A stretch of 41,658 nucleotides of DNA from Sulfobacillus sp. (GTDB lineage Bacteria > Bacillota > Sulfobacillia > Sulfobacillales > Sulfobacillaceae). The notes under the pieces were generated by a model. It saw only the letters and a program-made list of their open reading frames with translations. It did not search any database and was not told where the DNA came from. Below are positions 1-41,658 of the stretch, one piece after another. The stretch covers positions 1 through 41,658 of the forward strand of contig DAIDDL010000037.1 of assembly GCA_027309085.1 (NCBI GenBank). The letters are read 5' to 3'. The position numbers were made by a program, and so were the translations under genes. Position 1 is the stretch's first letter, and every line of letters begins with the position of its first letter.

Positions 1-1
1 A

Positions 2-678
2 TGGTTGACCGCCAGCGTTGTCGACGATGCCCGCTCCGTCATTAAGACGGTCATGGACGAAGCCGACCGGCGCGATTCTCACCATGAGCGCCCCTGGATC
101 GGGCTGGTCGATGGCAACAATGACCAACTTCGGCACCTGCAAGCGGAGGCCCACACGCGCCAGATCGATCTTTCACTGTTTATCGACTTCATCCATGTTC
201 TGGAGTATCTGTGGAAGGCCGCCTGGTGCTTTTTTGCTGCGGGGGACTCCCAAGCCGAAACCTGGGTCTTGCACCAAGGCCTGGCGATTTTGCACGGGAA
301 GTCGTCCCAGGTGGCCGGGGCGATTCGTCGCAAGGCCATCACGAACCACCTGACGAAGGACCAGCGCAAGGCAGCGGATCGGTGTGCTGACTATCTCCTC
401 CATAAACGCGCCTTGTTAGACTACCCGACGGCTTTGGCGCGGGGCTGGCCGATTGCGACCGGCATCATTGAAGGCGCCTGTCGCCATCTGGTGAAAGATC
501 GGTTCGATATCACGGGAGCGCGATGGGGCCTCTCGCCGGGGCCGAGGCGATTTTGAAACTCCGAGCCGTCTGGAGTAATGGGGACTGGACGGCGTACTGG
601 GCGTATCATCTGGCCCACGAACAGCAGCGCGTGCACCACAGCCGCTATGCCTCTTCGTCCCCTTCCCGCGCCGCCTAA
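2..678 (+). pseudogene. ISKra4-family transposase, 3' part, frameshifted
   Basis: The reading frame is open from the window edge and matches the C-terminal half of ISKra4-type DDE transposases. Family-typical blocks are WIGLVDGNN, DFIHVLEYLWKAAWCFF, WPIATGIIEGACRHLVKDR and ARWGL. Right after ARWGL, near 523-530, two extra bases throw the frame and it stops at 556. In the shifted frame the expected tail continues (GAEAILKLRAVWSNGDW, then a YWAYHLAHEQQRVHHSRY-like block) to a TAA at 676-678. The 5' part lies outside the window. The protein would have catalysed element transposition and is probably inactive here. A sequencing indel is the alternative to true decay. I could not identify the terminal inverted repeat. 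Confidence 0.85.
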
Positions 679-679
679 T

Positions 680-905
680 CTCCCGCCGCTCTCGGGCTCT
701 GGAGGTGACGACGGCTGACGTCTTCGGCCGGAGTACAGCGGAATCCTTGGAACCCGCCGCCATGAGGCGGCGTTGCAGGGGCAGTGAGCGAGCTTCTCCT
801 ATCTCCCCGGTGGCTACCACGAGCATTCACGGTCTTCACCACGGGCGTCTTTTCTCGTGTCGGCAATTCTCGGAACCGTGGATCCCTCTGAGACGATGGG
901 TTCAC
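680..905 (-). pseudogene. Possible TnpB C-terminal relic with 3' end of an IS607/IS605-type element
   Basis: A 76-codon minus-strand frame contains the block EKTPVVKTVNARG followed by a basic, low-complexity tail. This resembles the C-terminal end of many TnpB proteins, which often finish in a T-x-NARG segment beyond the RuvC and zinc-ribbon parts. No RuvC or zinc-ribbon sequence remains. The relic lies directly downstream of the decayed serine recombinase at 1030-1257, which is the normal tnpA-tnpB order. The same stretch holds a strong hairpin (GCCGCC-atga-GGCGGC on the plus strand near 759-774). In TnpB systems the guide-RNA scaffold overlaps the 3' end of tnpB. The assignment rests on one short motif and on position, so it is tentative. 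Confidence 0.35.
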
Positions 906-1029
906 AGGCCTAGAATCCTCAGCCTTTTCACAGGCGGCGACTTTTCACTTTGCAAACTTATGTGCGCTTAACCTTCCCTCCAGAAGAGCCACACCCAAAG
1001 GCTATTCGGGTCACCACTTTCACAGCTTA

Positions 1030-1257
1030 GGGGCAAGCGCAATCGAACCGGTCCCGGAAGCACCTCGACGGTAGGTCAAAACTGCTCCCGTCAGCTGGTT
1101 GCTGGGCCGAGGAAACCGCGCGCGTACAACACCACCCGATGGGAGAAGGGCTGTCCCCCAATGCATTGAATGTCCCGCAGACGATAGAGCCGCCGATTCG
1201 TGGGAGAACGCACTTCGCCGTCACTCCCATTAACCGCGCAGCCTCCCCAATCGGCAT
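1030..1257 (-). pseudogene. Decayed IS607-type serine recombinase (TnpA) N-terminal relic
   Basis: Read on the minus strand, the start is MPIGEAARLMGVTAK, which is the MerR-like helix-turn-helix opening of IS607 TnpA. The frame then shifts. In the next frame one reads SPTNRRLYRLRDIQ followed after a short gap by HRVVLYARGF, which matches the family pattern of a winged-helix N-RRY block and then RRVVLYARVSS, the start of the catalytic serine recombinase domain. The recognition-helix segment is partly deleted, the catalytic Ser of VSS is lost, and stop codons follow. The frameshift plus several substitutions point to an old inactive relic, not a sequencing error. No other family explains both blocks in this order. 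Confidence 0.7.
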
Positions 1258-1428
1258 AAACTCTTATAATGCGTGATCACTATATTCTTGCCTCTCATAA
1301 ACCGTCAGCGCGCACCATAAATCTAGATCGGAACCACAGGAACATAAGTGGTTTGCCTGCCGCTGTTTCAACCAAGTCGGAGGCGAATCGCCAGTCCGCA
1401 CTTTTATTGGTGAAGGGGGGACTTCGCA

Positions 1429-2718
1429 GTGGATGAGTCGCTGAGTGCACGCGATAAGATGCCGGTCGACCGGACGCATGTCCGTGTCACAGTTTTAACT
1501 GTTGCGGGGTATTTTCTCGACGGATTCAACCTTCTGGTGATTTCCGTGGCTTTGCTGACCATTGTTCCCGCATTGCATCCCTCGGCGGTCGCGACGGGTC
1601 TGATTGGCTCCGCAACGCTGGCCGGGATGTTTCTGGGAGGCTTAGGGTCAGGGTTCCTCGTTGACCTCTTGGGACGGCGCCGCATTTATATGTGGGACCT
1701 GATCATTTTCATTATCTTCACGATTGGCGCAGCCGTCGCGCAAAACATTTGGCAATTAGTGCTGTTCCGCGGCCTGTTAGGCATCGGCATTGGGGCCGAC
1801 TATGCGTTGACTCTCACCATCGTGAGTGAGTTCGCACCCGTCAAAGGACGCGGAACATTGATGGGCGCTGGGCTGTTTGCCTATTGGATAGGCGCCGTGG
1901 CAGCAATTTTCTTAGGTCTGCTGTTCTTTGTCACAACTGGGAGTCTGGCCTGGCGGCTGACGCTTCTGGCTGGGGTGATTCCTGCAATCATTGTGCTGAT
2001 TCTTAGGCAGACGGTCCCGGAAAGTCCGCGTTGGAAGGCCGTGACCGAGCATGCCAGATTGAATCGGCATAAATCCTCCACGTCCATCATGATAATCTTT
2101 AAACGGCCTTTTGCCCGCCGTGTGTGGCTGTCCTACGCCAATTGGTTCATCAACGACATCATATTTTATGGCATTGGGATTTACACCCCCATCTTGCTCC
2201 TAGGACTGGGATTGAAAACCCATATCGCCTCAATCCAGGGAACGGGGGTGCTGGAGATCGTCGGGATGGCTGGGGCGTTTGCGGGCATGATGCTTCTAGA
2301 CCGCTGGGGCCGGCGTCCTCTGCAGATATGGGGATTCCTCTTACAGGGACTGACCTTGCTCGCGTTTGCTATCGACCCCAAACCCTCGATTCTTATGCTG
2401 GCCATTTTCTTTGGGGTCTTTTACATCGCCAATGCCGGAGGCACGGGACAAACCACAGGGATCTTTGTCTCCGAATTGGTGCCCACGAAGGTGCGCGGCA
2501 CTGCGATGGGGTTGGGGACAGCTATCAGCCGGATCGGGGCGTTCGTCAGTGCCTTTTTCCTGCCCGTGATTCTCAAAGCAGACGGCATTGAGATGATATT
2601 GATCTTAACAGGAGTGCTGGCTCTAATCGGTGCCGCCCTCACTCTAGCATTGCCTGAAACACGGTACCAGTCGCTAGAGGCGCTAAACGAAGATCAGATG
2701 ACTAACCCAGCTACCTGA
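1429..2718 (+). CDS. MFS transporter, sugar-porter-like
   Basis: A 429-residue polytopic membrane protein with about 12 hydrophobic segments. A first motif A lies between TM2 and TM3 (GFLVDLLGRRR), a second appears at the half-way repeat (LLDRWGRRP), and a C-terminal PETRYQSLEAL resembles the PETKG-type ending of the sugar-porter branch. GIGIGADYALTLTIVSEF in TM4-5 also fits sugar and organic-acid porters. It presumably drives proton-coupled uptake or export of a small solute at the cytoplasmic membrane; the substrate cannot be told from sequence. The GTG start is preceded by GAAGGGGGG at a good distance; an in-frame ATG at 1459 is an alternative. It stands alone, convergent with ptsI, and ends before a hairpin at 2817. 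Confidence 0.85.
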   Translation: MDESLSARDKMPVDRTHVRVTVLTVAGYFLDGFNLLVISVALLTIVPALHPSAVATGLIGSATLAGMFLGGLGSGFLVDLLGRRRIYMWDLIIFIIFTIGAAVAQNIWQLVLFRGLLGIGIGADYALTLTIVSEFAPVKGRGTLMGAGLFAYWIGAVAAIFLGLLFFVTTGSLAWRLTLLAGVIPAIIVLILRQTVPESPRWKAVTEHARLNRHKSSTSIMIIFKRPFARRVWLSYANWFINDIIFYGIGIYTPILLLGLGLKTHIASIQGTGVLEIVGMAGAFAGMMLLDRWGRRPLQIWGFLLQGLTLLAFAIDPKPSILMLAIFFGVFYIANAGGTGQTTGIFVSELVPTKVRGTAMGLGTAISRIGAFVSAFFLPVILKADGIEMILILTGVLALIGAALTLALPETRYQSLEALNEDQMTNPAT

Positions 2719-3016
2719 CAGGCAAAGACCCAGGGGCAGCGGCCGTGGGAGGGAGTCCTTCAGGAAGGCACCGTCTCAGACGACCTGCAAAGGACAGTTC
2801 CATAGTCATATCCAGCCGGGGGCCGAGAGCTGTTCGGCACTGGTCTCGGCCCCCGCCCCGCAACCCCTTCCCGACAGCCTGCTCCAGCCCGTCAGAAGGG
2901 AAGCTGTCGGGACATCACATTCCTGAACGATCTGTCCTGCAACGCGGAACCGGAAGCCGCATGGAGGAATTTTCAAGCGTATTAAGTTATGCGGAATTTG
3001 GCAGTAGGGGCGCTCC
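2719..3016. other. Intergenic region between convergent MFS gene and ptsI
   Basis: About 300 bases with no convincing gene. It holds the terminator hairpin at 2817-2855 and a second inverted repeat, CCCGACAGC at about 2867 with GCTGTCGGG ending near 2912. A short open frame at 2745-3038 has no family features and I consider it spurious. Confidence 0.6.
2817..2855. terminator. Hairpin terminator between convergent genes
   Basis: A 12-bp perfect stem (CGGGGGCCGAGA pairing with TCTCGGCCCCCG) with a 15-base loop lies between the stops of the MFS gene and ptsI. There is no clear T-run on either side, so a bidirectional or weak terminator is inferred. Confidence 0.6.
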
Positions 3017-4612
3017 TCAGTCCCTTGCGGCCCATTGACTCATGGTCCGCGCGAAGCCGCCGGAATCCTGGGTGGCTTGGTCGACAAGATCCCCGAAGTC
3101 GTGAACCCGGTTCAAAAGTTCTTTCACTGGCTGCACCGCGGGCAGGGGAACACTAAGAGAATAGATTCCCATCGCCGCAAACAACACGGCCCACCCAGGG
3201 TCGGCAGCCAGTTGGCCGCACACTCCCAGTGGCCAGTGACTAGCCTGGGCTTCTTGCGCAATCATGTGAATGAAGCGCACAAGCGCCAGCCCGCTCTGGT
3301 GAGAGGCGCGTGACTCGCGGTCGCTGGCAAAAAAATACTGGGACAGATCATTGGTTCCCAAGGAGCCAAAAGCCGCCTGGTGGCGCACAAGTTCCGGCAC
3401 CAGAAATCCCACGGACGGCACCTCAACCATGACACCCAACGCCACCGCCCCGCCGCCGACCTCCTCGGACACCCTTGCGGCGCTGTCACGGCAGAAATCC
3501 CAGTCCTCGACACTGGCCACCATCGGGAACATTACCGAAATAGCTCCCGCCTGGGATGCCCGGTACAGGGCGGTCAACTGGTCATGCAACAGCGTTTCAT
3601 GTTCCCTGTACATGCGCATCCCCCGAAGGCCCAACGCGGGATTGGGTTCGGAGGGCAAATCAAGAAATGCCAAACTTTTGTCGGCCCCAATATCAAACGT
3701 CCGGAATATTACCGGTTTACCGCTCTTTTGGACGGCCTCCCGGTAAATTTCCTCTTGCTCCGCCGCCGACAGCAGCCGCCCCGCCTGTTCCAACAGCATT
3801 TCTGTGCGAAACAGTCCCACGCCGTCAGCGCCTGTGGCAGCGATTTTCTCCGCTTCGGACAGAGAGGAAATATTGGCCCTCACCTCAATCATGGCCCCGC
3901 CGGGCAGGGATATGGGGTGCGCAATCCGTGCCGGGGCGCTGGCCGAATGCCCGGGGGAAGAGGCCGGCGGTTCGGTATCGAACCAGCCCGCTTGCGTGTC
4001 GATGGCTACCCGCTCGCCTTCTCGCACCTGATCACGAAAATCCCGGGACTGCACCGTCACCACAGGTATTCCCAGATTCTGCGCAATCAGTGCGGCATGC
4101 ATAAGCGGGCTTCCCTGGCCAGCAATGACCCCGGCCACCGGCACCTGGGCCCAGTCCAGCATGTCCTGGACCAACAAGGTCTGGCAGACCACGATCGCCC
4201 CGGGAGAGACCGGTGCCTCCGCGACGGGCGCCAAGGCATCACTCCAGAGCGCCCCCACCTCGCGAATGTCGGCCGCCCGCTCTTTCAGATAGGGATCATC
4301 CGCCGCATCCATGACCGCCGCATACTCCTCGCAAGCCTGGTGGATTGCCACTTGTGCGGTTTCTCCGCTAGCCGTGAGCGCCTGCACCCGGGCAAGAAGC
4401 TCCGGGTCCTCGAGCATGGCCTTTTGAGCCAATAAAATGTCTCCACCCGTCTTAGCAGTTTCGGAGTGCGCTGCCAATTTCGTGGCCGCGGCGTCCCGGG
4501 CTTCCTCTACAGTCACACGGGTTAGTGCTGGGGCCGCCTGCCGGCTACTGGCAATATGGACTGGCCCGGCAGCTTGTCCCGGGGATAAGACGGTACACGA
4601 ATAACGCATCAT
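3017..4612 (-). CDS. ptsI: PTS enzyme I (phosphoenolpyruvate-protein phosphotransferase)
   Basis: 531 residues, somewhat shorter than usual EI (about 570). It takes phosphate from PEP and passes it to HPr in the cytoplasm. The N-terminal domain carries the phosphorylatable His in SPLMHAALIAQNLGIP (His172). The residues before the His are PLM instead of the usual RTS/TTS, which is unusual. The PEP-binding barrel is well conserved: GVGLFRTEMLL, FRTFDIGADK, NPALGLRG, GVMVEVPS, GTNDLSQY and the active-site Cys in GVCGQLA (Cys465). The ATG start is preceded by GGAGG. It is divergent from glpA, and the only phosphate acceptors nearby are the HPr gene at 9272 and DhaM. I infer a dedicated phosphate feed to dihydroxyacetone kinase. 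No sugar-specific PTS permease is in the window. Confidence 0.92.
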   Translation of the reverse strand: MMRYSCTVLSPGQAAGPVHIASSRQAAPALTRVTVEEARDAAATKLAAHSETAKTGGDILLAQKAMLEDPELLARVQALTASGETAQVAIHQACEEYAAVMDAADDPYLKERAADIREVGALWSDALAPVAEAPVSPGAIVVCQTLLVQDMLDWAQVPVAGVIAGQGSPLMHAALIAQNLGIPVVTVQSRDFRDQVREGERVAIDTQAGWFDTEPPASSPGHSASAPARIAHPISLPGGAMIEVRANISSLSEAEKIAATGADGVGLFRTEMLLEQAGRLLSAAEQEEIYREAVQKSGKPVIFRTFDIGADKSLAFLDLPSEPNPALGLRGMRMYREHETLLHDQLTALYRASQAGAISVMFPMVASVEDWDFCRDSAARVSEEVGGGAVALGVMVEVPSVGFLVPELVRHQAAFGSLGTNDLSQYFFASDRESRASHQSGLALVRFIHMIAQEAQASHWPLGVCGQLAADPGWAVLFAAMGIYSLSVPLPAVQPVKELLNRVHDFGDLVDQATQDSGGFARTMSQWAARD

Positions 4613-4690
4613 TTTTGTCCTCCATTTTCGAATAATCGCTGTCGGTAGAATGAGCCGCGTGGAGAATTGCGGCAGAATTAGACGGTAGAC

Positions 4691-4719
4691 TTTACAATGT
4701 CTCCACTATGATTCATAAT
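4691..4719 (+). promoter_or_regulatory. Putative sigma-A promoter of the glp operon
   Basis: A TTTACA -35 at 4691-4696 and a CATAAT -10 at 4714-4719 are separated by exactly 17 bases, in an AT-rich patch of otherwise GC-rich DNA. It sits about 60 bases before the leader hairpin of glpA, which suits a transcript with a 5' leader. The same patch must also hold the divergent ptsI promoter. Confidence 0.55.
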
Positions 4720-4778
4720 ATTTGATAAAGTCAATAGGACATTAAATATGATAAGGTCTTGTCTGGGCAGAGATATGG

Positions 4779-4819
4779 AGAGCTCGGCGGCACCCGAAAG
4801 GGGCTGCCGAGCTCTTTTT
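4779..4819 (+). terminator. Leader terminator/attenuator ahead of glpA, candidate GlpP target
   Basis: AGAGCTCGGC (4779-4788) pairs with GCCGAGCTCT (4806-4815), with an inner CCC-GAAA-GGG stem, followed at once by a run of five T. This is a textbook intrinsic terminator located between the putative promoter and the glpA SD (4821-4828), so unchecked transcription would stop before the operon. In Bacillus, GlpP with glycerol-3-phosphate overcomes such leader terminators of glp genes. A GlpP homologue is encoded in this operon. Confidence 0.75.
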
Positions 4820-4834
4820 GACAGGAGGATGGAT

Positions 4835-6295
4835 ATGGTCGTTGTCATTGGAGCGGGCGCAACGGGTTTGGGGGTCGCCTGGGACCTTGCGTTAAGGGGA
4901 GTCGAGGTTACCGTCATTGACCAGTCGGGAATTGGGTTTGGCACCTCTGGCCGTTTTCACGGCCTACTGCACAGCGGAGCGCGCTACGCCGTAACGGACC
5001 CCACAGCTGCACAAGACTGCCGCGAAGAAAACGCCCGGCTGCGTACGATTGCATCAGGCGCGATTGAAGATACAGGGGGAATTTTCGTCCGCACCCAAGA
5101 CGATGACCCTGCTTTTGAAACCGCATGGCTTGAAGGGTGCAACCGGGCAGGAATCCCCGCCACACGCCTGGATCCACAAAAAGTCCGCATGCGCTACCCT
5201 GAGGTCACGGGGCGCATCGCTTCAGCTTATACCGTGCCTGACGGTGTTTTGGAAGGCTTTCATCTGATGCAGTTGGTTGCTCAAGATATCACGGCCCATC
5301 AGGGGACGGTGTTGACCCACCACCACGTGAGCGCTGTCACGACCGTCGATGGGCGCGTCGCGGGCGTTACCGCCGAGGGCCCCGGGGGACAGGTGCATCT
5401 GCACTGCGACGCAGTGGTCAATGCAGCGGGACCGTGGGCAGGGCGCGTGGCCGAACTGCTCGGGGACCCTATCCCGATGCACCTGTCCTACGGCCTGATG
5501 CTGCTGTTTGCGCAGCGTAAATTTCCTCTTGTGATTAACCGCATGAAAGCTCCGGGAGACGGGGATATCTTTGTGCCCCACCAACGCGTCACCATTCTGG
5601 GAACCACCGATATTGCCCAAGATTCCCCCGAAGCCCCCGCCATCGTGCAGTCAGAAGTCGAGCGCCTAATGACGTTGGGGAGAGAACTCATCCCGTCGCT
5701 AGACTCATGGCGGGTGCTCCGCGCATTCACAGGCGTGCGGCCCCTGTACGAGGGCGAGACGCATGCCGCCAGTTCCCGCGAGGTCAGCCGTGACTTCAAA
5801 GTCATCGACCATCACGCCCGCCACGGTCCTGCTGGCGCATTCTCGGTCGTGGGCGGCAAATGGACGACCTTCCGCCTGATGGCCGAAAGGACCAGTGATA
5901 TGGTGGCTGGATACCTGAAGGTCTCCTCCCCTTGTGTGACCGCAGAGGCCCGCCTTGGAAGCCCACCCGCAAAGATGGCGGCGCCTGAATCCGTGCTCTG
6001 CGAATGCGAAAGAGTCTGCGCTTCTGACTTGCGCGCCGTCAAGGGGTCTGTGGACGAGTGGCGGACAGCCACGTGGTTCTCGATGGGGCCATGCCAGGGC
6101 ACCTTCTGCGCCCACCGTGTCACAGCGCTGCGCCACGCGGTGTTTCCTGAGGAAGATCCGGACGAAATGATTCGCCATTTGCGCGCAGAACGGGCCAAAG
6201 GAATGATTCCCGTGCTATGGGGCGCCAACGCCCGGGAGTACGCGCTGCAGCAGGCTGTACGGTTCCAGACGCTCGAAGAGGGGGAGTCATTATGA
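4835..6295 (+). CDS. glpA: Anaerobic glycerol-3-phosphate dehydrogenase subunit A (FAD)
   Basis: Catalytic flavoprotein oxidising sn-glycerol 3-phosphate to dihydroxyacetone phosphate. The N-terminus is a dinucleotide-binding fold (VVVIGAGATGLG), with a DAO-type FAD domain following (GTSGRFHGLLHSGARY, GTTDIAQDSPEAP, FTGVRPLY, GGKWTTFRLMAE). The C-terminal part has a BFD-like iron-sulphur region with Cys pairs in VLCECERVC and GPCQGTFC, as in E. coli GlpA. From this start it is 486 residues, shorter than the E. coli protein (about 540). I chose the ATG at 4835 because AGGAGG lies 6-7 bases upstream; an ATG at 4829 is too close to the SD, and the longer frame from 4748 would cover the leader terminator. 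The stop overlaps the glpB start by four bases (ATGA), so translation is probably coupled. Confidence 0.93.
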   Translation: MVVVIGAGATGLGVAWDLALRGVEVTVIDQSGIGFGTSGRFHGLLHSGARYAVTDPTAAQDCREENARLRTIASGAIEDTGGIFVRTQDDDPAFETAWLEGCNRAGIPATRLDPQKVRMRYPEVTGRIASAYTVPDGVLEGFHLMQLVAQDITAHQGTVLTHHHVSAVTTVDGRVAGVTAEGPGGQVHLHCDAVVNAAGPWAGRVAELLGDPIPMHLSYGLMLLFAQRKFPLVINRMKAPGDGDIFVPHQRVTILGTTDIAQDSPEAPAIVQSEVERLMTLGRELIPSLDSWRVLRAFTGVRPLYEGETHAASSREVSRDFKVIDHHARHGPAGAFSVVGGKWTTFRLMAERTSDMVAGYLKVSSPCVTAEARLGSPPAKMAAPESVLCECERVCASDLRAVKGSVDEWRTATWFSMGPCQGTFCAHRVTALRHAVFPEEDPDEMIRHLRAERAKGMIPVLWGANAREYALQQAVRFQTLEEGESL

Positions 6296-7479
6296 CAAGG
6301 GTAACCGTGGTTGGGCAAGGACCTGCCGCTCTTTTTGCTGCCTCGCTAATCCGCGAGGCGGGCCACGAATGCATCATCGTGTCCGAGAGTGAAGGCAGTC
6401 TGCCATTATGGAGCGGGACCTTTGATTTTCATGCCCCAGTGGGCGATGTCAGCAATCCGTGGTCCCTGCTTGACAACCAGCCCATATCCCTTTCCGGTCA
6501 AGAGTGGAAGAGTCTCTGGGAAAGTTTGGCGCGTTTTGAACGTGAGGCAGGCATCCCGGTTCCCGATTTGCTGCCCTCGCGCGGACTGTTTACCATTACC
6601 TGCACAGGCCGCGAAAAACCGGTCTTTATGGTTCCCGCCTGGCAATATGCCCAGGAGGCGGCCCAGCCGGTCTGGTTTGTGGGATTTGACGGTTTGGCGG
6701 ACAGCATGGCCGCCTTTCAGTGCGGCGCCTATCAAAAGCATACCGGCGTGGAGGCAAACTATTGTGAAATTCCCAAGCCGTCCAAATGGACTCCTACCTG
6801 GGGCGCAGTGCGCTGGGCCGCCTATGTCGACAGTGACGGGGGTCTGGACTGGCTGAAAAGGGCTCTCCAGAAAGTTTCCCCTGACATCCCTCCCGGTTGG
6901 CCGGTATTGGTGCCCCAGGTCATCGGGCGGAAATTCCCTGAGCGTAACCTGCGCGCCCTGCAGATGGCCACCGGCCACCCTGTCTTTGAGTATCCACTGC
7001 CGCCCCCGTCTTTGGGCGGTATGCGCATCCGTGACCGCTGGGTGTGGAACTTGAAGCAAAGCGGTGTGCAATTTCTGGCAGGGCGGGTTACCCTAGCGGA
7101 GCCATCTGGCCAAATTTCCCTGGAGGATGGACGCGAATGGCGCAGTGACCACATCATTGTGGCTAGCGGGGGAATTTTGGGCGGCGGACTGGAAATTTCG
7201 GTGGATGGAAAAGTCCATGATACGCTAAGGAAGGAAGTGCTGGGCTCAATAACGGTCCGGCAGGACCTGCAGATGCAGGAGTGGGGCCGGTTGGCTGATG
7301 ACGGCACGCCCCGAATCACCACCTGCGGGGCCCAGTGCCGCGGATGGAATCCCAACCGGGATAGCAACGGGGGCGCATTAATTCTGGCTACGGTGTTTCA
7401 GGGTCTCAACCGAGAAGGACTCGTGGCGGTTGGCCCGCCCGGCGCGGTCAGCGAAAGGAGCGTGAGTCATGTGGAATAA
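6292..7479 (+). CDS. glpB: Anaerobic glycerol-3-phosphate dehydrogenase subunit B
   Basis: 395 residues. GlpB is the FMN/flavin-type partner that helps link GlpA to the membrane-bound GlpC in the GlpABC complex. The N-terminus has a flavoprotein-type nucleotide-binding opening (VTVVGQGPAALFAASLIREAG). Later it shows PLPPPSLGGMRIRD, HIIVASGGILGGGL and a C-terminal NRDSNGGALILATVFQG block typical of the family. The start ATG overlaps the glpA stop and the frame runs 11 bases into glpC, so the three subunits are tightly coupled. Several internal shadow frames exist on the other strand but lack family features. Confidence 0.88.
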   Translation: MTRVTVVGQGPAALFAASLIREAGHECIIVSESEGSLPLWSGTFDFHAPVGDVSNPWSLLDNQPISLSGQEWKSLWESLARFEREAGIPVPDLLPSRGLFTITCTGREKPVFMVPAWQYAQEAAQPVWFVGFDGLADSMAAFQCGAYQKHTGVEANYCEIPKPSKWTPTWGAVRWAAYVDSDGGLDWLKRALQKVSPDIPPGWPVLVPQVIGRKFPERNLRALQMATGHPVFEYPLPPPSLGGMRIRDRWVWNLKQSGVQFLAGRVTLAEPSGQISLEDGREWRSDHIIVASGGILGGGLEISVDGKVHDTLRKEVLGSITVRQDLQMQEWGRLADDGTPRITTCGAQCRGWNPNRDSNGGALILATVFQGLNREGLVAVGPPGAVSERSVSHVE

Positions 7480-8659
7480 TGACGACGCGTGCATGAAATG
7501 CTCCATCTGTATCACTGTGTGTCCTGTCTACGGCCAGGACTCCGACTTCCCAGGACCCAAAGCTTTAGGACCTGACTGGTTTCGTGCGTTTCAAGAAAAT
7601 CCTGCGACGCCGGTCATGGAACATGTCGATGACTGCACGTTCTGTCAGCTCTGCGAGGCTTCGTGTCCCGTTCATGTTCCCATTGCGCACCTTATTGCCC
7701 GCCACAAGAGTTTCAAGAAGAAAACGACCCGCATCGCTCTGCGCGATCGAATTTTGGCTCACCCCCAATGGGTGGCGCGGTATCCCCACCTCGCCAACGC
7801 TCCCAGTTTTCTCGTTAAGCCACTGGGTTTCGGTAGTAGGAGCCGCTGGCCCCGCCCACAAAAACGGGTGGGCCGTCTGGTTTCTCCCAACGAGCCCGCA
7901 AAAGCCGCCCAGGTCATTGGATTGTTTGTAGACTGTTACAGCCGGGGCTTTGACCAAGACGTCCTGTCAGCCGCGCAAGCTCTGTTGGAACTCTGGGGCT
8001 TTTCTGTGCGGCTGTTGCCGCACGCCAGCCACTGCTGCGGCGCCGCAGCCTATGCCGCCGGCCAACCGGAGGAAGGACAGCGGATCGCCCGCGCCACGTA
8101 CGAGGCCTTGAGCCCTGACCTCGCGGGGCTGTCCCTTGTGGTAACCTTGAATGCGACGTGTGACAGCACCTTGCGAGAAGAGTGGCCTGTATACTGGAAC
8201 TTGCCTCTGCCTGTGCCGGTGCTTTCCTTCACCGAGTTTGCCTTGAGCCGCGCTCCTGAGTCATTTTGGGAGACCATGAAGAACCAGGCTCCGGGGACGG
8301 CGGGCACCGCGTGGGTCCACACGACCTGCCGCAGCCGGGTGTCGCGGGGTGACGGCATTCTGGAAGCTCTAGTCCAAAAGGCCGGTTTGCCTTCGGTGGA
8401 GCCCCTGAACATGGCCTGTTGCGGCGCTGGTGGCTCCTATGCCTTCAAGGAGGAGCACGAAGACACCGCCCACGCCTTGGGTCTGGTGGCGCTCGAACAG
8501 ATAAAGAACCCCAAGGAAGACAGCATTGTGGTCGACAGCGGCACCTGCGCCCTGCACCTGAGCCAGATTACCGGAGCCGCTGCCAAGCACCCCGCATACT
8601 GGCTCTATCACCGCTACCGGTCCCTGACAGAAAGGAGTGTCGAGATTGGTTCTCAATAA
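7469..8659 (+). CDS. glpC: Anaerobic glycerol-3-phosphate dehydrogenase subunit C (Fe-S)
   Basis: 396 residues. GlpC anchors GlpAB at the membrane and passes electrons to the quinone pool. Two ferredoxin-type 4Fe-4S clusters are visible: C8-x2-C11-x2-C14-x3-C18P and C56-x2-C59-x2-C62-x3-C66P. Two cysteine-rich CCG domains follow, with signatures HASHCCGAAAY and NMACCGAGGSYAF. This is the heterodisulfide-reductase-like build of GlpC. The ATG lies inside the end of glpB. The reading frame ends 23 bases past the first possible glpP start. The GlpABC type, rather than the single-chain GlpD used by aerobic bacilli, suggests use under low oxygen or a preference for a particular quinone. Confidence 0.93.
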   Translation: MWNNDDACMKCSICITVCPVYGQDSDFPGPKALGPDWFRAFQENPATPVMEHVDDCTFCQLCEASCPVHVPIAHLIARHKSFKKKTTRIALRDRILAHPQWVARYPHLANAPSFLVKPLGFGSRSRWPRPQKRVGRLVSPNEPAKAAQVIGLFVDCYSRGFDQDVLSAAQALLELWGFSVRLLPHASHCCGAAAYAAGQPEEGQRIARATYEALSPDLAGLSLVVTLNATCDSTLREEWPVYWNLPLPVPVLSFTEFALSRAPESFWETMKNQAPGTAGTAWVHTTCRSRVSRGDGILEALVQKAGLPSVEPLNMACCGAGGSYAFKEEHEDTAHALGLVALEQIKNPKEDSIVVDSGTCALHLSQITGAAAKHPAYWLYHRYRSLTERSVEIGSQ

Positions 8660-9251
8660 GAGTGTCATGCCCGTTGTGATCCGCGCCATTCGCGACCCGG
8701 GCCAGTGGGAGGACCTGTCTCAATCCGAGCCAGGCTGGGTCTTTATTCTAGGGGGCGCAATTGACAGTGTGGCTGAAAGTGTAGCCCGCCTCCAACGCAT
8801 GCGCTGCACGGTTTTTGTCCACGTAGATATGGTCAAGGGCCTTAGCAGCGACTTTGACGGCATCAGGTTTTTTCAGGACTTTGCGTCGCCGGACGGCATC
8901 ATCACGACGCACCAGCACACCATCAACCACGCGAAAAAACTGGGACTCACCGCCATTCAGCGCGTCTTCCTGCTGGATAGCCAGTCCGTTGATTCCGGCA
9001 TCCAGCAAATCGCGCATGCCGACGCCGATGCGGTGGAAGTCCTGCCCGGTGTCTTGCCCTTGCTTATCCGCTATCTCTGCCAGAGAATCTCCAAGCCGCT
9101 CATCGCTGGTGGGCTCGTCAAGACGGAGCAGCAGGTCTTGGACGCTCTGGCAGCGGGCGCAGTCAGTGTCTCCAGCAGCACTGAAGCACTGTCGCGGAAA
9201 CTCTGGAAACGGGACTCTTTACAGGGGCCCGCAGCAATGCCACAACGTTAA
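8646..9251 (+). CDS. glpP: Glycerol operon antiterminator GlpP
   Basis: About 200 residues matching the GlpP family, TIM-barrel-like RNA-binding antiterminators that sense glycerol-3-phosphate. Family blocks include FILGGAIDS, VFVHVDMVKGLSSD, FFQDFASPDGIITTH, GLTAIQRVFLLDSQS, DAVEVLPGVLP, KPLIAGGLVKTEQQVLDALAAGAVSVSSS. The SD AAAGGAG at 8631-8637 overlaps the upstream GTG (8637), so I place the start at TTG 8646, eight bases after it; ATG 8667 is a further option. It overlaps glpC and precedes the HPr gene. Its likely targets are the leader terminators before glpA (4779-4819) and perhaps the hairpin before glpK (9540-9576). Having the regulator inside the operon would give positive feedback. 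Confidence 0.9.
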   Translation: MVLNKSVMPVVIRAIRDPGQWEDLSQSEPGWVFILGGAIDSVAESVARLQRMRCTVFVHVDMVKGLSSDFDGIRFFQDFASPDGIITTHQHTINHAKKLGLTAIQRVFLLDSQSVDSGIQQIAHADADAVEVLPGVLPLLIRYLCQRISKPLIAGGLVKTEQQVLDALAAGAVSVSSSTEALSRKLWKRDSLQGPAAMPQR

Positions 9252-9271
9252 CAGGAGGACAGTCCGCCATT

Positions 9272-9529
9272 ATGATCACGCGCCATTACATCATCAACGA
9301 TCCCCAGGGCCTTCACGCGCGGCCTGCAGCACAGTTTGTCCAGGCCGTGGCGATCTGCCCGGGAACAGTCCACGTCACCTTTCACGGCAAAGAGGTTAAC
9401 GGCAAAAGCATTCTCAATATCCTTTCGCTTGGCGTGCGCAGCGGAGACCAAATCACTGTCGCCTATGAAACGGAGGACCAGGCGACCGTGAACCAGTGCG
9501 AGTTGGCACTGAAGCCGCTGCTGAGTTAG
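9272..9529 (+). CDS. ptsH: Phosphocarrier protein HPr
   Basis: 85 residues, full-length HPr. The PEP-dependent phosphorylation site is His15 in GLHARPAA. The regulatory serine is Ser46 in [13 protein letters not shown], as in Firmicute HPr that is a target of HPr kinase. It carries phosphate from EI to EIIA domains; the only acceptor visible here is DhaM. The nearest SD (AGGAGG at 9253-9258) is 13 bases from the ATG, a long spacing that may lower translation. The gene follows glpP by 20 bases. Whether Ser46 is used for catabolite repression depends on an HPr kinase, which is not in this window. Confidence 0.93.
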
Positions 9530-9539
9530 CTCGCTCAAT

Positions 9540-9576
9540 GGGGGTGACAGCCGTGAGATCATCGGCTGTCACCCCC
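9540..9576 (+). terminator. Hairpin after HPr gene, before the glpF relic and glpK
   Basis: A perfect 13-bp stem, GGGGGTGACAGCC (9540-9552) with GGCTGTCACCCCC (9564-9576), and an 11-base loop. It is followed by GATGGCCTTTTG, a weak T-tract. It may end the glpABCP-HPr message, or act as a second antitermination control point for glpK-dhaKLM. Confidence 0.6.
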
Positions 9577-9640
9577 GATGGCCTTTTGATAGCCCGCTTC
9601 TCTAAATCTTTCCGTATAATTCACCAAATTATTAATTTAA

Positions 9641-9816
9641 TCAACATCAATCGAATCTTGCATATTTGGTTATTGGTGGGTGCCTATTCTCGGTCCGCTG
9701 GTGGGCGCGGTCATTGCCGTACTGGTATACAAGTACGGGATCGAACTTACACTGGACCGAAAAAAACAGGCGGCGGAAACGGAAGGGTCCGAGGAATCGG
9801 CAAGGAGGGCAGCCCA

Positions 9817-9820
<4 letters not shown>
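9641..9820 (+). pseudogene. glpF: C-terminal remnant of glycerol facilitator GlpF
   Basis: In a frame different from the one that reads into glpK, the sequence translates to [20 protein letters not shown] and then a charged tail ([17 protein letters not shown]) ending at TGA 9818-9820. The VPI-GP-VGA-block is the last transmembrane segment of aquaglyceroporins, and a charged cytoplasmic tail is usual after it. The TGA overlaps the glpK ATG (ATGA), as expected for a former glpF-glpK pair. Upstream the frame runs only to a stop at 9638-9640, has no good start and lacks both NPA motifs, so about 80 percent of the gene is missing. The AT-rich stretch 9600-9660 probably marks the deletion joint. 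Confidence 0.75.
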
Positions 9821-11319
<1,499 letters not shown>

Positions 11320-11350
11320 AGACCCACAACTCTGAAAGGAGACTTCACCA

Positions 11351-12361
11351 TTGAAAAAAATTATGAACAGCCCGGACACGTTGGTAGCAGAGGCTGTGGA
11401 GGGTCTGGTGATTTCGTTCCCGCAGTATCTCAAGCAAGTACCGGGAACTCACGTCCTGACCCGGGTTCATTCTAAGCCAGCGGGACGTGTGGGCATCGTC
11501 TCCGGAGGAGGGTCAGGCCACGAACCCGCTCATGCCGGCTACGTGGGATACGGCATGCTGGATGCCGCAGTCGCGGGAGAAGTGTTCACGTCCCCAACAC
11601 CTGACCAGATTCTGGAGGGCATTAAAGCCGCCAATCATGGAGCGGGAGTCTTGATGGTGGTGAAAAACTATACGGGTGACGTCATGAATTTTGATATTGC
11701 CCGCGAACTTGCTGAGGCACAGGGGATTCACACTGCCACTGTCGTCGTAAATGACGACGTCGCCGTCGAAAATTCTTCATTTACCACGGGGCGGCGGGGG
11801 ATTGCCGGAACAATTTTTGTCCACAAAATCGCGGGAGCGCTAGCTGAGCAGGGTGCTTCTCTCGCTGAGGTCGAAGCCGCCGCCAACAATGTCATTGCCC
11901 ACGTGCGCTCTATGGGGTTGGCTCTGGAACCCTGCACCGTCCCAGAGGCAGGGGCACCAACGTTTACCTTGGCCGATGATGAGATCGAGATGGGGGTCGG
12001 CATTCACGGCGAACCTGGCATCGAGCGGCAGAAAATACGTCCGGCGCACGAACTGGCTGCGGCTCTACTGGAAAAAATTTCGGGCGATTTGCCCCTGAAA
12101 TCCGGGGACCACCTGGCCTGTATCGTAAACGGTCTGGGAGCCACGCCGCTTCTGGAACTGGCCGGACTGGCGCGCGAAGTCTCGTTGTGGACTCAAAACC
12201 ACGGCATGACACTGGATATCGTGTGGACTGGAGAATTCATGACCTCCCTGGAGATGGCTGGCGCTTCGCTGACTCTGCTTCCGCTCGACGAATCGCTAAC
12301 CGGGCTGCTTCAGGCGCCCTGCGACACCCCCGCCTTGCGGCAGGGCGTTGCCCATGACTAA
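11351..12361 (+). CDS. dhaK: Dihydroxyacetone kinase subunit K (substrate-binding)
   Basis: 336 residues. DhaK binds dihydroxyacetone covalently through a His and accepts phosphate from DhaL-ADP/ATP. The key residues align with the E. coli enzyme: His57 in GGGSGHEPAH, Asp110 in NYTGDVMNF and the covalent His219 in GVGIHGEPG. The start is TTG at 11351, with GAAAGGAG at 11334-11341; the ATG four codons later has a poorer distance. The end overlaps dhaL by eight bases. The order K-L-M matches PTS-dependent kinases, in contrast to the fused ATP-dependent Dak type. Confidence 0.95.
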   Translation: MKKIMNSPDTLVAEAVEGLVISFPQYLKQVPGTHVLTRVHSKPAGRVGIVSGGGSGHEPAHAGYVGYGMLDAAVAGEVFTSPTPDQILEGIKAANHGAGVLMVVKNYTGDVMNFDIARELAEAQGIHTATVVVNDDVAVENSSFTTGRRGIAGTIFVHKIAGALAEQGASLAEVEAAANNVIAHVRSMGLALEPCTVPEAGAPTFTLADDEIEMGVGIHGEPGIERQKIRPAHELAAALLEKISGDLPLKSGDHLACIVNGLGATPLLELAGLAREVSLWTQNHGMTLDIVWTGEFMTSLEMAGASLTLLPLDESLTGLLQAPCDTPALRQGVAHD

Positions 12362-12983
12362 CGCGGACTTCCGGCAGCTCTGGCTCTGTTTTGGCCAGGC
12401 TGCCGCCCAGAACAAAGAGGAGCTGAACCGCCTCGATGCCGCCATTGGCGATGCCGACCACGGAACTAATATGGACCGGGGCATGCAAAAGGTTGCCGAG
12501 CAATTGACCTCCTGCCCACCCCCGACCTTACAGGCTACGTGCAAAATGGTCGCGATGACACTCTTAAGCACGGTGGGAGGAGCATCCGGAGCCCTCTGGG
12601 GGTCCGGCCTGCTCGCTGCATCCAAGGTGTTTCCGGACATGGACTCGTGTGACGACAAGACCTTGGCGGCAGCCTTGCAGACGTTTGTCAGCAGCATCCA
12701 GCAGAGGGGCAAAGCCGTGGCGGGAGACAAGACAATGCTGGATGTATTCCTTCCTGCCACAGCCGAACTTAGCCAGGAAGTTGACCATGCCCCCGCCGCC
12801 TCTGTAATTCCGCCGATTGCCGCGGAGGCCAAACAGTGGGCAGAAGCTACCGCCCCCCTTTTGGCCAAGAGAGGGCGTGCCGCCTACCTTGGTGCTCGCA
12901 GCATCGGCCATATTGACCCGGGCGCCACCTCTTCCGCCCTGTGGTGGGACTGCTTGGGGCGGGTCATGGGGTCCAGCAAATGA
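12354..12983 (+). CDS. dhaL: Dihydroxyacetone kinase subunit L (nucleotide-binding)
   Basis: 209 residues from the ATG at 12354. DhaL holds a permanently bound ADP that is rephosphorylated by DhaM and then phosphorylates dihydroxyacetone on DhaK. The Mg/ADP site is visible as LDAAIGDADHGTNMDRGM. VGGASGALWGSGLLAAS and RAAYLGARSIGHIDPGATSSAL match the rest of the helical barrel. A TTG six bases upstream (12348) is possible but less likely. The stop overlaps the dhaM ATG (ATGA at 12980-12983). Confidence 0.95.
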   Translation: MTNADFRQLWLCFGQAAAQNKEELNRLDAAIGDADHGTNMDRGMQKVAEQLTSCPPPTLQATCKMVAMTLLSTVGGASGALWGSGLLAASKVFPDMDSCDDKTLAAALQTFVSSIQQRGKAVAGDKTMLDVFLPATAELSQEVDHAPAASVIPPIAAEAKQWAEATAPLLAKRGRAAYLGARSIGHIDPGATSSALWWDCLGRVMGSSK

Positions 12984-13366
12984 CAGGTCTGCTGCTGGTT
13001 TCCCATTCCCGAAAACTTGTTGACGGACTGGCCGACCTGACGCGGGAACTCAGCGGCCCTTCGGTGCCAATCGCCACCGCTGGCGGTGAGGATACTCTGG
13101 GAGTCACCGCGGCTATGGTCGCAGAAAGCATATCATTGCTGCTGTCCCAAGGGGTGAGCGGGATCCTGATTTTTGGTGACGTCGGCAGCGCCTTTATCGC
13201 CGCGGAAACGGCGGTTGAATTAGCCGCCAGTTCCAAACCCGTGCAAATCGTGGACGCGCCCTTAGTGGAAGGCGCCATTGCGGCTGCGATGACCTTGAGC
13301 ACAGGAGCCGGCATGGACGAAGCCCGACAGGCGGGAGAGGAAGCCTATACCATTCGCAAGCAATGA
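12980..13366 (+). CDS. dhaM: PTS-dependent dihydroxyacetone kinase phosphotransferase subunit DhaM (EIIA domain)
   Basis: 128 residues, a single mannose-type EIIA domain. The phosphorylated His is His9 in LLLVSHSRKLVDGL. GGEDTLGVTAAMVAESI, GVSGILIFGDVGSA and VDAPLVEGAIAAAM fit the family. Unlike E. coli DhaM it carries no HPr-like or EI-like domains, so it must rely on separate HPr and EI, both of which are supplied by this locus. The ATG at 12980 overlaps the dhaL stop; the longer frame from 12941 has no start signal. It is the last gene of the run, before the hairpin at 13413. Confidence 0.93.
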   Translation: MTGLLLVSHSRKLVDGLADLTRELSGPSVPIATAGGEDTLGVTAAMVAESISLLLSQGVSGILIFGDVGSAFIAAETAVELAASSKPVQIVDAPLVEGAIAAAMTLSTGAGMDEARQAGEEAYTIRKQ

Positions 13367-13412
13367 CGGGATCCGGCCAATCCTCGCGGCAGGATCTCTG
13401 TGCGACACAAGA

Positions 13413-13457
13413 CCACTCAAAAGAGCGCCCCTAAAACTGCGGTGCTCTTTTGAGTGG
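13413..13457 (+). terminator. Terminator after dhaM
   Basis: CCACTCAAAAGAGC and GCTCTTTTGAGTGG form a 14-bp perfect stem around a 17-base loop, about 46 bases after the dhaM stop. There is no separate T-run, but the stem itself contains a TTTT tract. The remaining sequence up to 13723 shows no gene I can support. Confidence 0.65.
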
Positions 13458-13723
13458 CAAGCAGTCCCCGGCAATCCTTTGCAGACATCCGTCAAGCGCG
13501 GAACATGGCCTACTTTCGCGCCAGGGAGTCCATAACAGGGCTAGGGTTTGGCAAAGACAGAAGCGGGAGAGAAATGATAAGATTTGGATATCACCACTGT
13601 TGCAGGCCAAGCGCAGCAGCTGTTGAAAACCGGGCGGTTGATGGGATTTCGCCAACAGCCAAGGATTAGGAATTCCATGACCCTCTGTGTCAGAGGCGAA
13701 TTTATTGCGGGGGAGAGTGTTGT

Positions 13724-15169
13724 ATGGAGATTGAGACAGCACAACTGTTTATTGGCGGGGAGTGGACCGACGCATCAGGTGGTGACTACTTTGACGTCGT
13801 CAATCCCGCCACGGAACGTGTCATCGCACGGGTGCCCGACGCAGGGCCCGACGAAATGCGGCGCGCTATTGACGCAGCCCTAGCGGTTCAGCCCCATTGG
13901 GCTGAGAGCACGGCAGCCGAGCGCGCCGGGATCTTGTCGAAAGCAGCACGGATGATGCGCGAGCAAGCGGATGATCTCGCTCGAATTATGACCGAAGAGG
14001 AGGGAAAGCCCTTCTCCGAATCCCTGGGGGAAATTTCCTATGCCGCCTCGTTCCTCGAATGGTTCGCCGAAGAATCCAAGCGTATTTATGGGGAAACAAT
14101 TCCCGCCAACTCATCCAACAAGCGCATCCTTGTGATCAAAAGGCCCGTGGGGCTGTCTTTGGCCATAACGCCGTGGAATTTTCCCGCTGCCATGATCACC
14201 CGCAAAGTCGGGCCAGCATTGGCCGCTGGGTGTCCTATGATTGTCAAGCCTTCGGAGCTCACCCCGCTGTCCGCGCTGGAAATCGCTAGAATTTTTGAAG
14301 AGGCGGGGCTGCCTAAGGGTGTGCTGTCGATTGTAACGGGCACCCGTCCCGGTCCTCTGGTGGCTGCCGCCATGGAGGAATTCCGCGTCCGCAAGATTTC
14401 TTTTACCGGCTCTACCGCGGTCGGCAAGCTGTTGATGAAACAGGCTGCTGATTCCGTGAAGAGAGTCTCTTTCGAGCTCGGCGGCCAGGCGCCCTTTATT
14501 GTCTTTGCCGATGCCGACCTCGACGCAGCCGTCGAGAACGCGGTCATCGCCAAGATGCGCAGCGTCGGGGAGAGCTGCGTGGCAGCCAACCGCATGTATG
14601 TGCAGCGGCCCATTGTGGAGGCGTTTACCGCAAAGCTGAGCACCGCCCTGGCCGCGATGAAGATGGGCAATGGGTTGGAAGACGGGGTCAGCGTTGGGCC
14701 ACTGATTGAGCCGCGGGCTGTAGACAAAGTCGAACGCCACGTCGCCGACGCCCGCCAAAAAGGGGCTACCGTCATCCTTGGCGGCAGCAAAGGCACCGGC
14801 GCCGGATATTTCTACCCCCCGACCATTCTCGCCAACGTGGATGACTCTATGCTAATTGCCCAGGAAGAAACATTTGGCCCTGTGGCGGCCATTATGGCGT
14901 TTGACACGGAGGAGGAAGTGATTGCCCGCGCCAACAATACGCACGCCGGTCTCGCCGCTTACTTCTTTACCCGAGACATTGGCCGCGTCATGCGGCTGGC
15001 AGAACGCCTCGAGTACGGTATTCTGGGAGCCAATGACGGTCTGCCGTCGACCGCCCAGGCGCCGTTTGGCGGACTCAAAGAATCGGGGCTAGGCCGCGAG
15101 GGCAGCCATTATGGAATAGATGAATACCTTGATATCAAGTATGTGTCGCTCGGCGGCATCAACACTTAA
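13724..15169 (+). CDS. gabD: NAD(P)-dependent aldehyde dehydrogenase, succinate-semialdehyde type
   Basis: 481 residues. It oxidises an aldehyde to the acid with NAD(P) as acceptor and is closest in pattern to succinate-semialdehyde dehydrogenases. Visible residues: Asn152 in TPWNFP, Lys175 in VKPSE, the GS-T-VGK loop (FTGSTAVGK), general base Glu251 in FELGGQAPF and catalytic Cys285 in GESCVAANR. The C-terminal PFGGLKESGLGREGS motif is typical. GGGGGAGAG precedes the ATG. It is not coupled to dhaM, and a hairpin separates them. Other semialdehydes, or glyceraldehyde-type aldehydes given the glycerol locus upstream, cannot be excluded, so the gene symbol is a family call. Confidence 0.85.
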   Translation: MEIETAQLFIGGEWTDASGGDYFDVVNPATERVIARVPDAGPDEMRRAIDAALAVQPHWAESTAAERAGILSKAARMMREQADDLARIMTEEEGKPFSESLGEISYAASFLEWFAEESKRIYGETIPANSSNKRILVIKRPVGLSLAITPWNFPAAMITRKVGPALAAGCPMIVKPSELTPLSALEIARIFEEAGLPKGVLSIVTGTRPGPLVAAAMEEFRVRKISFTGSTAVGKLLMKQAADSVKRVSFELGGQAPFIVFADADLDAAVENAVIAKMRSVGESCVAANRMYVQRPIVEAFTAKLSTALAAMKMGNGLEDGVSVGPLIEPRAVDKVERHVADARQKGATVILGGSKGTGAGYFYPPTILANVDDSMLIAQEETFGPVAAIMAFDTEEEVIARANNTHAGLAAYFFTRDIGRVMRLAERLEYGILGANDGLPSTAQAPFGGLKESGLGREGSHYGIDEYLDIKYVSLGGINT

Positions 15170-15199
15170 GAGGGGCAGGAGGGCCGCAAAATCAGAACG

Positions 15200-15235
15200 G
15201 GCTTGTGGAAATCCGAAGTGGGATCTCCACAAGCC
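15200..15235 (+). terminator. Terminator hairpin after the aldehyde dehydrogenase gene
   Basis: GGCTTGTGGA (15200-15209) pairs with TCCACAAGCC (15226-15235), and ATCC/GGAT extends the stem inside. It is about 30 bases after the stop and lies between convergent genes, so it may serve both strands. Confidence 0.6.
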
Positions 15236-15290
15236 ACCTGCCCATACATAATTGGTTCCCAGCGGGGATCTTTGCGCCCATTTCCCGGTC

Positions 15291-15875
15291 TTAAGGGATG
15301 GCCACAGACCGCTGCTGGCTAAGCTCCCCATAGCGGTCACAAACCGTGAGATGATCCATCACCACACCGGTAGCTTGGCAGAAGGCGTAACAGATCGTAC
15401 TCCCGACAAAATGAAACCCACGCTGTCTCAAATCACGGGACAGCCTATCGGACAGGGTTGAGGTGCTAGGAACCTCGGCACGGGTTGCGTAGTGGTGAAT
15501 TTCCGGACGGTTTTCTGCAAAATGCCACAAATAGCGCGCAAAAGAACCCCATTCCGCTTGGATTTCTTCAAAGGCTCTGGCATTATCCACGGCCGACCGG
15601 ATCTTAGCGCGGTTCCGGATGATTGCAGGATTCACAGCAAGCCGGCCAATATCCTCCTCACCAAATCGGGCCACACAAGAGGAATCGAACCCGCAGAACG
15701 CCTCGCGGTATCCTTGCCGCTTGCGCAGCACCGTCAGCCAGCTCAGCCCGGCCTGGGCTCCCTCAAGCACGATAAACTCAAATAGGCGCCGGTCATCCGT
15801 CACCGGCACGCCCCACTCCTGGTCATGATAGGATTGATAGAGAGGATCGGATATCTCCCAGCCGCATCCGGCCAT
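15291..15875 (-). CDS. tag: DNA-3-methyladenine glycosylase I
   Basis: 194 residues, normal length. It removes 3-methyladenine from alkylated DNA. The zinc ligands match the E. coli enzyme one for one: Cys4, His17, His175 and Cys179 (MAGCGW, YHDQEWG, MDHLTVC). The catalytic-site Glu38 sits in LEGAQAGLSW. GFHFVGSTICYAFCQATG is the conserved C-terminal block. GGAGGCG lies just upstream of the ATG. It is transcribed in the same direction as the TatD-like gene, 24 bases downstream of that gene's stop, so the two are probably co-transcribed. Confidence 0.95.
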   Translation of the reverse strand: MAGCGWEISDPLYQSYHDQEWGVPVTDDRRLFEFIVLEGAQAGLSWLTVLRKRQGYREAFCGFDSSCVARFGEEDIGRLAVNPAIIRNRAKIRSAVDNARAFEEIQAEWGSFARYLWHFAENRPEIHHYATRAEVPSTSTLSDRLSRDLRQRGFHFVGSTICYAFCQATGVVMDHLTVCDRYGELSQQRSVAIP

Positions 15876-15899
15876 AAAACGCCTCCTCTGCTTGGACTC

Positions 15900-16667
15900 C
15901 TACTGGCCGGCCCAGCCAAAAAACCGCTGAGCATTTAGAACCGACAGCTCCCCCCAGCCCCCGGGCAGGGGGGAAAATGCATCGAGAAACCTGACTAACT
16001 CCGCTATCTCATGGGGCTCACCCCGAGGATTGTGGGGACGGTGCGGGCAGGGAGCGTCTGTTTCGAGTAAAACCAAGTCAGGGGGCACTTGGGTGAAGAG
16101 CGTCCGGTCGCGGCCACGCCAGAGAATATCCGGTGTGATGCCAACGTAATACCGGCGGGATGCCGCTTCCTGCACCGCCTCTGCCGGAGCCTTGAGCCAG
16201 TGAAAAACGACCTGCCGGAGCCCTGGAAATTCTTCCAGAATTCTCAGCATCGGCTCACACCCAGCGTGAACCGCATGCACAACGACCGGCAGTTGCCGCG
16301 CTTCCGCCCAGCTTAATTGGATATATAGCCACTCCCAGTTGCGGTTGAAGGCCTCCCTGGTCAGAAACCTGTATGCGGGCAAACCGATTTCCCCGATGGC
16401 TGCCACGCTCCCCCTGTCCATGATGTCCCGCAGGGCCTGCAGAGCCCCGTCGGCATGCACAATTTCGGGGTGGAGCCCCACGGTGCGCACATAGCGGATA
16501 GGGGACAGAATCCCCTGCGCCAGCAGGCGGGACTGTTGATGGTAAGCATCGGGGGACGAGGCCACCAGCACCCAACTTCTTACCCCTTGCTGGTCCGCGC
16601 GCCGTGCGGCCTGCGCTGGAGAAGGCATGGTATCAAGATGCACGTGTGTATCCCATAATGAGTCCAT
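15900..16667 (-). CDS. TatD-family metal-dependent hydrolase
   Basis: About 255 residues from the ATG at 16667. TIM-barrel metallohydrolase of the TatD type, a group with DNase activity. Metal-binding pattern: DTHVHLD at the N-terminus, GEIGLP, the His in VVVHAVHAG, the His in VFHWLK, and ETDAPCP near the C-terminus. The open frame continues to 16784, but that would overlap the divergent uracil-DNA glycosylase start, and the family begins at MDSLWDTHVHLD. No strong SD precedes this ATG, so an upstream TTG or GTG is possible. It sits between tag and a uracil-DNA glycosylase gene, which suits a repair role. Confidence 0.82.
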   Translation of the reverse strand: MDSLWDTHVHLDTMPSPAQAARRADQQGVRSWVLVASSPDAYHQQSRLLAQGILSPIRYVRTVGLHPEIVHADGALQALRDIMDRGSVAAIGEIGLPAYRFLTREAFNRNWEWLYIQLSWAEARQLPVVVHAVHAGCEPMLRILEEFPGLRQVVFHWLKAPAEAVQEAASRRYYVGITPDILWRGRDRTLFTQVPPDLVLLETDAPCPHRPHNPRGEPHEIAELVRFLDAFSPLPGGWGELSVLNAQRFFGWAGQ

Positions 16668-16726
16668 AAAGGCATTATGCCACAGGCCTAATGCCTTTTC
16701 CAAAACTCCGCGGCTGCCGCCAGCGG

Positions 16727-16735
16727 TGATATGAT
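16727..16735 (+). promoter_or_regulatory. Extended -10 promoter for the uracil-DNA glycosylase gene
   Basis: TGATATGAT fits TGnTATAAT with one mismatch and lies about 37 bases before the GTG start at 16772. No good -35 is visible, which extended -10 promoters can tolerate. Confidence 0.4.
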
Positions 16736-16771
16736 AAAGTGATGTTAAATGTCCGGAAGAAGGTTTGATCC

Positions 16772-17473
16772 GTGTGCGACTCATTGACTACTCTTCATCA
16801 TGAGATCATTGCGTGCCGCAGGTGTCCCAGGCTGGTAGCCTGGAGAGAAGAGACCGCAGCGAAGAAAGTCCGGAGATTTCTTGCGGAGCCCTATTGGGGG
16901 AAACCGTTGCCGGGATTCGGCGCCCACCACGCGCGCCTGGTCGTGGTGGGGCTGGCGCCCGCAGCTCACGGAGGGAACCGCACCGGACGCATGTTTACGG
17001 GGGATGCCTCCGCTGACTGGCTCATGGCCGCGATGCATGAGAGCGGTTTTGCCAACCAGCCCCAAAGCCTGTCCCGGACTGACGGTCTCGTGCTCAATGA
17101 CGCCTACATTACCGCAGCGGTGCGCTGCGCACCGCCCCAGAACAAGCCCACAGGGCAGGAGGCCGAAGCCTGTGCCGGCTACCTTGCTGAGGAGCTGAAT
17201 TGTCTTCAGCCCCGCGTGATTCTAGTGTTGGGGCGGTTCGCCTTCGGTTCCGTCCGAAAGTATTTGAAAGGCTTGGGGGTGGATGTGCACCCCTTGCTTT
17301 TCTCGCATGGGGCCCATTTCGAACTAGCCGCTCCCTATCCGGGGCGGCTAACCCTTCTGGCGTCTTATCACCCCAGCCAGCAAAACACCCAGACGGGGAA
17401 ACTGACCCGCCCCATGTTTGCGGAGGTATTTCACATGGCCCGGATGTCTCTCGGAGCCGTCCAGGCAGAGTAA
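16772..17473 (+). CDS. udgB: Uracil-DNA glycosylase, family 5 (UdgB-like)
   Basis: 233 residues. Excises uracil and some other deaminated bases from DNA. Four Cys can hold an iron-sulphur cluster: Cys15, Cys18, Cys119 and Cys134. The active-site motif is GLAPAAHGGNRTGRMFTGD (residues 60-78); the Ala/His arrangement instead of a polar Asp/Asn is the mark of family 5. SYHPSQQNTQTGKLT is the C-terminal HPS motif. The GTG start has GGAAGAAGG at a spacing of about eight. Family 5 enzymes occur largely in thermophiles and in high-GC or heat-exposed bacteria, consistent with a warm habitat. Confidence 0.92.
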   Translation: MCDSLTTLHHEIIACRRCPRLVAWREETAAKKVRRFLAEPYWGKPLPGFGAHHARLVVVGLAPAAHGGNRTGRMFTGDASADWLMAAMHESGFANQPQSLSRTDGLVLNDAYITAAVRCAPPQNKPTGQEAEACAGYLAEELNCLQPRVILVLGRFAFGSVRKYLKGLGVDVHPLLFSHGAHFELAAPYPGRLTLLASYHPSQQNTQTGKLTRPMFAEVFHMARMSLGAVQAE

Positions 17474-17517
17474 CTCCTCTGGCGGGGGCAAAAATGCCGC
17501 GCAACGCTATGGCAAAC

Positions 17518-17556
17518 CCAGCCCGCCTGTCCGATATATTCGGGCAGGCGGGCTGG
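17518..17556. terminator. Bidirectional terminator hairpin
   Basis: CCAGCCCGCCTG and CAGGCGGGCTGG form a 12-bp stem, extended by CCG/CGG with one mismatch, around a short loop. It lies between the converging uracil-DNA glycosylase gene and the gene at 17596. There is no T-run. Confidence 0.6.
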
Positions 17557-17595
17557 TCAGTGGATACTACCAGAACCAAATACGGCTAGAGGCAT

Positions 17596-18147
17596 TTAGC
17601 TTGCAGAGTAAATCGCGCTCTCGGTGGCTTTCGCCTGATCGATCAGGGACTTTGCGCGCTGCACATCTTCTGGCGATCCGTGGACAATCACCACATACTT
17701 GTCAGCCTTGACAGCCTCTTCATACTTGACGACGCTATGCTTGGGCACGCCGATATTAACCAGGGCTGCACCTAGCGCGCTAAGTCCACCGACGACCACG
17801 CCGCCTTCCAAAGCTCCGACGAGAATCGCTACCAATGGACCTGCTGCCAAAATTGGGCCCACTCCCGGTACGAGAAAGAATCCGGCGCCGAACAGCAGTC
17901 CCCAGAAACCTCCCCAGATGGCCCCCCAAGTCGCCCCGATGCCACCCCAGACTTTCATCTTTTTCTCTGTGGTGTAGTATCCTACCGGCTGCTCCTCGGA
18001 GTGGTAGCCCTTGCCGATGATGGACAGCTTCTTCATGTCAAAACCTGCCTGTTGCAACTCCTTGACCGCGTTGTCCGCCAGCTCATGCGTGTCATAAATC
18101 GCTACGGCTGCCGAATCGCCCAGATCCTTCACATCATTTTCCGCCAT
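17596..18147 (-). CDS. Glycine-rich membrane protein of general-stress (DUF1269/YflT-like) type
   Basis: 183 residues. The first 70 form a small alpha/beta domain (AVAIYDTHELADNAVKELQQ, then MKKLSIIGKGYH) like the flexible-loop domain of Bacillus stress proteins. The middle (about 70-130) is a glycine- and alanine-rich hydrophobic stretch with small-residue repeats (WGAIWGGFWGLLFGAG, PVVGP-type turns), likely a membrane-embedded hairpin. The end returns to a soluble alpha/beta segment (KYEEAVKADKYVVIVHG, DVQRAKSLIDQ). This alpha/beta, Gly-rich, alpha/beta layout is known in DUF1269-like proteins; the function is unknown. A GAGGAGG SD precedes the ATG. The IS110 element lies within about 70 bases upstream and has probably displaced the original promoter. 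Confidence 0.7.
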   Translation of the reverse strand: MAENDVKDLGDSAAVAIYDTHELADNAVKELQQAGFDMKKLSIIGKGYHSEEQPVGYYTTEKKMKVWGGIGATWGAIWGGFWGLLFGAGFFLVPGVGPILAAGPLVAILVGALEGGVVVGGLSALGAALVNIGVPKHSVVKYEEAVKADKYVVIVHGSPEDVQRAKSLIDQAKATESAIYSAS

Positions 18148-18219
18148 TAGACAATCCTCCTCTGAAAAATAGGCTAAAACACTAATTGTAGTACCACTGA
18201 GCGGCAGCGCCCCCCATAT

Positions 18220-19449
18220 TTAGACGGCGGGAGCCAGCGGCTCGAGGGTCACCTTGTATCCCAGCGCCGCTAAGCGCCGGGTTTCGCGGCGGATCACCGC
18301 CTGCTGATCGCGTTGATCAAAATAGTTGCTGCCCAGGTCTTGGTAGACGATATCCGGGCCCTTCAAGATCGCGTAAGCCGCGATGAGAATGTGGCGGCCC
18401 GTGGCCATCGCCGCGCGCTTCTTGCCGCGGCGGCCGGCGAGATGGTGGAAGACCGCGCCGAGGTAGGTCCGCGTCTTGCCCGCGGCCTGCCCCGCCTCCA
18501 CCAGCGCCGTCCGCAAAGCCTTGCTGCCCTTGCGGGTACGGGCGGATTGGGCGTGCCCCGCACTCTCGTGCTGGCCCGGGCTGAAGCCCGCCCACGACAC
18601 GAGTTGGGGCGCCGAGGGAAACCGCTGCATGTCCGCCCCCACTTCGGCTAAGAGGATCTTGGCCGTGCGGCGCCCGACTCCGGGAATCGTGGCCAACCGT
18701 GTGAGGGCATCATCAAGATTTGCCAGACGGGTGGTGATTTCATCACTGAGCGTGGCAATTTGCTGGTCGAGAAAGGTCAGGTGTCCCAGCTGCACCTTGA
18801 GCAGGAGCCGCTGGTGAGCCTGGACGAGCCCGTGTGGCGCGGCCATCAAGGTTTCTTCTGACGCGCGAATGCGGCTATCGGCCAGCCGCGCGAGGACTTG
18901 CGGATTGGATTCGCCCGCCGCCAAGGCGGCCAGAATCCGTTGGCCCGAGACGCCGAGCACATCACTGATCACGCTGCTGAGTTTGATATTGGCGCCCTCC
19001 AAGACTTTCTGGAGGCGGTTCGCCTCTTGGGCTCGGGATTGAACCAAACTGGTCCGGTAGCGGACCAGTTCCCGTTGGGGTCGGGGCGGAATGTAGCGGC
19101 CCTTGAGCACGCCCACCCGGAGCAGCGAGGCAATCCACTGCGCATCCTGCACATCGGTCTTGCGGCCCGGCATCCCCCGAATCTGCTGGGGATTAACCAC
19201 CAGCACCGCGGAAAAGTCGTACGACTCCAGCACATTCACCACCGGCTTCCAATACACCCCGGTGGCCTCCATCGCCACGTGCGTCACGCTACAGGCGATC
19301 AACCAATCCGCCAGCGCCAGCAACTGATCCGTCAGCGTGCCAAATGACCGCGTCTCCGAAAGGGTGGGGGTAAACACGCTCGCCACAATGACCTTCTTAT
19401 GAATATCCAGCCCCGCCCCATGGGTCACGACCACCTTCAGCGTCTCCAT
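18220..19449 (-). CDS. IS110-family transposase
   Basis: About 409 residues. The N-terminal RuvC-like DEDD domain is intact (numbered from the GTG at 19458): Asp18 in AGLDIHK, Glu64 in AMEATGVYW, and Asp102/Asp105 in RKTDVQDAQWIA. The C-terminal Tnp_20 domain carries IPGVGRRTAKILLAEVG, LVSWAGFSPGQ and the catalytic-Ser region ESAGHAQSARTRKGSKALRTALVEA. The frame is complete, so the element may be active. IS110 enzymes use an RNA guide (bridge RNA) to recombine donor and target DNA. The start may instead be the GTG at 19458. About 70 bases separate its stop from the next gene, so the non-coding RNA must lie upstream. Confidence 0.93.
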   Translation of the reverse strand: METLKVVVTHGAGLDIHKKVIVASVFTPTLSETRSFGTLTDQLLALADWLIACSVTHVAMEATGVYWKPVVNVLESYDFSAVLVVNPQQIRGMPGRKTDVQDAQWIASLLRVGVLKGRYIPPRPQRELVRYRTSLVQSRAQEANRLQKVLEGANIKLSSVISDVLGVSGQRILAALAAGESNPQVLARLADSRIRASEETLMAAPHGLVQAHQRLLLKVQLGHLTFLDQQIATLSDEITTRLANLDDALTRLATIPGVGRRTAKILLAEVGADMQRFPSAPQLVSWAGFSPGQHESAGHAQSARTRKGSKALRTALVEAGQAAGKTRTYLGAVFHHLAGRRGKKRAAMATGRHILIAAYAILKGPDIVYQDLGSNYFDQRDQQAVIRRETRRLAALGYKVTLEPLAPAV

Positions 19450-19458
19450 GATGATCAC

Positions 19459-19660
19459 CTCACGAGAGTAGTCCTCCGACAGCCACGGAAGGTCTCAGAA
19501 ATCTCCTCTACGTGCTAGTCCGGCGCGGGCGTCCGCCCGCGCCGGATCGCAACAGGCAAGTGTGCTCGACGTGGCCGGAATCCGTCTCCTTTACGAGCTC
19601 GAAGCATCCAAGTGAACACGATCTCGGTCGGAGGTTACGACAATCATAGCGCGATCCGCC
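19459..19660 (-). ncRNA. Candidate IS110 bridge RNA region (left end of the element)
   Basis: About 200 non-coding bases precede the transposase in its direction of reading, the expected place and length for an IS110-group bridge RNA. It holds a very stable hairpin at 19519-19546, TCCGGCGCGGGCG pairing with CGCCCGCGCCGGA around a two-base centre. I cannot define the donor- and target-binding loops or the exact element end. The call rests on position, lack of coding potential and this structure. Confidence 0.5.
19519..19546. repeat. Perfect GC-rich inverted repeat inside the IS110 leader
   Basis: 28 bases, 13-bp arms with essentially no loop. In RNA the central base pairs would open to a small loop. 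It could be part of the bridge RNA fold, or a transcription brake ahead of the transposase gene. Confidence 0.7.
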
Positions 19661-20185
19661 CTATTTTTCATCCGCGTGTGTGCCCCGCGAGGGGCATGGC
19701 GGGTCTCCTTTAATAAACGTTGAATGCCGCGTCTTGCGCGGCTTTATGTTCATGGTTTGCGCCATTGCGGCAGATCCCGGAACCTCTGGGATACATCCTT
19801 GCTTTTGGCGCTGCGTACTCACCAACACTATACCACGCTCTTCGGAGTTCCACCAAAAGTTGTCCACGGCAAGAAGCGCAAGGGCTGCAGGGAAAACGTC
19901 AGCCCTATTTAATACAATCTACCGTCCGTCAAGTGAGAGGCCATAAAGCATTTCAGCTCCCTCTGAGTCCATCACTTTCCTTGCGTCTAATCATGGGCGG
20001 CGCGAGGTGCTTGTACATCAGTGACGGTGCCGCCAACGGAATTTATGGCAACTTAGCCGGGCGGGGTCCACCACGGAAGTTTTGTGAGATGATGGGAAGG
20101 GAATGCCTACATGATGAAACGCTTTCTGTCCTAAAAAGATGGGCAGGCTCTCATCGCACGCACTGATACCGAGGGGGAATGTTCA
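19661..20185. other. Non-coding stretch before the glucoamylase gene
   Basis: About 525 bases. Two short hairpins lie at 19682-19695 (GCCCC-gcga-GGGGC) and 19726-19742 (GCCGCG-tcttg-CGCGGC), 44 bases apart. Open frames here (19680-19946, 19720-20166 and a minus-strand frame at 19661-19867) have no family features, start signals or composition of real genes. The glucoamylase promoter must be here, but I see no clear consensus. Confidence 0.5.
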
Positions 20186-22573
20186 ATGGCCGATGCTCCG
20201 GGACAACCAGGCTTAGACGCCACATGGACCAGCAGCGCCAAGCACGGCGTGGGCACAGCACTCGAAGACACGTCACGGGTGTGGTTTACGCTGTCGCACG
20301 GAATTCTTAATGAAATTTACTTTCCCCGAATGGATGTGGCCAATACTCGTGACGCACAGCTTCTCATCGTCTCCCGGGATGGGGCATTTTGGGAAGAAAA
20401 ACGCGACCTCATCCATGAGGTCACCTATATTCATCCCAATGCACCCGCATACCGGCTGACCAACACCGAACCCTCCGGCCGCTTCCGCATTACGAAACGG
20501 ATTGTCACCTGGCCGGAAGGAGATGCTCTGCTTTCTCATGTGCATTTTGAGGTGCTGAAAGGAAACCGAAGCGATTACCGGGTGTTTTTTTTGCTGGCGC
20601 CCCACATCAAGAATCAGGGAGGTCATAACAACGCGGCCCTGATTGACCTCCGCGGACGGCAGGCGCTCATGGCGTGGCGGGACGATGCCGCTTTATGCAT
20701 CAGCAGCAACGTCCCATTTTTGCGCCGCAGCGTGGGCTTTGTCGGAGCGTCCGACGGCTGGACGCAGTTGCATGGCAACCGCGAGCTGATCGAATACAGC
20801 CAGGCCCTGGACGGCAACGTCGCGCTCTGCGCTGAACTTGATGTGAGAGCGGACGAGCAGACCCTGGCGGTAGCTTTCGGGGGGACCCGCGAGGAAGCCC
20901 AGTTCACCGCGGAGCTGGCTCTTTTGCACAATTACTATAATATCGAGCAGGACTATGTCGCCAGTTGGTCCGCCTACATGGACAGACTGCCCGGATTGGT
21001 CCCACACGACCATCCTCACGCGCATTTGCAGCGTGTCTCCGCTTTCGTCCTGAAAACCCACCATGGCAAGCTCTTCCCCGGAGGGATTATCGCCTCGCTC
21101 TCCATTCCCTGGGGCAATGCCGCTGGCGACGGAAACATGGGCGGGTATCACCTGGTGTGGCCACGGGACATGGTGGAAGCCGCCCAAGCTTTTTTAGTTT
21201 TGGGTGATATTGCATCCGCCCGCCAGTCTCTGTTCTTCCTGATGGCGACGCAGCAGGCCGACGGTTCGTGGCCGCAAAATTTCTGGTTGGACGGACAGCC
21301 CTACTGGAAAGGGTCTCAGTTGGATGAAACCGCTTTCCCCATCTTGCTGGCCTATCGCCTGGAACAGATGGACGCCATGCATGCGGGCGAGGATATCTAC
21401 CCCATGGTGCACAAGGCGCTCGCATATATCTGCCAGACCGGTCCCATCACGCAGCAAGACCGCTGGGAGGAAGACGGAGGCTATTCGCCCTCCACCTTAG
21501 CCATCACCATCGGCGCCCTGGTGGTAGGCGCCGAGCTGGCCCGCCGCCGCGGGGACCACGATGTGGCCCTTTACTGCGAACAGTTGGCCGATTACTGGCA
21601 AGGGAGGATTGACAAGTGGACCTTTACCCAGCACGGCCAGGTGGACCCCCGTTTCCCCTGCCATTACATCCGCATCCACACTCAAGCCCCGCGCAGCCCT
21701 GACGGGCGGATGGATCACGGATTTGTGCCCATCAAGAACATGCCTCCGGGCGCCCCCAACCTCTATCCTGAAGAAGCGGTGATTGACGGGGGATTTCTGG
21801 AACTTGTGCGCTACGGCGTTAAAGCAGCTGATGACCCGCACATCGTGAAGTCCGTGATAGCCTATGACGCCATTTTAAAACAGGAACTGCTGTATGGGCC
21901 TTTATGGCACCGTTACAACCACGACGGGTACGGCGAGGAGGCGGATGGCTCTCCTTTCCAAGGCCACGGGCATGGGCGCCTATGGCCTCTTTTAGCGGGT
22001 GAGCGCGGGCACTACGCGCTGGCTCTGAGCCAGTCCGCAGAGATTTATCTCGGCGCGATGGAAGGGGCGGCGAGCATTGGCGGGCTCTTGCCGGAGCAAG
22101 TGTGGGACAGCGCCGACATTCCCGAACGCGAACTCTTTCTGGGCCGGCCGTCGGGATCGGCAATGCCTCTGGTGTGGGCCCACGCCGAATACATCAAACT
22201 GCTGCGCTCCGCCATGGATGGGCACGTATTCGAATTGCCGGAACTGGTGCATACCCGCTACGTAGAGACTTCCGAAGACAGGATCGAGCCCACCATCGTC
22301 TTCTGGCAGTTCAATCACAAGCGTCTGCATTGGCACGAGGGGGACCGGACGCTCAGGATCGCGGTCAACAAGCCCGGGGTCGTCGTCTATACCACCGACA
22401 ATTGGCAGCACCCCCAGAATTCTCCTCTACAGGATTCCCGGTTGGGGATGTACTATCTCGACATCGCCTTGACAGACATCGACTCTGTGGAATTCACTAT
22501 GTACTGGACGGACGAGCGGCAGTGGGAAGGCGCTAATTTCCGCATCGAATTTCACAGTTCCCAATCCCCTTGA
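20186..22573 (+). CDS. GH15 family glucoamylase-like glycoside hydrolase, intracellular
   Basis: 795 residues. Prokaryotic GH15 enzymes cleave terminal glucose from alpha-glucans or related sugars such as trehalose. The N-terminal beta-sandwich (about 1-285) opens with SSAKHGVGTALEDTSRVWFT. The (alpha/alpha)6 catalytic barrel follows with GGIIASLSIPWGNAAGD, YHLVWPRDMVEAA, the probable acid Glu381 in QLDETAFP and the probable base Glu606 in RLWPLLAGERGHYAL. A C-terminal beta domain starts at about 700. There is no signal peptide, so it acts in the cytoplasm, probably on stored glycogen or oligosaccharides. The SD GAGGGGG precedes the ATG. gap and pgk follow in the same direction but behind a terminator-like hairpin. 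Confidence 0.9.
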   Translation: MADAPGQPGLDATWTSSAKHGVGTALEDTSRVWFTLSHGILNEIYFPRMDVANTRDAQLLIVSRDGAFWEEKRDLIHEVTYIHPNAPAYRLTNTEPSGRFRITKRIVTWPEGDALLSHVHFEVLKGNRSDYRVFFLLAPHIKNQGGHNNAALIDLRGRQALMAWRDDAALCISSNVPFLRRSVGFVGASDGWTQLHGNRELIEYSQALDGNVALCAELDVRADEQTLAVAFGGTREEAQFTAELALLHNYYNIEQDYVASWSAYMDRLPGLVPHDHPHAHLQRVSAFVLKTHHGKLFPGGIIASLSIPWGNAAGDGNMGGYHLVWPRDMVEAAQAFLVLGDIASARQSLFFLMATQQADGSWPQNFWLDGQPYWKGSQLDETAFPILLAYRLEQMDAMHAGEDIYPMVHKALAYICQTGPITQQDRWEEDGGYSPSTLAITIGALVVGAELARRRGDHDVALYCEQLADYWQGRIDKWTFTQHGQVDPRFPCHYIRIHTQAPRSPDGRMDHGFVPIKNMPPGAPNLYPEEAVIDGGFLELVRYGVKAADDPHIVKSVIAYDAILKQELLYGPLWHRYNHDGYGEEADGSPFQGHGHGRLWPLLAGERGHYALALSQSAEIYLGAMEGAASIGGLLPEQVWDSADIPERELFLGRPSGSAMPLVWAHAEYIKLLRSAMDGHVFELPELVHTRYVETSEDRIEPTIVFWQFNHKRLHWHEGDRTLRIAVNKPGVVVYTTDNWQHPQNSPLQDSRLGMYYLDIALTDIDSVEFTMYWTDERQWEGANFRIEFHSSQSP

Positions 22574-22588
22574 CCTCTGAGCTGGAGG

Positions 22589-22615
22589 GGCTGCGGCGAG
22601 AAAGATGCCGCAGCC
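22589..22615 (+). terminator. Terminator after the glucoamylase gene
   Basis: GGCTGCGGC (22589-22597) and GCCGCAGCC (22607-22615), a 9-bp stem with a 9-base loop, followed by TTTCACGG. It lies 16 bases after the stop. The rest of the 250-base gap to gap shows no gene. Confidence 0.65.
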
Positions 22616-22825
22616 TTTCACGGTTCTTGAGACACCAGGACGTTGCGCCAAGCCTGCAACCTGTAACCAATGGCTATTCAAATCAGGCCCATTTGGGCGT
22701 ATTTCGGGACGAACCTTTCCCTCATACTGGCTGTAGCGGTTTTCTGCGGCTGCATAGTACTAGCTGGACACCGCCAGCCATGGCAATAAAGTCCAGGTGC
22801 CCTTAAAGAAAGAGGCGACAACGGG

Positions 22826-23830
22826 ATGGTTAAGGTCGGAATTAATGGATTCGGCAGTATTGGACGGCAATTTTTTCGGATTGCCCAGGCACAACACCAA
22901 TTCGATATTGTCGCCATTAATGATCAGACAGATTCGGCAACTCTGGCCCACCTGCTGAAATACGATTCCAACTATGGAACATTTGCCGCAGATGTCGCGG
23001 TTGAGGGGCGATTCATCGCAGTGGACGGCCACTTGGTCCGGGTTTTTGCCGAGCATAACGCGGGCGCCATTCCATGGCGCCAGTTAGGAGTGGATATTGT
23101 CATCGAAGCCAGCGGAAGATATACGGACGGCGATTTGGCACGGGCCCACATTGACCGGGCCGGAGCCCAAAAAGTCATCATTACCGCACCGGCATCGCAT
23201 GAGGATATTACCATTGTCCTCGGAGTCAATGAAGAGCAGTATCAACCGTGGCAGCACCAAGTGATTTCGATGGCCTCCTGCACCACGAACTGCCTGGCTC
23301 CGGTGGCGAAAGTGCTGGATGAGAGTTTTGGCATTGAATCGGGACTGATGACCACTGTCCATGCCTATACCAACGAGCAACGGCTGATGGACTCGCCGCA
23401 CCCTGACCTCCGGCAGGCCCGCGCCGCCGCTCAAAATATCATTCCTGCAGGAACCGGGGCGGCCCGATCACTGGACAGCGTGCTGCCCCGGCTCAAGGGA
23501 CGGCTGAACGGAGTCGCACTGCGGGTGCCCACCCCTGCCGTTTCTATCGTGGACCTGACCGTGAACACCGCCCGTCCCGCCACGGTTCTATCCGTCAATG
23601 AGGCCTTCCGCCATGCCGCTGCCGGTCTTTTGGAGGGCATAGTCCAGTATAGCGAACTGCCTCTGGTTTCCACAGACTTCAAGGGAAATCCACATTCAGC
23701 GATTATCGATGGTCTGGAAACAATGGTGGTTGGCGAACGTCTGGTGAAGGTGCTGGCCTGGTACGACAACGAGTGGGCATACGCCCAGCGGCTCGTTGAC
23801 CTGACGCAAATGATAACAGAAAGGGATTGA
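22826..23830 (+). CDS. gap: Glyceraldehyde-3-phosphate dehydrogenase, type I
   Basis: 334 residues. It interconverts glyceraldehyde 3-phosphate and 1,3-bisphosphoglycerate. The Rossmann start VGINGFGSIGR and AINDQTD are clear. Catalytic Cys152 is in SCTTNCLAP, and His in TTVHAYTNEQ. The S-loop reads MDSPHPDLRQARAA; the residue usually Leu187 in strictly NAD-dependent enzymes is Ser here while Pro188 is kept, so coenzyme choice could be relaxed toward NADP. SWYDNEWGY appears as AWYDNEWAYAQR. The stop overlaps the region of the pgk SD; the pair is clearly an operon. tpi, gpm and eno are not adjacent. Confidence 0.95.
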   Translation: MVKVGINGFGSIGRQFFRIAQAQHQFDIVAINDQTDSATLAHLLKYDSNYGTFAADVAVEGRFIAVDGHLVRVFAEHNAGAIPWRQLGVDIVIEASGRYTDGDLARAHIDRAGAQKVIITAPASHEDITIVLGVNEEQYQPWQHQVISMASCTTNCLAPVAKVLDESFGIESGLMTTVHAYTNEQRLMDSPHPDLRQARAAAQNIIPAGTGAARSLDSVLPRLKGRLNGVALRVPTPAVSIVDLTVNTARPATVLSVNEAFRHAAAGLLEGIVQYSELPLVSTDFKGNPHSAIIDGLETMVVGERLVKVLAWYDNEWAYAQRLVDLTQMITERD

Positions 23831-23835
23831 TAGCT

Positions 23836-25026
23836 ATGCCTCATACTCTGCGCCGTCTGGAAGATATCGGACCGGTTTACGGCAAGCGCGTGCTGGTCCG
23901 TGTCGATTTCAACGTGCCCACGGATCCCCAAACCGGTTATATCGGCGACGAGACACGCATTCAGGCAGTCTTGCCCACACTCAACACCCTGCTTCACGAC
24001 GGAGCCCGGGTGATCGTGATGAGCCACAAAGGGCGGCCGCGCGGCTGGGACGAAAGCGAAAGCCTGGCACCTGTCGTCCGCTACCTCCAATCAGTGCTCC
24101 CGTATCCCGTGAGATTTGTTGACAGCATTATTTCCGATGAAACCACGGAGGCAGTCAATGCCCTCAAACCGGGAGAAATGCTGGTCTTGCAAAACTTGCG
24201 GTTTGACCCGCGAGAAAAAGCCAATGATCCGGGGTTTGCCCGCGCACTGGCATCATTGGGCGACGTGTACGTCGACGATGCCTTCTCGACTGCGCACCGG
24301 GCGGATGCCTCGATCGTTGGGGTTCCGCAATACCTGCCGGCCTATGCCGGCCATCTAATGGAAACCGAAGTGGAGACGCTCGAACGCCTCTTAGGCCGGC
24401 CGGCGGTGCCCTATTGGGCCATTGTGGGTGGCGCTAAGGTCCCCGACAAACTGCTGATGCTGTCGCGGCTGATGGACAAGCTTAACGGTCTGGTGCTAGG
24501 GGGCGCCATGGCCAACACATTTTTAGCCGCTCAAGGCCATTCGCTGGGTCATTCACTGCGTGGGCAGGGAATGGAAGGGCAAGCGAAAGACATCCTTGAT
24601 AAGGCGCAAACCCAGCATATCCCGGTCCTCTTGCCAGAGGACGTCATTGTCGCCCCGGCTGTCGGCCCCAATGTGCCGAGCCGCCTGTGCCTAGTGGATG
24701 ATATCCACGAGGATGAGATGATCGTAGACATTGGACCCGCGACCGTACAGAAAATTGTCCAGGCCATAGAACCGGCCAAGACTCTGCTCTGGAATGGCCC
24801 GATGGGAGTGTTTGAATACGATGCTTTTGCCTACGGTACAATTGCACTCGCCAACAAGGTGGCCGATTTGAATTGTTCGGTGGTTATCGGCGGAGGTGAT
24901 ACGGTGGCCGCCATCACTAAGGCGGGGGTGACCGCCCGCATTACTCACATCTCCACAGGGGGCGGGGCGCTGTTGCAGTGGGTAGAAGGGGAGGAGCTTC
25001 CGGGGCTGCAGGCACTGTACTCCTAA
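23836..25026 (+). CDS. pgk: Phosphoglycerate kinase
   Basis: 396 residues, full length. It transfers phosphate between 1,3-bisphosphoglycerate and ADP. The N-terminal substrate domain shows KRVLVRVDFNVP and MSHKGRPRG. The hinge and nucleotide domain show AIVGGAKVPDKL, LGGAMANTFLAAQG, DIGPATV, LLWNGPMGVFE, VIGGGDTVAAI and HISTGGGALLQWVEG. One variation is EKANDP where EEKNDP-type text is usual. I chose the ATG at 23836 with GAAAGGGA 10 bases upstream over the TTG at 23827. It follows gap by five bases. Confidence 0.95.
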   Translation: MPHTLRRLEDIGPVYGKRVLVRVDFNVPTDPQTGYIGDETRIQAVLPTLNTLLHDGARVIVMSHKGRPRGWDESESLAPVVRYLQSVLPYPVRFVDSIISDETTEAVNALKPGEMLVLQNLRFDPREKANDPGFARALASLGDVYVDDAFSTAHRADASIVGVPQYLPAYAGHLMETEVETLERLLGRPAVPYWAIVGGAKVPDKLLMLSRLMDKLNGLVLGGAMANTFLAAQGHSLGHSLRGQGMEGQAKDILDKAQTQHIPVLLPEDVIVAPAVGPNVPSRLCLVDDIHEDEMIVDIGPATVQKIVQAIEPAKTLLWNGPMGVFEYDAFAYGTIALANKVADLNCSVVIGGGDTVAAITKAGVTARITHISTGGGALLQWVEGEELPGLQALYS

Positions 25027-25046
25027 AGTGCCCATGCCCCGGAAGC
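24996..25046 (+). terminator. Hairpin overlapping the end of pgk
   Basis: GCTTCCGGGGC (24996-25006) pairs with GCCCCGGAAGC (25036-25046), and GGCAC/GTGCC extends the stem inward. The left arm is inside the pgk coding sequence. No T-run follows. About 230 bases up to the next gene contain nothing I can assign. Confidence 0.55.
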
Positions 25047-25278
25047 GGTATAGTGTTCTACCCGGCCAGGTGGGGGAGGAGCGGTCGTGCTGCGCGAAGA
25101 GGCAGAGAAAAGGGATGCCACTGGGGCTGTGTTGCGATAGCCGCAGGCGAAGGATATCATTCTACTTGGAGGTAGAACGACTCTCCACCACTTCTGGCAT
25201 CCACGTGGCTGCCTCTGCAACAGGCTGCGCTTCGCGGCGAAATTTGAGGTGGCTGCCATTCCAGCCAAAGGGGGAATA

Positions 25279-26019
25279 ATGAAGATGAGTCGTGTTGTGG
25301 CAATAACCGGTGGCAACCGGGGCATTGGACAGACGCTGGTGAATAAGTTTAGCGCACAGGGAGACAAAGTCGCAGTGCTAGATGCAGCACCGACTCCAGA
25401 TGATGAAACAGAAGAAATTTTGAAGGATAGCGGGGGCCGCTATTTTCCCTGCGATATCCGTGACCGTCTTCAAGTGAACGTCGCAGTGAGCGACATGGAA
25501 AGAGAGATGGGGCCTGTCGATGTGCTCATCAACAACGTCGGGATCCTGCGGGTCAACGATTTTATCAACATAACCGAAGATGAATGGGACCTAATGTTTG
25601 ATGTCAATGTCAAAGGCCTTCTTTTCGTTACTCAGCCTGTGGCCCGTTCAATGATCGCCCGGCAGCAGGGTACCATTGTGAACATCGCATCCATGGCCGG
25701 AAAAATCGGTATGGTTGGACAGGGGGCATACGGCGCTACCAAGGCTGCGGTAATCCAGTTGACTAAAGTGCTGGCCCTGGAATTGGGTCCCCACAACATT
25801 CGGGTCAACAGCGTATGCCCGGGCATCTTCTTTACCGAGGCGGGAATGCCAAATCTCCCCTCCCTCGGCGCCCGCAGAGAATGGAAGGACAAATCAGCTC
25901 TCCGGCGCCTAGGCACCCCAGATGAAGTGGCTAGTGTTGTGGCCTTTTTAGCATCACCTGCCGCCGAATACATGACGGGCCAGGCCCTGAATGTGACGGG
26001 TGGCATGGTCATGGACTAG
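25279..26019 (+). CDS. Short-chain dehydrogenase/reductase
   Basis: 246 residues of the classical SDR type. The coenzyme motif is TGGNRGIGQ, NNVGI is the structural Asn motif, and the catalytic tetrad shows Ser in NIASMAGKIG, Tyr151 and Lys155 in YGATK. The tail TGQALNVTGGMVMD is typical of sugar-alcohol and 3-oxoacyl reductase-like members. Asp in VAVLDAAP after the second beta strand favours NAD over NADP. The substrate cannot be assigned. The ATG at 25279 has AAAGGGGG before it; the earlier frame start is ignored. It stands alone between pgk and a gene-poor gap, and a terminator overlaps its stop. Confidence 0.88.
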   Translation: MKMSRVVAITGGNRGIGQTLVNKFSAQGDKVAVLDAAPTPDDETEEILKDSGGRYFPCDIRDRLQVNVAVSDMEREMGPVDVLINNVGILRVNDFINITEDEWDLMFDVNVKGLLFVTQPVARSMIARQQGTIVNIASMAGKIGMVGQGAYGATKAAVIQLTKVLALELGPHNIRVNSVCPGIFFTEAGMPNLPSLGARREWKDKSALRRLGTPDEVASVVAFLASPAAEYMTGQALNVTGGMVMD

Positions 26020-26040
26020 GTGCCGCCAGGCACCCGGCTT
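26019..26040 (+). terminator. Terminator after the SDR gene
   Basis: GGTGCC-gcca-GGCACC (26019-26034), a 6-bp GC-rich hairpin starting at the last base of the stop codon, followed by CGGCTTTTGA. The short T-tract makes a compact intrinsic terminator. Confidence 0.6.
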
Positions 26041-26872
26041 TTGATATTATCGGCTCTTCCTCAGTTGCCGCCATGAGGCTAGGATTCTCCCGCACGCTCA
26101 CATCAGGCGGGTTCGGCGAACGGCGCTGATAAACTTTCCCGTGTTCTCCGGATGCTCTAGTTCTTTTTGCCCCACACGTCATGAACCGCGGCGAGGGCTT
26201 GCATTCCTGTTCGGGGTTTGAGTAGATGTCGAGTAGCCCGCAGGCACGCTGTGGTTTTAGGTGGGCTGCCGGGCTGTTGCCTGCCCGGTTGGCGGTACCA
26301 GCCTCCGTACATCATCTTGCTCGGTCTGCTGCGGGTGCCTGGCAGACCGGAGGAATTTCACCTCCAGACCCCCCCACAGAGTCCGGACTTGAGGGCTGAT
26401 CATTGTTCAGATGAGCTTCTCGACACGCGACTTGAGCGACTCCGTGCCGCCATCCAGCGGGTCACGCTAGCTCCCCTCTCTGCTGACCTTTCAAACGTTG
26501 CGGGGTATCGGTGATGCTGTACCGCCTTGCGAACCAAATAGCCGAACATTTCCCATTCCAAAGCGATCAGCCCACTCTAATATCTCAGATCGACGGGCCT
26601 CAATATTATGGGGAAGCACGCAATTAGTATGGACGCAAACAATAAAAAATAACGGATACCAGAACACACAGACTCGATTTGAAGCGAGTCGCTAGAGAGC
26701 TTTGGCGAACCGCACACCAGAGTACTTTCAAATTCATCTTGCCCAGATTCCAGGGGTCTACACAGGGGTCATGCCATCCATCACCTCCATCCGGTTGACA
26801 CGGTGGCCACAGGAGAGCAATAGAACATCAAAGACAGGCAAAGTCAATACTTAGCTTTTTGAAGAGGGGGTC
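26041..26872. other. Gene-poor stretch with possible decayed mobile DNA
   Basis: More than 800 bases with no open frame bearing family features; the frames at 26218-26514 and 26498-26695 look random. Segments around 26330-26410 have the feel of the non-coding part of a mobile element, but I cannot name it. The right part (26560-26700) turns AT-rich. A good -35 box occurs at 26795. Confidence 0.4.
26795..26823 (+). promoter_or_regulatory. Possible promoter for the LuxR-type gene
   Basis: Perfect TTGACA at 26795-26800, 17 bases, then CAATAG at 26818-26823. The -10 is poor. It is 50 bases before the GTG at 26873. Confidence 0.35.
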
Positions 26873-27619
26873 GTGCGTTTGCTGCCCCCTATTGAACGAT
26901 GCTCACACAGAAATTACTGGTGTGGGGCCGGCGGATTATTTGCCTGCGGTTTTGCACCACTGTGTTCTGCAGTGACGGAAGAGAGTGGGTGCTGTGTAGT
27001 CATGTGCAACAGGGGGCCTAGGAATATCCGGGTGGCCATCATTGATACGCGGGACGGTTACCGGACAGGGCTCCGTTGCCTCATTGCCGGTCATCCCGAT
27101 TTTGAGCTGGCGGCGGATGTGGCTATAATCAACAGCCGCCTGGCATTGGGAGCCCATTTTGATACATTGCGGGCCGCCAGCCTGAACGGGACGGCTCCCC
27201 ATCTCTTGCTGCTGGTCCCTGCGCACTCAGTTCCCCATGGGGACGCAAGTCCCGCATGCTGGTGCCTGAAGGAGTCGAGCGGCGCAGACGTGATCAGGGA
27301 GACAATCTGCCTGGCGGCTCAAGGAGGCGGGCCGGCCATCATGGCTGCGCCCGGAGCGGATCCTCTCTCGCCGTTGACTGACGAGGAGAGGATGGTCCTC
27401 GCACTTCTCGCGGATGGCCTGACCAACCGCGCTATTGCCGACCAATTGTGTTTGAGCGAGTCCAGCATAAAAAAGTATGTTCACCGAATTTTGCAGACAC
27501 TGGGATGTGCCCGTCGCGCACAGGCGGCGGCATTTTATATCCGGCACCAAACTCACTCGGAGATCCCTCATGGCTGTCGAATGCCGAGGGGACAGGAGGG
27601 GACGGCCGGATCCGACTAA
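26873..27619 (+). CDS. LuxR/NarL-type transcription factor with degenerate receiver domain
   Basis: The C-terminal half is a clear LuxR-type helix-turn-helix: LTDEERMVLALLADGLTNRAIADQLCLSESSIKKYVHRILQTLG. The preceding part starts like a NarL receiver (IRVAIIDTRDGYRTGLRCLIAG), but the strand that normally ends in the phosphorylated Asp reads PHLLLLVPAHS, and the middle is shortened. WCLKESSGADVIRETICLAAQGG resembles the last receiver helix with its Lys. It is thus probably not controlled by phosphorylation. The GTG at 26873 has a strong SD (GAAGAGGGGG) but adds 43 residues with six Cys before the fold; ATG 27002 is the alternative start. No sensor kinase gene is adjacent. The universal stress gene follows in the same direction. 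Confidence 0.72.
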   Translation: MRLLPPIERCSHRNYWCGAGGLFACGFAPLCSAVTEESGCCVVMCNRGPRNIRVAIIDTRDGYRTGLRCLIAGHPDFELAADVAIINSRLALGAHFDTLRAASLNGTAPHLLLLVPAHSVPHGDASPACWCLKESSGADVIRETICLAAQGGGPAIMAAPGADPLSPLTDEERMVLALLADGLTNRAIADQLCLSESSIKKYVHRILQTLGCARRAQAAAFYIRHQTHSEIPHGCRMPRGQEGTAGSD

Positions 27620-27725
27620 TATGGTCCTGTTTTCCGGCAAGTTGGGCCCATATGTCCCTGTCCCACTGCCCCCTGCGATCTGGTATGGTAAAGAGGTCAA
27701 CAATAGCCGGAGGAGATGAGCAAAA

Positions 27726-28148
27726 ATGCAGAACATCAAGACAATTCTATGGGCTACAGACGGCTCGGAAAGCGCACAGAAAGCCGGAGAAATGGTCAAA
27801 CAGCTGAAAGTGGGATTCCCTCAGGCCAAAGTGGTCGCGCTGTACGTTCAGGACCAAATGGTGTATCCTCCGGAGACTTTAGTTCCGGAAGATTCAACGG
27901 ACGCGCTGAATACGCAGAGTTTTGTAGAGCAGCAAGTCTATACCGTGTTTGAGCGGACTCCCGACGTAGAATTCATGGTTACGGAGGGACAGCCCTCAGC
28001 ACAGATCAATAAGATAGCCGAAAAGGTTCAGGCCGATCTGATTGTGATAGGGAGCCACGGGTACACTGCATGGGACCGTTTCGTTCTGGGCAGCGCCAGC
28101 CGCCATCTTCTCGATCACACGACGTACCCCGTCCTCGTGGTTCGCTAA
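27726..28148 (+). CDS. Universal stress protein, UspA family
   Basis: 140 residues, single Usp domain. It starts KTILWATDGSESAQKA with the Asp of the nucleotide site. The C-terminal ATP motif G-x2-G-x9-G-S is present as GSHGYTAWDRFVLGSASRHLL, so it is likely an ATP-binding member. HTTYPVLVVR is the usual last strand. GGAGGAG precedes the ATG at 27726. The upstream LuxR-type gene, 106 bases away, is a candidate regulator by position only. A strong hairpin ends the unit. Confidence 0.93.
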   Translation: MQNIKTILWATDGSESAQKAGEMVKQLKVGFPQAKVVALYVQDQMVYPPETLVPEDSTDALNTQSFVEQQVYTVFERTPDVEFMVTEGQPSAQINKIAEKVQADLIVIGSHGYTAWDRFVLGSASRHLLDHTTYPVLVVR

Positions 28149-28183
28149 CAGGGGCTGTGGGGAGGCCTTGTGGCTTACACACA

Positions 28184-28226
28184 AACTTTGAGGGCAGGGA
28201 TCGGCATGCGCCCAGCCCTCAAAGTT
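28184..28226. terminator. Terminator between usp and the acuI-like gene
   Basis: AACTTTGAGGGC and GCCCTCAAAGTT form a 12-bp stem, with GGG/CCC inside. It lies between converging genes. The AACTTT/AAAGTT ends give A- and T-rich flanks in both directions, suiting bidirectional use. Confidence 0.7.
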
Positions 28227-28248
28227 CTCATGGTTTTCACCCCAGCCG

Positions 28249-29238
28249 TCAGATGCGGACGATCACCCGGCCCAGCAATAGCCCTTGAAGAATTTCGCCG
28301 CTGGCTCGCGGGACTTCTTCGAGCGGAATTTCCCGCGCCAGGATTTCTTCCAGATGCCGGGGCTTCAGATCCGATCCCAACCTCTCCCACAAGCGGCACC
28401 GCTCATCAAATGGATAGGCTACCGAATCAATGCCCAGCAGGTTGACCCCTCTGAGAATGAAGGGGAAGACACTGGTATTCACCGCTCCACCTCCGGTCAG
28501 CCCGCATGCAGCCACGGACCCGCCGTACTGTGTCGTCTTGAGCACATAAGCCAGCGTCTCGCCGCCCACAGGGTCGATCGCTGCCGCCCAACGTTCAGCT
28601 TCCAGCGCTTTGGATGACGGTGGATTAACATCTTCACGGGGCAGGATGACGTCGGCTCCCAGTTTTTTTAGGTAATCATGGGCTGCTTCCTTACCCGTGC
28701 TGGCCACCACCTGATATCCGGCCCCCGCCAGAATGTCGACCGCCACACTGCCCACGCCGCCGCTGGCCCCTGTCACCAGCACCGGCCCCTGGCCGCGAGT
28801 CAATCCATTGTGCTCCAGCTTGACCACCGAGATCCCGGCAGTAAATCCCGCTGTGCCAATGATCATCGCCTCTCGCAAACTCAGTCCAGCAGGTTTCGGC
28901 ACAACCCAGGCGGCAGGGAGCCGCGCATATTCGCTGAACCCTCCGAAATGGCGCACGCCCAGCCCGTAACTGGTCGCCAGCACCTGGTCCCCCTCATGGA
29001 ACCGCCTGTCTGATGACTGCCGCACGACCCCGGCAAGATCCACTCCCGGGACCATAGGGTAGTGGAACACCACCCGTCCATCCGGGGTCAAAGCCAGTCC
29101 ATCTTTAAAATTTATCGAGGAATAGTGCACCCGAATGGTAACGTCTCCAGCAGGCAGGTCATCCAAAGCCATTTCTTGCAACTGCATTCTAAACTCCGGG
29201 TCCTTGCTAACCACCCATGCTCGGAATCCTTCAGTCAC
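28249..29238 (-). CDS. acuI: Acryloyl-CoA reductase-like zinc-free MDR oxidoreductase (AcuI/YhdH family)
   Basis: 329 residues of the YhdH/AcuI branch of medium-chain dehydrogenases. These reduce acryloyl-CoA to propanoyl-CoA with NADPH. Family blocks: VHYSSINFKDGLAL, PMVPGVDLAGVV, GDQVLATSYGLGVRHFGGFSEYARL, GTAGFTAGISV, VLVTGASGGVGSVA and DPVGGETLAYVL. No structural or catalytic zinc Cys set is seen, as expected. The start is GTG 29238 with AAAGAGGGA before it. It lies 77 bases downstream of an acyl-CoA ligase on the same strand, which suggests shared use in metabolism of a C3 acid such as acrylate, 3-hydroxypropionate or propionate. Confidence 0.88.
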   Translation of the reverse strand: MTEGFRAWVVSKDPEFRMQLQEMALDDLPAGDVTIRVHYSSINFKDGLALTPDGRVVFHYPMVPGVDLAGVVRQSSDRRFHEGDQVLATSYGLGVRHFGGFSEYARLPAAWVVPKPAGLSLREAMIIGTAGFTAGISVVKLEHNGLTRGQGPVLVTGASGGVGSVAVDILAGAGYQVVASTGKEAAHDYLKKLGADVILPREDVNPPSSKALEAERWAAAIDPVGGETLAYVLKTTQYGGSVAACGLTGGGAVNTSVFPFILRGVNLLGIDSVAYPFDERCRLWERLGSDLKPRHLEEILAREIPLEEVPRASGEILQGLLLGRVIVRI

Positions 29239-29315
29239 TGGCCAGTCCCTCTTTCCTATTCCCGATTATCCCGCACGTTCAGGCATGCTCATTCCTGAAT
29301 AGCTTGACGCCGCAG

Positions 29316-30920
29316 TCAGGTCCCGCCGGTGCGTTCACGCAGCACGTTGCGCCGGACCTTGCCGGACGCGGTCAGCGGCAGAGCATCGACAAATTCTACT
29401 TCCCTGGGATACTCATGGTAAGCCAACCGTGTTTTCACCCATTCCTGCAGTTCCCCCCTGAGGGTGTTGCCGGCCCGCGCGGGATCACGCAGCACCACGT
29501 AGGCTTTCACAATTTCTCCGCGCACAGGGTCCTCCTTGCCAATCACAGCCGCCATCAGCACGTCTGGGTGCTTGAGAAGCGAGTCCTCAATTTCACCAGG
29601 GCCGATGCGGTAGCCGCCCGAAGAAATCAGATCATCCGCCCGCGAAACAAAGAAGATCCGGCCCGACTCGTCCTGATATCCGAGATCCCCCGTCATCAGC
29701 CAGTCGTGGTGGAACTTTTCCGCCGTAGCCGTCGGATTTTTCCAATATCCGAGAAACATCACCGGATCGGGCCGTTTGACGGCAATCGTGCCAATGTCCC
29801 CAGAGGGCAGCGGGTCGCCCTGGTCTGTGACAATGGCCACCGTGTGCCCAAACACGGCGACCCCTGCGGACCCCGGAGTATTTTGGCCTAGCGCCGCACA
29901 ATTGGATAACACCATGTTGCACTCGGTCTGGCCATAGAATTCATTGATAGTCAGCCCGAAAGTCGAGCGCCCCCAGTCCAGTGTTTCTTCGCCCAGGCTC
30001 TCACCTCCGCTAGCCACGCTGCGCAGGTGCAGATCATAGCGGTCCTGGGGGTCCGGAACACGGCGCATAATCTTAAGCGCCGTCGGCGGCAAAAACGTGT
30101 TGCGGACAGCTTCACGGGCCAGTAGGTTAAAAGCTTCCTCCGGGTCGAATTTATCCATCCGGTGGGCCAACACCGGCACACCCCAGTAGAGCGCAGGGAA
30201 GAGCACGTCGTAGAGGCCGCCAATCCACGCCCAGTCGGCTGGCGTCCAGATGCGGTCACCAGGCTGCGGCAGGAGGTTGTGAGACAGGCTGACCCCCGGC
30301 AAGTGGCCCAGCAGGACACGGTGCGCGTGGAGGGCTCCTTTCGGGGCCCCTGTAGTGCCGGAGGTGTAGATGATTACGGCGGGATCCTCACTGGAGGTGT
30401 CATGGAAGGAGGAGGCGCTATTCGCTGACAGAAGACATGCGTCAAAGGACGCCAGCCCCGGACGGACAGGGGCCCCCGTCACCAGCACTGACTGCAGGGA
30501 CGGTATGGAGGGAAGCTGGGCAACAAGGTCAGCCACCATGTCCTGATGCCCCCCGTCAGTAACGATCACCTTGGCTTCACAGTCGTTGACGCGATACAGC
30601 AGCGCGTCGGGTCCAAAAAGAGAGAACAAGGGGACGGCAATTGCTCCCATCCTGTAGGCCGCTAGGTGTGAGACGGCTAGTTCCCAGCTCTGGCTGAGAA
30701 GAATCGCCACACGGTCTCCTGGTGAGATTCCCCGGGCCCTGAACACATTGGCCAGTCGCGCCGAGAGGTCATCCAGAGCGCCGTAAGTGACAGGGGGCGC
30801 GTCGGCTGAGACCACAGCCACCTGGTCCCGCGGGTGAGCAAGACAGGCCTGCGCGATATTGAAACGCGGTGGAATGTCCCAGCGAAACTGATCATAGGCT
30901 TGCTGATATGCTGCTTCCAT
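29316..30920 (-). CDS. AMP-forming acyl-CoA synthetase (acetyl/propionyl or medium-chain type)
   Basis: 534 residues, ANL superfamily. It activates a carboxylic acid with ATP and CoA. The P-loop is YTSGTTGAPKG (185-195); then PADWAWIGGLYDVLFPALYWG, INEFYGQTECN, the hinge WLMTGDLGYQDESGRIFFVSRADDLI, SGGYRIGPGEIE and the C-terminal catalytic Lys521 in TASGKVRRN. The WTPADWAW block is shared with acetyl-CoA/MACS-type synthetases, so a short-chain acid is likely. An SD-like AGAGGGGC precedes the ATG. It is followed by the acuI-like gene. Confidence 0.9.
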   Translation of the reverse strand: MEAAYQQAYDQFRWDIPPRFNIAQACLAHPRDQVAVVSADAPPVTYGALDDLSARLANVFRARGISPGDRVAILLSQSWELAVSHLAAYRMGAIAVPLFSLFGPDALLYRVNDCEAKVIVTDGGHQDMVADLVAQLPSIPSLQSVLVTGAPVRPGLASFDACLLSANSASSFHDTSSEDPAVIIYTSGTTGAPKGALHAHRVLLGHLPGVSLSHNLLPQPGDRIWTPADWAWIGGLYDVLFPALYWGVPVLAHRMDKFDPEEAFNLLAREAVRNTFLPPTALKIMRRVPDPQDRYDLHLRSVASGGESLGEETLDWGRSTFGLTINEFYGQTECNMVLSNCAALGQNTPGSAGVAVFGHTVAIVTDQGDPLPSGDIGTIAVKRPDPVMFLGYWKNPTATAEKFHHDWLMTGDLGYQDESGRIFFVSRADDLISSGGYRIGPGEIEDSLLKHPDVLMAAVIGKEDPVRGEIVKAYVVLRDPARAGNTLRGELQEWVKTRLAYHEYPREVEFVDALPLTASGKVRRNVLRERTGGT

Positions 30921-31029
30921 CTGCTGCCCCTCTTCCGTATCCCGCAGACCATCATGATGCGGCTGCTTTCAGTATACAAAATCTCCCGACGAATCCGGTA
31001 TTTTCTTCACGGCCTATTTTGGTTCACCT

Positions 31030-31061
31030 GGGGTCTGTGCTGGCAGACCAGCACAGACCCC
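31030..31061 (-). terminator. Terminator after the minus-strand MFS gene
   Basis: GGGGTCTGTGCTG and CAGCACAGACCCC form a perfect 13-bp stem with a 6-base loop, 24 bases past the stop of the gene at 31085 in its reading direction. The sequence after it, CAGGTGAACC, has no T-run. Confidence 0.65.
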
Positions 31062-31084
31062 GGCAAACAGCCCCACCTTGCCCG

Positions 31085-32263
31085 TCAAACCGCCGTGCTT
31101 TGCCGGGCAAAATTGCGGTAGGACCACCATATGACAATGGGCCAAATGACCCATCCGCCCAAAATCCAGCGGATATCGACCAGAGGGAACCGCGGAAATA
31201 CCGCCAGCACTCCCAAAAGCAGCGCGAGACCCATCAGACGTCCGGTATTGATCCAGACTTCCTTAATACCGGTCAACTGGATCCGGTCGCCTTCATGGCG
31301 GCTGTACTGATTGATATCGGCTAAGGCCGCAGATTCCAGCGCGACCTTGTATGGGGGATAGGCCACCCCCACCACAATCCCGAGGACAAAGATGGTCACC
31401 CCGGTCAACGGCTGTGCCGCAATCCCGACGGCCAGCGCAGAAACAACGGTGGCTAACCCCAGGCTCATCAGCCGCGCCGAAGACCAGCGTGTCAAGCCCC
31501 AAAACACCAGCCCTTCCAGTGCGGCTTGCGTGGCGACAAACAGACCTAGGACCAAAGTGCTGCGGGTCACAATATACAACAGGAGATTGGGGACAAAGAA
31601 ATACATTCCATCGCGCATGCCTAATGCCCAAAAGCTCCATAAGAGCCGCCGCCAGCCAGGAATGACAGGGGGCAGGGCGCGCTCGCTTGTGGGGGAAATT
31701 TTATCTGGAGGCTTCTTACCCCCAATGATAAGCCCTAAAGATCCCAGCAGACTGGCGAGGGCCAGCGCAAATACAATCCGGTAGCCGGAAATTCCCGGCA
31801 CGCTTGCAATGAGCCATCCGCTCAGGGGAGGGATCACCAGTCCCAGCACTGCCTCCAGTGTTCCGGTCCATGCGTTGTACCAGGCGGCCTGCCCGGTCTC
31901 GACCCACGAAGCCGCCAGAACAAACAGCGCCAGCCAATAAAAGCTGGCCGACAGACCTTCAAGCAAGGCCAGAGGAATATAGTAGTCACGCGCCTTAGTC
32001 TTGAGACCGAGCAGCAGTCCCAGATAGAGCACATTCATCACAATGCCCCATGCCATGAGACGGGGTGAACTCATGCGTCCCCGAATCTTTGAGGCCATGC
32101 CAAACGCCGCGATCATCACCGCAAACAGGACTGCATAGAAGGTAATGATGGCCGTGAGGCCTGTGCCAATGTCCCAGAACCACGCGCCAATGAAGCTCGA
32201 TGCCATATAAGATGCCAGGGTCCATCCCGTAGCAATAAGAAACAAACGTGTGACAGGTTTCAA
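31085..32263 (-). CDS. MFS-type membrane transporter
   Basis: About 392 residues with 11-12 hydrophobic segments; a major facilitator by general pattern (TM1-6, a basic central loop GGKKPPDKISPTSER, TM7-12). Typical motif A is poorly kept. It resembles the uncharacterised Bacillus YqgE-like MFS proteins. GIKEVWINTGRLMGL in TM10-11 is a recognisable block of that group. I chose the TTG at 32263 because GGAGG lies five bases upstream; the frame is open to 32299. Substrate unknown. It stands alone between the acyl-CoA ligase and the DUF1634 gene, all on the minus strand. Confidence 0.75.
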   Translation of the reverse strand: MKPVTRLFLIATGWTLASYMASSFIGAWFWDIGTGLTAIITFYAVLFAVMIAAFGMASKIRGRMSSPRLMAWGIVMNVLYLGLLLGLKTKARDYYIPLALLEGLSASFYWLALFVLAASWVETGQAAWYNAWTGTLEAVLGLVIPPLSGWLIASVPGISGYRIVFALALASLLGSLGLIIGGKKPPDKISPTSERALPPVIPGWRRLLWSFWALGMRDGMYFFVPNLLLYIVTRSTLVLGLFVATQAALEGLVFWGLTRWSSARLMSLGLATVVSALAVGIAAQPLTGVTIFVLGIVVGVAYPPYKVALESAALADINQYSRHEGDRIQLTGIKEVWINTGRLMGLALLLGVLAVFPRFPLVDIRWILGGWVIWPIVIWWSYRNFARQSTAV

Positions 32264-32486
32264 TGCTACCTCCATCATCCGGGTTCTTGTGGCCGTCACC
32301 CATTATCATCGCACAAGCCCGGGGTTCACACTATCCCGCTCGGCCTTATTTGGCTGTCCGTGAGAGACACATCGGCAACGAGCGCAGGATAAGTAGAGAG
32401 GGCACGTCAGAACACGGCTGCCACACGCCTTGTCCGGCCAGGACGACAATGCCGCAGGTCCTGCAAGCCGTTCAGGGGCCCACCTG

Positions 32487-32876
32487 CTACGATCGGCCAA
32501 GAAAGAAGCTGGCAATCAGCACGGCCAGGACATAGCTGGTCGTCACCGTGAGGGCGCGGTCCTTTTCCTTCATATAGCCCCACAGCCCCATCGCCACCCG
32601 GGCCACTGGCGTAAGGATTAGAATCCCGGTGATGATTACGAGGTTGCGGTGGGACACGCCATGCTCGCTGTTGACGGCGAAACGTGTGAGCGCCACAGGA
32701 CCGATGGGAGGGATGGCGGGGCTCTGGCTGATGAATAGTGCGAGACCCGCCACCAGGACTAAACTGCTCACAATAACGCCCGCCCGCAGTACGCGGCTGA
32801 TGAGGGGAATCATTTCATCCGAATACCGGGGCGGGGACCCGGACCCCGTGGGTGGAGCAGTCGGAGTCTTCTTCAC
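32487..32876 (-). CDS. DUF1634 domain membrane protein
   Basis: 129 residues with three likely membrane segments (VLRAGVIVSSLVLVAGLALF, LVIITGILILTPVARVAMG, VTTSYVLAVLIASFFLG). DUF1634 proteins are regularly encoded next to TSUP (TauE/SafE) exporters, and the upstream gene here is one, so a role as a small accessory subunit is inferred. The start is GTG 32876, set by AGGAGG eight bases before it. The frame stays open far upstream and joins the first half of the broken TSUP gene, which would give a single 434-codon frame; that is discussed in the findings. Confidence 0.85.
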   Translation of the reverse strand: MKKTPTAPPTGSGSPPRYSDEMIPLISRVLRAGVIVSSLVLVAGLALFISQSPAIPPIGPVALTRFAVNSEHGVSHRNLVIITGILILTPVARVAMGLWGYMKEKDRALTVTTSYVLAVLIASFFLGRS

Positions 32877-32896
32877 TTTGCACCTCCTGTTGAATG

Positions 32897-33791
32897 TCAT
32901 AGCGCTTTCAAGAACATTTCCACCGCCACAATGGAGAGCACGGGAAAGAAGATGTACCGGAGCGTCCTGTTCTTTAGGCGCTCCATGATCTTCGTGCCGA
33001 TCACTGCGCCCAACAGAACGCCCAGGGCCGTCGGCCCCGCGAGCAGGGGACGGATATCGCCGCGGGCGAAGTATACCCCGGCGCTGGCGGCCGCGGTCAC
33101 GCCAATCATGAAATTGCTGGTGGCCGTAGAGACTTTCATGGGGAGTTTCATGACCACGTCGAGCACCATCACTTTGAGAAGGCCGCTGCCGATTCCCAAT
33201 AGGCCGGACACGATCCCTGCCACCCACATCAGAGCCAGTCCTCCATAAGGATTGCCGACCTTTCAGGAAATATCCCGCTTCAACACCGCATCGTGATAAT
33301 AGCTGGCAAGGCGCAGGCGGCGGGCTAGCGGGTGGCTGTTGCAGGTCCGGCAGCTCCTCAGACCGCTGCTGGATCAGCGCGTACGCCGAATAAGCCAGCA
33401 TCAGGGCGAATAGCCCGTACAAAATGCGCCTCGACAACACCCCGGCCAGGTAAGCTCCTATAACCGCCCCGGTTGTGGGAGCGATTTCCAGAAACATCCC
33501 CAGCCGTAAATTTGTCATGCCATCTTTCACATAGGCTACGGCCGCGCCGCTGCTGGTGGCAATGACCGAGATGAGCGAAGCACCTACAGCCAGCCGGAAC
33601 GGAATATGAAACAGCAAAGTGAAAATGGGGACAAGCAAAATGCCTCCGCCCAATCCCAGCATGGCGCCGATAACGCCTGCTATCACGGAGTTCCATTTGG
33701 TTGATGAGGGCCATGAGGTGTCCTTTCCAGCGGCAGCATCCGCCACTTTCTCAAATCTCCCACCAGCATAGGGGGACTCGGCAAGATTCAC
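32897..33791 (-). pseudogene. TSUP (TauE/SafE) family exporter, frameshifted and with an internal stop
   Basis: The first half (33791 to about 33340) shows VIAGVIGAMLGLGGGILLVPIF and ASLISVIATSSGAAVAYVKDG, the N-terminal repeat of sulphite/organosulphonate exporters. The second half (33229-32897) in another frame shows VAGIVSGLLGIGSGLLKVMVLDVVMKLP and the matching repeat ATSNFMIGVTAAASAG. Joining them needs a frame change near 33310-33335, then YYHDAVLKRDIS, a TGA at 33265-33263 and KVGNPYGGLAL. Two separate defects make a sequencing slip less likely. The true start is unclear: GTG 33791 lacks an SD, whereas ATG 33714 has GGAAAGGA but is out of frame with the rest, hinting at a third lesion. 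Confidence 0.8.
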
Positions 33792-34041
33792 TAGGGCCTA
33801 AAGGGCCGCAAAACAGGCGGGGCGGGGCACGGCTCCGCCTGCCCTGTCCTCACGGCCGACTTGGACAGGGCAAAAGCACCGCCATCGTTATTCCCTCCGG
33901 TTCTAAGGTCGGTCAACGCATCCTAGAGGGCGCGGTGACTGGTTATTGAGATGATTGTTGTCCCAAAAAGCCTGAAACTCTTGGCAATCCCTAATGGATC
34001 CGTGTACAATCAACAAGAAAAATGCGAAAGGACTGATATTT
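33792..34041. other. Divergent region between TSUP relic and MFS gene
   Basis: No gene. An inverted repeat GCCCTGTCC (33841-33849) with GGACAGGGC (33863-33871) is followed by AAAAGC. It could be a regulator site for the divergent pair or a leader hairpin. Confidence 0.4.
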
Positions 34042-35214
34042 TTGTCGCAAAGCCGCGAAGGACACATGCTATGGCCTTACGCTTTGTTCTCCCTGACGCT
34101 GGGCTTTGGCTGGTTTATTTTGGCCCCGCTGGTGCCCTATCTCATAGGGCGTTTTCACACATCCCTCACTTTAGTGCTGCTGCTGATTTCTCTGTACGGC
34201 TATGCCATGATCGCGGGGGCGCTGCCTGCGGGTTACTGGGTAGCCAAGTCGGGACCTAGACCCGCCCTGCAAACGGCCATTGTTCTGACTGTCATAGGAC
34301 TCGGAGTGCGCGCGCTCTCGACCAATTTTTCTCTGGCCCTGGCAGGGCAAATCATCGCAGCTGTAGCCTATCCGTTCCTCATCGCGCCCATCGGCTCCGT
34401 TTTGCGTCTCGGTCAAGTGCGGCAGCTGAAGTTGGGAACGGGCATGGTTATCGGCATGCTCTTTTTGGGAATGGCCATTGGCTCTTTTGCTGGGCCGTCC
34501 ATGGCTCCTTCCACCGACTTATGGCTGGCGGTGGGGGTGAACGCCGTCTCCGGGATATGGCTTTGGACGCAATTGCCGGCAACATCTGCCCTAAATCCAC
34601 GGGCTCTGGGCGCGACGCGGCTGATCGTGTCATGGTGGTGGGTCATTGGCTTTGTGGTCGCCTCCATGAGTGTCATGCTGGGTTCTGTCAGCACCAGCGC
34701 GCTGATTCACCTGCGCGTGGAGAACGCTGCCGCCTTAGGAGGTCTGCTGTCAGGGCTGACATTTCTGGGTTCAGCCCTGGGGGCGATAGTCTTTGGCTGG
34801 GTCGGGGAGAATCCGTCGAGTTTCCGCCAGCTGCCGCGTCTCTTGGGAGTGCTCACTCTCATCTTTCTGGTGCTGTCCGGCTTGCTGTTGACCGGCACCC
34901 TCTCTGCGTCAACCGCTGGCCTGGACTCCTCGTTCCTGCTCTTCGGCCTGTTCAGCAACGGCTGGTACGCCTTGGCTCTGGAGTCGTCTGCAGAGAAGGC
35001 CCGCTCGCGCACCAACGCGGGAATCGCGACGGCAGGGTTCAGCATGGCTTCCAATATCGGGGTGGCAGTCATTCCCGTTCTCGTGGGCCCGCTGGTGATT
35101 GCAGCCCCAGGGCTGTGGATTGGGGTGGTGGCTGTTCTAGCGCTGGCGGCAGCATTGGTTCCTTTTCTGGTGAAATCATCAGCGCAGAGCGGCGAGGCCA
35201 AGATTTCTGCGTGA
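34042..35214 (+). CDS. MFS transporter
   Basis: About 390 residues with 12 predicted membrane segments. The TM2-3 loop carries a motif A variant (GALPAGYWVAKSGPRPALQ). The TM5-type region reads LIAPIGSVLRLGQVRQLKLGTGMVIGMLFLGMAIGSFAGP, similar to nitrate/cyanate-type and related anion MFS proteins, but this is a weak hint. Start choice: TTG 34042 has GAAAGGA nine bases upstream; ATG 34066 has an SD that is too close; ATG 33994 has none. It is convergent with pucR and they share a hairpin terminator. Substrate unknown. Confidence 0.8.
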   Translation: MSQSREGHMLWPYALFSLTLGFGWFILAPLVPYLIGRFHTSLTLVLLLISLYGYAMIAGALPAGYWVAKSGPRPALQTAIVLTVIGLGVRALSTNFSLALAGQIIAAVAYPFLIAPIGSVLRLGQVRQLKLGTGMVIGMLFLGMAIGSFAGPSMAPSTDLWLAVGVNAVSGIWLWTQLPATSALNPRALGATRLIVSWWWVIGFVVASMSVMLGSVSTSALIHLRVENAAALGGLLSGLTFLGSALGAIVFGWVGENPSSFRQLPRLLGVLTLIFLVLSGLLLTGTLSASTAGLDSSFLLFGLFSNGWYALALESSAEKARSRTNAGIATAGFSMASNIGVAVIPVLVGPLVIAAPGLWIGVVAVLALAAALVPFLVKSSAQSGEAKISA

Positions 35215-35240
35215 GCCGCTCCGCTTGAATGCCCGGGACT

Positions 35241-35272
35241 CTGGTGGCAGCTGGTTTTCGGGCTGCCGCCAG
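35241..35272. terminator. Shared terminator between MFS gene and pucR
   Basis: CTGGTGGCAGC pairs with GCTGCCGCCAG (one T-G pair) around a 10-base loop. It lies 26 bases after the MFS stop and 22 bases past the pucR stop in its direction. Confidence 0.6.
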
Positions 35273-35294
35273 GGTCTTGCCCATTTATGCCCGC

Positions 35295-36851
35295 TTATTG
35301 TGGCTTAGGTACCGCAGGCAAATGATCCTCGTGCTGCTGGCTGCAAAGAAAACGGTAGGCTAAAATCGCATTTTCCAAAGCCACACGGCGTTCAAAGACC
35401 ATAAAATCCTCTCCGAGCAATGCTTTGAGTGTCCGGATGCGGGAATAGAGCGTCTGCCGGTGAATACCCAATGCCGTGGAGACGTCCTGTTTGGACCCGT
35501 TAAGCGTGAGCAAAGCTTCCAGTGTGAGCAACAGAGCGTCGGCGCTTTTGCTATGTTCACTCTCCAGCAAGGCGTCAAGCTCCGGATGAATCACCAGCCG
35601 CTGCAGCACATCCGGCGCCGTGGCCAGAAGCCACCGATAGGCGCCCAGCTTCTCATAGCTTTGAGGGCTGGCCCCGCACACGTGCCCGGCCACCTGTGCG
35701 GCGTCATAGGCCTCGGCAAACGACGTGTGAATTTCCGCTGGGTCGTTATGCGGAGCAGAGAGCCCCACGGTGCACTCGCGCCCTCCAAAGCTATGGGCCA
35801 ACGCCTCAGGAAGTTTGAGTATTTCCGCGGACCGCCCGATCACGAGCCAAATATCCCGGTCACTTTGTTTGAGGCAGGCAGTAGTGTAAAGGCCGGGCAG
35901 CCGGTTCAGGGCTGCACTGGCTGCTGAAGCGCGTGCGTCTCTGGGAACGACCCCTACCCGGAAACTACGGGTGCCGGATAAATTGTAACGCGAGCGGCAG
36001 CGCTGCAGGACCGCCGCGGGCGGATTGTCTTCAAAAAACAGCTGTTCCAGCAGAACGGCTTCTTCTTGCCGGCGGTGTTTCTCCAAAGTTTCAACCCGGA
36101 TAATTTCCTGGGCAGCCGCAGTGGTGATGCGGTCCAGCGCCAAATAAAGATATTCATCCAGATAATCCGCGGACAGCAAAATCACCACATCACCTACAGG
36201 ATATCCGAACACGCTGATAGTCTGGCGCAGGTGTGGGGCTGGGGTCTGCTCGATGAGCGGGTGCAGAGCATCACGGCGAAAAGGGCGCAGGGGAAATGGC
36301 CATAATCCGAACTGCACCGCGTCATGGTCTGGGTCCCGGGGAATGTAACCCAGTGGCTGCTTGAGCACGTCGTACGATGCCTGGAAGAGAGCCGGCAGTC
36401 CCATGGTTGCCAGCAGAACCTTGCGCAGGCGGCCTGAGAGGTCGTCGAGATCCTCGAGAATCCTGTGGTGGCGGCTGAGGAGCAGGCTGTTCACTTCCTG
36501 AGATAAGTCGAGAAACCGGACGGGATGGGCAAACACAATGAGGGGCAAATCATCAGCATTGGCGGTGTCGACAAGGTCCTGCGGCACCCGGGGGAAGTAT
36601 TCTCCCAGTTCCAACACCAGCCCTGAAGCTTTTGCCTTCACGAGGCCTTGAACAAACATGCGCCGCTGCTCCGGAGTCGTAAGCCCGACTCCCGTACTGA
36701 GCACCAGTTCCCCTCCCCGCAAGAAGTCGCCGATATTGGGAATCTCGCCAATATGGACCCACTGCACCGGCCGGTCGAGACCCTTATGCCCTGCGGCCAC
36801 CACTGCCGACTGAAACAGATTGCGCGCCAGAACCTCCCGCAGCACAACCAT
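35295..36851 (-). CDS. PucR-family transcriptional regulator
   Basis: 518 residues. The N-terminal PucR ligand domain reads VLREVLARNLFQSAVVAAG, VQWVHIGEIPNIGDFLRGGELVLSTG and PLIVFAHPVRFLDLSQEVNSLLL. The centre is a GGDEF-like CdaR segment. The C-terminal helix-turn-helix is SKQDVSTALGIHRQTLYSRIRTLKALLG. PucR proteins control purine and related nitrogen-compound breakdown in Bacillus. I set the ATG at 36851 because AGGAGG lies about 10 bases upstream. It is divergent from mmsA, and with the aminotransferase and NCS1 transporter genes beyond, the likely targets are those genes. An imperfect TTGT-n12-ACAA palindrome lies in the shared promoter region. Confidence 0.9.
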   Translation of the reverse strand: MVVLREVLARNLFQSAVVAAGHKGLDRPVQWVHIGEIPNIGDFLRGGELVLSTGVGLTTPEQRRMFVQGLVKAKASGLVLELGEYFPRVPQDLVDTANADDLPLIVFAHPVRFLDLSQEVNSLLLSRHHRILEDLDDLSGRLRKVLLATMGLPALFQASYDVLKQPLGYIPRDPDHDAVQFGLWPFPLRPFRRDALHPLIEQTPAPHLRQTISVFGYPVGDVVILLSADYLDEYLYLALDRITTAAAQEIIRVETLEKHRRQEEAVLLEQLFFEDNPPAAVLQRCRSRYNLSGTRSFRVGVVPRDARASAASAALNRLPGLYTTACLKQSDRDIWLVIGRSAEILKLPEALAHSFGGRECTVGLSAPHNDPAEIHTSFAEAYDAAQVAGHVCGASPQSYEKLGAYRWLLATAPDVLQRLVIHPELDALLESEHSKSADALLLTLEALLTLNGSKQDVSTALGIHRQTLYSRIRTLKALLGEDFMVFERRVALENAILAYRFLCSQQHEDHLPAVPKPQ

Positions 36852-36884
36852 CCTTTCCCCTCCTATCAACAATCTGTCCTGTTC

Positions 36885-36904
36885 TTGTTGCAATAATTAT
36901 ACAA
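36885..36904. promoter_or_regulatory. Possible regulator-binding palindrome upstream of pucR
   Basis: Twenty bases with TTGT and ACAA ends and an AT-rich centre, 34 bases before the pucR ATG and 130 before mmsA. It is a plausible operator for PucR self-control, but no consensus is known to me that would confirm it. Confidence 0.3.
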
Positions 36905-36932
36905 ACTGTCAGACCTTCGCATGCGCGGATTT

Positions 36933-36941
36933 TGCTACGAT
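36933..36941 (+). promoter_or_regulatory. Possible extended -10 promoter for mmsA
   Basis: TGCTACGAT, a TGnTAnnAT extended -10, about 95 bases upstream of mmsA. A similar TGCTATACT lies before the aminotransferase gene at 38550. The -35 boxes are weak in both. Confidence 0.3.
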
Positions 36942-37036
36942 TTAAAAAATTGGCGCCGTGACCAAAGAATACCCCAGTACCCGGGTGAAGGGCCTGGAGA
37001 TCCGCTATGCCGGCGCCATCAAAGGAGAGCGATAGG

Positions 37037-38497
37037 ATGGAAACATTGATGCATGTCATCGGCGGCCGGCCGGTAACTCCTCAGGCCAGCCAGTGGGATA
37101 ATGTGGTCAATCCTGCCAGCGGGGAAATTCTGGGAAGAGTGCCGCTCGACGATGCACAAGCCTTAAGCCTCGCGGTGGAAACAGCCTCTGCGGCTTTTGG
37201 TCCGTGGGCGGACACGCCGGTGCTGCAAAGGGCCCGGGTCATGTTCAAGTTTCACGAGTTAATGGATCGCCACCGGAATGACATCGCCCGCTCGGTCACA
37301 ACCGAACACGGCAAGACTCTTCCGGATGCCACGCTGGAAGTCGCCCGCGCCATGGAAGTGGTCGAACTGGCTGCTTCGGCTCCATCTCTACTGAAAGGCG
37401 AAGTGCTTGCGGGGGTGTCCCGCGGCGTGGACACCATGCTGATCCGCACTCCCTTGGGAGTGGTGGCAGGCATTACCCCATTCAATTTCCCCGCTATGGT
37501 GCCCCTGTGGATGATTCCCCCCGCTCTGGTAAGCGGCAATACCTTCATTTTGAAGCCCTCCGAACGCACCCCTTTGACTTCATTGCTCATGATGGATCTC
37601 TGGGCAGAAGCCGGTCTGCCGCCGGGTGTGCTGAACCTGGTCCTGGGAGGCAGATCCGCCGTCGACCAAATTCTCACGCACCCTGATATCAAAGCGGTGT
37701 CATTTGTTGGGTCCCAGCCTGTGGCCGAATACATCTACCGCACAGCGGCAGCCCAAGGCAAGAGAGTCCAGGCTTTAGGCGGGGCCAAAAACTATCATAT
37801 CATCATGCCCGATGCCCACATTCCCAAGACAGTGGATGCCCTGATGGGATCCGCCTTCGGGTCGGCTGGAGAAAGATGTCTGGCTGGGTCCGTAGCTATC
37901 GCCGTGGGCTCGGCGGCGGATACCCTGGTCCCCGCGCTCAGAGAGGCGATCCGCCAGTGGCAAGTCGGCCCTGGCCTCGATGCCAGCAGTGACATGGGGC
38001 CTGTGATCCGTCCCGAAAGCCGTGAGCGCATTGCCGGCTATATCCAAAAAGGGGTCGAGGAAGGGGCTGTGCTGCTAGAGGACGGCCGGCAGAATCCTGT
38101 AGAGCAGCCTGGATTTTTTCTGCGGCCGACGCTGTTTGACGGGGTCAGCAGCAGCATGACCATCGCCCGTGAAGAAATTTTCGGACCTGTTCTAAGTCTT
38201 ATGCGGGCGCCGGATCTCACCGGCGCCGTCAAGCTGGCCAATGCGTCGCAATTCGGGAATACCGCCACCATATACACGGAATCCGGGGCATCGGCCCGCT
38301 ATTTCCGGGACCATATCGAAGCGGGCATGGTCGGGGTCAACATCGGTGTGCCAGCACCCGTAGCGATCTTCCCATTCACCGGCTGGAAGCATTCGTTTTA
38401 CGGAGACCTGCACGCCACCGGCATGGATGCTCTGCGGTTTTATACAGAAGAAAAGGTGGTCATCAGCCGCTGGTGGGGAGACAACCAGCCGGAATAA
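37037..38497 (+). CDS. mmsA: CoA-acylating methylmalonate/malonate-semialdehyde dehydrogenase
   Basis: 486 residues. It converts malonate semialdehyde or methylmalonate semialdehyde, with NAD and CoA, to acetyl-CoA or propanoyl-CoA. Asn150 lies in TPFNFPAMVP, Lys173 in LKPSERTP and catalytic Cys281 in GERCLAGSVA. The block QALGGAKNYHIIMPDA is diagnostic: CoA-dependent MmsA enzymes have Asn in place of the general-base Glu of hydrolytic aldehyde dehydrogenases. FFGDLH-like SFYGDLHATGMD and RFYTEEKVVISRWW close the protein. The ATG at 37037 has AAAGGAGAG upstream. It precedes a class III aminotransferase that could supply the semialdehyde. Confidence 0.93.
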   Translation: METLMHVIGGRPVTPQASQWDNVVNPASGEILGRVPLDDAQALSLAVETASAAFGPWADTPVLQRARVMFKFHELMDRHRNDIARSVTTEHGKTLPDATLEVARAMEVVELAASAPSLLKGEVLAGVSRGVDTMLIRTPLGVVAGITPFNFPAMVPLWMIPPALVSGNTFILKPSERTPLTSLLMMDLWAEAGLPPGVLNLVLGGRSAVDQILTHPDIKAVSFVGSQPVAEYIYRTAAAQGKRVQALGGAKNYHIIMPDAHIPKTVDALMGSAFGSAGERCLAGSVAIAVGSAADTLVPALREAIRQWQVGPGLDASSDMGPVIRPESRERIAGYIQKGVEEGAVLLEDGRQNPVEQPGFFLRPTLFDGVSSSMTIAREEIFGPVLSLMRAPDLTGAVKLANASQFGNTATIYTESGASARYFRDHIEAGMVGVNIGVPAPVAIFPFTGWKHSFYGDLHATGMDALRFYTEEKVVISRWWGDNQPE

Positions 38498-38549
38498 TTC
38501 CCCCTGCGGCCCGCAGGCCCGCACCATTCCAGGCTATTCCGCAGAGATT

Positions 38550-38558
38550 TGCTATACT
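38550..38558 (+). promoter_or_regulatory. Extended -10 promoter before the aminotransferase gene
   Basis: TGCTATACT fits TGnTATAAT with one mismatch, 44 bases before the start codon. It suggests the aminotransferase gene can be transcribed on its own. Confidence 0.45.
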
Positions 38559-38601
38559 TGGGCCAGTGTGATACCTGATACGTTCAGAAAGGATGAGCAT
38601 A

Positions 38602-39927
38602 GTGGATGACCGGCTTACGCGTCAACAGCAGTATCTCGTGCCAGGCATTGGACTGTATTACAAGGAGCCGCTGACATTAGTGTCAGGAGAAGGCCGCCAT
38701 GTCCGGGACGACAAGGGGCGCTCGTATCTAGATTTCTTTGGAGGCATTCTGACCGTATCGGTGGGTCACTGCCATCCGGCGGTCACCCGCGCCATCACCC
38801 AGCAGGCATCAACCCTGGTGCATACCTCCACGTTGTATCTTACGGAACCGATGATCGATTTGGCTGAATACCTGGCTGGCATCACCCCGGGGAAACTGTC
38901 GCAAAGTTTCTTTACTACCAGTGGTACGGAAGCCAACGAAACCGCCATTGTGATGGCCCAGTTGGCCACAGGCCGCGAAGACATTGTCGCATTGCGCCAC
39001 AGCTATTCGGGACGCTCGCAGGTCACCATGGGCCTGACCGGGCAGGGGCCGTGGAAGCTCGGCGGAAGTGGCATGGCCCTGCCTATCCGCCATACCCACA
39101 ACCCTTACTGCTACCGCTGCCCATTCGGCAAAACGCCGGACCGCTGCGGTCTGGAATGCGCCAAGGATATGGATGACTTCATCAGGACCAGCACCTCTGG
39201 ACACCTCGCAGCCTTCATCGCCGAACCCATTCAAGGAGTAGGCGGTTTTATCACCCCGCCGCCAGCTTTCTTTCAGGAGGCTGTGGGAATTGCCCGCAAA
39301 TATGGCGCCTTGTTCATTGATGACGAGGTGCAGACCGGATTTGGGAGAACCGGAAAACCTTTTGGCATTGAGCACTATGGAGTCGAGCCCGACCTGATGA
39401 CGTTCGCCAAAGGGATGGCCAATGGCATGCCCATAGGCGCTACCATCGCTACCCCCGCTGTGGCCAGTCATTACACCGGCCCGACCATTTCCACATTTGG
39501 CGGCAATCCTGTGGTCATGCAAGCCGCACTGGCCACCCTGCACGTCATGGAGCAGGAGCGCCTGACCGAACATGCGGCAATTTTAGGCGCGACTTTACGC
39601 AACGGACTGGAAACCCTAGCAGACACCTATCCCGTCATGGGGGACGTCCGCGGCATGGGACTGATGCAGGGCATCGAAATTGTGGGGGACGGGAAAGTTC
39701 CCGCTCCAGAACTGGCAGAGGAAATTCTCGAGTTGACGAAAGAGCGGGGATTGCTGTTAGGACTGGGCGGCCTGTACCACAATGTCCTGCGCATCGCTCC
39801 TCCCCTGACTGTCAATGATGATGAAGTGGAGGAGGCTCTCGCGACACTCAGGGACGCCATGGCGGCCTTGTACCAGGCACATCCGGCACTGACCTCGGTC
39901 ACACCAACGCGCCTGTCTTATCTATAA
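38602..39927 (+). CDS. Class III PLP-dependent aminotransferase (beta-alanine/alanine-glyoxylate/GABA type)
   Basis: About 441 residues. It transfers the terminal amino group of an omega-amino acid to a keto acid. Features: GRSYLDFFGGILTVSVGHCHP, TTSGTEANETA (PLP phosphate), HSYSGRS, AAFIAEPIQGVGG, IDDEVQTGFGRTG with the PLP Asp, and the PLP Lys in TFAKGMANGMP. An insert NPYCYRCPFGKTPDRCGLEC has four Cys, as in the AGXT2-like branch. The GTG at 38602 is eight bases after AAAGGA; ATG 38593 touches the SD. Next to mmsA, the natural reading is beta-alanine to malonate semialdehyde. A 19-bp hairpin follows. Confidence 0.9.
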   Translation: MDDRLTRQQQYLVPGIGLYYKEPLTLVSGEGRHVRDDKGRSYLDFFGGILTVSVGHCHPAVTRAITQQASTLVHTSTLYLTEPMIDLAEYLAGITPGKLSQSFFTTSGTEANETAIVMAQLATGREDIVALRHSYSGRSQVTMGLTGQGPWKLGGSGMALPIRHTHNPYCYRCPFGKTPDRCGLECAKDMDDFIRTSTSGHLAAFIAEPIQGVGGFITPPPAFFQEAVGIARKYGALFIDDEVQTGFGRTGKPFGIEHYGVEPDLMTFAKGMANGMPIGATIATPAVASHYTGPTISTFGGNPVVMQAALATLHVMEQERLTEHAAILGATLRNGLETLADTYPVMGDVRGMGLMQGIEIVGDGKVPAPELAEEILELTKERGLLLGLGGLYHNVLRIAPPLTVNDDEVEEALATLRDAMAALYQAHPALTSVTPTRLSYL

Positions 39928-39937
39928 CCTGCCACCA

Positions 39938-39980
39938 GTGGAAAGAACGGGAGCCCACACCGGGCTCCCGTTCTTTCCAC
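39938..39980 (+). terminator. Very strong terminator hairpin after the aminotransferase gene
   Basis: A perfect 19-bp stem: the left arm begins GTGGAAAGAACGGGAGCCC and the right arm is its exact complement, with a 5-base loop ACACC. It lies 10 bases after the stop and separates the aminotransferase gene from the NCS1 gene. Confidence 0.8.
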
Positions 39981-40007
39981 GTGCTAGGGAGCCTCCCCAA
40001 GCATTTC

Positions 40008-40036
40008 TTACACGATGTATAGAAAATTCAGTGTAA
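40008..40036. promoter_or_regulatory. Inverted repeat upstream of the NCS1 gene
   Basis: TTACAC, 17 bases, GTGTAA. It could be an operator; the spacing also mimics a -35/-10 pair. It lies about 165 bases before the start codon in a 220-base gap that shows no other feature. Confidence 0.3.
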
Positions 40037-40202
40037 ATTTGCGGATCTGTCCACGGACACCCCGTCACCGGACCCGTTATCATGGAAACATCCCTCCGTT
40101 AACATGCGAAGTGGGATAGGCACCGCATAATTCCCCCGACAATAAGGTCTTGGAGCGTGATATCGGTTCATTCATCTTGTTCAGCAAGGGAGATTACGGC
40201 AG

Positions 40203-41565
40203 ATGGCTGTCAACTCAGAAAGCAATGAGGATCTGGTCCGCTATAATCAGGACATTGCCCCCACGACCAAGGAGCAGCGGCAATGGTCCTTGTACAACTA
40301 TCTGAGCTTGTGGATCGGCATGGCGCACAATATCCCCACGTATCTGATGGCTGGCGGCTTTATTGTTTTAGGACTCAGTTGGTGGGAAGCGATTCTCACG
40401 GTCTTTGCCGGAAATATGATTGTACTGGTGCCGATATTGCTCAATGCCCATGGGCACCAAATATGGGATTCCTTTTCCCGTCCTCGCCCGGGCCTCGTTT
40501 GGCGTGGTCGGTGCGGGCATCCCCGCATTTTTGCGAGCCTTGGTGGGAGCGGGTTGGTTCGGCATCGAGACGGCCATCGGAGGACAGGCGATACAGACCT
40601 TTCTCTTGATGATTATTCCTGGCTGGGCCCACTTTTCCGGGAGCTTTACCTTCGTGGGGATGAATCTCGGAGGCTGGATCAGCTTTATGATATTCTGGCT
40701 GATGAACGTGTGGATCATTTATCACGGCATTCGGGCCGTCCGGCGGTTCGAGGCCTGGACGGGACCTTTGGTGCTTCTGTTGGGAATCGGGCTGCTGATC
40801 TGGGCGGTGAGCGCCGCCCATGGCTTCGGACCTATGCTGGCAAGACCAGCCCAAGTGCACGGCGCGGCGCTGTGGGCTATAGAAATCCCCGCGCTGACCA
40901 GCGTAGTGGGATTCTGGTCGACACTGTCGCTCAACATTCCCGACTTTACGCGATTCGCTAAGAGCCAGAAGGCTCAGGAGTGGGGCCAGGCTCTGGGACT
41001 GCCCCTCACTATGACCATCTTCTCCGGTATTGGTGTGCTGGTCACATCAGCCACCATCGTGGTGTTCCACCACGCAATTTCTGATCCCATCACTCTGTTG
41101 GGGCACTTTCACAACATCTTCATCCTCATCATTTCGTTAGGGGCTGTAGTCGTCGCCACCCTCTCTGTCAATGTGGCCGCCAACATCATTTCCCCCGCCT
41201 ACGACTTTATCCAGCTTTTCCCGAAACAGCTGAATTTCTCACGCGGCGGGCTTGTTACCGGCATTCTCGGCATTGTGATGGTGCCATGGCTGCTTATTTC
41301 CAATCCTCATATCTACATCTATACCTGGCTGGACGTCTACTCCGGGTTTCTCGGACCGATCGCGGCGATTCTCATCGCCGACTACTGGGTTTTCCGGCGC
41401 ACGACGCTGAAGGTCATCGACCTGTATGAATCCTCTGGACAGTATTACTACAAACACGGGTATAATCCCCTGGCAATCTGGGCTCTCGTGGCCGGCATCG
41501 TCATCTCTCTGATCGGCAAAGTGGTGCCGTCTTTGGTATGGCTCATGAACTCTCCCGCCACCTAA
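40203..41565 (+). pseudogene. NCS1-family nucleobase/allantoin-type transporter, frameshifted
   Basis: About 453 codons in two frames. The first carries the NCS1 opening WSLYNYLSLWIGMAHNIPTYLMAGG to LLNAH near 40453. The family continues N-G-H-A-G-T-K-Y-G-I-P-F-P-V, and here GTKYGIPFPVLARASFG resumes in the next frame after CATG, so two bases of the Ala codon seem lost. The second frame then runs unbroken through GWFGIETAIGGQAI, FWSTLSLNIPDFTRFAKSQ and YDFIQLFPKQLNFSRGG to TAA at 41565, covering TM3-12. NCS1 proteins import purines, pyrimidines, hydantoins or allantoin by cation symport. One small indel in an otherwise intact gene could also be an assembly error. The ATG has AAGGGAG upstream. 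Confidence 0.85.
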
Positions 41566-41590
41566 CCCTGTCGGGTTGAGGTGGGGGTTT
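41558..41590 (+). terminator. Terminator at the end of the NCS1 gene
   Basis: CCACCT-ACCC pairs with GGGT-AGGTGG across a TGTC loop with a small bulge and is followed by GGGGTTT. The left arm overlaps the stop codon. The remaining bases to the window end show no gene; a short CTCGGA-tcac-TCCGAG hairpin lies at about 41594. Confidence 0.6.
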
Positions 41591-41658
41591 CTCGGATCAC
41601 TCCGAGAGGTTCCTGGTTCCGCGACTTGTGCGTGGAAGCCGTAGGCTTCGCATGTCTT

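Follow-up and report, generated by a model that had tools for sequence, protein, structure and literature searches.

In a 41,658-nucleotide contig of Sulfobacillus sp. (GenBank assembly GCA_027309085.1, contig DAIDDL010000037.1; the whole stretch is hereafter the window), an intrinsic terminator stands between a promoter and glpA, the first gene of a glycerol operon, and the question raised by this locus is what would allow RNA polymerase to pass it. The first-pass annotation, made from the letters alone, described a promoter-like pair, a hairpin with a U-run, a Shine-Dalgarno sequence and glpA in that order, and suggested control by GlpP antitermination. Sequence and folding analysis located all of these elements at 4691-4835 (Table 1). 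We propose that the glpA leader is very probably a GlpP-dependent transcription attenuator controlling glpABC-glpP-HPr-glpK-dhaKLM. Our assignment, like the suggestion that preceded it, a guess based on the proximity of the genes, is drawn from sequence; it is made because the leader carries a box also present in Bacilli glpFK and glpD leaders, because relatives preserve both hairpin and box, with compensatory changes, and because the leader co-occurs with GlpP in 61 related genomes.

The promoter is among the top σ70-like scores of the first 12 kb, where one other site ties with it (10/12 matches). It is nearly letter-identical in G004, of the same genus, and the equivalent promoter in two further members of the genus (G001 and G005) is TTTACA-17-TATAAT / CATACT. 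The terminator consists of a stem of 14+3 bp with one bulged A, an inner CCC/GGG segment (4793-4795 / 4800-4802) closing a GAAA loop (4796-4799), and a TTTTT tail. The region 4726-4840 folds at -44.8 kcal/mol, as compared with -27.6 +/- 3.0 for shuffled sequences (z = -5.8; 0/200 as good). Homologues of GlpA begin at ATG 4835, which was taken as the start despite in-frame ATGs at 4748 and 4829. Because the ptsI-like gene on the other side is divergent and no same-strand gene lies directly upstream, the hairpin does not end the transcript of a preceding gene, and, placed just behind the promoter, it can act on the glpA operon alone. An intrinsic terminator between the promoter and the first gene, one of the defining features of GlpP leaders, is present.

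Table 1. Features of the glpA leader and of the surrounding genes (positions in the window)
Feature	Positions	Strand	Remarks
ptsI-like enzyme I	3017-4612	-	divergent; outside this leader's control
Promoter	4691-4719	+	-35 TTTACA 4691-4696, 17-nt spacer, -10 CATAAT 4714-4719; 10/12 consensus
Leader RNA, predicted attenuated transcript	4725-4819	+	~95 nt; start deduced from the position of the -10
Antiterminator 5' arm, putative	4763-4768	+	CUGGGC; 4756-4758 and 4761 add further pairs
GlpP box	4770-4781	+	GAGA-UAU-GGAGA; inside the 13-nt putative antiterminator loop 4769-4781
Shared arm	4782-4791	+	putative antiterminator 3' arm 4782-4787 (extendable to 4791) and terminator 5' arm
Intrinsic terminator	4780-4819	+	arms 4780-4791 / 4803-4814; U-run 4815-4819
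Shine-Dalgarno of glpA	4823-4828	+	AGGAGG
glpA, anaerobic-type glycerol-3-phosphate dehydrogenase subunit A	4835-6295	+	TIGR03377 1e-147, below model cut-off
glpB	6289-7479	+	NF003724 1.6e-15, diverged, below cut-off
glpC	7469-8659	+	NF008369 1e-54, below model cut-off
glpP, glycerol-3-phosphate responsive antiterminator	8646-9251	+	PF04309 2.2e-54; TTG start
HPr	9272-9529	+	PF00381 9e-21
glpF remnant	9662-9820	+	last ~52 codons only; stop overlaps glpK start
glpK, glycerol kinase	9817-11319	+	TIGR01311 3e-218
dhaK, dhaL, dhaM (EIIA-type)	11351-13366	+	11351-12361, 12348-12983, 12941-13366

The candidate regulator is encoded in the same run of genes, as the first-pass annotation had claimed. 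The protein encoded behind glpC belongs to PF04309 (E = 2.2e-54) and is homologous to 3kts and 1vkf, and its gene is present in the genome as a single copy, located in the glpA operon.

The decisive feature is GAGA-UAU-GGAGA, which adjoins the terminator on its 5' side and is the only exact box match in the window; neither this box nor the alternative hairpin described below had been noticed in the first reading. In the genome of Bacillus spizizenii TU-B-10, the leaders of glpFK and glpD both have GAGA-N3-GGAGA at the base of their terminators (GGAGAACUCGGAGA and UGAGAUGAGGAGA). The same motif abuts the terminator in many other Bacilli glp leaders, a set that was collected by box plus terminator and that shows the box to be common, not how many leaders are without it. 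The box alone is not rare, a match to the 12-mer occurring in 20/100 shuffles of the window, and the case consequently rests on its position, on the stem and on conservation.

Two models were used to relate the glpA leader to those of Bacilli: R1, a covariance model from the glpA leaders of 18 relatives, and R2, built from Bacilli leaders only. When R1 was run over 577 kb of Bacilli glp loci, the best eleven matches, and about 20 of 25, fell on box-bearing glp leaders. R2 ranked the glpA leader first in the window (E = 5e-4; next 0.16) and third genome-wide (E 0.06). Cross-detection by the two models indicates a target common to the glpA leader and the Bacillus glpD/glpFK leaders. A MAFFT alignment that combined Bacilli leaders of the glpF and glpD types was one base out of register, and a set of glpD-type leaders only was used instead. 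The site also came top of the window with a strict position matrix derived from Bacilli leaders, but its score of 9.99 compares with 8.9 +/- 3.4 in random windows, and the matrix was excluded as evidence.

Searches of Rfam at gathering and permissive thresholds returned no relevant family at the glpA leader, none reaching threshold, and Rfam 15 searched with Bacillus GlpP leaders gave no match. This result, together with a box common to relatives and a glp gene run in which no PRD regulator was noted, makes it highly improbable that the leader belongs to another attenuation system, be it a leader peptide, a riboswitch, a T-box or a PRD (LicT/SacY) antiterminator, even though the adjoining HPr and enzyme I genes would be compatible with PRD control and the glpA frame could be extended back to ATG 4748.

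GlpA homologues are encoded in 29 of 61 related genomes, most of which have a short terminator-ending leader upstream of glpA. In the leaders of 18 relatives, 85.8% of the cells of the terminator stem are paired, as opposed to 35-50% in slid controls, and 11 of its 13 pairs exhibit compensatory (two-sided) changes (0/500 shuffles); the sequence of these leaders varies while the stem is kept. Directly before the stem the relatives have GAGA (CAGA in two), 3 or 4 bases, and then (G/A/U)GAGA. Conservation of the hairpin in relatives with the same operon, which the first-pass annotation had named as one of the points at which its reading could fail, was thus found for hairpin and box alike.

The distribution of the leader follows that of the protein. 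A clear GlpP is encoded in 27 of the 61 genomes, and R1 matches at E <= 0.003 occur in 22 of these 27 and in 2 of the 34 GlpP-lacking genomes (Fisher test 8e-10, ignoring relatedness). Where the region upstream of glpA is readable, the leader is found in 19 of 22 genomes with GlpP and in 1 of 6 without it. In the three GlpP-bearing exceptions (G050, G052 and G056) glpA lies behind glpK, and in G050 and G052 a box is located further upstream, before glpF or glpP. Four genomes (G010, G013, G019 and G021) have glpA directly behind glpK, with neither GlpP nor a leader. Across the 61 genomes the target is generally missing where GlpP is missing, the exceptions being two draft genomes that carry the leader: G017, which has only a divergent GlpP-like protein, and G038, which has no GlpP match. 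Weak R1 matches (E 0.005-0.008; G004:C1:1198008, G009:C150 and G001:C65) are not near glp genes and were taken as chance.

The terminator could in principle be a constitutive attenuator or a stabilizing 5' hairpin unrelated to GlpP, its linkage to these genes being coincidental. In favor of this reading, GlpP also stabilizes glpD mRNA in B. subtilis (PMC7430163); the presence of a GlpP-type box that co-occurs with GlpP nevertheless renders this explanation very unlikely.

Folding the 5' part of each leader alone revealed a second structure in common, in which a 5' arm pairs with the left arm of the terminator and the box occupies the loop. In the window, CUGGGC pairs with GCUCGG (4782-4787) around AGAGAUAUGGAGA, and Bacilli leaders share the plan with different arms (GGUU/GACC in the glpD type, GUGA/UCAC in the glpF type, CGUGG/CCACG in others). 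Among the Bacilli, 59 of 70 leaders form at least 4 bp with their own flanks, as opposed to 41 expected by flank swapping and a maximum of 50 in 1000 swaps. The mean helix score in this order and class is 12.55, versus 10.79 +/- 0.56 for swapped flanks, and 3/2000 swaps were as good. Pairing in register within this order reaches 68% of cells, versus 28-48% in slid controls; column covariation there (alignment A3) is modest (8/500 shuffles), and pairs with two-sided changes show no excess over shuffles. This second hairpin looks like an antiterminator that is mutually exclusive with the terminator, for which the support is good in Bacilli and moderate in this order, and it is the least certain step of the switch model.

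GlpP might instead bind the box as a single strand and mask the base of the terminator stem, leaving the alternative hairpin unused. Such a mode would fit the overlap of the second GAGA with the stem base, the Bacilli antiterminator stems of mostly only 4-7 bp, and a 5' part whose own stability does not exceed that of shuffles (mean z -0.13). The superior pairing of own over swapped flanks, both in Bacilli and in this order and class, and the in-register pairing relative to slid controls argue against it, and we regard it as an unlikely, though serious, alternative. If the antiterminator hairpin is used, as we favor, the protein would have to hold it, since fold energy alone does not favor this structure.

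What GlpP does, and its response to the ligand glycerol-3-phosphate, are taken from B. subtilis work as cited in PMC9604022 and PMC7430163; in that organism the 5' UTRs belonging to the glpD, glpT and glpFK promoters are reported to contain a terminator together with a site for GlpP (PMC9604022). By extension, polymerase would start near 4725 and, with little glycerol-3-phosphate, the terminator would form and an RNA of ~95 nt would be released. Upon accumulation of glycerol-3-phosphate, ligand-bound GlpP would recognize the GAGA-N3-GGAGA box displayed in the loop of the alternative hairpin, which would take up the 5' arm of the terminator. Holding this hairpin would block the terminator, and polymerase would enter glpABC-glpP-HPr-glpK-dhaKLM, as we infer from anatomy and conservation.

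Read-through would raise the operon's own activator since glpP lies within the operon, and the gene order suggests that basal read-through could prime a positive feedback. In most leader-bearing relatives glpP follows glpC. In G052 the gene immediately behind a leader is glpP itself, and R1 matches indicate the same for G024, G026 and G030, which suggests that autoregulation recurs.

The regulon may extend beyond this operon. R1 detected only the glpA leader in its own genome. R2 gave one further credible site in the same genome (G000:C95:46112-46182; L202 2112-2182), CGGGUU-[GGAGACGACGAGA]-AACCCG plus a terminator, which precedes a decayed HAD phosphatase gene and a PhnS/UgpC-like ABC importer. 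In G008 the equivalent transporter has an intact HAD gene and its own leader (L149 2716-2652, minus strand), divergent from glpA; in G014 and G022 the transporter is just upstream of glpA, and the search for a leader preceding it gave no clear candidate. The importer is a candidate GlpP-controlled organophosphate importer. We tentatively suggest, as an idea still open to considerable doubt, that GlpP reads one RNA architecture across Bacillota, with a short hairpin that displays the box in its loop and borrows the terminator 5' arm as its own 3' arm, and with no match in Rfam, and that in this order it has been rewired to a self-amplifying glpABCP operon and, as a second target, to this importer, whose substrate may be glycerol-3-phosphate or something similar. 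In another genome (G044; L157 351-423) a strong Bacilli-like GlpP leader (R2 E 5e-9) precedes a gene for an alpha/beta-hydrolase-like membrane protein, not a glp gene.

Several features of the downstream genes were observed in passing. The glpF stub between HPr and glpK has a similar counterpart in G004, while G031 and G011 have an intact glpF at the equivalent place; two further MIP genes lie elsewhere in the genome (C114, C1). The gap between HPr and the stub contains a near-perfect 17-bp hairpin (9539-9577) with a poor U-run. It lacks a GlpP box, and a second GlpP switch before glpK was rejected; at the equivalent place before the intact glpF, G011 and G031 have a GAGA box within a terminator-like stem. 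GlpK contains DTEWLG where Bacillus GlpK has ..DYHFFG.., so that the histidine, which we take to be the HPr phosphorylation site, is absent; the partner of the HPr encoded in the operon may therefore be DhaM and not GlpK. The genes for enzyme I, HPr and the DhaM-type EIIA flank or lie within the glycerol operon, and a dedicated phosphorelay for dihydroxyacetone kinase is possible.

The leader class itself is known, as in the B. subtilis glpD leaders; the glpABC target and the autoregulation are new within the literature searched, which yielded no paper that describes control of glpABC by GlpP, and within those bounds the earlier description of the arrangement as less described is fair. GlpP antitermination, hitherto a matter of glpD-type genes in Bacilli, would by these results extend to a different bacterial lineage and to an operon of the GlpABC type. 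The box and hairpin provide a searchable signature for GlpP regulons and a concrete, mutable hypothesis for RNA recognition by GlpP. In Thermotoga maritima, GlpP and GlpABC are listed together in one glycerol pathway, as here, in a study that describes no leader and states that the GlpP regulon was not studied (PMC3750489). With the LicT/SacY/BglG proteins and their RAT leaders, the glpA leader shares a protein-stabilized antiterminator, here predicted, that excludes the terminator. GlpP, however, is an unrelated protein (PF04309; 3kts/1vkf), its box lies in a large purine-rich loop, and the leader has no Rfam match. The closest system comprises GlpP and the glpD, glpFK and glpTQ leaders of B. 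subtilis (Holmberg & Rutberg 1992; Glatz et al. 1996, 1998; Darbon et al. 2002, as cited in PMC9604022 and PMC3997798). The Sulfobacillus leader resembles Bacillus leaders, whose box was read in B. spizizenii TU-B-10, in its promoter, GAGA-N3-GGAGA box, abutting terminator, downstream glycerol genes and a GlpP in the genome. Unlike in B. subtilis, the predicted target is glpABC-glpP-HPr-glpK-dhaKLM rather than glpD or glpFK, and glpP, which in the Bacillus locus examined lies upstream of the glpFK leader, is here located inside its own target operon.
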